A stretch of 64,000 nt of DNA, from the NCBI RefSeq assembly GCF_002237575.1, contig NZ_CP022535.1, positions 310,001-374,000 of the forward strand, written 5' to 3'. The notes under the pieces were generated by a model. That model saw nothing but the letters and a program-made list of their open reading frames with translations. It was not told the DNA's origin and made no database searches. Every line of letters starts with the position of its first letter. The first letter of the stretch is position 1. Positions 1-64,000 of the stretch are shown piece after piece. The stretch comes from Spiroplasma corruscae. GTDB lineage: Bacteria; Bacillota_I; Bacilli_A; Mycoplasmatales; Mycoplasmataceae. Position numbers and translations under genes: made by a program.

Positions 1-1
1 A

Positions 2-1651
2 CATTATCAAGGCTACATTGGTATTTCTAAGTTAGTAAAAAAAATAATTTTTAAAAATAAAAAATTAGTTAATTGATTTACTTATTTAAGTAATTATAAA
101 GTCTTTATATATTTCACTTTATTTTTATCATTAATTATAAATTTTTTCATTATTCTAAATAGTAACTTTTTAAAAAAATTTATTAGTGAAATAAATATTA
201 ATGATATTGAATACAAAAATAAATTTTTTTTAGTTTTTATTTTTTTTAGTACAGTTGAAATAATTGTAACCTTTATATTAAAAGTATTTATAAATAAATT
301 AAAAAATAGATTAAGAAGAAATATATTTCAAGATTATCGCGATAAGTTGATGTCATTATCTATTGAGAAATTTCATTCCAATAAAAAAGAAGTTTGATTA
401 AAGAAAATAAGTTACATTAACGATATAGTTGATTTTGTAGTAGACTTTACTATTACTTTACCAATTGAGTTTTTATTATTTTTACTTACTTTAATAATAT
501 TAATCAATATTTCTCCTGTTATATTAATTTTGATGCTAATTGATAACTTCTTTATAATTATTGTATCTATATTTTTTACAACATTATTAAAAGATAAATA
601 TATTAGGTTTGAACAAAGATCTATTAAGTTTTCGAAAAAAGTAAGAGAGTTTGTTGATTCGTTTGAAGAAATAAAGTATAAAGGGATAAAAAAGAAGTTC
701 CAGAAAGATTTGAATTTAGATTCGATAGATTTGTATAATAGTTCAGACGAGTTAATTGAACTTAAGACTAAGATTTCTGTTATAAATAATTTTATTAATA
801 CTTTTTTTTACTATTTAATATTTTATACATCTTATTTATTAATTTTAAAGAATAACTTTTCGGTCACAGAGTTGTTATTCTATACATCAATAAGTATTCA
901 CATAAACTCTTTCTTTAATAATTTAAATGCATTTGCTTGTAACATGCAAAATTATAGAATTGCTAGCTCCAATTTGTTCTTTCTTTTTGAAGATGTATTT
1001 AAATCTAAATCTTCTACCTTTATTGAAAAAGTTGATAAGATTGAGTTCATTAATATTTACAAGTATATTAGCAGCAAGAAATGTATCAATAACTTTAATT
1101 ACAGTTTTAAAGGAAACACATTTGTATATGGTAGAAGTGGGTCCGGTAAAACAAGTATATTAAAATTAATTTCAGGACATTTAGAGAGCTATGAAGGAAA
1201 AATATTGATTAATGACAAAGACTTTCAAGAAATTAATATAAATGATTATCAAAATAAAATAATGTACTTAGGTCAATATGATTATATATTTGATGGAACT
1301 GTATGAGCTAATATCCAACAGTTTAAAAACAAAATAGATATGAACATCTTTAAAACTTTTAACTTTTTTGAAATATTAAAGAATAATTGTATTGATATAA
1401 ATAAAGAAATTTATGATAACGGAAATAATCTTAGTAAAGGTCAGAGACAAATTATAAATTTTATAAGTTTATTTTTTACTAATAAAGATGTTTATTTAAT
1501 TGACGAACCATTAAGCAATGTCGAAAAGGATACTGCTTATTATTTGTTTAAAACATTTTATGAATACAAAAAGAAAAGTTTAATTATAATGTGTGATCAT
1601 GATTTAACTTATAAGAACTTTTTTCCTAATAGAGTGGAGGTATCATCATAA
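2..1651 (+). CDS. ABC exporter, peptidase-transporter type (5' end outside the window)
   Basis: This is the C-terminal part of a membrane ABC exporter. The frame is open from base 2 to TAA at 1649-1651 with TGA as Trp, so the true start lies before the window. The visible part begins with a hydrophobic, Phe/Ile-rich transmembrane domain of about 340 residues. The ATP-binding domain follows, with Walker A GRSGSGKTS near 1131, signature LSKGQRQ near 1431, Walker B VYLIDEP near 1490 and H-loop histidine in CDHD near 1595. The few residues before the first membrane segment resemble the linker after a C39 peptidase domain, so a bacteriocin-processing type exporter (as in the Mbov_0121-like peptidase transporters of Mollicutes) is likely, but the peptidase itself cannot be seen. 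Its stop overlaps the next gene, suggesting coupled translation. ABC exporter is certain; substrate is unknown. Confidence 0.85.
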
Positions 1652-2019
1652 AAAAGTCGTGAAGAGTATTGTTAATTACAAATATTTTATCTCTATTAAT
1701 TTTGATTGGTATAATGTTAATAACTATTCCGAATATTGTTGTTGGAAATATTTATATAGATAAGTTCATTAATAAATTTGATGAAATTGATAATGAATAT
1801 TACATAATTACTCAATCAAAAATTAATATATCTGATATAAATAAGTTATTTATTGATAATAGTTCTTTCAGAATAGAAGTTGATATGAGTAAAGTTATAC
1901 TTGATAATGGATTAATTAAAGTAGAGGACGAAGAAATAAAATCAAGCATTAAAAATAATGACACTGTATACATTTATCTAAGTAATAAATCTCTACTTAC
2001 TTATCTTATATTTGATTAA
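1648..2019 (+). CDS. Small single-pass membrane protein, probable exporter partner, ATA start
   Basis: About 123 residues. The frame has no ATG near its beginning. The likely start is ATA at 1648, seven bases after a perfect GGAGG at 1636-1640 and overlapping the TAA of the upstream ABC exporter; code 4 permits ATA starts. A TTG at 1669 is the alternative. The product starts KKSW and then has one strong membrane segment (about residues 8-30), followed by a soluble domain of about 90 residues rich in Asp, Asn and Ile. This is the topology of an exported or anchored accessory subunit. I do not recognise a family. Overlap with the exporter gene suggests they work together, perhaps as a short counterpart of the HlyD-type adaptor of peptidase transporters; that role is inference. 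Confidence 0.65.
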
Positions 2020-2023
2020 TTAT

Positions 2024-2032
2024 TGATATAAT
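2024..2032 (+). promoter_or_regulatory. Extended -10 promoter (TGATATAAT) for ybeY
   Basis: TG-n-TATAAT lies 15 bases before the ybeY ATG. No good -35 hexamer is visible, as expected for an extended -10. The same word recurs before tig. Confidence 0.5.
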
Positions 2033-2047
2033 CATAATGGTGAAAAT

Positions 2048-2518
2048 ATGAAAGATAAAATTTATTTTGTTTATGAAGTTGATTTAGCTAAACTTAAGTC
2101 ATATGAAAAAGTATTATACAAATTACTTAAGTTTACTAAAAAATACCTAAATATTAATAAAAGATTATCTTTTTCCTTAAATTATATCAAAGACGAAAAA
2201 TCAGTTTATCTAAATAAAACATATCGAAATAAAGACTATATTGGTGATGTATTGTCATTTCCTATTGATGATGAGTACAATATTTATTCTCAATTAAAGT
2301 ATAAGGAAATTGGTGATATTTTTATAGCACCACATGAGGCCAAAAGAAAGTCTTTAAAACAAAAAAATAGCTTTAAAACAGAGATATCTTGATTGTTTGT
2401 ACATGGGTTATTGCATATTTTGGGTTTTGATCACCAAGTTAATGAAGAAGCGAATGTAATGTTTAAATTAACTGATGATATTTTAAGTAAAATAAAGGTT
2501 AATTATAGTTATAATTAA
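2048..2518 (+). CDS. ybeY: Endoribonuclease YbeY (rRNA maturation factor)
   Basis: 156 residues. YbeY is a zinc-dependent single-strand endoribonuclease that matures the 16S rRNA 3' end and helps ribosome quality control in the cytoplasm. The signature HGLLHILGFDH, carrying the three zinc-binding histidines, is present around residues 119-129. A TGA Trp just before it would truncate the protein in the standard code. Length is normal for the family. It opens the conserved ybeY-dgkA-cdd-era run, with dgkA 29 bases downstream. The start is ATG behind a weak GGTGAAAAT leader and an extended -10. Confidence 0.93.
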
Positions 2519-2547
2519 GATATATAAAAATTTTTAAGAAGGTAATT

Positions 2548-2958
2548 ATGGCAAAAAAGAAGTTCTCAAAAAGAGCAAAAGTAAGAATTAGGCTAAAAAA
2601 TAAGTTTGTTAATGCAGCAAGAGGAGTATATACTGCTTTTAAAGAGGAATCTACATTAATTGTTTACCTAATTGCAATTATTATTGCAATTGCATTAGGT
2701 ATTTGAATTAAATTAGATTTATTAAGCTGGTCTATTATTATACTTACAATAGGTGTTTTGCTTGGCTTTGAATTTTTAAATACTTCAATTGAGAATTTTG
2801 TTGATTTACTAAGCTTTGAGTATAATATAAAAGCTAAAAAAATAAAAGATATTTGTGCAGCTGCCAGTATTATAAATTCAATATTAGCAGTAGTAATTAG
2901 TTTCTTAATTTACTTACCACCATTAATCGATAGGATTAGTGAGATGATTGGTAATTAG
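2548..2958 (+). CDS. dgkA: Diacylglycerol/undecaprenol kinase family protein
   Basis: 136 residues. DgkA family enzymes phosphorylate diacylglycerol or undecaprenol in the membrane. The basic N-terminus is followed by segments near residues 35-52, 58-75 and 110-130, and the family motif with ENxxT-type residues appears as EFLNTSIENFVD at about 73-84. One Trp is TGA and another is TGG, a rare codon here. The start follows AAGAAGGT at about 2536. In a wall-less cell undecaprenol recycling is doubtful, so lipid phosphorylation is the more plausible role; that is inference. The stop lies one base before the cdd ATG. Confidence 0.88.
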
Positions 2959-2959
2959 T

Positions 2960-3364
2960 ATGAGAGATTATGTTCAAATTTTTAATCATTTAAATGAAAT
3001 TAAAAAAAACTGTTATTCTCCTTATTCAAACTATAAAGTAGTATGTTCATTTTACTTAAATGAGGGTATTGTAATCAACGGAGTTAATATTGAAAATGTT
3101 GCTTATAATCCAACAATTTGTGCTGAACGTTCTGCTATTGCACAATTTATTTCAAGTGGTAAGATTAATAGTAAGTTAGACTTTGTTGCATTATATGCAG
3201 ATTCGAAAGTTCCTGTTTATCCTTGTGGAACTTGTAGACAAACACTAATTGAATTTTTAGATGGGAAAACAGAGGTCTTGATATTTAATAATCAAGGTTT
3301 TGTTGAATCTCATAAACTTGAAGAATTTATCCCATATTCATTTAATCTTAAAAACATTAAATAG
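2960..3364 (+). CDS. cdd: Cytidine deaminase
   Basis: 134 residues. It converts cytidine and deoxycytidine to uridine and deoxyuridine in pyrimidine salvage. The zinc site is intact: CAERSA, with the catalytic Glu after the first Cys, near residue 49, and PCGTCRQ near residue 88 supplying the other two cysteines. An in-frame TTG at 2948 could extend it by four residues inside dgkA, but ATG at 2960 is more likely. It is translationally coupled to dgkA. It fits with the nucleoside importer encoded at 47328-53252. Confidence 0.94.
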   Translation: MRDYVQIFNHLNEIKKNCYSPYSNYKVVCSFYLNEGIVINGVNIENVAYNPTICAERSAIAQFISSGKINSKLDFVALYADSKVPVYPCGTCRQTLIEFLDGKTEVLIFNNQGFVESHKLEEFIPYSFNLKNIK

Positions 3365-3375
3365 GAAGGAGCAAT

Positions 3376-4080
3376 ATGTATTATACAAAAGAAACTTTCT
3401 GAGTAAAAACTGGTACACAGTTCATATGATTTTTTGCCACATATAAAAATATTGATGTTTCAATTGATGAGTTAGAAGATTTTATTACTAATAAAGATTA
3501 TCTAAATTCAAAAGTTCCTTATATATTCAATGATGAAATTATTAATTTGGTAAAAGCTTGAGACTATATAAGATTAGTTGTATTAAAATATAAATTAGAC
3601 GATCAAAATTTAATTAAACTAAAAACATTAATTGATAATGAGGTTTTAACAACAATTTATAGACTAATTGACCCAAATGAAAAGTTTATAGATTCTTTTG
3701 ATGAAAATCTTGAAAATAAATTTAAAGTAAAACTTAATGATTTACTATGTTTATTAGATGATAATGATAATCTAAGCGAAATTATAGAAAAATTTTGTTT
3801 TTACCTTTATGAATTTGTTGTTTTTGATTATTTAGGTGAATATACTATTTTATTTTATTGTTATTTTATTCAGTTAGTGTTTATTTGTAAGGACTATGGC
3901 CCTGTTATGTTTAATGATATTGCTGATTTTAATAATGTTATTAATTTAAGCAAAAAAATAAAATTGTTTATGGAAACAAATGATAAGAGTAAATGAAAAA
4001 ATTGTGAAGAATTAAATCAAGTAGAAACTATATGGAATGACAAAGTTGAGTTTTTTAAACTTATTAAAGATAATTTCTAA
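3376..4080 (+). CDS. Uncharacterised protein, first of a tandem paralogous pair
   Basis: 234 residues, read through several TGA Trp codons; the start follows AGGAAGGAG. I do not recognise the family with certainty. It begins with FWVKTG, and its neighbour begins with FWIKTG, so the two are probably paralogues. The middle (about residues 145-190) is a hydrophobic helical stretch containing FDYLGEYTILF, which lines up with LDGLFGRYTSLF in the neighbour. The latter recalls the Fic motif HxFxDGNGR, so both might be degenerate Fic-like domains; this copy lacks the His, Asn and Arg. It sits inside a conserved housekeeping run whose flanks normally adjoin. Confidence 0.75.
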
Positions 4081-4113
4081 TATGATTTGCGAAATTTATA
4101 GAAGGTAATTGTT

Positions 4114-4830
4114 ATGTTATATATGAATAATAATTTTTGGATAAAAACTGGTATTGATCATACTAAAAACTTACTAAAGTTTATTGGTAATGACTTTGAT
4201 GATACAAAATTTTTAAATGAGACTTTTACAAATTTATTTACAAAAAATTTAAAAGATTTAAATATTGAAGACGGTAAATTAAAATCATATGTATTAAGTT
4301 GATTTGAGTTAAAAAATATTATTGTGAATTGAAAAGAAAAGTCATCAAAGGATAATTCCTTTAGAATAGAAATGAAACATTTTGAATCATTATATATGAT
4401 AATTGACAAAAATGGTACTTATTGACAGTTTTTCCAAGAAGTAAGTGATGAAAAAGAAGAATTTGAGATTGAAATAAATAAAGTCTTTCAAAAAGTATTA
4501 AAAACTAAATACTTGAAACCTACACTTGAAAAACTACTAATTTTTTGTCATAAGATATATTTAGATGGTTTATTTGGAAGGTATACTAGTCTTTTTGTTT
4601 GGTTGTTACTACAACTCTTTTTAATTTTTAAAAATTTTGCTCCAATAATTACATTAGTTGATAAAAATACTCAAATACTTTGATTATTTCCTCTAATAAA
4701 TATGTTATATAATGAATTAAGTTGTTTACCTATGGCAAAATGAAAAAGGTCTCCATATTTTAAAAAGGTATTTAATTATTGTTATGCAAATTCATATAGT
4801 TATAAGATTAAAATAAAAAATATTTTATAA
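4114..4830 (+). CDS. Uncharacterised protein, second of the tandem pair (possible Fic-like remnant)
   Basis: 238 residues; ATG 4114 after AGAAGG, with ATG 4123 as an alternative. The N-terminus NNFWIKTG matches the preceding gene. Around residues 148-165 the sequence CHKIYLDGLFGRYTSLF contains a His, an Asp-Gly and a Gly-Arg in the order of a Fic AMP-transferase motif (HxFx[DE]GNGR) but with substitutions at the Asn-Gly positions. The C-terminal part is hydrophobic and could be membrane associated. Function is unknown; a Fic-derived fold is only a suggestion. A strong terminator follows directly, so the unit from cdd or earlier probably ends here. Confidence 0.75.
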
Positions 4831-4833
4831 ATT

Positions 4834-4859
4834 AAACTATGTATTATCATAGTTTTTTT
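4834..4859 (+). terminator. Rho-independent terminator
   Basis: The stem AAACTATG/CATAGTTT with a 6-base loop is followed by T's. It closes the unit ending with the second tandem gene. Confidence 0.75.
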
Positions 4860-4860
4860 A

Positions 4861-4866
4861 TATAAT
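4861..4866 (+). promoter_or_regulatory. -10 box (TATAAT) for the 4888-7617 unit
   Basis: A consensus TATAAT lies directly after the terminator and 21 bases before the next ATG. A -35 would fall inside the terminator stem and is not consensus. Confidence 0.4.
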
Positions 4867-4887
4867 CAAAAGAAATAGGAGTAAATT

Positions 4888-5559
4888 ATGATAAGTCTTC
4901 AAACATTAGTGTTAGATATATTATCTATATTAGGGATTATATTTGTTATATTTATCCCCTTATATTTTTACTTTATACAAGGTAGGGTTTTGAATGGCCG
5001 TTTACATACAAAAATAGATGGTGAAAAACTCTTTGAAAAATTAAAAACAGACCTAAGATTATCAAGAATTTCAGGGATTGATAAAAAAAGATTATATTTT
5101 GATTATGACTATGCTGCTACTATTTTTAGAGGTTCCATGGAATATAATGCAAGAGAAGTTGTATGATTTTTTAATGAATACTATGCAAAAATATATATTA
5201 AAAAATCAATACTTAAAAAAGCATTTACACATATATTAATTTGATTAATATTTCTTGGTGTAGTACTTGGTGGAGTTGAACTTGATGCCTTATTGTGACT
5301 GTTTAATATAAAAAGTATGAGTTCAGATAGCGGTATAGTTTCAACATCAATTTTGTTTATCTTTGCAACAGCTTTTTGTGGGTTAATCAAGTATTTAGAG
5401 TTTAATCGAGTGAAGAGAGTCATTAATGATGAAGTTAGGCAAATAAATCTTGCTAAAAAAGAAAAAGTTTGAAAAGATTATAAATTAATATATTTTATAT
5501 CAATTGGAACTTGAGCATTGGGATTCATTTTTATATTTATTAGCATGATAGTGAAATAA
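4888..5559 (+). CDS. Uncharacterised membrane protein with about four TM segments
   Basis: 223 residues, ATG after AAATAGGAG. Predicted membrane segments lie at about residues 8-30, 110-135, 150-170 and 200-222, with a charged loop of about 80 residues between the first and second. No motif or family recognised. It is followed after 9 bases by another polytopic membrane protein and then era, so the three are probably co-transcribed. A pair of membrane proteins here suggests one complex, but the sequence gives no substrate or catalytic clue. Confidence 0.8.
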
Positions 5560-5568
5560 GAGGATAAT

Positions 5569-6702
5569 ATGAAAACAGTAAACTGATTAATAAATAGTAA
5601 ATTAGGAAATGCCTATACTTCAAGGTTTTTAAGATCAAAGCATGTTAATATGATTTCTGAAACAGATTATTTAGCTAGACTTAAAAGTGTTTGTAAGGCT
5701 ACTTTTTGCATTCCTGTACAATTTTTATGATTTTTATTTTTTGTCTATGCAGCTTATATAGCAAAAACACAATTCAATAACGCTACTACAAATATGTCAA
5801 GCATTGCTTGATTGTATAGTGATCAAATTAATTTACTTAATTTATTGGCAGGTATTCAAATTTATCATTTGTTCTTACTTTCAAGTGTAATTATTGTAAT
5901 GTTAAACATGACTATAGGTAAAGGCACAATAGTATTCACGACAATATTTAATGCACTTTATATAGCTGAATTATTATTCTATGCAAGCTTAATTTTTATA
6001 TTTGATTGAGCTGGTTTAATAAATAAATTTAATAATGTTGAAGATTTTTTAATAATATTAAAATCACAATGAATTTGAATTATTGCTGTGTTTATTGGCA
6101 TTTTCTCTTTTATTCCATTAAGAACTATATTTATTGATGTAAATATGTGAAATAGAGAATGAATCAGAATTGATAGATATCGTAAAACTGAAGATAGAGA
6201 AAATGCCTTTATTTTTAAAACTTGAGTTAGTCCTGGTGAAGTAAGGGCAAGAATATTAATGATATGTACTGGTTGAGTTTGTGTATTAATAGCGAGTGTT
6301 TTTGAACTTTTTGGTATATTTATGGAAACTGATTTTTTAACAATGAAGTATTTAATTTTAGGAATTGGTTATTTTATATTTATATCAGCTTATGTAATAC
6401 CATATAATGTATATAGTATAATTTTTTATTGATTTAACTTTTTAATACTATTAATTTTATTCTCGTATGGATTATCAATAATTGAAAATTATGCTTGAAT
6501 GAGTGAACAAAATTATAAGTATTTGTATGCTCTACTATTAATTCCATTTATATTAAGTTTAAGATCTGCAATAATTTATACTTGGTCTTTAAAAGGTGGA
6601 AAAGAAATAAAAGCTGTGACGTTAAATTTATTTGAAAATGAAGAAGACTTCGAAGAGTATCTTGAAGAACAAAAAATTAAACAGAGTGATGACACAATAT
6701 AA
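5569..6702 (+). CDS. Uncharacterised polytopic membrane protein
   Basis: 377 residues with many Trp codons, all or nearly all TGA. The SD is AGAGGA at about 5559. Roughly eight hydrophobic segments are visible, including near residues 46-66, 100-120, 122-148, 168-190, 228-255, 262-280, 288-310 and 320-340. A positively charged loop (about 195-225) and an acidic C-terminal tail (ENEEDFEEYLEEQ) flank them. No transporter signature was found. It is 12 bases upstream of era and 9 bases after the previous membrane gene, so it is part of the same operon. Function unknown. Confidence 0.8.
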
Positions 6703-6714
6703 AAGGAGAATAAT

Positions 6715-7617
6715 TTGGAAAATTTTAAATCAGGTTTTATAAGTATTGTTGGTAGACCGAATGTTGGAAAATCAACATTATTAAATGCAATATTAGGGCA
6801 AAAAGTATCTATAGTTACTAATAAAGCACAAACTACAAGAAATAGAATAAATGGGATTTTAACAAAAGAAGATTTTCAAGCAGTATTTTTAGATACTCCT
6901 GGAATTCATACACCAAAGCATGAGTTAGGTAGATTTATGAATAAAGTGGCTTTATCATCCGTAAAAGGTGTTGATGTAGTACTATTTTTAGCACCCTCTA
7001 ATGAAGAAATTGGTGAAAATGACATGTTTATTTTAAAAAATCTTTCGAAGATTGAAGTACCGGTTTATTTAGTAATAACGAAAGTAGACTTAGTTAAAAA
7101 AGTAGAATTAGATACAAAAATAAGTAAATGAAAAGAACTAGACTTTAAGTTTAAAGACATAATTTGTATTTCAAGTATTGTATTGCAAACTATTGAAAAC
7201 TTACTAAGTGTTATAAAAAGCAACTTACCAAGTACTGGAATAAAATATTATCCAGATGATAATATTACAGACCAACCAGAGAGATTTTTAGTTAGGGAAA
7301 TTATTAGAGAAGAATTGTTAATGCAAACCGAGCAAGAAGTACCTTATTCAATAGCTATTTTGGTTGATAAAATCGAAGATAAACCAAATATTATAAAAAT
7401 ACTTGCAACTATATATTGTGAAAGAAACTCGCAAAAACCAATTATAATTGGAAACAAAGGGTCAAAAATTAAAAATATCGGAATCGAATCTAGAATAAAA
7501 TTAGAAGAATTATTTGGTAAACAAGTATACTTAGAATTATTTGTCAAAATAAAAGAAGGTTGAAGAAGTTCTCCGTCTTTAATCAAACAACTAGGTTATG
7601 ATAAGGATACTTATTAA
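6715..7617 (+). CDS. era: GTPase Era
   Basis: 300 residues. Era is an essential GTPase that binds the 3' end of 16S rRNA and assists 30S assembly at the membrane. G1 is GRPNVGKST (about residues 13-21), G3 is DTPG (about 60-63), and G4 reads TKVD near 123 instead of the usual NKxD. The C-terminal KH domain carries IIIGNKGSKIK, and the family ending KEGWR...LGY is present with TGA Trp. The start is TTG at 6715, placed by AAAGGAGAA seven bases upstream; no ATG fits. recO follows after 9 bases. Confidence 0.94.
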
Positions 7618-7626
7618 TAAAATAAA

Positions 7627-8406
7627 ATGAGCACAATTAACACTAAAGGTATAGTATTAGAAAGTATAGATTATGAAGATTATGCAAAAATCGTAACTAT
7701 ATTTTCAAAAAAGTTTGGGAAATTATCTTTTTATGCACCTGGTGTAAATAAAAGTATTTCAAAAAATAGGAACTCAGTTCAATTATTTTGTCAAAGTGAT
7801 TTTGAACTTTTTAAATCAAGAACAATTGAAAGATTAAGTAAACTTAAAACAGGCGTTCTTTTAGCTAGCTACCACAAAATTGCAAATAACTATACAGTAT
7901 ATATTTTTGCATCGATAATAGTAAAAGTTTTATTACAAATAAATGAAATATCGAATAATAACGAAATGATCTATGAATTATCAATAAATGTAATTGACAG
8001 GTTATCAATAAATAAAAAAACATTTATTAATTACTGTTATTTTCTTTTCAGTATACTTAAATTTACAGATTATAAGCTTAATTTAAGAAATTGTGAAAGA
8101 TGTGGAAAAGATAAAGATATTGTAAGATTTGATTATATTGATAATTACATTATATGTAAAAGTTGCTTAAAATCTTTTGAAAAAATACAACCATTCTCAT
8201 TTCTTGAATTATTAAGACTATTTAATGAAAAAACAATTGAATTTATTGAAGAGTTTAAGTTTAACACAAATGATTTATTAATTTTGCACAGCATAATGGT
8301 CGATTTTTATGAAAAAAACTTAGGGTTTAATTTAGGACCGATAAATATACTAAAAAATTCAGATCCATTTCAGTTCAGCAAAGAAGTTGCTGATCTCTAT
8401 AAATAA
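7627..8406 (+). CDS. recO: DNA repair protein RecO
   Basis: 259 residues. RecO loads RecA onto SSB-coated DNA in the RecFOR pathway. The N-terminal OB-fold begins TKGIVLESIDYEDYAKIV, the typical RecO opening, and a CxxC...CxxC zinc finger (CERCGK and CKSC) lies at about residues 158-181. Length is normal. Its position between era and glyS is the conserved order. There is no strong SD, so it is probably coupled to era in the same transcript. Confidence 0.9.
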   Translation: MSTINTKGIVLESIDYEDYAKIVTIFSKKFGKLSFYAPGVNKSISKNRNSVQLFCQSDFELFKSRTIERLSKLKTGVLLASYHKIANNYTVYIFASIIVKVLLQINEISNNNEMIYELSINVIDRLSINKKTFINYCYFLFSILKFTDYKLNLRNCERCGKDKDIVRFDYIDNYIICKSCLKSFEKIQPFSFLELLRLFNEKTIEFIEEFKFNTNDLLILHSIMVDFYEKNLGFNLGPINILKNSDPFQFSKEVADLYK

Positions 8407-8419
8407 CACTTATAGTGTA

Positions 8420-8448
8420 TTGACAAATAGTCATTTAACTAGTTAAAT
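8420..8448 (+). promoter_or_regulatory. Sigma-A promoter for glyS
   Basis: A perfect -35 TTGACA (8420-8425) is followed after 17 bases by TTAAAT (8443-8448). It lies just after the recO stop and directs transcription into a short glyS leader. Confidence 0.65.
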
Positions 8449-8464
8449 TAATGTTGTATTTAAT

Positions 8465-8492
8465 AAAATGCAAACTAGTTTGCATTTTTTTT
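8465..8492 (+). terminator. Terminator-like hairpin between the glyS promoter and glyS
   Basis: The 18-base perfect palindrome ATGCAAACTAGTTTGCAT (8468-8485), extended by A/T pairs and followed by a T run, is a good intrinsic terminator shape. It sits after the glyS promoter and 14 bases before the glyS ATG. It may end era-recO readthrough or act as an attenuator in the glyS leader. Confidence 0.6.
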
Positions 8493-8505
8493 ATAGGAGA
8501 TACGT

Positions 8506-9879
8506 ATGAACAACAATTTTGATAAAATAATCAATCATTTAAAATCACAAGGTTTTGTATTTCAAGGATCTGAAATTTATGGGGGACTTGCTAATTCTTG
8601 AGATTACGGACCACTTGGAGCTGAATTAAAAAATAAACTGAAAAATTTATGATGAAGATTTTTTGTTAAAAGAAATAAGTATAATATTGGATTAGACACA
8701 TCAATAATTTTAAACCCAAAAGTATGATTAGCTTCTGGTCATTTAGGTAATTTTAATGACCCATTGGTAGATTGTAAGAGTTGCAAATCTAGGTGAAGAG
8801 CAGATAAACTAATCGAAGAAAAGTTCCCTGATGTTAATGCTGGTGTTTTAAGTAATGAAATGTTAGAAGAATATATTAGTAAAAATGATATATCATGTCC
8901 AAAGTGTAAAAAGAAGGATTTTACTAATATAAGATTATTTGATTTAATGTTTAAAACTTTTCAAGGTCCTTTGGAAGATGATTCTGCAAAAGTCTATTTG
9001 AGACCAGAAACTGCACAAGGAATTTTTGTTCAGTATAAGAATTCTCAGAGAACTTCAAGAAGAAAACTTCCATTTGGAATTGGTCAGATAGGTAAATCAT
9101 TTAGAAACGAAATTACTCCTGGTAATTTTATTTTTAGGACAAGAGAGTTTGAGCAAATGGAGTTAGAGTTTTTCTTTTCACCTAACGACGAAAATAATTG
9201 ATTTGATTATTGATTAAATCAAGTTAAGCATTTTATTACTAAGGAATTAGGAATTAGTACCAATAATTTTATTATAAGAGAACATGAAAAAGATGAACTT
9301 TCTCATTACTCTAATAAAACTGTTGATATTGAATATAATTTTCCATTTGGAAGAGGAGAACTTTGAGGAATTGCCCATAGGTCTAATTATGATCTTACTC
9401 AACACCAACAGTTTAGTGGTGAGGATTTAACTTACTTAGATCAAGAAAATAATGTAAGATTTATTCCACACGTTATTGAGCCTAGTGTTGGTGTTGAAAG
9501 ATTATTACTAGCAATTCTTTGTGAATCTTATTGTGAAGAAAAACTTGAGAATAATGAGTTAAGAATTATACTTAGGTTACCAATAAAATTAGCTCCTTAT
9601 ACTATAGCTATACTTCCATTACAAAAGCAACAATCAGAAAAAGCTAGAACTTTATTTGAAGATTTATTGCAATACTTTGATGCCACTATTGATGAAACAG
9701 GTAATATTGGTAAACGATATAGAAGACAAGATGCCATTGGAACTCCGTTTTGTATAACAATTGATTTTGACACTGAAAATGATAATTGTGTCACAGTTAG
9801 AGAAAGAGATTCTATGCATCAAGAAAGAATCAATATTAATGACTTAAAATCATATTTGACTAATAAATCAAATATGTAA
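8506..9879 (+). CDS. glyS: Glycyl-tRNA synthetase (dimeric class II type)
   Basis: 457 residues. It charges tRNA-Gly. Class II motif 2 is clear at [14 protein letters not shown] and [19 protein letters not shown] (about residues 165-223), motif 3 is GVERLL (about 328), and a zinc-binding CKSC...CPKCKK pair lies near 90-135. The C-terminal anticodon-binding domain ([17 protein letters not shown]) is intact. Length matches the eukaryote-like alpha2 enzyme of Mollicutes. SD ATAGGAGA fixes ATG 8506. It heads the glyS-dnaG-rpoD unit under its own promoter. Confidence 0.96.
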
Positions 9880-9890
9880 AGAGGTATTTA

Positions 9891-11795
9891 GTGATAATAA
9901 AGCAAGATCAAATTGATAAAGTTATAAATTCTGCAAATATTATAGATGTTATTTCAAGTTATATAGATGTAAAAAAAAGAGGGCGCAATTATGTAGCGGT
10001 ATGTCCTTTCCATGATGATTCTGATCCGTCATTAAATATTTCTACTGATAAAAAAATCTTTAAGTGCTTTGTATGTGGTACCGGTGGAAATGTAATTGTT
10101 TTTATACAAGAATTTAATAATGTATCATTCTTTGAAGCTATTAAAATATTAGCAGATCAATTAAAGATTAAAATTACGGGTATTAAACAATATGAAAATA
10201 AAAAAAATTTATCCTCTATTGAAAATAAAATAATAGACATAAATAATAATGTCGCAAGTTTGTTTAATGGATTACTAGTTTCAAATTATTCTAAGTTTGC
10301 TCAGTCTTATTTGTTAAAAAGAAGAATTGATGTTGATCAAATTACAAAATATAAAATTGGATTTTGTCCAAAAGAAATAAACTTACACGAATACTTGATA
10401 AAAGAAGGTTTTGATGAAAATGTAATATTAAAGTCAGAACTGCTCTATCAAAAAGGAGTAGAATATATATCTTTTTTTGAAGATAGGCTTGTATTTCCAA
10501 TAATGGATGCTGATTCAAATATTATTGGATTTTCTGGTCGAGCGATTAGCGAAAATCATAAACCTAAGTATAAAAATAGTAAGGATAATGAAGTTTTTAA
10601 AAAATCTAATCTTGCATATAATTTTAATAATGCAAAAAATTCTATCAGAGTAAACAATGAAATAATTATTTTAGAAGGATTTATGGATGTAATTAGTTTG
10701 GATCGAATTGGAATAAATAATTGCGTTGCAATTATGGGCACTTCACTCTCCGACTTTCATATAAAACTATTTTCATCTTTATCAAAAAACTATAAGTTAT
10801 TTTTGGATAATGATAATGCAGGTATTCAGGCAGCATATAAAATAACAAAAGAGCTTATTAAAAAAAATGTTAATTTATCAATTGTAAATAATGATTCGTT
10901 AAAAGACCCTGATGAATTGGTTCTTAATAATAAAATTGATTATATTAAGAAAATTATAAAAGATGCAAAGCATCCAATTGATTATTTTACTAATATATTT
11001 TCAAAAAATCTTAATAAGAATGATTCACTTAGTTTACAGGATTTTATTGATAAGTTATTTAGTATTATAAAATTAGAAAAAGATTCAATAATTGTTGAAA
11101 AGGCCTTATTAAATATATCTTCATTAACTGAATTAAGTATTGAGACGTTACAAAACAAACTGAAGGAAATTAAGATTGATGACGTTCAGGAAAATGTAAA
11201 ATACGTTACAAATAATTATCCGCCTAGTTTTCAAGGTAACATAAACTATTTATCTGAAATGGAAGAAATATATTATGAGTATCCAATTGAGAAGCCTAAA
11301 ACAATTAATTCTAGTTATGAAGATAATTTAAGGAATCTAATAAATACAAAAAACTTAGCAGAAGCAACAATAATATGGAATCTATTAGATAGTAAAAGAT
11401 TTATTCCTTTAATTGAAAATAATCTTAACAAAATAAAAGATTATGCAGTAGTTGAAATACTTAATTTTATAATTGAAGAATATAAAACTAATAATTATTT
11501 AGGTAATGATTGAGAGTATATTGCAGATAAAATAAAAAAACTAAATGTTAAATATTGTGAGAAAATTTATGAAATAAAAAATCAATATTTTACTATTTTG
11601 AAAAGTTCTTATACAGAAAAAGCGGTTAATGATTGTTTTGATATTATTGAACTTTACAAAATTCAAATGGAGATAGACGAATGAAACAAAAAAATTACAG
11701 AATGCGAAAGTATAGAACTTAAAAAGAATTACTTAGAGCATATTGAAATTTTGCGAGAAGTTAGAAATATAATTTACCAAAAGAGGAGAAAATAA
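9891..11795 (+). CDS. dnaG: DNA primase
   Basis: 634 residues. DnaG synthesises RNA primers at the replication fork. The CHC2 zinc finger (CPFHDD...CFVCG) lies at about residues 38-64, followed by the DnaG catalytic core with TOPRIM motifs LEGFMDVIS (about 260) and FLDNDNAG (about 305). The C-terminal DnaB-interaction region is divergent, read through two TGA codons. The start is GTG at 9891 with AGAGG upstream; no ATG is better placed. It overlaps nothing but is only 2 bases from rpoD, whose SD AGAGGAG lies inside the dnaG end. Macromolecular-synthesis operon arrangement. Confidence 0.95.
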
Positions 11796-11797
11796 TA

Positions 11798-13192
11798 ATG
11801 GGATTAGAAAATAAAAAGTATAGTACATTTCAAGAGTTTAAGGATAGACTTTGAGGTTACTTAGAAAAAAATGATAATGAAATTTCACAAGAAGAAATAC
11901 AAGAGGTTCTTAGCAAAAACTTTGAGGACTTAGATGAAGATGAAATTGCACAATTATTCCAAGAGTTATCTGAAAAAGAAGTAGTGTTTACAGATGAGTT
12001 AATTGATGATGAAGATCTTGTTACATTATCTTCAGTTGGTGCGGTTGAAGACTTAACAGATTTAGAGGATGGATTTAAGTCAAGAGACACTGAAAGAAAA
12101 AATCTAAAACAAGCTAATATAAATAGTGGTCCAGTTAAATATAGAGTTGGTGGAATTAGTAATGAAACTAAGATACAAGATATAATTAAATCATATTTCA
12201 ATCAAATAGGTTCTTCAAAAATATTAAGCAAGGATGAAGAAGTTGAGTTTGCAAAAATGTTAGAATCGAGTGATGAAGATGAAGTTAAAGAAGGAAGAGA
12301 TAAATTAATTACTTCTAACTTAAAACTTGTTATTTCAGTTGCAAGAAAACATTTAAATAGAGGGCTTGATTTTGCTGACTTAATAGAAGAAGGTAATATT
12401 GGTTTAATGAAAGCTGTAGATAAATTTGACTATAAAAAAGGATTTAAATTTTCAACATACGCAACTTGATGAATAAGACAAGCGATAACACGTGCAATTG
12501 CTGATCAAGCTAGAACAATAAGAATCCCTGTTCATATGGTTGAAACAATTAATAAGTTAACTAGAATTGAAAGACAACTTACACAAGAGTTAGGAAGGGA
12601 ACCAACACCAAAGGAGATAGCAAAAGTATTTGGTAAAGGTATTACAGCTCAAAAAGTTGTTGAAATTAAAAAGCTATCTATTGAACCGATTAGTCTAGAA
12701 AAACCATTTGGGGATGAAGACGATACTCACTTTGGTGATTTTGTTGAGGATAAAGACATTTCATCTCCTGATGAATATGCTGAAAAAGAAGCTTTAAGAG
12801 AAGTTATGGATGATGTTTTTGCAGAAATTCTTGCTCCTCGTGAAGAAAAAGTAGTCAGAATGAGATTTGGGATATTACCAACAAAGTTAAGAACATTAAT
12901 TAGACTTGCAAAAGAATGTGAAGATGAAACATATGAAGAACTAGTAAAAGAAATTAATAACTTGGATATTCATTATGATACACCAATAGAAAAAATTCAA
13001 AAATTTAGAAATTCTTTAATACAATTGCATCTATCAAAATATGATTCTCCTAAAACATTAGAAGAAGTAGGTAAAGAGTTAAAAGTTACAAGAGAAAGAA
13101 TAAGACAAATTGAAGCTAAAACTATAAGAAAGTTTAGACCAACTGCTTCAAATCAAAAAGCAAAAGTTTTAAAAGATTTTTTTAAAGGATAG
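11798..13192 (+). CDS. rpoD: RNA polymerase primary sigma factor
   Basis: 464 residues. Sigma-A gives promoter recognition. The N-terminal 1.1-like region is acidic. Region 2 is canonical ([23 protein letters not shown], and the -10 reading segment [20 protein letters not shown] at about 225-245), region 3 follows, and region 4.2 reads TLEEVGKEL then [16 protein letters not shown] near the end. Unusually, about 58 residues (roughly 360-417) are inserted between MRFGI and TLEEVG in region 4, where most bacterial sigma factors have about ten. Two adjacent Trp in region 2 are both TGA. Coupled to dnaG. Confidence 0.96.
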
Positions 13193-13205
13193 AAAAGAGA
13201 TATAT

Positions 13206-13898
13206 ATGAGTTTTTTAACCCCTAGGTTATTTGCATTGGCTAAACTAGTAAATGATGAAGATATTGTTGCTGACATTGGAACTGATCACGCTTATCTACC
13301 AATTTATTTAGCTAAAGATAGAAAAGCAAAAAAAATATTTGCGACTGATATAGCAGATGGACCCCTTAATATTGCGAAAAATAATATTAGATCTTTTGGA
13401 GTTGAAGATAAAGTAGAAATTATTAAATCTGACGGTATTAATTGAACTCTTAATAAAGATGTTAATATTAATGTTTGTATTATATCTGGTATGGGCAGCA
13501 CTACAATGTTGAAAATATTAGAAAATGATAACAAAAACATTGATTCATATGTTTTTTGTACCAATACAAATATAAGCAAAATTAGAGAATGGGCTAAGGT
13601 TAATAAATATTTTATTGAAAGTGAACAAATAGTACTAGATAATGATTTATTATATGAAATTATAAAAATTAATAAATTTGCAGGTAGTAAAGTAGCAAAT
13701 AAAAAAGATATAATATTTGGACCAATATTACGTAAATCTAGCGATGATTTGTTTTTAAAAAAATGAATGGTCGAAGAAGAAAATCTATTAAAATTGTTGT
13801 TACAAGTACCAAAAAAAGGAAAAAGATATAAAGAAATTTTAAAGTATAAAAAAATAGTTTCAAATTTATTAAAAAAGGGGATTAAAAAAAATGACTAG
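13206..13898 (+). CDS. trmK: tRNA (adenine22-N1)-methyltransferase TrmK
   Basis: 230 residues. TrmK methylates N1 of A22 in tRNA using S-adenosylmethionine. The SAM motif DIGTDHAYLP is at about residues 24-33, and the GMGSTTM motif typical of this family (GMGG) lies near 96. It is directly downstream of the sigma factor, as in Bacillus (sigA-yqfN-yqfO). The end overlaps the next gene by 8 bases, indicating translational coupling. The SD is AAAAGAGA at about 13193. Confidence 0.9.
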
Positions 13899-14682
13899 CT
13901 TAAAAACAAATGTATTGATTAATTATCTAAATGATTTGTTTCCAAAATATCTAGAAGCTGAGTGAGATAAAGCAGGATTTCAAATAGAAGAAGTCTATAA
14001 TCTTAAAAGTCAAGATGAAATAAATGGTATTGTTATATGTTTGGATGTTACTTTAGATGTTGTTAATTATGCAATTGAAAATAAAACAAACTTGATTATT
14101 AGTAGACATCCATTCATATTTAAAGAAGTTCAAGAAGAATTAAATAACTCATATAAAAAGAGATTATATGATTTATTAGTTAAAAATGAAATTCAAGTAT
14201 TTTCAATTCACACTAATTATGATAATAGTAGTAATCAAGACTTAATTAATTTATTAGAAACACAGTTTAACATTAAAAATGAATCAATAGTTGGTGAAAG
14301 TAATAGGTATTTTGAAATTGAATTAATTAGAGAAATGCAAGTTAAAGAAATTATTGATAAACTAATATTTATTTTTGGAAGTTCTAACCCATTAGTTACT
14401 CAAAATATTGATATGGATGCTACATTTAGTAAGTTTCTTATTGCTACTGGAGCAGCGGGTGGTCTAATCGAAGAATTAAATTTAAGAGATATTTTTTATG
14501 TAACTGGGGAAGTTAAATGACATGAATGATTATATGCAAATCAGAATAATGTTAGTTTACTTGCTTTAGGTCATTATATGGAAAATTATTTTATAGAAGA
14601 TATTCAAAACAAAATCTTAAAAACCTTTAATGACTTAAAGGTGTTAACTTTTGATATAAAAAATCAATTTATGAAATATTAA
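13891..14682 (+). CDS. Nif3-like dinuclear metal centre protein (YqfO family)
   Basis: 263 residues. The N-terminus LINYLNDLFPKYLEAEWDKAGFQ matches the Nif3/YqfO opening (..P..AE.WD..G). HPFIFKE (about 73) corresponds to the HHP(L/I) metal-binding motif, and HTNYDNS (about 109) to the HTN.D motif. The C-terminal GHYMEN (about 230) is the usual GHxxxE. The first histidine of HHP is Arg here (SRHP). The cellular role of the family is uncertain; GTP cyclohydrolase 1 type 2 is an old label. It ends convergently with ispH, overlapping by 4 bases. Confidence 0.9.
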
Positions 14683-15560
14683 GGTTTACATAAAGATTCT
14701 AAATAAGTAATGACTTCATTTTGAATTATACTAGGCGTTGATGCACCTGCAGTTACTGCTATTGTGTTAACGTCTTTTATTTCGTTTAAATCAATATCGT
14801 TTTTTGAATTAATTCTTATTGATCTAATTCCTTTATTCTCAGCTAATTCTACTAATTTTAATGTGTTGTTACTTCTTTCATCACCAACCACAAATAGTAA
14901 ATCAACCTCATCTGTTTTTAAATCAAGAACAGCTTTTTGTCTAACCAAAGTCGCGTCACATAAGTCATTTTTAAACTTTACATTTTTATATTTAGTTTTA
15001 ATCTTTTCATATATTATCTGAGTATCAATTATTGAAAGAGTTGTTTGATTAGTAACAAATATATCTGATTCACCATTTAAGTTTAGATTTTCTACTTCTT
15101 GAGTGTTTGTTACTAAATGAATTTTTTCTTTATTAATTGATGTTAGTGCTATTGTTTCGGGATGATTATGTTTACCAATAAAAATAATTTCAAATCCTAA
15201 TTTTAAGTAATCATTTATTAAGTTTTCTGTTTCAAGTACTCATTCACATTTCGTATCAATTACTATTAGACCATTTTCTTGTGCATAATCAACAACATTT
15301 TTATCAGTTCCATGAGCTGAAAAGACAACAACACTTCCTTTTGGTATTGATTTTATTATTTCTAGTCTTGATTTTTTTCAGTCATCAATTATTTTTATTC
15401 CTTGTGATTCAAAATCACTCACAACATTTTTATTATGTACTAATAAACCTATCATATATATATCCTTATTTGGATACATTTTTAAAGCTTCTTTTGCCAT
15501 TTTTATTGATTTTACAACTCCTAGACAGAATCCTCTTGGAGAGACTTTTAATATATTCAT
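14679..15560 (-). CDS. ispH: 4-hydroxy-3-methylbut-2-enyl diphosphate reductase (LytB)
   Basis: 293 residues on the minus strand. IspH is the [4Fe-4S] enzyme of the last MEP-pathway step, making IPP and DMAPP. GFCLGV at residues 11-16 contains the first cluster cysteine, and DTKCEWV and LCDATLVRQ hold the second and third. The C-terminal VTAGASTP substrate loop is intact. Its presence in a wall-less cell implies isoprenoid synthesis by MEP, probably for tRNA isopentenylation or polyprenyl lipids; the other MEP genes are not in the window. The SD on the minus strand is AAGGAGTTATT. A 93-base divergent region separates it from the next plus-strand gene. Confidence 0.93.
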
Positions 15561-15653
15561 AATAACTCCTTAAACTAATATATATTATAATTTATTTACT
15601 ATTATATTAATTAAAAACAAAAAATAATTTAAAATAATACTATTGGAGGAATT

Positions 15654-16376
15654 ATGAAAAAACTATCTGATTTTTTAATTAGACTAAAACCTTATAGAAG
15701 ACTAAATAAAATCTTTTGAATGTCTTTTACTTTAATATGCTTATTTGTCTTTCAAATGTTAATGCTAATTTTTTCTTCTGTTGTTATTCATAAAAATAGT
15801 GGCTTTTATTATTGGTTTAGAGGTTTTCACTCACTATTAGTAGATAGTTGACAAGAACCTAATTCAGCAAGAGGGTTTATTTTTGCATCAACAATAATTG
15901 GTACAATACCATCTGTTGCAATGATTCCATTTCTATATTTTATTTTTATGAATTGATTAATATTAGAAAAATTATCTGATAAATTTATTTCAGTACCAAA
16001 AGATAAATATAAATTCTGATCTACTTATATTCATTTTACTTCACTTGGTGGAGTATTCTTTATTCTATTTGGATGTATGTCATATTTAGGTAATGGAAGT
16101 ATTCTTCCTCATAAAGCTTTCTATGCTTTACCAAATGCTTTTTCCGATGTTTTTATTCTGAGAATTGGGGGTATTTCTGCATTCTTATACTATGGAGTTG
16201 GATGCGTATTTTTATTAATAATGATTTTCTGAAATATTGGAATCATAATCAAATATATATTTGTAAAAATATCTGCTTGATTAGAGAAAATGAAAGAATT
16301 AAGAATGATTAAAAAAGAAGAAAAGCTATCACTAAAATCACAAAAAATAGAATCAAAAAATAATAAAACTAAGTAA
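15654..16376 (+). CDS. Uncharacterised membrane protein with four TM segments
   Basis: 240 residues; ATG 15654 after TTGGAGGA. Membrane segments lie at about residues 22-44, 75-105, 118-140 and 170-200, with a Lys-rich cytoplasmic C-terminus (KKEEKLSLKSQK). No family motif is visible. It lies 30 bases upstream of the large lipoprotein gene in the same direction, so they may be co-transcribed and the two products could act together at the membrane. Function unknown. Confidence 0.8.
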
Positions 16377-16406
16377 ATTGTATTAAAATAATATAAAGGT
16401 GAATAT

Positions 16407-18698
16407 ATGAAAAAATTTCTTGCACTATTAGCTGGTATAACACTTACTTCATTTTCAATTGTTAATGTTGTATCTTGTGAAAGCAACCCAAACTTAGATA
16501 ATAATTACACAGATGAAGAAAAAATAATGAATATAAGAAACTTAACTACATCATCTCTAAAGAGTGCGGGGGTTAAGGTTGGTAATTCATTAACCTCTGA
16601 CGAAGTTGAGACTTTATTTAATAGATTAAATTTGAAAGAAACCTTAGATGAAGATGCTTATTCTAGACTTTCAACTGAAATGGTAAACATTTATATAATG
16701 GCTAATTCTTTTTTAAATGAAATTTCAACTAAAGTAAGTGGATATGATTGAATAGCAAAAAAAGTAGCGTGACAATCTCAATGAACTTTAAGAGATTTAT
16801 TTGAAAATAAAGATTGAGGAGTTGCTAATAACGTAAGTGGGTGAATGGAACCAATGTACAAAGACAATGGTTGAAGTTTATCTGTTACATTTTTAGATAG
16901 TAAAACTCTAGGTTGAACTGGTGATGGACCACCAAAGTATGCAAGAGTTAATATCAATAAGAGATTAGTAGCAAATGAAGATGGAGATATTATTGATGAG
17001 CAATCTAATCCAGATGCAATTAGAAAGTCTTCAGTAAATGCATTAGATTCAATATTTGAATCTGCAAGAAATATTGGACCTATTTATAATGGATATGCTT
17101 CTTCAAGTGATCTAATTTTGCTTGATGATTTATTCCAAAAAGATAATAATGGATTGAATCCAGGTTTTATAAATTATTCACCAAGTGTAATGGATATTAT
17201 AAATAACATACCTTTAAACTTTGATTTTGGAAATGATGTACTAAAAAAATCTAAAGAGTTAATTGAAGAAGAATTAAACAATTATTTAATAAAAAATCCA
17301 ATATATTTAAATGAAACATCTGATATTAAAATGATAAATATAGTATTAAAAAATCAAATATATAGTATATTATTTTCAGAATCACTTAAGAGAAGACAAT
17401 TTAAAGATGATGAAGGTAATGGTTATACAAAAGAACAAATGAATGTTGCAAATAAATATGTAAAAAAACTGTTTAATAATTTATTTACTACATTAACTTC
17501 TTTGTTAAGGGAGGACTTTGTTAATTCAAATGAAGAAAGTAAAAAGTTTTTAGAAGATTTTTCGAATCAGTCAATTAACTTTTCGGCAATTGATTCTACT
17601 AGTGACGGTTTAACTGATAGTCAAATTGAAACATTTAAGGAAAATTTATTAAAAGCTTTTGAATACTCTAGAAATACCAATGATGTTGAATCAGGTCAAA
17701 AAGATTTTGGAACCACAATGTTAACAACAGTTAATAATAAAATAGATACAAAGAACTCAGTATTAAAAAATGAAGAACAAGGAGAAGGATCGGAAAAAGT
17801 AGATTTAGCCTCAAATTTAGTTAGTGTTAACGATTACCTAGACTTTGGAATCGATAACTCATATAAGTTAGTTATTACATATTATTCTTTAAAAGTTCCA
17901 AAAAAATTAGAAGATTTTAAATATAATCCAGATGCAACAACTTCGAATAATGATCAATTCTATACAGATTTATTCTTTAAAAGTGTTTTTTTTAGTCATA
18001 GATTCAAAGAAAATGATATTAGCACAATGATTGGGACTCTTAATAAAAAGACATCTGGAGATGATGTATTTAATTATAAGTTATTTGATTTAAATATTAG
18101 TTCATCTGATAATGAAGTAATAAACTATATGGATGAAATGCTTAAAAAAGCATCAGATACTAGTGGAAATGTTAGTTCAAGTGATTGAAGAGTTTATCTA
18201 ATGGTTGACTATTATCTAAAAAATTTATCAGAAAAATTATGAAATATTCTTGCGGATGTAAATTATTTCCATGATGAAGGAATATCATTAGACTATAAAA
18301 ATAACAATAGTCCTGGGGTAAATAGTTATTCAAATGCAGATGATGATGAAGCTTTTGCAAGTTTAGTGAAAAATAAAACTATCAATGTAGTGCTTACCGA
18401 TAACAACGGAGAGATAAGAAACAATAAGTTAGAAGAAAACTTGTATAATCAAGGAATAGATGCCATTATAGGAGATATTAGTTATGAGTTTTATTTATAT
18501 AAAACATCAGTAAACATTTTTGGTAAGGCTATTTATGAGTACTTAAGTCCTCAAAACGCTTCTTCAAATAAAGAACTATATACTGGTATATTTAAAGCAA
18601 GTTCAAAAGTAAGTTATGATAATGTCATTAATTCGTTAAGGAGTTATTGAAATAAAAACGTTAAAGAAAATTCCGAAAATCCGGACTCAAATTATTAA
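16407..18698 (+). CDS. Large surface lipoprotein (763 residues)
   Basis: A signal peptide with lipobox VVSC places the lipidated Cys at residue 24 (MKKFLALLAGITLTSFSIVN, then VVSC). The mature protein is hydrophilic and rich in Asn, Ser and Asp, with many TGA Trp around 16749-16920 (ESQWTLRDLFENKDW region). No enzymatic motif is recognised. Long helical stretches alternate with Asp/Asn/Ser loops, and the end (ENSENPDSNY) is low complexity. Such lipoproteins are typical of Spiroplasma surfaces and vary between species. A terminator follows closely. It shows no similarity I can see to the modular lipoproteins at 40587, 58560 and 60053 beyond the signal peptide. Confidence 0.9.
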
Positions 18699-18704
18699 AA
18701 ATAC

Positions 18705-18735
18705 AAAAAAAAACACGTGTAACGTGTTTTTTTTA
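18705..18735 (+). terminator. Rho-independent terminator
   Basis: An A-run, then ACACG...CGTGT arms and a long T-run, directly after the 763-residue lipoprotein. It is roughly symmetrical. Confidence 0.75.
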
Positions 18736-18805
18736 TTATGCTTTTTTGCACTTATAAATTGTTGATTTGCTAATAATTAAAAATATATGAATGAGTAATA
18801 AATAA

Positions 18806-18976
18806 GACTATTTTACTAACTATGGCAAATTGCAAAGTAGCCTAGTCGAAAGAAAGGATGTTATAAATTGTATAAAAAATGATTTTTCATCTTCTGAAAG
18901 TGATGTAAAGGGAGATGAATTCATTATTTATTATGCCATAGTGTTCGGAAAGGACAAAATTAATATATCAAATTAA
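18806..18976 (+). pseudogene. Decayed fragment, possibly a lipoprotein module
   Basis: The gap 18736-19077 has no intact gene. It contains a 56-codon open stretch without a usable start (DYFTNYGKLQ..., then KDVINCIKNDFSSSESDV, then FIIYYAIVF) ending in TAA at 18974. The layout (a DxxxLxxL start, an ALxxIN-like helix, then SxSDV and a beta strand) resembles the repeated module of the minus-strand lipoprotein at 40587-41846. It is probably the relic of such a gene, but the similarity is weak and this could be chance. Confidence 0.3.
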
Positions 18977-19077
18977 TTACAAAAATTCAACTTTTTTTTA
19001 AAAAATTTTTTAAGTTCTGAAAATATTTTTAAAATTAAAATATATTTTATACAATAATAGGTATACTAGGGGTTTAA

Positions 19078-20796
19078 ATGGAAAAAACAAAGTTGTGAGA
19101 AGTTCTTAAAGATAAATACGGTGAAGATTATTTATCCTACTTTACAATATTTGATATTAATAAAGATGATATTAATAATGTTTTTGACTCCTTACTTTCT
19201 GTGAATGATAAAATTTATGATTATCGTAACTTTATTATTAAAAAGATAAAGGAAAAATACATTTTTTTTACAGAAAATGTTTTTGATAATGGTCATTTTA
19301 AAAAGACAAATAATAAAGATGAGATCAATAATAATACTGCATTTTTTAATAGTCTAATCAGTTTATCGTTAAGAATATTAGCGTGTCAATATAATCATAT
19401 CGAGGATAATGAAGAATACCTTAACATTTCAAGAATTAATATCCCAAAAGTAAGTGAAGAAGTAACTAATGTTTTTAATTATAAAGAAAGTCTTTTATTG
19501 TATTACACCTCACTTTATAAATGGTTATTAACATTAATCAATTTCAATCATAATAAAACATTAGACTATTTTTCGAAAGTTGACAGTTTTATTATGATAG
19601 CACTTCAAAAAATTAAGTTTTATAAATCATTTTTTATATTAATTTGGATTTATGGAATAATACAAAAAGCTATTTTAGCACATGAATATTGTAAGTCTTT
19701 ATCAAATAACGAGAATGATTATAATATTAATAATATATTTAACCTAAGTACATTATCACCTGTTAGTGTATTAAAAATATCTAGTTATAATCATATTAGT
19801 CAAAATTTAGCGATTAAAAATGCAATGGAAAATAACAAAAACAAATTATTAAAGAATAATTTTGAAAAGCTTATTATTAAAAAGTTAAAAGAACGAGATT
19901 TATTAGCTTTTGACTTTAAAGAATATTTTACTATTATGGAAAAAGTTGAAAGTTCTTTTAGTTTTTATTATTCTTTTGAAAGTAATAAGTATTTAGATAG
20001 TTTGTGTAATGTTCTATTTTACTCTGATAGTTATGAAAATAATTTAAATACCATTAAAGAGGTTCTTGATATTCATATATATAATAAGATGAAGAACAAA
20101 ATATACACACAATTAATAAGTACTAATTATGATGTTGATTTCTTTAAAGGAGTTATTTTTAGTCATTCATTGCTCGGTCATAAAAAAACCTTATTCTCAT
20201 ATCCTGAGTTAATTGAAATGAATATTAGGTTAGAGAAAAAAGAGTTATTTACAATTTTAAATGATGAGTTTCAAATAAACTCTATTGTTAAAGAAACATT
20301 AAAAGAAGTGATATGAAATTATTTTAGCTCATTAAAGTTCAATAATCCAAATTATATAATTAAGGATATTAGCGGTATAAAATTAAAGAATCAAAAAAAA
20401 GAAGAAAATATTGGTGAAGCAGAAAAGTTTGACTTAGCTTTTATAGTAAAAAGTACAAATAAACTTTATCTAATTAAGTTTCTAAGGGTTAAAAATTATA
20501 AAAATTTAATGAGTAATTTTTTAAATGATATTTACTTTGGTAATAAATTCGATGAATTTACTTCAAGAAAAGTTACTGGTTTTTATGAAATATATCAAAA
20601 AAGTTGGCATAGATTAAAAAAACATTTAGGTTATAAAGATATTGAACAGACAGAATTTGTAGTAATTACTGATGAAGAGCCTAATTATATTATTTCAAAA
20701 AAAGTTGATGGAAAAGTAATTCATATTATTAAATATGATGATGTTGATTATTTTTTTAGGAGTTATATATTTAAAGAAATAAATATATTAGAATAA
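19078..20796 (+). CDS. Uncharacterised cytoplasmic protein, possible nuclease-like C-terminus
   Basis: 572 residues with no signal peptide and no clear membrane segment. The first 400 residues look helical, rich in Asn, Lys, Phe and Tyr. The C-terminal 150 residues change character: EKFDLAFIVKSTNKLYLIKFLRVKN (about 465-490) has the shape of a D-x(n)-[beta strand]-xK core of PD-(D/E)XK-like folds, though the expected acidic residue before Lys is Ile. A following segment reads TEFVVITDEEPNYI. I do not recognise a family. The start ATG is preceded by ACTAGGGG and a possible TATACT -10. A separate unit follows at 20822. Confidence 0.75.
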
Positions 20797-20821
20797 TGAT
20801 TAAAAGTAGTAAAATAATCTT

Positions 20822-21685
20822 ATGAAAGAAGAAAATAATTTACCTTATGTAGCAAGTGATTTAGATGGTACTATTGTTAGAAATGAGGATTTTAAAATAT
20901 TAGATGAAACAGTTAGAGACATTCTAAACTATCAAGTTGAATCTGAAAGCAAATTTTTTATTGTAACCGGAAGAGCTTATCAAAATATGAAATACTATAT
21001 TAAACAACTTAAAATTAAGTTGCCAATAATATGTTCAAATGGTTCTGCAATTATAGACCCAATAACAAATAAGGTTTTATTTGAAAACTCAATGAGTGAT
21101 AGTGTAGTTTTAAAGTTACTTGATCATGCTCATAAGAATAGTCTTGATGTAAATATTTATACAGCTAAAGATTTAATATCATTAAAAACATCTGAAAGGT
21201 ATAAAAAATATCAAGAATTGTTTGCACATTATCCTAAAGAACTACAACCTGAGTTTATATTTATTGATAGTTATTTAGACTTAATTGAAGATATCAAAAA
21301 CAAAAAATATAAAACATTAAAATTAATGTATTCATTTGACCCAATTCAAGATAAAGAAAAACATCTTAACTTAGTAAATTTCCTTGATGAAATGAATCTT
21401 TATCATCCACAAACATTTATACAGTCAAGATTAATAATGGACGCAATGGAAAAGGGAGTTAATAAAGCAACTGGTCTTGAAAAATGGTGTGAGTTAATGA
21501 ACGTAGACAAAAACAATATACATGTTGTTGGAGATAATAATAATGATATCGAAATGGTAAGTAGTTTTAAGTATGGGATATCAGTTGGAAATGGTGTTTC
21601 AGCTTTAAAAGAAGTAGCAAATATAGTTATTGATACTATTGATAATAATGGAGTGGGAAAGTATTTAGATAATTTGATTAAATAA
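20822..21685 (+). CDS. Cof-type HAD-IIB family phosphatase
   Basis: 287 residues. Haloacid dehalogenase superfamily hydrolase of the Cof/YidA type, which dephosphorylates sugar phosphates or flavin intermediates. Motif I is SDLDGT with the nucleophile Asp13 and Asp15, motif II is VTGRAY (about residue 43), motif III Lys lies in EKGVNKATGL (about 215), and motif IV is GDNNNDIEM (about 239). The large cap domain lies between motifs II and III. Length is normal. nadD-yqeK follows after 9 bases. The exact substrate cannot be read from sequence. Confidence 0.92.
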   Translation: MKEENNLPYVASDLDGTIVRNEDFKILDETVRDILNYQVESESKFFIVTGRAYQNMKYYIKQLKIKLPIICSNGSAIIDPITNKVLFENSMSDSVVLKLLDHAHKNSLDVNIYTAKDLISLKTSERYKKYQELFAHYPKELQPEFIFIDSYLDLIEDIKNKKYKTLKLMYSFDPIQDKEKHLNLVNFLDEMNLYHPQTFIQSRLIMDAMEKGVNKATGLEKWCELMNVDKNNIHVVGDNNNDIEMVSSFKYGISVGNGVSALKEVANIVIDTIDNNGVGKYLDNLIK

Positions 21686-21694
21686 AGGAATATT

Positions 21695-22795
21695 ATGAAA
21701 AAAGTAGCACTATTTGGAGGCAGTTTTGACCCAATTCATACTGACCACATTAATATAATGAAATCTTGTAAGAAAGATTTAAAGTTTGATGAAGTATGGC
21801 TGATACCAACTTATTTAAACCCGTTTAAATTAATATCAACTTCAAGTGTTAATCAAAGATTAGAAATGATTAAAATCGCTATAAAGGGTCTTGATTTTGT
21901 GAAAGTTAAAACTTATGAAATATCAAAAACTGTACGATCTTATACATATGATACTGTTTGTTATTATAAAAAAAAGTATCCTAATATAAATTTTTCTTTT
22001 ATTATGGGTTCTGATCAATTAGATAAGTTTGAAAAATGAGATCATTTTAAAAACTTAATTAAAGCTATTGATTTTAAGGTATATAAAAGAAGTGACACAT
22101 ATAATAATGAAATAATAAATAAATACAATTTAGAACTATTTGAATTTGAAAATAATTTTATAAGTTCTACTGAAATAAGAAATCTTGAAAAACTAAATCT
22201 TCAAATCAAAGAAGTAAATGACTATATAAATTATAATCTTATGTATCTTTATGAAAGATTAGAATCAAGAATGACACAAGAAAGATATTTTCATTCACTA
22301 AATGTTGGACGTTACTCATTAGAACTAGCCTTATTAAATAACTGTGATTTAAATAAAGCTTTTGTTGCTGGAACCCTTCATGATATTGCTAAAGAATGAG
22401 ATTATGATGAAATGAATGAATATATTAATCTTTTTGATAAAAGCTTATTAAAAGAACCAAAACAAGTATGGCATTCATTCGTTGGTTCTTTTCATCTGAA
22501 AAAGGATTGATTAATTGATGACCCAGTAATTACTAGTGCAGTTTTTAAACATACTGTTGCAGATAAAGACATGAGTGTAATTGATATGATAGTTTTTTGT
22601 GCAGATAAAATCTCTTATGAAAGAGATTATTTTGATATAGAAAGGTTTAGAGCAGTTGTAAAAGCTGATTTAAAAATGGGATTTAAAGAATTGCTAAAGA
22701 GACAGTTTGAATTTGCTAAATTAAAAAATGGAGTCGAAAATATTGGAACTAAGCTTTTAGAAGCATATGATTGATGGGTTACAAATGATAATTAA
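21695..22795 (+). CDS. nadD: NadD-YqeK fusion: nicotinate-nucleotide adenylyltransferase + HD hydrolase
   Basis: 366 residues in two domains. Residues 1 to about 180 are NadD, which adenylylates nicotinate mononucleotide for NAD synthesis: the nucleotidyltransferase motif GGSFDPIHTDH (8-18) and ISSTEIR (about 163) are intact. Residues from about 190 are YqeK, an HD-domain hydrolase (HSLNVGR, then the metal-binding HDIAKEW near 230, then a later HTVADKD), a family linked to diadenosine tetraphosphate hydrolysis. In Bacillus these are separate adjacent genes; here they are one reading frame. The last codons (TGA TGG, both Trp) overlap mtnN. SD is AAAGGAA. Confidence 0.93.
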
Positions 22796-23447
22796 TAAGT
22801 ATAATTACGCTTTCATTTTCGCAATGTATGATGAAGCAAAAGATACAATTGAATATCTTGGTTTTGAAAAAATAATGGGATTATTCGATATATATAAAAA
22901 GGATAATTATTATATAGTTATATCTGGTATTGGTTTGGTAAATGCTTCAACTTGCCTTACATATATGGATACTAAGTTTGATATATCATATTTTATTAAT
23001 GTAGGTACTGCATGTAGCTTGTCTCATTCATTTAAGCAACTTGATTTTTTTATAGTCGAAGAGGCTTTTCTTGGAAATGTGGATGTAACTGGTTTTGGTT
23101 ACTCTTTTGGACAAGTTCCAAAAATGCCAAAAAGTTATCTTTCAAACGATCTTTTTAATAAGGAATTAATTAATTTTAAAAAAGTAAAAATACTATCAAG
23201 TGATGTATTTATAAATTCTAAGGAAAAAGTTGAAAACATTATTTATAAAGTATCTAAGGATATAGATTTAGTTGATATGGAGTGTGCAGCAATTTTTCAA
23301 AGTGCATATATTCTTAAAAAAAGTGTCATTAGTATAAAAATCATAAGTGATGTTGTTGGAACAAATTCAAATGAGAATGATTTTGCAAAAGTAATGGTAC
23401 AATGCTCAAGCAAAATTAAAAATTTAATAAAACTAATAATAAAATAA
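22767..23447 (+). CDS. mtnN: 5'-methylthioadenosine/S-adenosylhomocysteine nucleosidase
   Basis: 226 residues (220 if the second ATG, 22785, is used). It cleaves adenine from MTA and SAH, removing inhibitors of methyltransferases. The nucleosidase signature VDMECAAIFQSA (about residues 169-180; usually VDMExAA, with the ribose-binding Met-Glu) and GTACSL (about 86) are clear. The catalytic Asp occurs in the ISDVVGT segment near the end. It overlaps nadD by 29 bases from ATG 22767 or 11 from ATG 22785; either start implies coupled translation. A bidirectional terminator overlaps its stop. Confidence 0.9.
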   Translation: MIDGLQMIINKYNYAFIFAMYDEAKDTIEYLGFEKIMGLFDIYKKDNYYIVISGIGLVNASTCLTYMDTKFDISYFINVGTACSLSHSFKQLDFFIVEEAFLGNVDVTGFGYSFGQVPKMPKSYLSNDLFNKELINFKKVKILSSDVFINSKEKVENIIYKVSKDIDLVDMECAAIFQSAYILKKSVISIKIISDVVGTNSNENDFAKVMVQCSSKIKNLIKLIIK

Positions 23448-23475
23448 AAATATGGAAAATTTTCCATATTTTTAT
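23446..23475. terminator. Bidirectional terminator
   Basis: A long palindrome of AAAAATATGG/CCATATTTTT type between convergent mtnN (plus) and the small membrane protein (minus). It has A's on one side and T's on the other, so it serves both strands. Confidence 0.8.
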
Positions 23476-23516
23476 TTTATTATTAGAATATAAATGTATA
23501 ATAAAAACAAGAATTA

Positions 23517-23714
23517 TTAAATTTTATTAGTTATCTTTAATACTAATAAAACAATTCCGATAGTTCAGAATAATAGTAATGAGAAAAATATTAAAAATTT
23601 TGATCAAGAAAAAAATTTATGCATTATTTTATCCATAAATCTAATTATTCCTCAAATAACAAACGGTGCTGCAAATATTATTCCTATTATTATAGCTATT
23701 ACTTCAGTGCTCAT
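23517..23714 (-). CDS. 65-residue two-TM membrane protein (paralogue of 28482..28679)
   Basis: The minus-strand frame begins MSTEVIAIIIG, has membrane segments at about residues 5-25 and 39-60, and a basic loop FMDKIMHKFF between them. Three TGA Trp codons break it in the standard code, so it is easily missed. The start follows GAGGT. It aligns without gaps to another 65-residue minus-strand protein 5 kb away: M27, D/E28, K29, I30, H32 and F35 are shared. It lies upstream of and divergent from the 6-phospho-beta-glucosidase gene. Same size, topology and motif argue for a real gene family; function unknown. Confidence 0.7.
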
Positions 23715-23764
23715 TTCATAACCTCGCTACTACTATTCTATAATAAAAATGAGAGGAAAATTTT

Positions 23765-25264
23765 ATGAAAAAACATGATTTTTTATTTTCGGTATCAACA
23801 AATGCATTTCAAATTGAAGGTGCAAGAAGTTTACATGGTAGAACTGACTCGTTATGAGATTGATATACAAAAACTTATTATAAAGTACCACCAGTAGGAT
23901 CTACAGAAAGAGAAATTAATTCAATAGAAGTATCAAGTGATTTTTATCATAAATATAAATCTGATATAAAAATCATGAAAGATTTGGGATTAAATGCCTT
24001 TGTATATAATATGGATTGAACTAGAATTTTTCCAACTAATGAAAATTATATAAACCCAATGGGAATTCAATTTTATGTTAACTTATTTGAAGAACTTAGA
24101 AATAATAATATTAAACCTATTCCAATTTTATTTCATTGAGATACACCTATGTGACTAGAAATAAAGGGTGGTTGAGAGTCAAAAGAAATACTTAAAGCAT
24201 TTAGAAATTATTGCGCAACTGTATTTAAGTATTTAGGTAAATACACAGATATTTGGTTTGTTAATGATGAAAATAAATCATTTACATTAGATGGTTATTT
24301 AGGTGACACATTTCCTCCTTGTAAAAATAGTCCAACAAGTTTTGTAAAAGCTATTCATAATTTAAATATGTCGGGTGCAATCGCAAAAGAAGAGTTTTTA
24401 AAAGCTAAAGAACTAGGTTATATTACAGAAAGTTCAATACTAGGTATTGATGATGATTGATCACCTCCTGTAATTTGAGGTGATGAGAAAAATGATACTC
24501 TTAATAATGAATTATTGGAGAACTATAATTCATGAATGAGAGATTTTTGAATTGATCCAAATATTCTTGGAAAATATCCAAGTGTTTTTTGAGATTATAT
24601 AAAAGAAAAAAATCTAGACCCTAATATTTTGGAAGGAGAGCTTGAATATTTAAGTAAATATAAACTCGACTTTATTGGTTGGAATTTTTATAGACCTTAT
24701 TTTATTACAAACAAAAATATGATAATTGATAAAACATTACTTCATAAAGAACCTGTTAATTTTGACTTTGGAAATTTCTCAGTTGTGTTGCCAAAAGAAC
24801 ATAAAAATTATACAAAGTGACTATGACCAATTTTCCCTGAATATTTAGAAGTTGGCTTAAAGGCTTATAAAGATAAATATAATTTACCAATCATGATAAT
24901 CGAAAATGGTTTTGGAGACTTTGATGATAAATCTAAAAAGCTTATATTAGACTACGATAGAATAAATTATTTAAAACCAATCATAGATATAATTACAAAA
25001 TGTAGAGAAAAAGAACTAAATCTTTTCGGTTATTCATTGTGGACTTACTGTGATATATTTTCACCTAGTGCTGGATATAGAAAAGACTATGGTTTAGTAT
25101 CTGTAGACTTCAATTCTCCAATTTTAGAAAGAAAACCAAAACTTAGTTATTGTTGATATAAAAATGTCATTAAATCAAATGGTAAAGTAACAGATTTTAA
25201 TAAAAAAGAACTAGAAAATGAACTTAATGAATTATTAGATAATTGGAATATAGGATGAAAATAA
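23765..25264 (+). CDS. 6-phospho-beta-glucosidase, GH1
   Basis: 499 residues. Hydrolyses phosphorylated beta-glucosides delivered by the neighbouring PTS. The GH1 nucleophile is Glu380 in IIENGFG and the acid/base is Glu169 in WFVNDEN; the usual NE pair reads DE, so the preceding Asn, which normally contacts the glycone, is Asp. The 6-phosphate site is visible as SPSAGYRKDY (Ser, Lys, Tyr at the spacing S-x6-K-x-Y), which supports a 6-phospho substrate. The N-terminus STNAFQIEGA is family-typical. ATG 23765 follows GAGAGGA. The DUF3284-like gene starts one base after the stop. Confidence 0.9.
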
Positions 25265-25265
25265 T

Positions 25266-25874
25266 ATGAAAGATATAAAGTTAGAAAATGAAGAAAAATT
25301 AATAGCTCAAAAAAATTATGATGATATTGTTGAAAAATTAAATAAACAAAAGTATACTTCTTTATTTGAAGAAAGAAAAAGAATAAGCAAGCTTTTCTCT
25401 TCAATGAAAATAAAAAAACCTATTGAAGAAGTTTATAATGCATTTTTACAAATATCATTAGATGATATGAATCCAAATTTAAAAAACTTAGTACTAGAAG
25501 AGGGAAGTTGATATAGATCTAGTAAGAAAAACAATAATAATATTTTCAAATTAGAAAAACTTGTTGAAAATAAAGAAATTTCTATTACTTGAGCTATCAA
25601 AAATCAGCTGTTTATTAAATCAGTTAAGTTTAGGTCTAATTCTTCAAATAAAATAACTAAAATAACATATTTTGATTTCGCAAAAGGCGATACATCTATA
25701 ATGGGGTTTTTTGAAAGGCATATATTATCTGTTTATTTAAAAAAGCAGTTCTTAGCATTTAGAGTTCAAGTTTATAAGACTAAATTATTGCTGAATTTAT
25801 ATAAACCTGCCAAAGTTGTTATTGTTAATAAAAAAATAGATAAATTATTAGAATATATTAAAAATATAATTTAA
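25266..25874 (+). CDS. DUF3284-like (SRPBCC fold?) protein, PTS-associated
   Basis: 202 residues. An N-terminal charged helix of about 40 residues (EEKLIAQKNYDDIVEKLNKQ) precedes a domain of about 150 residues with KKPIEEVYNAFLQISLDD and, near the end, FDFAKGDTSIMGFFERHILSVYLKKQF. That pattern is similar to DUF3284 proteins, small cytoplasmic proteins often encoded beside lactose/cellobiose PTS genes; I assign it from memory of the family. The ATG lies one base after the glucosidase stop, so they are coupled. It may bind or sense a sugar-derived ligand, but nothing in the sequence proves that. Confidence 0.6.
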
Positions 25875-25943
25875 ATAAAAAAAATTCTATTATTTTGTAT
25901 TATTTTGGAAAAATTAATATATAATTTTCTTAAAGGAGGTTGT

Positions 25944-26246
25944 ATGAAAAAAATTTTATTAGTTTGCTCTGCAGGTATGTCAACAAGTATGCTTGTAAAA
26001 AAGATGCAAATGTATGCAACAATTAAGAAAATAGATTTTGAAATTGTAGCTAAAGGCATGGCAGAAGCAAAACAAGATTTAGCTTCATTTGATGCTATAA
26101 TGATTGGTCCACAAATAAGTTATGCATTAGATGAAATTAAAAAAAATGCTTCCGGAAAACCGGTGGAATTAATACCTACACAAATATATGCACTAGCAAA
26201 AGGTGAAGATGCTGTAAAACAAGCATTAAGAATGCTAGAAATGTAA
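25944..26246 (+). CDS. PTS cellobiose/lactose family EIIB
   Basis: 100 residues. EIIB accepts phosphate from EIIA and passes it to the sugar during transport. The active-site Cys8 sits in the LLVCSAGMSTSMLV loop, diagnostic of the Lac/Cel family. ATG 25944 is set by the strong SD AAAGGAGG; an upstream in-frame TTG at 25905 would wrongly include the SD. EIIC follows after 23 bases. The system is closest in design to chitobiose/cellobiose PTS, with EIIA encoded separately 2.5 kb downstream. Confidence 0.92.
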   Translation: MKKILLVCSAGMSTSMLVKKMQMYATIKKIDFEIVAKGMAEAKQDLASFDAIMIGPQISYALDEIKKNASGKPVELIPTQIYALAKGEDAVKQALRMLEM

Positions 26247-26269
26247 TATGTAAGGAAAGGAGTAATAAT

Positions 26270-28450
26270 ATGAAGGATAATAAATTTACCCCTGATAAAG
26301 ATTTTAGATCCAAAGAGAAATTGAATTTTAAATCTTGATTCAAAACAAAATTTATACCGACAATGGCTAAAGCTGGAAATCAAAGATATCTTGCTGCAAT
26401 TCGTGATTCATTTGGTACAATGATTCCTCTTATTATAGCTGGATCAATTGGTGTTTTAATTAATGCAATTGTGTTTGGTGGAGCTGGATCAGGATACATA
26501 TCACTACTTGGTCTTTTTGCCAAAGCAGCTCATAGTGATTATACTTGAGAACAAGTTGGTAATTTAATTAGTACTGGTAATGCAGGTTTTGATGGTGCGC
26601 CAGATATTCTGGGATGAATGCAAACATCTAAAATATGTGGTTTAGCATTTGGACATATGAACACAGTAACAGTAGGAATGATGTCAATATATTTCTCATT
26701 TTTATTTGGTTATTATATATCAATTTCAAGAGGTTTTCAATCACCGATAATAGCAGGTATGGTTTCAACTGCATCATTTATGCTTGCTAGTTTAGGTGAA
26801 GTTCAATTCTTTATGGATGCTAAAGGTCTTATTGGTGCCATTATATTCGGTATTATGGCAACAGAACTATTTTTATGGTTATCTTCATTAAGAGCCTTAA
26901 AAATAAAACTACCAGATAGTGTACCTCCTGCCGTTGGTAAATCATTTGCCGTATTTTTACCAGTTACATTAACACTTATGGCAGTTAGTGGATTGAATAT
27001 AATTATTTTAACACTTGCTATTGTAGTATTTAATTGAAATGTTACAGGTAATAATCAAGTTGCTGGATTAAAAGATGTAACTGAAATAGATAGTCTATTT
27101 AATGCAATTAAGTCTTTGGGAGGCGAGGGTATTGCTAAACATTTAGGAATTGATTATGCTACAAATCAAAGCTGAATTGATTCATTAGTTACAAACCTTA
27201 ATAGAGAAAACTTCGCACAATGATACGAAGGTCAAGATTCAATGGTTCAATCTTATGTCGCAACATTAGTTATGACAACAAAATTTGGTGATTCTTCTAC
27301 TTCGTTAGTGGATTTAGGTAACTTTTATGATATTGCCAAAAATAATATCTTACATTTTGGATTAAGTAATGGATCAATTGATGTTATTACTGGTTCATAT
27401 ATTGGCACAAATTTAGGACCAACACAGTTTGGTGCAAGTGCTGCAATTTATCAATTCATAACATCATGATTTATTGGTTTTGCAACTGGTAATGGTGGAT
27501 TAGGATTAGGTATAGCATTCATGATATTAGTTGGGTTCTTCTGATTCTTTGGTGTTCATGGATCAAACGTAATGGGTGGAATATTTGAACCAATATTCTT
27601 AATGGTCTTGGGAATTAATAGTGCATTAGTTAGTTCATTAGGATATGAAGCAGCCGCTGCAAGTGGTTCTATGGGTGTATTTGCAAAACCATTCTTTGAT
27701 GGTTATGCATATGTAGGTGGTAGTGGTGCCACATTAGGATTATTAATAATGACATTTTGTTTATCAAAAAGAAGAGAATTAAAAGAAATAGCAAAATATT
27801 CAACACCGGCAGGTATATTCCAAATTAATGAACCAGTTATATTTGGATATCCAATGGTTTTAAATGTTGTTTATGTTGTGCCATTTATTTTCACTCCTGT
27901 GTTAAATCTAATAATTGGTTATCTATTCTCACCAGCTGTCTTTGGCTTTGTTAAGTATTCATATGTATTAGCACCGTGAACAGCACCGTGATTCTTAACA
28001 GCAGTAATAACTTCTCTAGATGCTAGGGCAATTATTCCAGCAATGATCTGTTTTGGAGTAACTATTACTGCATATCTACCATTTGTTATGTTAGATAACA
28101 TACTATATTTTAAAAAATTAAAACTAAATGACCCTGCAAAATATGAAGAAGAAAAACGTTATTATGGTGATAAATTATACAGATTTAAAATTGATACAGA
28201 TACAAAATATGAAAATATGCAAAACAAAGCTGAGTATATTTTATTAAATGCAGAATCTTCAAATGAGTTTTGGGCAAAAAGAATGGTAAATAAACAAAAA
28301 CTTGAAGAACGAAAACAAAATCAAATTGAAGCAGCAAAAATTAAAAGAGAAAAAGTTTTAGAAAAATCAATAATTTATAAAGAAAATAGAGATAAAAAGT
28401 ATATTATTCTAGAACAAAAAATTAAAAACAAAAAACAAAAAAGTGTATAA
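26270..28450 (+). CDS. PTS cellobiose-type EIIC with C-terminal charged tail
   Basis: 726 residues, well over the usual 430-450. EIIC is the membrane channel that binds and translocates the beta-glucoside during phosphorylation. The core (SFGTMIPLIIAGSIG at about 42, GGFVGVHGSN-like region FFGVHGSNVMGG near 428, and NEPVIFGYPM near 521) is typical of the Lac/Cel family; the last holds the conserved NEP. Two additions stand out: roughly 120 residues (about 257-380) in the middle and about 110 residues of Lys/Glu-rich, probably coiled-coil sequence from about 615 to the end. Numerous TGA Trp. SD AAAGGAGT. Confidence 0.9.
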
Positions 28451-28488
28451 AATTTAGAAAAACTGTCTTTTGACAGTTTTTCTAAATT
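28451..28488. terminator. Strong bidirectional terminator
   Basis: A perfect 17-base stem with a TTTT loop, arms at 28451-28467 and 28472-28488. It separates EIIC from the convergent 65-residue protein, whose stop (28482-28484) lies within the right arm. Confidence 0.85.
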
Positions 28489-28679
28489 GAAACAAATAAT
28501 GAGGTAATAACAATTGCTATAACTATTATTGTACATACTATTATACCGATTACATACATTTTTAATTTGAATGCGAAATAATGATGCCAAATTTTTTCCA
28601 TTGACTCAAATATTATATAAATAATTAAACAAATAATTATAGGTATAAAACTAAAATAAGCTAAATCAGATATGTGCAT
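28482..28679 (-). CDS. 65-residue two-TM membrane protein (paralogue of 23517..23714)
   Basis: MHISDLAYFSFIP begins the protein; an upstream TTG would add four residues but gives no better SD. Segments at about 8-25 and 42-62 are hydrophobic, with ESMEKIWHHYF between. It matches the other 65-residue protein position for position at M27, E/D28, K29, I30, H32 and F35. It lies convergent with EIIC and divergent from EIIA. Two paralogues embedded, on the opposite strand, at two points in one PTS locus suggest a role in sugar transport or its regulation; this is inference. Confidence 0.7.
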   Translation of the reverse strand: MHISDLAYFSFIPIIICLIIYIIFESMEKIWHHYFAFKLKMYVIGIIVCTIIVIAIVITSLFVSI

Positions 28680-28741
28680 AGTTATAACCAACTTTCAATA
28701 ATATTATAGCAATTTTATTTAAATTATATGGAGGAGTAGTT

Positions 28742-29062
28742 ATGGAAATATTAAACTTTGAAGAAATTTCTTTTACAATAATTGCAAATGCAGGTGAAGC
28801 AAAAGGAAGAGCTATTAATGCAATAAGGTTAGCTAGGGAAGGTAAATTTGAAGAAGCGAAAGTAGAATTAGATTTGTCTGAAAAATCAATGGGCATTGCA
28901 GGTCATAGTCATTTAGATGTAATTTCTGCAGAAGCATCGGGAAAGAAGATTCAAATTCCAGTTTTATTTATGCACGCAGAAGATCAATTATTAACAACAG
29001 AAACTGTTATTTTATTAGCAAAAGAAATGGTTGAATTATATAAATTTATTAAGAATAAATAA
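28742..29062 (+). CDS. PTS cellobiose/lactose family EIIA
   Basis: 106 residues, all-helical. EIIA takes phosphate from HPr and hands it to EIIB. The active His78 lies in FMHAEDQL, with Asp81 (trimer metal site) three residues later, and the family motif GEAKGRAI is at about 18-25. Length is standard. SD TATGGAGGAG. It is transcribed separately from EIIB/EIIC, being cut off by the terminator at 28451 and the minus-strand small gene, and closed by a hairpin at 29072. Confidence 0.93.
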   Translation: MEILNFEEISFTIIANAGEAKGRAINAIRLAREGKFEEAKVELDLSEKSMGIAGHSHLDVISAEASGKKIQIPVLFMHAEDQLLTTETVILLAKEMVELYKFIKNK

Positions 29063-29071
29063 AAATTAATT

Positions 29072-29119
29072 AAACGTTCATACATAGATTTTAATTAATT
29101 AATGTATAAATGTTTTTTT
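29072..29119 (+). terminator. Probable rho-independent terminator
   Basis: Arms 29072-29085 and 29102-29115 pair at 13 of 14 positions (one G-U, one mismatch) around a 16-base loop, followed by U's. It lies after EIIA. Confidence 0.55.
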
Positions 29120-29150
29120 AATTTATAATTAATTTGTTTAAGAGGTAAAT

Positions 29151-29678
29151 ATGATAGATAACAATAAGTTTGAGTTACTAATTTCTAAAGAAGAAATACA
29201 TAAGAAAATAAGTGAGTACGCAGATAAATTAAATAAAAAGTATAGTGGAAAAACTTTAACGGTAATCGCAATCTTAAATGGAGCAATATTCTTTTTCACA
29301 GATTTATTAAAAAAACTAAATTTTCCAATTAAAATGGATACAATAACCGTTTCAAGTTATGATGGTATTAAATCAACTGATGATTTAAATTATCATAAAA
29401 AACTAGTAAAACCAATTGTTGAAAACGAAGATGTATTAATTATTGAAGATATTATTGACACTGGTAAAACAATGAACTCAGTTTATGAGTACATTAAATC
29501 GTTAAATCCAAAGTCATTAGAGTTAGTTGTATTAGCTTCAAAGTCGGATACAAAAAATAAGTTTAATTATGATTATGAATCATTATTTGTTGTTCCAGAT
29601 AAATACATTGTAGGTTATGGTTTTGCAATTGATGATCTTTATAGACAACTTGAAGATATTTATATAATGAAGGATTAA
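29151..29678 (+). CDS. hpt: Hypoxanthine phosphoribosyltransferase
   Basis: 175 residues. Converts hypoxanthine (and guanine) to IMP (GMP) with PRPP. The PRPP signature VLIIEDIIDTGKT at about 95-107 and the N-terminal AILNGAIFFFTDL (about 41-53) are typical; the DxxxVGYGFAIDD end is characteristic of HPT. Salvage fits a cell with a nucleoside importer and no sign of de novo purine synthesis in the window. The SD is TAAGAGGT. The stop overlaps the methyltransferase ATG by one base. Confidence 0.94.
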   Translation: MIDNNKFELLISKEEIHKKISEYADKLNKKYSGKTLTVIAILNGAIFFFTDLLKKLNFPIKMDTITVSSYDGIKSTDDLNYHKKLVKPIVENEDVLIIEDIIDTGKTMNSVYEYIKSLNPKSLELVVLASKSDTKNKFNYDYESLFVVPDKYIVGYGFAIDDLYRQLEDIYIMKD

Positions 29679-30421
29679 TGAAAAATCTTTATTTAAGTTT
29701 AAGTAGTCTAGTTTATGATTTTACAAAACCGCCAGGAACTTCAATTGATGGTGATATAGAATTTTATAAAAAAGAATTAATTCCATTAGAAGGAAAAATA
29801 TTAGAATTAGGTTGTGGTAATGGTAGACTATCAATTCCGCTAATAAAATATAATGTTGACATTGTTGGTATTGATTTATCAAAGGATATGCAATCGCTTT
29901 ATGAAAATAATATTTCCATTAATAATTTAAAAGGAAATTATATTAATAATAATATATTTGATTTAACTACAAATGATAAATTTAATCATATTATTGCTCC
30001 AAATGGATTTATTAATTTAATAAATAAGTCGTTAATAAATAAACTTTTTATAAAAATTAACAGTATATTAAAATTAGGTGGAAAATTAATTATAGATTTA
30101 ATTTATCCAATTTATTATAAAGAAGGAATAATTAATACTAACGAATATCATATTAATGACGATATTATTAAGGTGGAAAATATTTCTAAAAGTATTAACT
30201 TTATAGAACAAAAAACTCTAAATATTATAAAATATTATAGAAATGACAATATTGAAGAAGTTCAGAATATGGAATTGAATTGATATTGTCGCTATGAAAT
30301 TATTAAATACCTAGAAGATAATGGTTTTAATATTACCCAAGTATTTTGAAATTTTAAAAAACAATACGTTAGCAACTTTAATACTTTAACTATTATTTCT
30401 ATAAAGAAAGAAGGATTATAA
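29678..30421 (+). CDS. Class I SAM-dependent methyltransferase
   Basis: 247 residues. Rossmann methyltransferase with motif I ILELGCGNGRLS (about residues 40-51) and the acidic end of strand 2 at IVGIDLSKDM (about 62-71). The N-terminal LYDFTKPPG recalls small-molecule methyltransferases. Substrate cannot be inferred. It shares one base with hpt upstream (TAATG) and one base with the ROK kinase downstream, so all three are translationally linked; why these functions are coupled is not obvious. Confidence 0.85.
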
Positions 30422-31275
30422 TGAAACTAGCAGTAGATATTGGTGGAACTAACATAAGAATTGCTATAATTGATGGAAAAAACATTGTTGTTAAAGATTC
30501 TATTACTTCAGAACCTAATGATTTTGAAAAAAATTTTAAAGAAATTATTGAATTAACAAATAAATGAAGTTATGATATTGATTTCATTGGGATTTGTTGT
30601 CCTGGTCCTTATGATCCCAAAACAGGTATAATTATTAACTCTAATAACTTACCAGGTTGGAATGGAATTCCATTAAAAGAAAAGTTTCAAAAAGCTTACA
30701 ATACTGATAATGTAAAGTTAAATAATGATGCTAATATTGCAGCGCTTGGTCAATTCTTGATTAGAGATAATATACATTCATTATTATACTTTACCATTTC
30801 AACTGGAATTGGTGCTGGTTATGTTTGTAATGGGAAGATTTTAGAAGGTTTTACAGGAAATGCCTTAGAAGTTGCTAATTCTATCCCGGATATAAGTGCT
30901 ATAAATCCAACAAAATCTGGTATAGAATTTATTGCTAGTGGAAGAAATATACTTAAAAATTTATTAAATGAAGGTCTAGATATAAAAGATACTAAACATG
31001 CATTTGAGTTATATTATTCTAAAAAAAACCCTATTATTAATGCATACTTTGGATTTATAGAAGAAAAATACATTGAGTTTTTTTCTACTGCAATATATTT
31101 TTTTAACCCAGAAATAATAGTTATTGGTGGCAGTGTTGCATTACACAATAAAGATTGATTTGAAAATATATTTCAAAAAGTTATTGATGTGACGAAAGAT
31201 ATAAGTTATAAAACAAAATTTGAATTTGCAAATAAATTAGATGAATCAACTTTATTAGGTTGTGCGTTAATGTAA
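30421..31275 (+). CDS. ROK family sugar kinase (possible glucokinase)
   Basis: 284 residues. The ATP motif DIGGTNIRIAI (residues 5-15), the sugar-binding NNDANIAALG (about 101-110; catalytic Asp in the NDA segment) and the second phosphate loop STGIGAGYV (about 124-132) are all present. The usual ROK zinc motif CxCGxxGC is missing; the corresponding region (ALEVANSIPDISAINPTKSG) has no cysteine. Kinase activity on glucose or a related hexose is plausible and would feed glycolysis after cleavage of phospho-glucosides, but the exact sugar is unknown. Start coupled to the methyltransferase stop. Confidence 0.85.
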
Positions 31276-31323
31276 ATTTTATTTTGTTTTTTTATTTATA
31301 ATATTATGTATGCATAATTAGTG

Positions 31324-31329
31324 TATAAT
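31324..31329 (+). promoter_or_regulatory. -10 box (first of two) upstream of the 31401 gene
   Basis: TATAAT preceded by GTG, in the word TTAGTGTATAATAAG. No consensus -35. A nearly identical word recurs 43 bases downstream, so the gene may have tandem promoters. Confidence 0.4.
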
Positions 31330-31366
31330 AAGTGCCTTAGTACTTTAAAAATAGGAATAAATAGTG

Positions 31367-31372
31367 TATAAT
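31367..31372 (+). promoter_or_regulatory. -10 box (second) abutting a palindrome
   Basis: TAGTGTATAATC; TATAAT at 31367-31372 overlaps the start of the palindrome at 31370-31387 and lies 29 bases before the ATG. Confidence 0.45.
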
Positions 31373-31387
31373 CAATTTAAATTGATT
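31370..31387. promoter_or_regulatory. 18-base perfect palindrome, candidate operator
   Basis: AATCAATTTAAATTGATT reads identically on both strands and overlaps the second -10 and the likely transcription start of the 31401 gene. It is followed by TTTAGGGGG, which contains the SD. It is not followed by a T-run, so an operator fits better than a terminator. Confidence 0.45.
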
Positions 31388-31400
31388 TTAGGGGGTAGCT

Positions 31401-33248
31401 ATGGCGTCTAATAATTCAGAGAGAAAATCTAATGATTCAAAAAGAAATGATCAAAAAAATAAAGAATTTGAATATGTGTACCAAACTTTTGGTCAAAAAG
31501 CTCTTGCATTAATTAATAAATACAATTTACAATCTGACGAGAGTTACAAAAAACTAATATCTTCATACGAAAGAATTGACTCTTTACCTAAAGATGACCC
31601 AAGAAGAGTTAATCTTATAGATTTATGAGAGTCAGAATTTAATAGAATTTTCAAGTTTTTTTGAGAAGGTTATATTAACACTAGTAAGAAAAGTTCAGGT
31701 GGTTCGGGAAGTAAAATTGATGGATGAAAAGAACGTTTAGATGTTAAACCCGTCTCAATGTCTCCCAATCAAAAGAGACAAGACTTATTAAATCGATTAT
31801 CTGGTGGAAATAAAACTATTAATAGAAATACGAGAGAAGATATTTTAAGTAGGGCTGGTTATCAAAATCAATCAAAAGTTGAGCAGTTTAACTTTACTGC
31901 AACACCTAAAACAGGTAAAAATATTCATGAAATTGAGAATATTCTTAATGACTTAGATACTGGTGCAGATGATACACTTGAACCAGAAAGTTTCTTGAAA
32001 AGTGGGTATTTAGCGGATAGAAATGAAAATAATCAAATAGTTAATCAAAGTATAGAAAAAGACCTTAATGATTTTGACTTTGATCAAGAAACTCAAATTA
32101 TGACTGCCGATGCTGTTCCTGACCCAAATCTTGAAGATTTTGTTAAAGGCAATAACACTTCCTCTAATTCTTATACCGAAGAAATTGAAAATAATCAAGA
32201 TTTTATAGCTAATGAACAAATGAGTAGAGCTGAATTTAACGCTGTTAATAAGATTGACTATGATGAAAATCTAGTTCAAAGTGAAGAAAATACAGTGGCC
32301 GCTCTTGAACTTGGACTTGATTTTTTTCAAAGAAATATAGGTGACGGTTTTTATGATAAACAAAAATTAAGTGTAAAAGAAGATGATTTTGAACCTTTTA
32401 AATATAATTCAAAAGATGAAATTATAAATCCTTTGAAAAAAAATATAGTTTCAAAAGAAGGTTTTGAAATTAGTAAAAATGAATTAAGATCTGAAATATT
32501 TGATGCAAGTAAAAAGAGAACAGAAGTTGAATCTCAAGAAATTAAAAAACCATATCATGAAATAAAACCAATAGGTAATTATCAAATGAAGTTTGATGTT
32601 TTAAAAAGACCTTCAATGAAAGAACTTTTGGAAGAACATCGAAATGAAAATAAAACAATTGATGAAATGACTGAAAAAATTGAGTTCCTAAGAGAGCTAA
32701 GAAATGAAAGACGTCACAGAATCAATTTATTAAAAATTGAAAGAGCAAACAGCTACATTGTTGCAAGATCAAGAAAAATTGCAGAAGCACGTGAGTTGAG
32801 AAGAATCAAACAACGTGAAGAAATTAATCTTAAAGCAATTCAAAAAGCTGAAAGAATGAGAAGGCTTCAAGAAAGACAACGTCTTATTGAGTTAATGAAA
32901 GAACGTCAAATGAAGAGAACCGAGGAGAAAAGAATAGCCACGGTTCTTAGACTTGAAAGAGAAAGAAGACTTGAAAGAGATGCTAAAAATAGAGCTGAAA
33001 TTTCAAGTATTGATGCTCAAATTAGATATGAACAAGAAATGATCAAAAAAACTGAGCTTAAAATGAAGGCGTACTTCACAAGAGTTCATGACGATGAATT
33101 ATTTGACGAATCATTAAAATTAGCAAGAAAAACTGATAAATATAAAACAATTGAAGAAAAAGCCTTAGAGATTCAACAATTAGAAGATCAAAAAAGAAAA
33201 GATAGAATTGATAAAATTAGTAAAAAGTTTACTAAGAATATCAAATAA
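31401..33248 (+). CDS. Uncharacterised charged protein with long Arg/Glu coiled coil (615 residues)
   Basis: No signal peptide or membrane segment. Residues 1-30 are Asn/Ser/Lys-rich; about 25-110 form a more folded N-terminal region (FEYVYQTFGQKALALINKY); the middle (about 150-330) is acidic and Asn-rich; and about 420-615 is an uninterrupted Arg/Glu/Lys-rich helix likely to be a coiled coil. The composition suggests a structural, cytoskeletal or nucleic-acid-associated protein. I know no matching family. It starts after TTAGGGGGT and ends in a terminator. Other unknown, charged or anchored proteins follow to 36242. It is separate from the upstream ROK unit. Confidence 0.8.
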
Positions 33249-33254
33249 CTTTAA

Positions 33255-33287
33255 TAGGCAAGTTTTTTTATAACTTGCTTATTTTTA
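33255..33287 (+). terminator. Rho-independent terminator
   Basis: GCAAGTT...AACTTGC stem followed by TTATTTTTAT, directly after the 615-residue gene. Confidence 0.65.
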
Positions 33288-33367
33288 TAAAAGTACAACT
33301 TATATAAGTTTATCAAATGTTAAAATATATGTATTGTAATGATTTATATTAGTAGATGGAGGTTTAT

Positions 33368-34630
33368 ATGGTGAAAAAGACATCAAAAAACAGAAATTTA
33401 AGTAAGTTTAATGATTCTAAATTTAATTTAATTTCTGATAAAACAAAGTTAAGAATAAAAGGATTAATTGAAAAAAGGTTGACCACAAAAACAATTCTAA
33501 TTTTTGCACAAGAATATGAGTCTTATGACTTAGCTGTTAGAAAGCAATTAATTTCATATATTTCATATTTATTTAATCAAGAAGAAGAAATATATCATCA
33601 AGAATTTAACAGAAATATTCAACAAGACCCAAGAAGTAAACATCTACAACAAATTAGGTGATTAGAGTTATCTGAAAAAAGAGAAAACATTAAAAGAATT
33701 GAAGAAATTTTAATTAAAACTGATCCTGAAACCATTGTTGAAAATCTTACTGTTGATACTTCCAAAGTTATTGAAATTGAACAAGTTCCAGAAGAGAAAC
33801 CAAAAAAAATTAAACCATTAAAACCAAAAAACGAAGAATCAAAAATCGAAAAAATGCTTAGAGAAGCTCAAATACGTGAGCAAAATGAATATAAATTAAG
33901 AGAGAAAAAGGCTGCAGAAGAAAAACTTAAAAAAGAACAATATGAAAAAGAAAAAGAATTAAGAGCAAAAAAACAGGCGGAAAATAAAGAAGTTAAGTCA
34001 GATAAAGTCAAAAAAAATAATAATCTAATAGAATCTAAATCAGAAAAAGAAATTCAAATTAAGAAAAAAGATACTATAAAAAAAGAAATTAAGAAATCAC
34101 AACCTAATATAGTAATAAATCATAACCAGACCGAAGAAAAACAAGTTTCTACTGCTAAAGTTGATAGAAATTATGAAAAAGAACAAGCTGAAAAAGAAAA
34201 GTTATGAAAAGAATTATATGGATCAACTAGAAGTGTAGGCGGAAAAGTACCTAACGATAATGAAAATAACTCAAAAAAAGTTTTTGTTCCAACCGATAAA
34301 ACACCATCAATAGATTTTGATGAACTAACACATTTTGTAATTTGTGGAAGATCTTTTGAAATTGCTGAATACTCAAGTGCTAATAATAAATATTTTATAT
34401 TTTGAAGAAAAATGGCTAAAAAGTTTAAAATGTCTAATTTAACTGTATGACTAAATCTAAATATTAATAAACAGCCTAAATTATTGAAAAAAAGACTTAA
34501 GTTTGAGAAAAAAATCGAAAAAAGATTTAAATTAAATAATCAATTAGATTCAAGAGTAAAAAAAGAAAAACCAATGAAGAATACAAAAGAAAATGATACA
34601 AAAAATGAAACTGTTGAAATTAATTCATAG
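33368..34630 (+). CDS. Uncharacterised Lys/Glu-rich protein (420 residues)
   Basis: ATG 33368 is placed by GATGGAGGTTTAT; ATG 33356 would put the SD inside the gene. The N-terminal 100 residues are helical (KLRIKGLIEKRLTTKTILIF). From about 155 to 290 the sequence is a highly charged Lys/Glu/Gln helix. A compact C-terminal stretch near 315-350 (FDELTHFVICGRSFEIAEY, then YFIFWRKMAKKF) is followed by a basic tail. No known motif. Its charged, helix-rich style parallels the preceding 615-residue protein, so both may belong to one structure or scaffold; inference only. Confidence 0.8.
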
Positions 34631-34650
34631 GATCATTTTTTTTATTTAAT

Positions 34651-35595
34651 ATGTGGTTATATATTTATGCTTTTGGTTCTCTATTATTGGTTATATTTTT
34701 AATTATGTTTATAGTGTTAATAATAAAAAAATCAAATAATAAAATAAAATACTATCAGTATATAGATGAAGATTTCGTTTATAAGAAAAATAAACAAAAG
34801 GTATGGTGAATCAGCAATAAAGGTCGATTTGAAAAGCTGTGAGATTTAACACAAAATAAGTATTATGATATTAAAATTCTTAATATTAAGGAATGCTTTA
34901 ATTTGGGTTTTTGTAATTCACGTTATTTATACCTGTATAATAAAATACATAAAAACTTTGGATACTTAGTTGCTAATAAAGTATATAAAAAAACAAAAAA
35001 TTATAATAGCATTATTGAGAATATTTGGTTTAAAGTATATATGAAAAAATTACATATTAGATTAAAATCATTATGTAATTCAACTTCATCACCTGAGTAT
35101 TTTTTTTATAAGTATTATTTTCTATTTATTTACAAATCAAGACATTTATTAATGAATATTATCACTAACGAAATAATTCCTTCAATATTAAAACTTGAAT
35201 TACCTATCAATATTATTGAGGAATATGAAGAATTAGTACATCTAAAAAGTTTAAAGCCAGATCTTACAATTGAAACTGCATTTTTAAAAATAAAGAACAA
35301 AATGCAAAACTTATTTAAAATAATTAATTCAGAGTGTGATAATGAAGTTTTATTAAAAGGTGAAAATTGAGTAGCAAATTATAAAGAAGTAGATATTTTA
35401 TTTACTATGTTTCCGTTTAAACATTTTGATAATATTTTATTCAATGAAAAATTTGTAAAGCTTGCTAAGAAATTTAGAATTAATATGAGCAATTTTAAGG
35501 AAGAAAATATAATTAAATTAATTGATATATTGAAAGAAAATAATGTGTTATTTGATGAAGAAAACTTGAAGAAATTAATTTCTTATGGAGGTTAA
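34651..35595 (+). CDS. Uncharacterised N-terminally anchored protein (314 residues)
   Basis: ATG 34651 opens a single strong membrane anchor (about residues 2-26, IYAFGSLLLVIFLIMFIVLI) followed by Lys-rich cytoplasmic sequence. The rest is helical and basic, with WWISNKGRFEKLWDLTQN and IRLKSLCNSTSSPEYFF. No SD is evident before the ATG; the AGGAT of the previous gene's end is the nearest purine run. It lies 20 bases after the previous gene and 5 bases before the cysteine-rich gene, so all three are probably one operon. Function unknown. Confidence 0.75.
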
Positions 35596-35600
35596 CATAT

Positions 35601-36242
35601 ATGAATTGTTGCAAATGTGATGTTAATATAGTGAAAAACTGTATATGTGCAATAAATAATTGTGAATGTGATAATAACGATAGTTATGATTGTTGATGTT
35701 GTATAGAGAAAAAATGACATTCATTAATTAGTACTAATGGGTCTTTCAATTATGTAAGTAACATATTAGAAAATTCTATAAAAAATAAATCTATTGAAAA
35801 ATTAATTAGATATGAGTTTTCAATGCTTAAAAAAGATATTTTAAGCAATAAAAAAAACATAGTTAAAGATGTGAGTAAAAGTTATGTTGACTTAATAGAT
35901 ACAGAAATTAATCCAAAATTAATTGTTGAGGCGTTCCATGCAAATTTAATAACTAAACTTATATATTTTGTAAATGAAGTTTCATATTATTTAGAAGTTG
36001 TTAATTTAGCTGTAGAAATATATCCTACATTTAAACTTAATATTAATTATAATTTAATAACTTTATATTTGGAAAGTGTTGATGAAATATTACCATTTAT
36101 TGTAGGAGAATTTAAAACTATTGTAAAAGAAGTATATAATTCATTTGAATATGAAATGTTAAAGTCTAAACTGTTTAACTTAGATGAATTAGTTGTGAGA
36201 ATTAAAGATAAGATAGAAGTTAAAACAATAAATTATGAATAA
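35601..36242 (+). CDS. Uncharacterised protein with cysteine-rich N-terminus (213 residues)
   Basis: Cysteines occur at 3, 4, 6, 14, 16, 21, 23, 31, 33 and 34 (motifs CCxC, CxC, CxC, CWCC), with none in the remaining 179 residues. That is a dense metal- or disulfide-binding cluster, unusual in this AT-rich, cysteine-poor genome. The rest is helical, with hydrophobic patches at about 110-135 and 155-178. The SD GGAGG lies in the preceding gene's stop region, so translation is coupled. The family is unknown. Because the partner upstream is membrane anchored, a cytoplasmic metal-sensing or scaffold role is possible but not shown. Confidence 0.8.
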
Positions 36243-36247
36243 TTATT

Positions 36248-36256
36248 TGATATAAT
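36248..36256 (+). promoter_or_regulatory. Extended -10 promoter for tig
   Basis: TGATATAAT immediately after the preceding stop, identical to the element before ybeY. A second TATAAT lies at 36267-36272. Confidence 0.5.
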
Positions 36257-36286
36257 TAAAAAAGTCTATAATAGAGGAGATAAAAA

Positions 36287-37576
36287 ATGAAATTTACTGC
36301 AAAAAAAGAAATAGAAAAAGGTCTTGGTTATTGAACTGTTGTAGTTGAAGGTCAAAAATGAAAAGATGCTGTTAAAAAAGGTAAAAATAAAGTTGCATCA
36401 TCAGTTGAAATACCTGGTTTTAGAAAAGGGAAAGCACCAAAAGAAAAACTTGAAAAGTATATTACACCTGTTAAGTATTTAAATGCAGCTTTACAATCAA
36501 TAATAGATAGTGCTTGAAAGTTTGCTTTAGAACAAGATTCTGAAATAAAACCTTTTAATTCACCAGTACCGACTCCAAAAAAAATTAATGAAGATTATTG
36601 TGAAATTGATTTTATTTTTGATTTAAAACCTGAAATAAATATTAAGGATTATAAAGGTATTAAAGATGATTCTCTTAAAAAAGAAGAAGTTAAAGTAACA
36701 AAAGATGAAATTGAAAAAGCAATTAATCAATATAGAGAAAAGTTCGCTATGGAAAAAGATAAAGATGTAGATTCTAAAGTTGCAAAAGGGGATGTGGTTA
36801 CATTTGACTTTGAAGGCTTTATAGATGGTGTTGCTTTCCCTGGTGGAAAAGGACTTGATTTTAAACTTGACATTGGAAGTGGAAAAATGGTTCCGGGTTT
36901 TGAGGATCAAATGATTGGGAAAAAATTAGGAGAATCAACTATTAAAGTAACTTTCCCTAAAGATTACACACCTGAGTTATCAGAAAAAGAAGCTGAATTT
37001 AAGCTTAATATTAAGTCAATCAAAGAAAAAATATTACCAAATAAAGATGATGAATTAGCAAAAGACCTAAATATTCCAGATATTAATACATTTAAAGATT
37101 TAGAAAGTTATGTTAAAAATCAAATAAAAGAGCAAAAAGATACACAATTCAAAACTGTTTTTGTTAATAAAGTTATTGAACTAATATCAAAAAACTCAGT
37201 TATTGAAATACCAAAAACTGTAATCGATAAAGAAGTTGACAATTTGTATAAGGAATTTGAAGCAAAAGTACAAGGTCAAAAGTTGACAATGAAAGATTAT
37301 AAAAAGAAAACTGGTTTAACTGATAAAAGTATTCGTGAAGAACTTAGAAATGATGCTATTAAAAGACTTGAAAGCTATTTAATAACTGATAAAGTAAGAA
37401 ATACTGAAAAGTTCGACGTTTCAGAAGATGAAATTAGTTCAAAATATGAGAAGTTAGCAAAATCATTTGGAGTTGAAGTAGATTACATTAAGAATAATTT
37501 ATTGCCAACTGACCATATCAAAGAAGAAATAATTAAAGAAAAGATAATAGATTTCTTATTCCAAAATAATGGATAA
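36287..37576 (+). CDS. tig: Trigger factor (ribosome-associated chaperone)
   Basis: 429 residues. Trigger factor binds the ribosome exit tunnel and shelters nascent chains. The ribosome-docking motif GFRKGKAP is at about residues 45-52; the FKBP-type prolyl isomerase domain (GDVVTFDFEGFIDG and GKMVPGFEDQMIG) is at about 165-215; and the helical C-terminal domain follows. Length is standard. SD AGAGGAG. It ends with a terminator, and lon has its own CIRCE promoter. Confidence 0.95.
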
Positions 37577-37578
37577 TG

Positions 37579-37602
37579 CACATAAAAAATGTGTTTTTTT
37601 TT
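37579..37602 (+). terminator. Rho-independent terminator
   Basis: CACAT-AAAAA-ATGTG followed by T8 after tig. Confidence 0.7.
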
Positions 37603-37608
37603 ACTTTT

Positions 37609-37635
37609 TTAGCACTTAATGGTTGCAAGTGCTAA
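37609..37635. promoter_or_regulatory. CIRCE element (HrcA operator)
   Basis: TTAGCACTT-N9-AAGTGCTAA: the classical CIRCE (TTAGCACTC-N9-GAGTGCTAA) with one symmetrical substitution in each half, so the 9+9+9 geometry and perfect dyad are preserved. It lies immediately upstream of and overlapping the probable -35 region of the lon promoter. HrcA represses heat-shock genes at CIRCE; lon is a known target in some mycoplasmas. Confidence 0.92.
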
Positions 37636-37641
37636 AAATTA

Positions 37642-37650
37642 TGTTATTAT
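37642..37650 (+). promoter_or_regulatory. Extended -10 for lon
   Basis: TGTTATTAT (TG-n-TATTAT), 16 bases after TTGCAA at 37623-37628, which lies within CIRCE. HrcA bound to CIRCE would block the -35. Confidence 0.6.
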
Positions 37651-37676
37651 ATTTTTGACCAAAAGGAGGAAGAAAT

Positions 37677-40064
37677 ATGTCAAATCAAAGATTACCTATG
37701 TTAGTAACAAGGGGTAGTTATGTTTACCCAACTTTTGAGCAGATACTTGAAATTGGTCGAGACAAAACAACTCTCGCTGTTAAAGAGGCGGTTGAAAAGT
37801 ATGATGGACAAATACTAATAGTTTCTCAAAAAAAACCTTTAGAAGATGATCCACTTATAAAAGATTTGTATACATTTGGTATTATTGCTAATGTTAAGAT
37901 TAAAAAAGAATGAAAGGATGGTACTCTAACCGTTAATATCAAGTCTATATCTAGGGTTGAATTAATGAATATTGAATTAGATAACTTCTATACATCTGAT
38001 TATGTTATTAAAGAACCTCTTAAATCAGAAGATAAAGATGCTTTGAAAAAAATAACAAAATATATTAAAGCTATGATAAATTCACAAGAGGAGTTCCCTT
38101 CAGAAATAGAAGAAGTTTTAAAAATAGCTTCAACAAAAGGTGATGTTGATCCCAACTATATTGTTGATAGTGCTGCACATTTAATGACATTTATGCCAAT
38201 AAATAAAAAGCAAGCAATTTTAGAGGAATTAGATCCTGTTAAAAGAATTGAAATTATTAATGATTTCTTAGATGAAAAAAGACAATCAGCTGATATCGAG
38301 TCATCAATCAGCAAAAAAATAAAATCAAGAGTTGATGAACAACAAAGAGAGTTTTATTTAAGAGAAAAACTTAAAGCTATTAAAGAAGAACTTGGTGACA
38401 TGGATGGAGAAGGCGACGATATGAAAAAATATCGAAACCGTCTTGAGACAGAACCATTTCCAGATAATATTAAAAAAAGAGTAAGTCAAGAAATTGAAAG
38501 ATATGAAGGATTACCAGCAGCTTCATCTGAAGCTAATATTATAAGAACTTATATTGATTGAATGATGCAAACTCCTTGATGACAAAAAACTAAGGAAAAA
38601 ACAGATTTAAAATATGCAAAAGAAGTTCTTGATAAATATCATTATGGTTTAGACAAAGTCAAAGAGAGAATCATTGAGTATCTTGCTGTTAAACAAAATA
38701 CTAACTCAGTAAAAGGACAAATAATTACATTAGTAGGTCCTCCAGGGGTTGGTAAAACAAGTTTAGCAAAATCAATTGCTGAAGCAATGGGTAGAGAATT
38801 TGTTAAAGTTGCCTTAGGTGGTATCAAAGATGAATCTGAAATAAGAGGACACAGAAAAACTTATATAGGAGCAATGCCCGGTCGAATAATTCAAGGTATG
38901 AAAAGAGCCGGAGTAAAAAACCCTGTTTTCTTACTTGATGAAGTAGATAAAATGGCAAGTGACTATAGAGGAGATCCTGCATCAGCAATGCTAGAGGTTT
39001 TAGATCCTGAACAAAACTCTAAATTCTCTGACCATTACTTGGAAGAAGAATATGATTTAAGTGATGTAGTATTTATTGCTACTGCCAATTATCCAGAAAA
39101 TATTCCTGAAGCTTTGTATGATAGAATGGAAATTATTGAACTTTCTAGTTATACTGAAATTGAAAAAATGAAAATCGCTCATGAATATTTAGTACCTAAG
39201 GTACTTAAAGATCATGCATTAAATTCAGATCAAGTAAAATTCCAAGAAGATGGAATAAGTGAAATTATTAAACATTATACAAGAGAAGCTGGTGTAAGAC
39301 AGCTTGAAAGATGAATAGCTTCAATTGCAAGAAAGTTTGTTGTTAAAATGTTAAATAAAGAGTTAGATAAACTTGTTGTAACTCCAAAAGTAGTAAATGA
39401 ACTTTTGAAAAAAAGAATATTTGAGCACACTGAGAAGGATAATGAATCTCAAATTGGTGTTGTTACCGGACTTGCATATACGCAATTTGGTGGAGATATA
39501 TTACCAATCGAAGTAAACCATTTTCCAGGTAAAGGTGGATTAATCCTAACAGGTAAACTTGGTGATGTTATGAAAGAATCGGCAACAATCGCATATGATT
39601 ATGTTAAATCAAATTATAAAGCATTTAATATTCCAAAAGAAGTGTTTTCTGAAAATGATGTTCACTTACATGTACCAGAAGGTGCTGTTCCAAAAGATGG
39701 ACCAAGTGCAGGTATAACATTAACAACAGCTATTATATCAGCACTAACAAACAAACCAGTTCCTAAAGATTTGGGTATGACTGGAGAGATTACACTGAGA
39801 GGTTTGGTATTCCCAATTGGTGGATTGCGTGAAAAATCAATTTCAGCTCATAGAAGTGGATTGAAAAAAATTATAATACCTTTTAAAAATAAAAAAGATA
39901 TTGAAGATATTCCTGAAGAAGTTAAAAAAGACCTAGAAATTATTTTAGTTAAAAAGTACTCAGAAGTTTATGAAGCTATCTTTAATGAAAAATTAAAAGA
40001 GTTAGAAAAAGAATTACCAATTAGCACTACAAGTACTGATAAAGTTACTGCTAAATCACATTAA
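37677..40064 (+). CDS. lon: ATP-dependent protease Lon
   Basis: 795 residues. Lon degrades misfolded and regulatory proteins in the cytoplasm. The N-terminal substrate domain begins [14 protein letters not shown]. The AAA+ domain has Walker A GPPGVGKT (about 350) and Walker [10 protein letters not shown] (about 419). The serine-lysine protease domain has the catalytic Ser in [10 protein letters not shown] (about 676) and Lys in [10 protein letters not shown] (about 720). Complete and of normal length. SD AAAGGAGGA. Under CIRCE/HrcA control by sequence. Confidence 0.97.
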
Positions 40065-40108
40065 ATAAAAAAAACTTAAATATAAGTATTTTTACAAATA
40101 TTTGATAT

Positions 40109-40136
40109 AACACAGACATTAGTTTGTGTTTTTTAT
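40109..40136 (+). terminator. Rho-independent terminator
   Basis: AACACA...TGTGTT stem followed by a T-run after lon. Confidence 0.65.
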
Positions 40137-40540
40137 TTTATATAAATTATTGTTCACACAATTTTAACCAATTTTAGATTTTATTGAACACACCGTGTTC
40201 AATCATAAGTTTACAAATTATTACTTTTTAATTATCCATAAAATGGAGTAATTAGATACTAATTAGTATTATTGAAATAATTGTGAAACTAGATTACCGT
40301 ATTAATTTATTAGTATGACAAAAATAAGTAATAATGAAATTAGTATTGTTAATTTTAATTAGTAAAAATTTCTATAACATTAATATATTAATATTTTTAG
40401 TCATGCATTAAACTTATTTGTAAATTATTAATAATTTATTTTTAAGTTCTTTAAACATATTTATTAATTATTTACAAATAGTAGAGGATCAATTAAAATT
40501 TTCTTATCTTTACTAATTATTTATTAATAAATAGTTTATA
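40137..40540. other. AT-rich intergenic stretch, no gene seen
   Basis: About 400 bases between convergent lon and the minus-strand lipoprotein with no plausible reading frame. The only structure noted is the inverted repeat at 40183-40203. The rest is very AT-rich with scattered short A/T palindromes. Confidence 0.6.
40183..40203. repeat. Inverted repeat ATTGAACAC-ACC-GTGTTCAAT
   Basis: Perfect 9-base arms with a 3-base spacer, standing out in a gap with almost no G or C. It has no T-run, so it is not a typical terminator. It lies between convergent genes, where an operator would have no obvious target. Confidence 0.6.
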
Positions 40541-40567
40541 AAAAAAACTACACTATTTATAGTGTAG
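40541..40567 (-). terminator. Terminator for the minus-strand lipoprotein
   Basis: On the minus strand CTACACTA-TAAA-TAGTGTAG is followed by T8. It lies 20 bases after the lipoprotein stop. Confidence 0.75.
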
Positions 40568-40586
40568 AATTATATAATTTTAATAA

Positions 40587-41846
40587 TTATTTTTTTTCTA
40601 TTTTAAATTTTAAAGTAATACTATTATAAAAAATATTATTAAATGTATCCTCTTTTGGTAATGTAACTGTTGCTGATAACTTTGAATCATCATCGTACTT
40701 AAAACTTTTATTATTAATAGTTTCTCAACAATCAGATGTAATATTGTTTTCATCCATAATGTCTTTGTATTTATTTGTTAAATATTCATTTACTGCTCTC
40801 AGTGCATAAAGCTGATGAGAAGTTGATGTTACTTTTAATGTTCCTAAATCTGTATCTGTAATTATTTTAGTTATATCAATTTTCTCATAAACTTTTGCAT
40901 TTATCACACCTTTTACATAATAACCATCAATATTCAATTCATAACCTTTTTTAACTGTAATCCTTATAAGTTTAATTTTTTGATTTCCTTCATGTAAAAT
41001 AGTACCATTATCGTCGCTATAATAATTAATATCAACCATTTCATTTAGTTGATCGAATGATATGTTAATACCAAGTAATTTAGCTAAATTAAGTAATTTT
41101 TCTGTAAAAGTTTTTATGTTATTAAACATGCTTTCCTTATTATTTATTTCATCAGGATTTGCTGTAATTCCTTTTTTAAAAACGGCAGGACTCATTGAAG
41201 CATAATCTCCTTCGCCATTTATTAAATCATTAACAAGTTTAAGATCAACTTCAGTTGCTACACTGTATTTAAAAGTTAAATCTATAGAACCTACAAATAA
41301 ATCACTATTTTCGTTTGCTTCAATAGTTGCTTCTGTTAAATCTTCATTAAGTGAGTTTTGTTTTAATCTTATATCAGTTGACTTAATTCCTTCTTTATTA
41401 TTTATTAATAAAAATTTATTAATAATTTCAGTTTCAGACGGTTTTGAGTCTTTACCATATAAAATATCCAAATTACCATTTAAAGTAGATAAATCTCTTT
41501 TTTCTACTTTTTCATAATTGTAAGTAATTATAACTTCTCCTTTAAAATTCAGTGAATTTTCAAGTGCTACCAACTTTGTGGATGTTATTGTTTGACTTCC
41601 ATCAATTCTAACATCATCTTCACTTAATTCTAAGTTTTCATTTATTTCATTAATTGAAAGTACTAATAACTGTAACGTAGGTAAATTTGTACTTCCTTTA
41701 ATTTCGCCTAAATTGTTGTTAATGCTACTTAAATCTATTTTTTCATTATTCTTTTCTTCAACTTCTGGTATTCCCCCACATGCTATTACCGATGATGAAG
41801 TTGTTATTATAGATATTGTAGCTAATAAACTTAATAATTTTTTCAT
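40587..41846 (-). CDS. Modular surface lipoprotein (419 residues)
   Basis: The signal MKKLLSLLATISIITTSSS with lipobox VIAC gives the lipidated Cys at about residue 23. The body contains at least two tandem modules of about 80-90 residues (about 37-116 and 117-205), each beginning with DLS.(I/L)N..L and ending in a strand of FKGEVIITYNY or LFVGSIDLTFKY type, then a larger domain and a partial third module. It is paralogous to the lipoprotein at 58560: both share SKESxFxx(L/I)xxF, a DINYYxD segment and DIDGYYxxG. TGA Trp lies near the end. Function unknown; probably surface exposed. Confidence 0.9.
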
Positions 41847-41891
41847 TATTTCTACCTCTCATTTCTAAATATGAATATAGTGATATAGATT

Positions 41892-41927
41892 AACTTTTTA
41901 AAGTCAATTTAACTAGTTTAAAAAGTT
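41892..41927. promoter_or_regulatory. Inverted repeat AACTTTTTAAA...TTTAAAAAGTT upstream of the lipoprotein
   Basis: Perfect 11-base arms 14 bases apart, 45-80 bases upstream of the minus-strand lipoprotein start. On the minus strand the spacer contains TTGACT, a possible -35. The dyad is therefore placed as an operator for that promoter. Confidence 0.4.
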
Positions 41928-42692
41928 TTTATAAATTTAATTATTTTTTAAAATAATGTCCTTAATTAATTTTAAAAACTAACACGCTAAAGATGAATAA
42001 GTTTTAATTATCATATCTAAAAAATTGAATGAGAAGATATATTTTAAATTAAAAAAGCACTAGTTTTATAGGAAATTAATATAAGTTGATATAAATAATA
42101 ATTTATCGTGTTTATCAAACAAATCGTTAGTTAATATTTTTATAAACTAAATTTAAAATATAAAGTACTTTATATTAAAATAAGAAATTAGAAAAATAAT
42201 ATAACACTAAAGAAAACAGATATTAGTTTTATATTTAGTTTTTTTAATAAGTGTTTACTTATTGTATATATTTTTCAAAAAAATTTAATATATAAGATAG
42301 TAATAAGATCTGGTTAATTTTTACAAATTGATTAGTTAAAATAAAGTGTATCTAAAATTATAAAAAATAAGATTTATTTAATATGAAATGAATAACAAAT
42401 TATTTTACTCAATATATTTTTATGTAAATATAAACAATAAATATATAAATTAGAAAAAAAATATTCGTTATTTATCAAAATAAATATTGTTCTAAATAAA
42501 AATTAAACCTATAGAAAATTAAATTTACATTAATAGAATTAGAATTTATTAAATTGATTTGTTATACAAGAATATATATAAAATCTAATAATCCATATTT
42601 ATATTAGTTTATTATTTTTATTAGTGGTTTGTCTTTTATCTTTAATATTCAATTTTCATTTTCTTGATATATACTTTTATTAAGAGGTATTT
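41928..42692. other. AT-rich intergenic stretch, no gene seen
   Basis: About 765 bases between the divergent lipoprotein and ABC exporter. No credible gene on either strand and no strong dyad beyond short A/T runs. Short words such as TTAGTTTAT and ATTAGAATTTATT are simply AT-rich. It may hold decayed sequence. Confidence 0.5.
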
Positions 42693-44582
42693 ATGGATGC
42701 TAGTAGAAATGTTGATTATATAGGTTATAATAACTCAACAAGAGTTGGGTCAAATAATCCTAAAAAACCTAAAAAAACAGCTGATGATAAACTGTATGAA
42801 TTTATGAAAAAGAAGAACAAACTTAGATTCTTCAAAATAGTACTTACGTATGGTTTTAAGCATAAATTTCTATTTTTCACTGTAATTTTTGTTGCTTTAC
42901 TTAGTTCAATATTAGTAAGTTTAAACTCATTGCTTGTTAATATTACATTAAACCAAGCACAATTTGATTATGATAATAACGCTGGAAAAGATTATGGTTT
43001 AAGATGGTATTGGTGATTATCAATAACTGTTGGTGATTTAGTTTTTTTATATCTATGTACATTTATAAGAAATTCTTGTTCAATAGTATTATCAGTAACT
43101 ATTGAAGTCGAATTGAGAAAATTAACAATTAAAAGATTATTGGAGTATGATATTTCATATTATTCAGACAAAAAAACTGGCAAACTTATGACTAAATTAG
43201 TCGGAGATACTAATATAATAGGTAATGAGATCTCCGGTTTAGTTTCTTGAATTATACAAGCGCCTTTAGTATTAGTTTTTGGTACTGCTACATTGTTTTT
43301 AATAGATGTATATTTAGCTTTAATTTCATCTGTTAGTGTATATCTACTTGCTGTTATTATTATAATTATATCTGCACGATATCAAAAAAAAGTAACAGTT
43401 GTTAGAGAAGTTATATCTGATATTAATGGTGACGTTATTGATAGAATTAATGCTATAAAACTTGTAAAATCATCAGCAACAAGAAAATATGAAGAAAAAA
43501 GAATCAAAAATATACATGATCCTTATATTAAAGTTTTTAAACCGATCTCAAGAATAGATGGAACATTACTTGCGATTCTAGTTGCATCAGATGTATTAAT
43601 CAATCTATTAATAATAGCATCGGCAGTGTTAATATATGGTGATAATGGAGACGTAAATAAGTTTATTACAATTATAATTCCAATTTCAACAGCAATGACT
43701 GGTTTAACAAGACCACTATGACAAATTTCTGCAATTATTCCTGGATTATCAAGAGCTTCTGCTTCTTCAACTAAAATATATGAAGTAGTGTTTAAAGATC
43801 CTATATTATCTGATAATGAAGATAATGGTTTACTATTTGATCAAGAAATTAATAAAATTGAATTTCGTAATGTAAAGTTTAATTATCCGGAAAAACCAGA
43901 AATAAATGTTGTTCCAATCCTAAATTTAACATTTGAAAAGGGTAAAAGTTATGCTTTTGTTGGTGAAACAGGCAGTGGAAAATCAACAATCTCAAAACTA
44001 TTACTAAGGTTTTATGACCCAACAGATGGATGCGTTTTAATAAACGACATTAACTTAAAGGATTTTAACCTAAGAAGTTATTTAAGTCATGTTGGTTATG
44101 TTGAACAAGAACCTCAAATACTTTATGGAACAGTTTATGATAATGTTAGGTATGGTTTTTTCAATGCTACCGATGAAGAGGTACATGAAGCTTGTAAAAA
44201 AGCACAAGTTCATAACATTATAATGAGTTGGCCCGATACTTATAATACAGTTCTAGGTGAAAGGGGTTTATTATTAAGTGGTGGTCAAAAACAAAGATTA
44301 GTAATTGCAAGAATGCTTTTAAGGAACCCTGAATTACTAGTTCTTGATGAAGCTACTAGTGCGTTGGATAATATTGTTGAAAAAGAAATTCAATCACAGT
44401 TAGATAACTTAATGAAGGGTAAAACTACTATTATAATAGCTCATAGATTAACAACAATTAAAAATGTTGACAAAATTTATGTATTAGAATCAGGTAAAGG
44501 TATTGTCCAAGAAGGAACTTATAAAGAATTAATATCAATTGAAGGAAGATTTAAAAATTTATATGATGCTGCTAATTCATAG
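42693..44582 (+). CDS. ABC exporter half-transporter (fused TMD-NBD)
   Basis: 629 residues. It has a charged, Asn/Lys-rich N-terminus of about 60 residues, about six membrane helices (about 65-330), then a nucleotide-binding domain with Walker A GETGSGKST (about 423), Q-loop, signature LLSGGQKQR (about 528), Walker B LLVLDEATSALD (about 548) and the switch His in IIAHRLTT (about 583). This is the multidrug/lipid exporter type (MsbA/LmrA-like) that works as a dimer. The substrate is unknown and no second half is adjacent. The SD is AAGAGGT. rarA follows after 16 bases. Confidence 0.93.
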
Positions 44583-44598
44583 TAAATAAGGAGAAAAG

Positions 44599-45843
44599 AT
44601 GAAACAACCATTAAGTTACATTTTAAGACCTAAAACAGTAAATGATGTTGTTGGTCAAAGTCATTTAATCAATAAAGAAAATGGTTTGGTTTCAAGAATG
44701 ATTGAAAAAAGGTTTTTAACAAATTTAATATTTTATGGTCCTCCAGGAATTGGGAAAACTTCATTAGCAATATCTTTAGCTAATGATTTAAAAATAGACT
44801 ATGATTTTTTTAATGCCTCAAATGATAAAAAGGAAAAACTACAAAGTATCGTAAAAAATATCAATGACAATGAATTTGTATTAATTATCGATGAGTTTCA
44901 TAGAATGAATAAAAGTATTCAAGACTTTTTATTAGAATACATTGAATCAAAAAAACTTGTTGTTTTTATAACAACGACAGAAAACCCGTATTTTGTTATT
45001 AATCCAGCCGTCAGAAGTAGAAGTACTATACTACAATTAAAAGAAATCACAGAAGATGAAATGTTCAATGGATTAAATAAAATATTATTAAAAATTGATA
45101 ATAAAACAGTCATAAAAGAAGATGGTCTAAGAGCTATTTCATCAAGATCAAATGGAGATTTGAGATTTGCAATTAATATGATTGAAATAATACAAGAACT
45201 TTATAATGATAAAGTGATAGATAAAGATTTTATAGACCAATTATCATTTATTAATTCAGCAAAAGGTTCAAGTTATGGTGATGAATTTCATGATTTAAAA
45301 TCAGCACTTCAAAAATCAATTAGGGGTAGTGATGTGAATGCTTCATTACATTATTTTGCTAGATTATTTGAAATTGGTGATTATGAAACTTTAATGAGAA
45401 GAATGATAATTATAGCTTATGAAGATATTGGTCTTGCGAATCCAAGTATTCCAGTTAGAGTTGTTAATGCTTGTAATGCTTTTAGACAAGTAGGAATGCC
45501 TGAAGGAAGAATCATATTAGGTCTTGTGATAATTGAAATGGCACTAAGTGAAAAGTCAAATTCAAGTATAATGGCAATTGATAATGCTATTGCAGATGTT
45601 AGAAAAAGCAACATTCCTCCAATTCCATCATATTTAAGAGATAATCATTATGATTCATCAGCAAAACTTAATCATACTTATAATTATAAATATGCACATG
45701 ATTATCCAAATGATTATGTTGAACAACAATATATGCCAGATTTGATTAAAAACAAGAAATACTATATTCCTAAAACACATAACATTTATGAAAAAAAGTT
45801 AGTAGATATTTACAATAAATTTACTGGTAAATACAATAAATAG
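44599..45843 (+). CDS. rarA: Replication-associated recombination protein RarA/MgsA (AAA+ ATPase)
   Basis: 414 residues. RarA acts at stalled replication forks. Walker A GPPGIGKTS (about 48), Walker B LIIDEFHRMNKS (about 96) and sensor-like TTTENPYFVINPA segments match the clamp-loader-like family. The C-terminal tetramerisation domain includes RMIIIAYEDIGLANP (family consensus ...ASEDIGLAD/NP) at about 271. Length is normal. SD AAGGAGA. The next gene follows 10 bases after the stop. Confidence 0.92.
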   Translation: MKQPLSYILRPKTVNDVVGQSHLINKENGLVSRMIEKRFLTNLIFYGPPGIGKTSLAISLANDLKIDYDFFNASNDKKEKLQSIVKNINDNEFVLIIDEFHRMNKSIQDFLLEYIESKKLVVFITTTENPYFVINPAVRSRSTILQLKEITEDEMFNGLNKILLKIDNKTVIKEDGLRAISSRSNGDLRFAINMIEIIQELYNDKVIDKDFIDQLSFINSAKGSSYGDEFHDLKSALQKSIRGSDVNASLHYFARLFEIGDYETLMRRMIIIAYEDIGLANPSIPVRVVNACNAFRQVGMPEGRIILGLVIIEMALSEKSNSSIMAIDNAIADVRKSNIPPIPSYLRDNHYDSSAKLNHTYNYKYAHDYPNDYVEQQYMPDLIKNKKYYIPKTHNIYEKKLVDIYNKFTGKYNK

Positions 45844-45853
45844 AAGGAGAAAT

Positions 45854-46642
45854 ATGAAATCAATAAATGATATCAAAGTAGACTTAGAAAAAAATGGCTA
45901 TAGTTGAGCTCCGACTTATAAAAACATTAATGAAAAAGTATGAAGTAATATGGAAACATACTTTGACGAAGATGAAAACGTATTATCAGCTCTTTGAGCA
46001 AGTTTTAAAAGATACGAAGAAGATATGATTGGTATTGTTTTTATAACTTCAAAAAGAACATTTACTATTGAGGTTTTAGATAATGAGAATAATACTCAAA
46101 TAAGATATTTACCATTTGATTCATATTCATTACAAAAAATATTAGTTCAGTATTCTAAAAGTGATTCTAAATTAAACTATGTATCATTACAAAATGATAG
46201 TTTTGGTAATGGAATAACATTTGCAACACCTAATAAAAAAGTTTTAAAACATTTTGTTGATACTTTAAAAGGAGTAACGGGTGGTGAAATTGAAATATTA
46301 CCAGATTCAGATGATCCATTATTAGCTGAAAATGAAAAAGAGCAACTTATTGATGAAAATTTAGAGAAAGCAAAAGAAAATAAACCTCGTAAAAGAGAAG
46401 AAAAGCACGAGGAACAAGAAAAGGTGCAAGAATCACCAATGTGAAAAAAATCGTCATTTAATAATGAAGAAAAAGAAGTTCCTTTAAAACTTGTTATTGA
46501 AAAAAGACCAAAAAAATCAAAGTTAAAATCAGAGTATGCTAACAAATGAAAAACCAAGTTATGATTACTTTGGTTTTTATTACCAATTTCATTAATACTA
46601 ATTGCTATTGTTATAATTTATATATTAAGGTCTGCAATTTAA
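45854..46642 (+). CDS. Uncharacterised tail-anchored protein with PH-like N-terminus
   Basis: 262 residues. The N-terminal 110 residues (VLSALWASFKRYEEDMIGIVFITSKRTFTIEVL) resemble the bacterial PH-like domain (YokE-type), a sensor/lipid-interacting fold; the assignment is tentative. The middle is acidic and charged (about 150-215), and the last 25 residues are one hydrophobic segment (WFLLPISLILIAIVIIYIL), giving a C-terminal tail anchor. Several TGA Trp. SD AGAAGGAGA; the short gap to rarA suggests co-transcription. Function unknown. Confidence 0.75.
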
Positions 46643-46656
46643 TTGAATTTTATTTA

Positions 46657-46665
46657 TGTTATAAT
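46657..46665 (+). promoter_or_regulatory. Extended -10 promoter
   Basis: TGTTATAAT (TG-n-TATAAT) lies 23 bases before ATG 46689 and after the preceding stop. No consensus -35. Confidence 0.5.
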
Positions 46666-46688
46666 TAAATAAATCAAAGGAGTTTTTT

Positions 46689-47213
46689 ATGAGTGAGAAG
46701 ATTTACCAAATAAGTTCTGAGCAGGTTGGTGTAGTTTCTTTTTCTGAACCTTGATTTTTAGCACACGTTGAAGTTGAAGGTGTCGAACCATTTCAAATAT
46801 TTTATCCATCACTTGATGAAGGGATAAAAAGATTTGCTCCATTTTTCGAAGAACATGTTATAAACGTATGAAAAAAATCAGGTGAAGAAGGAGAAAGAAA
46901 AATCCAAGAACTAAAAGAATATGTTATTAAAGAATGGTATGATCCAGGAGTTGAGACAATGCGTAAAGCAATGTATGAAACCTATGGTTACCCAGAATTT
47001 AAAGATAAAACAGGAAAAGAATTAATTGAAGATGGGTATGATTTTTTAGCAATAACAATTGGTCATATTGCTATTAGATATAACAAGTTTAACTTTTATT
47101 TTAAAGATTTACATATTTCAGCAAGAATTGTGGATAAGTTCTTGGCTGTTGACTTTTGAACAAAGGCTAAAAAAGATGCATTAGACGAATTAGCAAATAC
47201 AGTACTGAAATAA
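46689..47213 (+). CDS. Uncharacterised acidic cytoplasmic protein (174 residues)
   Basis: The ATG follows AAAGGAG. It has no signal or membrane segment. It is acidic, with SFSEPWFLAHVEVEGVEPFQIF near the start, a conserved-looking WYDPGVETMRKAMYETYGYPEF stretch (about 80-100), and a hydrophobic segment IGHIAIRYNKFNFYF. No family recognised. It is a separate unit with its own promoter and terminator, so it may be regulated independently. Confidence 0.75.
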
Positions 47214-47220
47214 TAATAAA

Positions 47221-47260
47221 AAAAATAAATGTCTTATTTTTATAAGACATTTATTTTTTT
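47221..47260. terminator. Strong bidirectional terminator
   Basis: A 16-base perfect stem with a 6-base loop (arms 47221-47236 and 47243-47258), T-run on the right and A-run on the left. Confidence 0.85.
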
Positions 47261-47327
47261 ATTTATATATACTTAATTATTTAATTTCTTTATGATTAAA
47301 TATAGTAGTAAACAAATAGGAGAAACA

Positions 47328-48860
47328 ATGAATAATAATTTTGCTGTTGAAATGAAAAATATTACAATGGTATTTAATAAGAAAATTATTGCCAATGATA
47401 ACATTAATTTAAAAGTGAAAAAAGGTGAGGTCCACGCTATTATCGGCGAAAATGGTGCGGGTAAGTCAACTTTAATGTCAATTTTATTTGGACTTTATAA
47501 TCCTACATTTGGAGAAATATTAATTAATGGAAAGTCTCATATTATTACTAGTCCTATTAAAGCAAATAATCTTGGTATTGGAATGGTGCATCAACACTTT
47601 AAGTTAATTGAGACTTATCCTTATTGAAAAAATATTTCATTAGGTTGTGAACAAACATATTTAAAATTTTTTATAAATAAATCAAAAACTATAAACAAAA
47701 TTACTGAAATAATGAATAAATATAATCTAACTATTGATTTAAATAAAAAACCAATTAATTCAAGTGTGGCTTCACAACAAAAGGCAGAAATTTTAAAAGC
47801 TCTTTATAGAGAATCTGAAATTCTAATATTTGATGAACCAACTGCAGTACTTACACCTAAAGAAATTGAAGGTTTTTTAGAAGTGTTAAAAAGCTTAAAA
47901 AAGAGTGGTAAAACAATTATATTTATTACTCACAAAATGGCTGAAATTAAAGAAGTTGCTGATAGTGCAACTGTTTTAAGGAACGGTAAAGTTGTAGGTC
48001 ATTATGATGTAAAAAATACAAGTATTGAAGAATTTGCACAAGCCATGGTTGGAAGAAAAGTAGTGGAAGTTCAAAATGATTATAAAGATATAAAAGAAGA
48101 CATCATATTATCTATTAAAGATTTATATGTTCCTAATCAAAATAATCATAAAGTAGATGCTTTGAAAAACTTCTCACTTAATATTTCTAAGGGAGAAATT
48201 GTAGCTATTGCTGGTGTTGAAGGTAACGGACAGCAAGAATTAGTTAATGCAATTACTGGTTTATGTAAATTTAAAAAAGGACAAATTTTTATTAACAATA
48301 ACCTATTAAATAATATTAGTGTTAATAAAAGGTATTCTAAGTATAAAATAAGTCATATTCCTGAAGATAGACATAAGTATGGTCTTGTATTAGACAACAA
48401 CTTAATTGATAATATGGTTCTTCAAGACATATCCAACAGTAAATTTAGTAGTTATGGATTTATAAATTTTAATTCAATCCAAGAGTATGGGCAAAGAATA
48501 ATAAAGAAATATGATGTTAGAAATTCACAATCGGGATACGCAATTGCAAGAGAATTATCTGGTGGTAATCAACAAAAAGCAATTATTGGTAGAGAACTTG
48601 AAAGAGATAGTGATTTAATCGTAGTATTCCAGCCTACTCGTGGATTAGATATTGGTTCTATTGAATTTATCCATTCAGAAATACTTAAAGCAAAAAAACA
48701 AGGTAAAGCTATTTTGCTAGTATCATATGAACTAAGTGAAGTACTAGCGTTATCAGATAGAGTAGTTGTTTTAAATGCGGGGTCAACTGTTGGTGAGTTA
48801 AAAGGAAAAAACATTAGTATTGATAAAATCGGATTAATGATGATGGGAGAAAAAATATAA
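47328..48860 (+). CDS. nupO: Nucleoside ABC importer, dual ATP-binding protein (RbsA/NupO type)
   Basis: 510 residues with two ABC domains in tandem. The first has Walker A GENGAGKST (about 42) and Walker B ILIFDEPTAVLTP, but its signature is degenerate (SSVASQQKAE). The second has a degenerate Walker A (GVEGNGQQE, usual in this family) and an intact signature LSGGNQQKA. Mixed competence of the two halves is typical of sugar/nucleoside importers. SD ATAGGAGA fixes ATG 47328; an upstream ATG at 47292 would be longer. The stop overlaps the next start. It energises the two permeases. Confidence 0.92.
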
Positions 48861-50860
48861 TGAAATTTAGCACTAGTAGGTGAATAAAAAAACAACATTT
48901 AATAAACTCTCTTAAATCTGATAAGACAAAAAAAAGCTTATCAGTAGCAAAAGCGTCTTTATACTCAATCTTATTTGGACTGTTAATTGGAATAATCATA
49001 ATTCTTGCAAATGGTGAAGATGGGTTTGCGTTTATATTCTCATCAATAGGTTACTCACTTAGAAATTCTTCATCAACATTTTTACCTTCAACAATAAATT
49101 ATTTTTCAACATATGCTTTAATGGGAATTGGGTTAGCACTAGGTTTTAAAATCGGAATTTTTAATATGGGTGGTACAGGACAAGCTGTTATCGGAATGGT
49201 TTTCAGCGTACTTGCAATTGGTAATAAGGCTAGTGCAGAAGGAGTTGGTTTCAAAGATGTTGATAATTCATTTGTAATTAATGTATTCTTAATATTTGTA
49301 TTCTCTGGAATTGCTATTTCGTTAATATCTGGTATCTTAAAAATAAGTTTTAATATTCATGAAGTTGTAACTACAGTTATGTTGAACTGAATTGTGTGAA
49401 TATTTGCCAATTGAATTTTTGACAGACCTGAGTGAGTGTGAAGTAGTAATCATGTCACACAGCCACTTAATACGAATTGATTATCAATAAATGGAAACAC
49501 TTGATTATTTGGTGTGATACTTACAATTATTTCAGTTATCCTAGTTTATATTTTAGTTAATCTAACTACTTTTGGATATAAATTTAAGGTTTCTGGAAAG
49601 CAACCAACTGCTGCAAAATATGCAGGTATTAATATAAAGTATTACATTCTTCTTACAACTGCCTTACAAGGATTATTCATTAGTATGGGTGGATTCATTT
49701 ATTATATGACTATACAACTTAGTATTTCAACAGGAAAAATTAGTGAGCTTCCAACAATAGGATTTGATGCTATTCCAATTGCACTTGTTGCATTTAATAA
49801 TGTAGTTGGAATTTTGCCAGTCGCAATGTTTTGAGCTATGCTTAAAAATGGTTCAGGTATTGCAAAATCGATTGAGTTTCCATTGCTTTCAAAAGATGTT
49901 TCAACTCTTGTTTTTGGAGCAATTACATATGGGGCAGGTATATCAGCGTTATTCTTTAAATTAAGAATTTATGAATACTTATATAAAAACTTTTTTATAT
50001 TTTATCAATTTGAGGTCAAAAAAAATTTTTATATTACATTTAATAAAGTTTGATCACTAAGATTTAAAAAACTTCTATATTTTAAAGATGATGAACTAAG
50101 AAATTTAAAAAAAAGTATAAAAGATACTGAGTATAGTAAGTCAATTCTAATACTTAAACAAGAAATTTCAAATCTTAAAAAAACTAATAATAACTCTGTC
50201 ATTAAGGAAAAAAGCGAAGAATTAGAAAACTTAATTAATAAAAATAAAGCATTAGTAAAAAAATGTGCAAAACAATATAAAATAGAAAAACAAGATTTTA
50301 AAAATAATGTTAAATTTGAAATAAGACAATTAAAAGAAAGATTTTCAATGTTCAACGAGGAAAGTATATTACTTCATAAAAAGTATTCTATTTCAGGATT
50401 AAGAAAAAAAATTAGTAACCAAGTTTTAAAAAAGAAATATGAATTATTAAATAGTTTTGTTATTTCTTTTAATAATTATAAAACTAAGGTTAAGGATTCT
50501 AGGCAGAAGTTAAAACTGGATTTAAAGAATAAGCAAACAAGTAAGGAAGAACGCTTAAACCTAAAAAAACTATTATTGAATAATATCCAAAAATGAAAAG
50601 AAGAATTAGAGAGTAAAAATAAAATTAGTCTAGATGAATTTAATAAATATAGAATAGAACAGTATGAAAAACTAAAAAAAAGTATAAATGAAATAAAAGA
50701 GAAATTTTTAATAATAAAAAAAGATTTTAAAGAAAAGAAAGTTACAATTAAAAATACATCATCAGATAAAAAACAAAAGTTTTTCGAGAAGGAAAATTAT
50801 ATAAATAAAATTACTTATTATAATAAAAGATGTGAGGTGGTGAAATCTTATGGCAGCTAA
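48860..50860 (+). CDS. nupP: Nucleoside ABC importer permease 1 with long coiled-coil tail
   Basis: 666 residues. Residues 1 to about 370 form the polytopic permease (ALMGIGLALGFKIGIFNMGGTGQ motif and several TM helices), homologous to BmpA-associated NupP. From about 375 to the end there are almost 300 residues of Lys/Glu/Asn-rich, probably coiled-coil, cytoplasmic sequence (RNLKKSIKDTEYSKSILIL, then NKQTSKEERLNLKK). Normal permeases of this family end near 370. The start overlaps the ATPase stop (TAATG), and its end overlaps the next permease by 11 bases. Confidence 0.9.
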
Positions 50861-51779
50861 CATATTATTAGAATCAATTTCAATTTACTTTGTCATATTT
50901 TCATTAGCATCACTTGCAGGACTGGTTTCGGAAAAATCAGGAGTTATTAACGTTGGTATTGATGGAATGATGGTAATTGGAGCGCTAACTTATGCTATTG
51001 TTGGTAGTAAAATATACAAAAGCGATTCAACAGATATTATGCAAATTATTCCAATAATTTTAGCTGCTTTAGTAGCAGGATTGTTTGCATTATTTCATGG
51101 ATTAGCTTCAATTAAATTAAAAGCTAATCAAATAATATCTGGTACGGCAATTAATTTATTTGCTCAAGGATTAGCAATGTTTTTAACTACAACAAGAGGG
51201 TGAACTGAATCAAATGGAACTTTAATAACGTCTGGCTACTCTGTTATATCTTTTTCAGGTTCAAATAATATTTTTACATTATATTTATTATTATCAATAA
51301 TAATAACAGCATTTTCTGGTATTTATTTTTCTTTTACAAGAACTGGAACAAGACATATCGCTGTTGGAGAGAACCCTAATGCAGTAAGTTCTGCAGGAGT
51401 AAATGTATATAAGTATAGATATTTAGCAGTGATAGTTAGTGGTATGATTGCAGGAATATCAGGAGCTTGCTTTGTAATTATAAAAAACAATGGAAATTTT
51501 TTTGGAACTGTTAATGGTTTTGGTTTTATTGCACTTGCAATTATGATAGTTGGTCAATGAAAGATAAGATACACAGTTATAGCATCCTTTATATTTTCGA
51601 TGTTTTTTGCCATTGGAGAAAGAATCATTAACTTAACTAATAGCGTTTGAGTATTAGGAAATTCTAATTTATTTAATATATTACCATTTTTACTATCTAT
51701 ATTCACAATGATTACTATTTCTAAGTATTCAAGACCACCAAAAAGTATTGGTCAACCATATGATAAAACAATAAGATAA
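50850..51779 (+). CDS. nupQ: Nucleoside ABC importer permease 2
   Basis: 309 residues, about nine hydrophobic segments. The N-terminal LAGLVSEKSGVINVGIDGMMVIG is the classic NupQ/YufQ/branched-type permease motif. It pairs with permease 1 in a heterodimer. The start lies inside the end of the previous gene, 11 bases overlapping, with GAGGTGG as SD, indicating obligate co-expression. Length is normal, so the added tail is confined to permease 1. Confidence 0.92.
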
Positions 51780-51836
51780 TATAAATTATTTATTATCTTC
51801 AAAAATATGATTAAATATAGATATAGATTAAATAAA

Positions 51837-51885
51837 AGGAGGAGAAAATTTTATTAGATATAAAACTTTTCTACTCTTTTTTTAA
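51837..51885 (+). promoter_or_regulatory. SD-like motif, mini-ORF and hairpin before bmpA
   Basis: AGGAGGAG (51837-51844) is followed 8 bases later by ATT, a possible code-4 start, and a 10-codon open frame (51853-51885) ending in TAA. The same stretch can fold, with AGAAAATTTTAT pairing ATAAAACTTTTCT, and is followed by T's. This may be a leader/attenuator or a processing hairpin between nupQ and bmpA. Confidence 0.3.
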
Positions 51886-51905
51886 TTTATACAAAGGAGA
51901 TTAAA

Positions 51906-53252
51906 ATGAAGAAATTAATATCAGGATTATTAGCTTTTACAGTTATTGCAAGTAGTGCTTCAAATGTAGTTGCTTGTGGTGCAAAATCATTTAATGATAT
52001 TTTTTTAGTAACCGATGCTGGAAGAATATCAGATAAATCATTCAATGAGAGTGGAAAAAATGCAGGTGATTATTTTATAAAAGAAATATTAGAAGTAAAT
52101 AAAAACAATACTTATGCTGGTATTGGTTTTAATGAACCACATAATGAAACTGAGATACCAGATGGTTATAATATAGCTAAAGAATCAGGTGCAAAAGTTG
52201 CAATTTTACCTGGATTCCATCATGCTGGAGATAATTTAAAATCAGCTTCAAGTGCCTTAGGAGAAAATGGTACTGAAATATTTATTGATGGGAGAAACGA
52301 AGGTTTAAACACGGTTATAGGATTATTATATAAAGCAGATATGTCTGGTTTTTATGCTGGTATAGCCGCAATTTATCAAACTATAAAGGATAACAAAGAA
52401 GTAAATAAAACAGTTAAGCTAGCAACTTTTGGTGGACAAACAAATTATATAGCAGTTGAACTATTTATGGTTGGTTTCTTAGCAGCTATTGATGTATTTA
52501 ACTATTATAGTGAAAATATAGATACAAAAGATGCTGTTGATCCGTTAAAAGATATTTTTGGAGATGTTGTTTATAAAGGTATAAAAGCAGATAGAATTTC
52601 ATCTCAAAAAAGCGCTCCAACTAGCGATACAGATGCTAATTGATATTCAAACTCATTCTTAGCCGGTGAAGGAAGTGCGATATCTGAAAAAATAGTTGCA
52701 GAAAACCCTAATGTAGTAATGCCAGTCGCAGGTCCTCAAACAGCTGACTTATTAGGGGTAATAAAAACAAGAAACAAACTAGATACTATTAAAGTTGTTG
52801 GTGTTGATACAAATCAAGCAGAAGCATATTCAAGTAGTTATTCAAACTCATTTATAACATCAGCTGAAAAAAATATTAAGGATAGTACAGTAGTTGCTTT
52901 AGCTAGTTCTAAGGAATATTACAATAATGAAACAGTAACTTCAAATATTAAAAAATATTATGATGATAATAAATTAAGTATGACATTTGATGATAATGAA
53001 AAAGATATCAAAGACTCATTAGGAACTAATTTATCTGGTAAGACAATATGAACACCTGGAGATATATCTCAAGATGGTAATAACTTATTAACAAGCGATA
53101 TAGCTTCAAAAATTAAAACGTCATTCTCAGTTGATAAATTAAAATTAGCATCAAATAACTATTTTAAAAATCAAAGTACGTATAAATCAGTAGATCTTTT
53201 AAAAGCTGTAGAAGATTACACTAACAAAATTAAAGAAAGTTTTGCTTCATAA
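51906..53252 (+). CDS. bmpA: BmpA-family nucleoside-binding lipoprotein
   Basis: 448 residues. The signal MKKLISGLLAFTVIASSASN with lipobox VVAC lipidates Cys24. The BMP/PnrA domain begins DIFLVTDAGRISDKSFNESG, the hallmark of purine-nucleoside binding proteins, and VAILPGFHHAGDN and VGVDTNQAEA further support it. It is the substrate receptor on the membrane surface of the importer encoded upstream. Own SD AAAGGAG; terminator follows. Confidence 0.94.
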
Positions 53253-53263
53253 TAATATATAAT

Positions 53264-53288
53264 AAAAAAATCCTTGTGGGATTTTTTT
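53264..53288. terminator. Bidirectional terminator
   Basis: AAAAAAATCC...GGATTTTTTT hairpin between convergent bmpA and the DUF192-like gene, whose stop lies in its right side. Confidence 0.75.
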
Positions 53289-53709
53289 ACTTTGAAATAG
53301 TTAGAAAATCATTTTTTTTAATGTTTAGAAATTTATTACTATTATTAGCTAGAACAAATATTGAGTATGTATCTTCGTGAAGACTTGTAAATTTATTTGG
53401 CTTAAAGTTAGAATAAATCGCTATAACTTGTGAATGAATATTACAAAAAATGATATCCACTTTTTCTTTAAAACCAAATGAATTAAAACCTTTAGAATAT
53501 ACAAACTTAAATCCTACCTCTTGTTTAAGCTTGTCTTTAAAAACAAGATTTGATGCCTTGTTAATTGAATTTCTAATTGTTCTTATACTAATATCAAGCA
53601 TTATATTATTGTGAACCAATTTTTTTGTACTTTTGTATTTTATTAATTTGGTTGATTCTTTGTAATTAGCTAATTTTGCTGCAACCTTTAATATTTTTAA
53701 AATACCCAT
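53287..53709 (-). CDS. DUF192-like small protein
   Basis: 140 residues, no signal peptide. The C-terminal 80 residues have the DUF192 layout: a GFKFVYSKGF...FGFKEKVDIIFCNIHSQVIAIY block, then LANNSNKFLNIKKNDFLTI (compare LxAGxxxxxGIKxGD). The order and spacing support it, but identity is low. The N-terminal 55 residues are basic and unassigned (GILKILKVAAKLANYKESTK). Start behind AAATGGTG on the minus strand, divergent from the DJ-1-like gene. The function of the family is unknown. Confidence 0.6.
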   Translation of the reverse strand: MGILKILKVAAKLANYKESTKLIKYKSTKKLVHNNIMLDISIRTIRNSINKASNLVFKDKLKQEVGFKFVYSKGFNSFGFKEKVDIIFCNIHSQVIAIYSNFKPNKFTSLHEDTYSIFVLANNSNKFLNIKKNDFLTISK

Positions 53710-53778
53710 ATTTTCACCATTTCTCTTTAATTTATTATATAAAATTTATATAATAAAAGTAGAAATGAGGTAAAAAAA

Positions 53779-54351
53779 ATGGCAAATGTAGCAATTTTTT
53801 TAGCAGAAGGTTTTGAAGATACAGAAATGGTTGCGACAAATGATGTATTAAATAGGGCAAAAAAAATGTTCCCAGGTAGTTTTGAAAAAATTGATCTAGT
53901 TTCAATTACACAAAATTTAATAGTTAATGGAGCAAATGGTATTACTGTAAAAGCACATAAATTAATTGAAAATATTAGTTTTGATGAGTATGATTGTTTA
54001 GTTTTACCAGGAGGAGCTGGCGTAGCTAACCTTGAAAAGTGCCAACTTTTACTTGACAATTTGAAAAAATTTAATGAAAAGAAAAAAGTTATAGCTGCAA
54101 TTTGTGCGGCTCCGCAAATACTTGGAAAGTTAGGTATCCTAGATGGAGTGGAAGTTACTCATTATCCAGGTTGTGTTGATGGTTTAGATAAAGCAATTAA
54201 AAAATCTCATAATGCAGCAATTACTGATAGAAACATAATAACAGGTTCTTCAATTGGTGCAGCATTACAATTTGGTTTACAAATTGTTGATTATTTTACC
54301 TCAACAGAACATATGTTGGAATTATATAAAAGTCTTGTTTTTAACAATTAG
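53779..54351 (+). CDS. DJ-1/PfpI family protein
   Basis: 190 residues. The nucleophile elbow is visible as AAICAAPQIL (Cys near residue 111), and an N-terminal Glu in LAEGFEDTEM (about 14-16) completes the DJ-1 motif. Family members act as deglycases, chaperones or oxidative-stress sensors; the exact role is debated. The length is typical. SD AATGAGGT; -10 TATAAT at 53749-53754. It precedes nusA without a terminator but nusA has its own -10. Confidence 0.88.
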   Translation: MANVAIFLAEGFEDTEMVATNDVLNRAKKMFPGSFEKIDLVSITQNLIVNGANGITVKAHKLIENISFDEYDCLVLPGGAGVANLEKCQLLLDNLKKFNEKKKVIAAICAAPQILGKLGILDGVEVTHYPGCVDGLDKAIKKSHNAAITDRNIITGSSIGAALQFGLQIVDYFTSTEHMLELYKSLVFNN

Positions 54352-54385
54352 TTAAAATTATCCTTTTTATCAAATAAATTATATG

Positions 54386-54391
54386 TATAAT
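54386..54391 (+). promoter_or_regulatory. -10 box for the nusA operon
   Basis: ATGTATAATATT: TATAAT 66 bases before the nusA start, leaving a leader that contains the hairpin at 54411-54434. Confidence 0.45.
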
Positions 54392-54410
54392 ATTAGTAGT
54401 CATATTTGTA

Positions 54411-54434
54411 AAAAGAAGGCGTAAGTCTTCTTTT
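54411..54434 (+). promoter_or_regulatory. Leader hairpin upstream of nusA
   Basis: AAAAGAAG-GCGTAAGT-CTTCTTTT: 8-base stem in the nusA leader, 22 bases before the TTG start. Candidate site for NusA autoregulation or processing. Confidence 0.45.
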
Positions 54435-54456
54435 CTATTTGATAGGAGGAAAAAAA

Positions 54457-55605
54457 TTGATAGACGGAGCAAAATTGCTTGATGCAATTTATGAAATTGT
54501 TCAAGACAAAAAAATTGATAAAAGTATTATTTTTGAAGGAATAAGAGAAGGTTTTCAAAAAGCCTATGAAAAATTCTTTGACCCAGAAGCTATAATAAGA
54601 GTTGAAATAGATGAAAACATTGGAACAATAAATGTATTTAAAGAATTAGTTATTGTTGAAGAACTTGAGGATGAATGACTAGAAATAGAATTGAAAGATG
54701 CTTTAAAAACTTATGGAGAGAATTTAAAAATCGGTGATAAAGTCTATGAACCAGTTGAGTTTACTGTTGAATATTCAAAACTAGCAGTAATGCAAGTTGG
54801 TCAAATCATAAAACAAAAAATTCGTGAAGCAGAAAAAGCAATGATTTACGAAGAGTTCTTACCAAGAAATCATGAAATAGTTGGTGGTACTGTAAAAGAT
54901 TTAACAGAAACAAGTTATTTAGTTGAAGTTGATGGAGTAATAATACCTATTTGAAACCAAAAAACTATACCTGGTGAGTTCTTTAACATTGATGATATTA
55001 TTTCATTTTATATTGAAGATATTTCTAAAGATAACAAACATTCACAAATATCTGCAACAAGAATACACCCTGACTTTCTTGCTAAATTAATGGAAATAGA
55101 AGTACCTGAAATTATGGAAGGTATAGTTGAAGTAAAAGCTGTTTCAAGAGAACCTGGTAAAAGAGCAAAAATAGCAGTTGTGTCACACGAAGAAAACATT
55201 GATCCAATTGGTAGTTGTGTAGGAGCATCAGGAAGTAGAATTAAAAATGTAACTAAACAACTAAATGGAGAAAAAATAGATGTTGTTCTATATGATGAAG
55301 ATAAAAAAGTATTTGTTATGAATTCATTAGCACCTGTTAGAGTAATAAGTATTGCTATTGATGATGATAACAATGAATGTTTCATCGTAGTTCCAAATGA
55401 ACAACTTTCCCTAGCTATTGGTAAAAAGGGAATGGCAGCAAGATTAGTTGCTAACTTAGTAAGTATGAAAATAAACATTTATTCATTAGATGTTGCTAAT
55501 GAGAAAAACATTGAAATTTTATGAAATGGTAATATAACAAAAGAGGAGTTGGAAAATACTTCATTTATAGAAAATGCAAATAGAAGAAGAGAAAATAGAT
55601 CTTAA
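54457..55605 (+). CDS. nusA: Transcription termination/antitermination factor NusA
   Basis: 382 residues. The start is TTG at 54457, seven bases after AGGAGG (54444-54449); the upstream TTG at 54439 would put the SD inside the gene. The NTD binds RNAP; the S1 domain lies about 135-200; then KH domains with DPIGSCVGASGSRIKNV (about 250) and LSLAIGKKGMAARLVA (about 320). Length is normal for a NusA lacking the C-terminal acidic repeats. First gene of the nusA-ylxR-ylxQ-infB-rbfA operon. No rimP lies upstream, unlike in most bacteria. Confidence 0.95.
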
Positions 55606-55633
55606 TAATAAAAAAAATGTAAGAAAGCTTTTT

Positions 55634-55918
55634 ATGAAGAAAAAATTAAATAAACAAGTTTTGAGAAAAGATGTAGCATCTAATAAAATGCTCCCTAAAG
55701 ATACCCTTTTAAGAATAGTTAGAAATAAAAGAGGAGAAGTATTTGTTGATCATACTAAAGTGGCTGAAGGTAGAGGAGTTTATGTTTTACCTAATAATAT
55801 TTCAATAAAAAAAATTAAACAAAGAAATATACTAGATAGAGCATTTAAAACTACTATTAATAGAGATATATATGAAGCAATTGAAAAAGAACTAATGAGG
55901 TTAGTTAATTATGAATAA
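55634..55918 (+). CDS. ylxR: YlxR family RNA-binding protein (RnpM)
   Basis: 94 residues from ATG 55634. YlxR (RnpM) is a small RNA-binding protein that modulates RNase P in Bacillus. The consensus order is kept: MKKKLNKQVLRKDVAS...KDTLLRIVRNKRGEVFVD...GRGVYVLP. An upstream in-frame ATG at 55574 overlaps nusA and would add 20 residues; the YlxR family begins at the 55634 position, so I prefer it. Ends overlapping ylxQ by 8 bases. Confidence 0.85.
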   Translation: MKKKLNKQVLRKDVASNKMLPKDTLLRIVRNKRGEVFVDHTKVAEGRGVYVLPNNISIKKIKQRNILDRAFKTTINRDIYEAIEKELMRLVNYE

Positions 55919-56210
55919 GGAAAAATTAGTATCATCATTGGGAATAGTTTCTTCAGCAAATAAACTAACATATGGTTCAAAATTAATTGACAAAATAAGA
56001 GAAAATAAAGTTAGTTTAGTAATTATTGTAACTGATATTGGTCCAAGCCAATATAAAAAAATTACTAACAAATGTAGTTTTTATAATGTTAAATATTATG
56101 ATAATCTATTAAATGGGATGGAATTAAGTAAAGCAATTGGAAAAGATAACATCAAAGCAGTTGGAATACAAGATTCAAATTTCATTAAATTAATTTTAAG
56201 TAATATTTAA
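55911..56210 (+). CDS. ylxQ: L7Ae-like ribosome-associated protein (YlxQ)
   Basis: 99 residues. The L7Ae/L30e fold is recognised from LGIVSSANKLTYGSKLIDKI and VIIVTDIGPSQYKKI. YlxQ-like proteins bind kink-turn RNA. It is always next to ylxR in Firmicutes and Mollicutes. The ATG overlaps the end of ylxR, so translation is coupled. Normal length. Confidence 0.85.
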   Translation: MNKEKLVSSLGIVSSANKLTYGSKLIDKIRENKVSLVIIVTDIGPSQYKKITNKCSFYNVKYYDNLLNGMELSKAIGKDNIKAVGIQDSNFIKLILSNI

Positions 56211-56229
56211 TTAGAATGGAGTTGGTATT

Positions 56230-58098
56230 ATGACAAATAAAAATAAGAAACCAATTAATAATAATAAACAAAATTACAAGAGCAAATCAAAGGCACATAC
56301 AACTAATATAAAAAATAAATTAAGAGAAACGAAAGAAACAGGATTAATCGATGGGGTTTTTATTTTTACTGAACCATTATCAATAGCAGACTTTGCAAAA
56401 AAAATTGGTAAAGAACCAGCAGCCATTGTTAAAATATTTTTTACAAAGGGTATAATGTTAAACCAAAATGTTACTCTTTCTGAAGAACAAATGGGAGAAT
56501 TATGTTTAGAACTAGGATATGACTTTAAAAAAGAAACTAATATTACAAAAGAAAATATATTTGAAACATTAGAAGAGGAAGATAACCCAGAAGAACTTAA
56601 AAGTAGACCACCTATAGTTACTATTATGGGTCATGTAGATCATGGGAAAACAACATTATTAGACTCAATTAGAAATGCAAATGTAATAGATGGAGAATTT
56701 GGTGGAATTACCCAACATATTGGTGCTTATCAAACCAGCATTAATAAAAATAAAATTACATTTATAGATACCCCAGGTCATGAAGCTTTTACTGAAATGA
56801 GAGCAAGAGGTAGTGAAGTAACAGATATTGTAATTATTGTTGTTGCTGCTGATGATGGGGTAATGCCTCAAACAGAAGAAGCGATTGACCATGCTAAAGC
56901 TGCAAATGTACCCATTATTGTCTTTGTTAACAAGGTTGACAAACCAGGGTCTGACCCAAGTAAAGTAAAAATGGAATTAATGAAGTATGGAATCGTTGCA
57001 GAAGAATTTAGTGGAGACACTCCATTTATCGAAGGATCTGCAAAAACTAAGTTAGGAATCGATACTTTATTAGAAACAATATTACTTATTTCTGAATTAA
57101 AAGATTTAAAAGCTAATCCAAATAAGTTTGCTAGAGGTACAGTAATTGAAGCTCATATCGATAAAAATAGAGGTCCTATAGCAACTGTTTTAGTTCAAAA
57201 CGGGACATTAAATATAAAAAATATTATTATTGCTGGTGCAACATATGGAACTATCAAAGATATTGAAAATGAAAATAAAATGAAACTTAAACATGTGAGT
57301 CCTGGTCAACCAGCAGTAATCATAGGTCTAAATGAAGTACCAAGAGCTGGTGATAAATTCATAGTTGTTTCAGAAGAGAAAATTGCAAGAGATATTGCAA
57401 AAGCGCAGTTTGAAAAACAAGCAAATGACTCTAGAAATAAAACTACAGCATTTACCTTAGACTCTATGAAGAATCAAATTGAAGCTGGGGAATTAAAATC
57501 AATTAATATTATCTTAAAAGCAGATGTACAAGGTACGGTTGAAGCAGTTAGAAATGCAATGTTAAAAATTAATATCAAAGGTGTTAAAATAAATGTTATT
57601 CGTGCAACTGTTGGTGCTATATCAGTTAGTGATATAACTCTTGCATTAGCATCTAATGCATTAGTATATGGATTTAATGTAAGACCAAATGCACAAGTTA
57701 GACAAAAAGCAGAAGAAGACGGAGTCGAAATTAGATTACATAATATAATTTATAAATTATTAGAAGAAATTCAAGAAGCTGCTGCTGGTATGCTAGATCC
57801 AGTTTATGAAGAAAAACAACAAGGTGAAGCTGAAGTAAGAAAATTATTTAAACACTCACAAGTTGGTACTATTGCAGGATGTAGGGTAATAAGTGGTACA
57901 ATTCCAAGAGGTTCAAAAGTACATATAATAAGAGATGGAATAGTAATTTACAGTGGAGATATGGCTTCTTTGAGAAATAATAAGGATGATATAAAAGAAG
58001 CAAGGACTGGGCAAGAATGTGGTATTGTGGTAAAAAACTTTAATGACCTAAAAGAAAATGATATTATAGAAGCATATAAGATAGAAGAGGTGAAATAA
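56230..58098 (+). CDS. infB: Translation initiation factor IF-2
   Basis: 622 residues. IF-2 delivers fMet-tRNA to the ribosome. A short basic N-terminus (unlike the long N-domain of many bacteria) precedes an IF2-N domain (SIADFAKKIGKEPAAIVK). The G domain has GHVDHGKT (about 137), DTPGHEAF (about 180) and NKVDKPG (about 237). Domains II-IV are complete. SD GAATGGAG. The stop is 2 bases from rbfA. Confidence 0.96.
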   Translation: MTNKNKKPINNNKQNYKSKSKAHTTNIKNKLRETKETGLIDGVFIFTEPLSIADFAKKIGKEPAAIVKIFFTKGIMLNQNVTLSEEQMGELCLELGYDFKKETNITKENIFETLEEEDNPEELKSRPPIVTIMGHVDHGKTTLLDSIRNANVIDGEFGGITQHIGAYQTSINKNKITFIDTPGHEAFTEMRARGSEVTDIVIIVVAADDGVMPQTEEAIDHAKAANVPIIVFVNKVDKPGSDPSKVKMELMKYGIVAEEFSGDTPFIEGSAKTKLGIDTLLETILLISELKDLKANPNKFARGTVIEAHIDKNRGPIATVLVQNGTLNIKNIIIAGATYGTIKDIENENKMKLKHVSPGQPAVIIGLNEVPRAGDKFIVVSEEKIARDIAKAQFEKQANDSRNKTTAFTLDSMKNQIEAGELKSINIILKADVQGTVEAVRNAMLKINIKGVKINVIRATVGAISVSDITLALASNALVYGFNVRPNAQVRQKAEEDGVEIRLHNIIYKLLEEIQEAAAGMLDPVYEEKQQGEAEVRKLFKHSQVGTIAGCRVISGTIPRGSKVHIIRDGIVIYSGDMASLRNNKDDIKEARTGQECGIVVKNFNDLKENDIIEAYKIEEVK

Positions 58099-58100
58099 TT

Positions 58101-58445
58101 ATGCCAAAAGATGTAAAAATCGAACGTACTCAATCTATTATTTTAAGAGAATTGACACTAATTTTACAAAGAGAGTTTCACGATAGCGACTATATTAAGT
58201 TTTTATCAATCCATGAAGTTAGATTATCAAATGATATGAGTCATGCAAAGATTTATTATTCATATTTAAACCCAGAATTTGATCTAGAAGATGTAAAAAG
58301 TGAAATTAAAGATTATCTAAAAGAAATAAGAATGCTACTTGCTAATAAAGTTGAAATGAGAAGTGTACCAGAGCTATCATTTGAATATGATAATTCATTA
58401 GATAATGCAAATAAAATTGATAAAATTTTAAAAGACATCAAATAA
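58101..58445 (+). CDS. rbfA: Ribosome-binding factor A
   Basis: 114 residues. RbfA helps mature the 16S rRNA 5' end and is needed for cold adaptation. The KH-like fold is visible: IERTQSIILRELTLILQREF...VRLSNDMSHAKIYYSYL...EVEMRSVPELSFEYDNS. Length is normal. It ends the translation operon, with a terminator 5 bases later. Confidence 0.92.
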   Translation: MPKDVKIERTQSIILRELTLILQREFHDSDYIKFLSIHEVRLSNDMSHAKIYYSYLNPEFDLEDVKSEIKDYLKEIRMLLANKVEMRSVPELSFEYDNSLDNANKIDKILKDIK

Positions 58446-58450
58446 TAATT

Positions 58451-58480
58451 AAACTTGGTTAACATTAACCAAGTTTTTTT
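58451..58480 (+). terminator. Rho-independent terminator
   Basis: AACTTGGTTAA-CA-TTAACCAAGTT stem plus T-run after rbfA. Confidence 0.85.
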
Positions 58481-58559
58481 ATAAAATATTTTACGATACT
58501 AAAAATACTTTACCTATTTTTATATATATAATTTTTTATGTAGAAGGTAGGAATTAAAA

Positions 58560-59945
58560 ATGAAAAAATTATTAAGTATATTAGCATCGATGGGAATGGT
58601 AGTGACAACTAGTGCAACGGTTATCTCTTGTGGAAATGATACAACTAGTACAGATACTCCAGTTGATGAAACACCTGATTTAAGTAAATTAACATCAGAA
58701 GAACTAAAAATATCTCCAGCGTCAAATTCGGAACAAGATGCTAAAATTGCAGTACTAACAACTATTAGTCAAAAGTATATTAAATCATCTATTACAGAAT
58801 CTGATTTAATGTTTAGTGGTTTTGTAGCAGCTAAAAGCACAAGTGAGCAAGGGTCTCTAGTTGTTGAAACAAAAGATTCTACAAAAATACTAGGTAAAGC
58901 CACATTTAAAATAGAGTTTTTTGATAATTCAAGAACTAATTTTGATTTAGCGTTAGTTGAACAGGTTGTAAATGATACCAGTTTAGGTTCTGTTGTAAGA
59001 CCTAGTTCATTAAATCCAGGATTCTTGATGGTTGAAGATATTAAAAGTAAAGAATCAGTATTTAAATCACTAAACAAATTTGTTACTGAAACATTAATAA
59101 AAGCAAAAGGCTTTGGTTATGAAATAGACCCAGAAATAATAATGAGCATGATTCATATTAATTATTTAGATAGTAGTGATAAATTAATAACAAATAACAA
59201 TTCAACTATTGAAATTAAGTCTATTGTAGGTACTATTAAGAGCGGTCATAATAATGATATTGATGGTTATTATGCTAATGGAAGTGTAAAAATCTCTATA
59301 AAAGGTCAAACAAAATTAGATGATAATATAAAAACAGAACTAGGTGATATATTGTTATCAGATCCAAGTAATGATTATGCTACAAAAAATGAACTTATTG
59401 AAAATTTATTAAGTACAAATTCAATAGAAAAAAATAAGAAAGATAATTTTAATTTGGATAGTTACGACTTAAAAGAAGGAAAAGGTGTTATTAGTATTGT
59501 TATTAATTCTGATTTTGCTCCAAGCACAATAAATATAACTTTTAATATAACAAATAAAAACGATGAAAAAGTTGGGATGTTTAATCTAGATTCATGAGTT
59601 AATGAAGAAATGGGCATACCTCCAATTAAATATCAAGGTGATAGTGTTGATGCTACTGAAATAACTGAATATCTATTTGATACAGAAAATAATATTGGAT
59701 TTTGAACAGATTTCTCAAGTAATAGCGGAAAATACTTCTTCGTTGGTCAAAAACCTGAAGATGAAAATTCATATAAAGATGGAACAGTGACAAAAGATCA
59801 ATTTATTGCTGATTTTGCAAATATTATTAATGTTACACAAACTGGGGAAGATATAACAATAGAATTTAAACCTGAGGCTAAAAATAAATATGCTGGTTAT
59901 CAATTAACTGGAAAAGCAACAATAACTAATGGTGAAGAATGATAG
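58560..59945 (+). CDS. Modular surface lipoprotein (461 residues)
   Basis: The signal MKKLLSILASMGMVVTTSAT with lipobox VISC lipidates Cys24. The body repeats a module of about 90 residues starting DLSKLTSEELKISP and ending in a strand of FKIEFFDNS type. It shares SKESVFKSLNKFVTE, IHINYLD and DIDGYYANG with the minus-strand lipoprotein at 40587-41846, so they are paralogues. TGA Trp occurs several times near the C-terminus. SD is TAGAAGGTAGG. Probably surface exposed; function unknown. Confidence 0.9.
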
Positions 59946-59955
59946 AATTAAATTT

Positions 59956-59984
59956 AAAAATCTCTTATTTTAAGAGATTTTTTT
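59956..59984 (+). terminator. Rho-independent terminator
   Basis: AAAAATCTCTTA-TTT-TAAGAGATTTTT hairpin with a T-run. Confidence 0.8.
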
Positions 59985-60052
59985 AAACTTGTTATTTAAA
60001 GCACCCTTAAAATTTGATATATTAATATTATTGAATAAATAAGGGGAAGATT

Positions 60053-61645
60053 ATGAAAAAATTATTAAGTATACTAGCATCAATTGGATTATTAACTCAT
60101 TCTATTTCAATTGTTTCATCTTGCGGAAAAGAAAATGATCAAAGCCAAGAAACAAATACTGTACCAAGTGATGTAAATAAAATAGAAAAAATAGAAGATC
60201 AAACAATGTATGAAGCCAAAACTAAAATAGTAGTTGTAAGGTCTCAAGTAATAATAAAAGATGCCGAAATTAGTGCAATATCTGAAAATGAAGGTGCATT
60301 AAGTGTTTCGGTCTCAAACGCCATTGATAGTGAATCGAAAGGGTTCTTTGAAGTTACTTTAAAAGCTAAAACAATAGTTGATACAAATGTAAAAGTAAAA
60401 TATGGTGATTTTGAAAGTTCATTTAATGTAAAAGTCCTTGGGGCAAAACATGATGAACCTAGTACAAATGAATTATTAGATTCAAATGTACAGCTTAATT
60501 CTTCAACACCAGAACAAGTAATATTTGCCAATCCAGTAAAAGATGCTAATTATGAAGTTATTGTTGTTGACAAAGATTTGGTAAGTATTGAAAATGCAAT
60601 CAGTAAAGATTCATCAGGAAATGGTGAAGTTACTTTTAGAATAAATGGTTTAAAGTTAGGGAAAACAAAAATTCTAATAAACTATGAATATTCACAAGTA
60701 TCATTATATGTAACAGTAGTAGAAAAATATGGATTTCCATTTTTAAGTGACTACGAAAAAAAGGTAACTATTATTAAAAGTACAGAAGATAATCAAAATA
60801 CTATTACCAAATACATAACAGTAAATAATCCTATAAGCAATGGAGAATTAGAATTATCAACTAATGTAACAGAATCACTTTTACCATTTAAAGTTGAAAA
60901 AGTAGTTGAAGATTTAAAATTTGTAATATTTAAAATTAATATAACTTCCGGTTATAAAAAAGAACAAGATGTTGTAGTTAATTTAAAATATATGAATAAA
61001 ATTAATGAGACATTATTGGTTGATATAATTGATGAACATACAATAAAATTAGATGTTGAACAAACTTTGCCAATTGAAGTAAGTGAAGGTAGACATAAAT
61101 TAATTAAACTAGATGTAACTGATAGATTTAAAAATGCAAAAATAAATGTAGTTAATGAAAATGCCTCAACAGGTAATATTGATGCGTTTGCAATGAATGA
61201 TTATGATACTGATACAAATGAAGCATTAACAATAGTAGTTTATGGATTAAAAGTATCAAAAGAGAATGTAATTGAATATAGTTATAATGGAATAAAATTT
61301 GAAATAAAGATAAATATTATTGTAGATAGTACAAAAAAACCCTCTATTAGTGGAATAAAATATAATGATGTTATCAAACTAAATACTAATTCGGGTACAT
61401 ATTACGGTATATACATCGATAATCCATTAACTAATGAAATTATTTCCGTATCATATGACAATGAAAATTTAAAAGGTAAATTTAGTGCCTCTGTTGAAGG
61501 TCACAATGGTGCATCATACTATAATCTACTTCTAGTTTCTGGAAAAGATGAAGTAAATGATGATGCAAAAATAAAAGTGACTTTAAAATATAAAAATGCA
61601 GATGATCTTAGTTTCTTTGTAACAATCAGCTCAAAAAAAGCTTAA
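60053..61645 (+). CDS. Surface lipoprotein with repeated beta-sandwich-like domains (530 residues)
   Basis: The signal MKKLLSILASIGLLTHSISI with lipobox VSSC lipidates Cys24. The mature part contains about five segments of about 90 residues rich in Val, Ile, Lys and Asn, each a run of predicted beta strands ending NVKVKYGDFESSFNVKV or KTKILINYEYSQVSLYVTV, in the style of bacterial Ig-like (BIG) domains. No TGA codons interrupt it, and Trp appears absent. Start after AAGGGGAAG. It has the same leader as the lipoprotein just upstream but its body is unlike it. Surface adhesion or interaction is plausible, not proven. Confidence 0.88.
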   Translation: MKKLLSILASIGLLTHSISIVSSCGKENDQSQETNTVPSDVNKIEKIEDQTMYEAKTKIVVVRSQVIIKDAEISAISENEGALSVSVSNAIDSESKGFFEVTLKAKTIVDTNVKVKYGDFESSFNVKVLGAKHDEPSTNELLDSNVQLNSSTPEQVIFANPVKDANYEVIVVDKDLVSIENAISKDSSGNGEVTFRINGLKLGKTKILINYEYSQVSLYVTVVEKYGFPFLSDYEKKVTIIKSTEDNQNTITKYITVNNPISNGELELSTNVTESLLPFKVEKVVEDLKFVIFKINITSGYKKEQDVVVNLKYMNKINETLLVDIIDEHTIKLDVEQTLPIEVSEGRHKLIKLDVTDRFKNAKINVVNENASTGNIDAFAMNDYDTDTNEALTIVVYGLKVSKENVIEYSYNGIKFEIKINIIVDSTKKPSISGIKYNDVIKLNTNSGTYYGIYIDNPLTNEIISVSYDNENLKGKFSASVEGHNGASYYNLLLVSGKDEVNDDAKIKVTLKYKNADDLSFFVTISSKKA

Positions 61646-61653
61646 ATAACGAA

Positions 61654-61685
61654 TAAAAATCTAGCAAAATAAAGCTAGATTTTTT
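61654..61685. terminator. Bidirectional terminator
   Basis: AAAATCTAGC...GCTAGATTTT hairpin between the convergent lipoprotein and symporter genes; T-runs on both strands. Confidence 0.8.
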
Positions 61686-63354
61686 ATTTATTTTCATTTT
61701 TAGTTTTTAGATTAGTTTTTTTAATTTTATAGTTTTCTTCTATTTCTTTGATTAAATTACTGTGATCTAATTTTAATTTATCAATATCTTCTTTAGTTAT
61801 ATCTTTTTGTTTTATACTCTTATTAAACTCTTTCTTACTATTTAGAATTTCTAAACTAAATTGATCTTTTAAATTTTTCATTGCTAATATACTTTTTTGT
61901 TTTTCAATTCCTTTATGGTTCAATAAAGGCGAACCATCTTCAATTAAGCCTTCTGATTTAGCAACAATTGTTGCTGTAGCAAAACCACCTAACACATTAG
62001 CTCCAGTTCTTCCCATATCAAATAATCCATCAAGTGGTGCAATTACCCCTAGAACAGACATTATAAATTCAGAATATCCAATTCCACCAATAACACCAAC
62101 TGTAACAACTGTAGCAGTTCCTGGTACACCTGCAATACCCAGTGATGCAACCACAGTAACAAATAACGAAATAATAAAGTAAGTAAATAATCCCATTGAA
62201 TGTGGTGCATTAGAACCTGTTCATAATATGCTTGTTGCTAAACCAGCTTGTATACCAGCACATGCGATAAGACCCATTGTTGTTGAAATTGGAGGTATAC
62301 TACTAACAACTTTTTCATTAATTTTCATATCTTTCAAAGCGTTCATTGATACTGGTAAAGAAGCATTTGATGATTGTGTTGAAAATCCTTGCACTAAAGG
62401 TCTTCAAGCATTCTTCCATCAAGCACCAAGTTTAACTCTTGACAATAGTATTTGTAATGATAATCAAATAATAGCTATTATTATACATAAATAACCAACA
62501 CCAATAACCTTACCTATATTTGCAAGTTCGCCAATTGGTCTTTCGGTAATTGATGTTGAGAGCATAGACATAACTGCTAACGGCATTATTTTCATAAAAG
62601 TTGAAAGCATTGATGATGTTATTTTTCATGCAGTATCAGCACCTTTTACAATTGCTTCCATTTCTACTTTATTTCTCTTTGATAAAATTTTTACTGAAAT
62701 TCCAGCTATTGCAGCAATTACCATTACTGGGATAATTGTATTTTGTGTTAATGCTGAAAAGAAATTTATTGGTAAATATTCTCAAATTAATTTTGGTAAT
62801 GGGACATTATTCTTACCATCAGGTATTGCTTCATCAACTAACTTAAATATTCCACCACCAACATCGGTTGCAATTCCAATAAAGAAAGTTATTGTAAACA
62901 TTACTGCAACATTAGTTAGTAATATCGCAATTCCTTTACCTGTTATACGTGCTAAGCCGTTTTCTCCTGGTTTTGCAGTAATTTTAAATATTGCTATAAA
63001 GACAATTGGTATCGTTAATAGGTTTACACCACGAATAAATATGTTTTTAAAGAATTGTGATCAAATATTTAGTTCATTTACTCAATAAATATCACTGTTA
63101 CTATCTAAATACCCTTTTTTTAAGGTTTCTGAGTCAGGAAATTCTATTATTCCTTGGACAACAATACCAAATATTAACCCAATAACCATACCTATAATAA
63201 CTCTATACATAAACGTAATTTTTACTTTTTTTAAAAATATTCATAATCCTATTTGAAGTCCAACAAAAATTAGAATTCCAACTGCTGATTGTCATTTACT
63301 AATTGCAAGAAAATCACGTAAGATGTCATTCTTATTTGATGCTAATAAATTCAT
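61684..63354 (-). CDS. Dicarboxylate/amino acid:cation symporter, TcyP (cystine)-like
   Basis: 556 residues on the minus strand; SD AAGGAGGATT places ATG at 63354. It has the SLC1/DAACS fold: HP1 serine loop GFSTQSSNASLPVSM, then IPPISTTMGLIACAGIQ where glutamate transporters have NMDGT, and DMGRTGANVLGG with the final Asp of NxxGD replaced by Gly. These differences match the cystine transporter TcyP (GQNGCAG, NVSGS) better than glutamate or dicarboxylate carriers. The last 70-85 residues are a Lys/Glu-rich probable coiled-coil tail. Several TGA Trp. It lies next to a thiol-disulfide flavoenzyme. Confidence 0.85.
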
Positions 63355-63386
63355 TATAATCCTCCTTCTAAGTTAATTAAAATATA

Positions 63387-64000
63387 TTATACTAAAAGTT
63401 TAGATAATGCTATGTGAATTATGTCGTAAGTTTTAGAAAAAGGAGGTGAATAGGGCAAATCAATTTGTTCAATTGATTCAGTAATCTTTGTTTTATTTCA
63501 AATTAGCGTAGCAATACAATAAAACCTTAAGATTGAGTCTTTATCTCCATACATTTGTCCACCAATTATTACATTATCATCCTTATTCATAATTAATTTT
63601 ATATAGATATCTTTTTGACCTTTTAAATAATGAGTATGATCTTTATCTTTTATAAATACTGTTTTTATGTTTAAATTATTTAATTTAGCTTCGTTTTCTG
63701 TAACCCCAGCTCTAGCTACACCTTTATCGAATAATTTGATAATTGAACTTTGTATTGTTCCATTAAATTTACTTTTTATGTCACAAATATTATTTGCTAT
63801 AACTTTTGCTTGTTTTGATGCAACTGTTGCTAAAGGTGAATAACAATATTTCTTTGTAATAATATTTTCAATGACACAACAATCACCACCAGCATAAACA
63901 TCTTTTATATTTGTTTTTCCAAATTTATCAACAATTATAGCATTGTTACTTGATAATTCTAATTCTGAGTTAATTAAACTTTCAGTATTAGGTTTAAAAC
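63387..64000 (-). CDS. CoA-disulfide reductase / NADH oxidase family flavoprotein (5' end outside the window)
   Basis: About 204 C-terminal residues are visible on the minus strand. The FAD-binding motif DVYAGGDCCVI (residues about 35-45 of the visible part), ATVASKQAKVIANNI and the C-terminal dimerisation domain ending YSPPFSKTYDIIHIALSKLL are typical of the pyridine nucleotide-disulfide oxidoreductase family that includes CoA-disulfide reductase and water-forming NADH oxidase. The N-terminal redox-active Cys region lies outside the window, so the exact enzyme cannot be fixed. Neighbour of the cystine symporter. Confidence 0.85.

Follow-up and report, generated by a model that had tools for sequence, protein, structure and literature searches.

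Paralogous small membrane proteins associated with lactose/cellobiose-type PTS loci in Spiroplasma corruscae and related bacteria

EIIA, EIIB and EIIC are, to our knowledge, usually the only parts described for EII complexes of the lactose/cellobiose-family (lac-family) PTS. KdpF, like AcrZ and MgtS, is a small membrane partner of a transporter. AcrZ acting on AcrB is a precedent for modulation of a transporter by a small protein, and AcrZ and MgtS, both small membrane proteins, tune or stabilise the transporter to which they bind (PMC10710835). The nearest functional precedent on a PTS EII permease is SgrT, a 43-aa protein of E. coli that inhibits PtsG/EIICB-Glc (PMC3901232, PMC10710835). Besides, proteins with DUF3284 (PF11687), such as ChbD and CelI, are accessory proteins of cellobiose-type PTS loci without which PTS sugars are not used efficiently; L. 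paracasei and E. faecalis need DUF3284 proteins to grow well on such sugars (PMC12791066).

The window analysed here, a 64,000-nucleotide stretch of the S. corruscae genome (G000), contains a lac-family PTS locus with two minus-strand genes encoding small proteins, termed type A and type B hairpins (Table 1). SgrT, the coding sequence of which lies in the sRNA SgrS, reaches the membrane through recruitment by EIICB and binds the KTPGRED linker motif of a glucose-family EII, whereas the hairpins are predicted integral proteins with two TM segments from lac-family loci, and no SgrS-type sRNA host was found for them with Rfam at E 0.1 over 22700–29300. Since sequence class, topology and origin differ, the hairpins may work like SgrT but should not be called SgrT. 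The AcrZ, MgtS and KdpF-type proteins are shorter (~30–50 aa), belong with other transporter classes and showed no Pfam/NCBIfam link to the hairpins. DUF3284-like proteins are found in nearly all hairpin loci, but DUF3284 proteins are non-membrane proteins of 120–200 aa, and no hairpin was seen close to their loci outside the order. The hairpins were found to be 60–70 aa long (some longer), with two predicted TM helices, a basic loop and a gene beside a lac-family PTS. Searches of the type A family against Pfam and NCBIfam, of the type B family against Pfam and of the window type B protein against NCBIfam reported no match over cut-off for the window hairpins, only chance-like ones (TatC 0.016, Oxidored_q3 0.0025), and judged by these profiles the family is absent from the libraries searched. 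A literature search found no paper on such small proteins in Spiroplasma.

The PTS locus and its two small genes

Table 1. Features of the PTS locus (window coordinates)
Feature	Position	Strand	Remarks
Type A hairpin protein gene	23517..23714	-	65 aa, 2 TM predicted
Head-to-head spacer, type A gene/bgl	23715..23764		50 bases
GH1 phospho-beta-glycosidase (bgl)	23765..25264	+	PF00232 E 6.5e-101
DUF3284-like cytosolic protein, 202 aa	25266..25874	+	Homologous across loci; no Pfam match for window protein
EIIB, lactose/cellobiose family	25944..26246	+	PF02302 E 9.1e-15
EIIC, lactose/cellobiose family, 726 aa	26270..28450	+	PF02378 E 2.7e-26; TIGR00359/TIGR00410 E 4.3e-62, two stretches
Inverted repeat AATTTAGAAAAACTGTC..GACAGTTTTTCTAAATT 3' of EIIC	28450..28487		Overlaps type B gene stop
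Type B hairpin protein gene	28482..28679	-	65 aa, 2 TM predicted
Head-to-head spacer, type B gene/EIIA gene	28680..28741		62 bases
EIIA, lactose/cellobiose family	28742..29062	+	PF02255 E 6.4e-28

Read with genetic code 4 (TGA = Trp), both frames were open over 65 residues at the coordinates given in the preliminary description. The type A gene is flanked by bgl on one side and by a gene for an MTA/SAH nucleosidase on the other, the type B gene by the EIIC and EIIA genes. Both had been described as embedded on the opposite strand in the PTS locus; they do lie on the minus strand, but overlap no PTS gene and instead fill intergenic gaps, head-to-head with bgl and the EIIA gene, respectively. 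TGA occurs as a Trp codon three times in the type A frame and not at all in that of type B; it hides the type A frame, as had been proposed, solely under the wrong genetic code.

Comparison of the source genome with G011 and G016 showed purifying selection in both minus-strand frames (pN/pS 0.22–0.53), with changes mostly at codon position 3. Both genes have ribosome-binding sites; GAGG ~7–8 bases 5' of ATG, as in the type A gene, and A/T-rich -10-like elements recur upstream of hairpin genes, and the -10-like element TGCTATAAT was seen upstream of the type B gene. Relatives of similar length were found in G011, G016, G018, G010 and other genera, and family profile searches reached E-values to 1e-27. 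The relatives extend across the genus, to other genera of the family and to another family of the order, so that the proposal withstood the search for homologues in related genomes. The AT-rich genome contains many spurious small ORFs, but chance open frames in AT-rich spacers are refuted by this conservation in many genomes, by pN/pS well below 1 and by the profile E-values, and are hardly conceivable here. Both ORFs are genuine genes for small membrane proteins.

The window EIIC exceeds the 424-position models, the extra residues lying at ~252–370, and fits canonical models over both halves, because of which the idea that the hairpins are a missing EIIC piece was rejected. It also carries a charged C-terminal tail of ~110 residues. 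The inverted repeat 3' of its gene, found by reading the sequence and absent from the terminator scan list, reads as a putative two-way terminator. In the type A spacer, promoter-like hexamers in both directions overlap at 23739–23745, which is suggestive, although their count did not exceed that in shuffles; promoter and terminator scans as a whole gave no excess over shuffles. An RNA-leader explanation for the locus was set aside as Rfam gave no match over 22700–29300 at E 0.1. Upstream, a 572-aa protein without NCBIfam match (19078–20796) is kept in G011 and G016 with 43–45% identity.

Relationship and predicted shape of the two types

The preliminary description regarded the two 65-residue proteins as paralogues, and this was borne out at the profile level. 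BLASTP between the window proteins was weak (E 0.042), and their ungapped alignment gave a block-shuffle p of ~0.001. The family profiles aligned in the same register over 57 columns (hhalign probability 94.5, E 8e-8), with a score of 38.6 compared to a maximum of 27.1 in 400 shuffled profiles, in which composition, hydropathy class or local segments were kept, and 7–9 for reversed profiles. The type A profile also retrieved type B proteins from G026, G065, G073, G076 and G016. At the family level the relation of types A and B as paralogues is firm.

The motif first proposed (M27, D/E28, K29, I30, H32, F35) does consist of ungapped identities between the window pair, with D/E at 28, but M27, I30 and F35 vary within the families, and the motif is partly incidental. 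Conserved in the hairpin families are D/E28, K/R29, H/Q32 and a lysine at 38 or 39. In type A, P17 and W21 are invariant and the motif is P-F-x-x-W ... R-F-x-D-K-x-x-H/Q ... W-x-K, and type B has invariant P13, E28 and K38 and the motif I-P ... E-K/R-x-x-H ... K.

Single-sequence models gave two helices per protein, at 2–33 and 37–64 in type A (pLDDT 82.8) and at 3–30 and 32–64 in type B (pLDDT 81.1), in agreement with the two TM segments noted initially. Among 39 family members, 181 of the 195 Lys/Arg outside helices were in the loop, 1 in the N-termini and 13 in the C-termini, from which the positive-inside rule predicts a cytoplasmic loop, with the N- and C-termini on the outer side. Types A and B are thus predicted to be helical hairpins with a short, strongly basic cytoplasmic loop.

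Genomic company and co-occurrence

Contexts tabulated by hand for 61 hairpin copies (type A 26, type B 21, subtype C 8 and subtype D 6) showed that about 60 adjoin a lactose/cellobiose-type PTS, its GH1 phospho-glycosidase or a DUF3284-like gene. Type A was head-to-head with GH1 in 20/26 loci; among the other copies, that of G029 faced the DUF3284-like gene and that of G172 faced EIIA, again head-to-head, whereas those of G012 and G186 ran in the same direction as EIIC and EIIA, respectively. In G080 the type A gene converged with an EIIB operon, and in G036 it lay 5.8 kb from EIIC. Type B was head-to-head with EIIA (5; G000, G016, G011, G018, G010), EIIB (14) or EIIC (1; G028) in 20/21 loci, the exception being a second, co-directional locus in G010. 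This arrangement, type A by GH1 and type B by EIIA/EIIB/EIIC, holds over several genera and two families, and G230 (L182), which belongs to another family of the order, had the identical layout A/GH1 plus B/EIIB. In subtype C, the loci of which are without GH1, seven of the eight copies were head-to-head with EIIB and the eighth (G024, L116) was near EIIC with a transposase fragment between. All six subtype D copies were co-directional inside the operon, directly before the DUF3284-like gene. Opposite-strand placement is thus typical for types A and B but not general, and the constant feature is PTS company, not strand. The linkage between hairpins and PTS in these Spiroplasma-like Mollicutes is very strong; the pattern first noticed is real, and stronger than had been guessed.

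Like many regulator genes, most A and B copies stand head-to-head with a gene of the PTS locus at its start, and promoter-like hexamers overlap in the type A spacer. The hairpin gene might accordingly act mainly because its transcription opposes that of the PTS gene, or its protein might sense at the membrane and control a regulator. We consider this improbable, as the protein sequence is under selection and includes no DNA-binding part, the subtype D genes are co-directional and the promoter matches are no more than chance.

Among 60 genomes of the family, the 24 that encode a close EIIC (E under 1e-50) all had a hairpin, compared to 3/36 others (G005, G070, G080; Fisher p 8e-14), and types A and B occurred together in 19/22 (p 7.5e-13); since the genomes are related, both p-values overstate independence. 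In the EIIC tree, carriers of the same hairpin subtype fell together, with 100/100 for D and almost completely for AB and C, and with 4 subtype changes compared to 14.0 in shuffles. The hairpin was shown to be lost together with the PTS: in G070 (L131) the bgl/PTS locus has decayed to a remnant in which GH1 and EIIA are fragmented and a TAG interrupts the type A frame. G005 retains a hairpin and a DUF3284-like gene with no EIIC nearby. Small hydrophobic hairpins are common among stress and toxin-like peptides, and the hairpins might have an unrelated membrane function of this kind and simply hitch-hike beside PTS genes. The linkage of about 60 of 61 copies to the same system, the joint loss, the agreement of hairpin and EIIC subtypes and the lack of an Rfam RNA at the locus make it a poor candidate.

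Lac-family EIICs without a detected hairpin nearby exist (e.g., G027 L144, G031 L145, G073 L139), which shows that the hairpin is not a universal need of this kind of transporter. A candidate at G027:778909 was discarded as part of a 501-aa membrane protein. In a class-wide search outside the order, in which G470 alone was inspected in detail, apparent matches looked like parts of larger frames or had no PTS neighbours, and scans of named organisms' contigs and named loci gave no confirmed relative, where TGA codons may matter for type A.

Relatives of the DUF3284-like protein are present in nearly all hairpin loci. At the PF11687 cut-off of 23.7 bits the window protein gave no match and one homologue was just under (21.9 bits, E 1.7e-4); counterparts in two subtype C loci passed, and the one in the second PTS locus of the source genome reached 24.9 bits. 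DUF3284 loci in other Bacilli had no hairpin within 1.5-kb flanks, so that the addition of a hairpin has to date been seen in this order alone. The second PTS locus of the source genome (region of G000:C1:773886) also has an M17 aminopeptidase and an asparaginase-type hydrolase, and a third hairpin paralogue, of subtype C, lies there outside the window, head-to-head with EIIB (G000:C1:773886-774071; L114 7886-8077).

Possible function of the hairpins

The repeated placement beside the same sugar-uptake system suggests that the hairpins are accessory or control parts of the transporter, and the initial guess that they modulate EIIC is consistent with these findings. By a slight margin over even chances, we favour the reading as a whole, in which genuine paralogous, PTS-tied hairpins have an accessory or regulatory role on EIIC, perhaps together with the DUF3284-like protein. 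The hairpins would be placed next to EIIC in the membrane, and their cytoplasmic loop could hold or control a cytosolic part (EIIB, the phospho-glycosidase or the DUF3284-like protein). Beta-glucoside uptake or phosphorylation would thereby be adjusted, by either activation or inhibition; the head-to-head genes could let hairpin and PTS transcription be set opposed or together.

The hairpins may instead have the DUF3284-like protein or GH1 as their partner, and the linkage data fit a partner other than EIIC equally well. The hairpin loop might serve as a membrane tether for a cytosolic protein, either the phospho-glycosidase (type A) or the DUF3284-like protein, so that phospho-sugar would be cleaved at entry with no direct effect on EIIC. 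The pairing of type A with GH1, the constant position of subtype D before the DUF3284-like gene, the gene content of G005 and the predicted cytoplasmic location of the basic loop agree with a tether, but GH1 is missing from subtype C loci and type B is tied to EIIA/EIIB and not to GH1; we regard it as unlikely, though the strongest of the competing explanations. A more specific form of the EIIC-directed reading, which we put forward only speculatively, is that the two types of hairpin assemble into one hetero-oligomeric unit, a regular extra part of the Mollicute lac-family PTS that acts with the DUF3284-like protein on EIIC, the head-to-head genes giving reciprocal control of transporter and modulator.

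The conserved hairpin pair and the DUF3284-like proteins point to further components of the lac-family PTS. That genome-reduced bacteria keep the hairpins implies a real need, and the small genomes of the carriers make hairpin function easy to test. Another two-TM protein with a basic loop, of 89–95 aa, lies by PTS-type loci in G018 (L143 8589-8858) and G012 (L054 13931-14218) and is not matched by the hairpin profiles, and in G021 the gene immediately upstream of EIIC (L146 8697-8900) encodes a hairpin-like protein of 67 aa, a possible very distant member.
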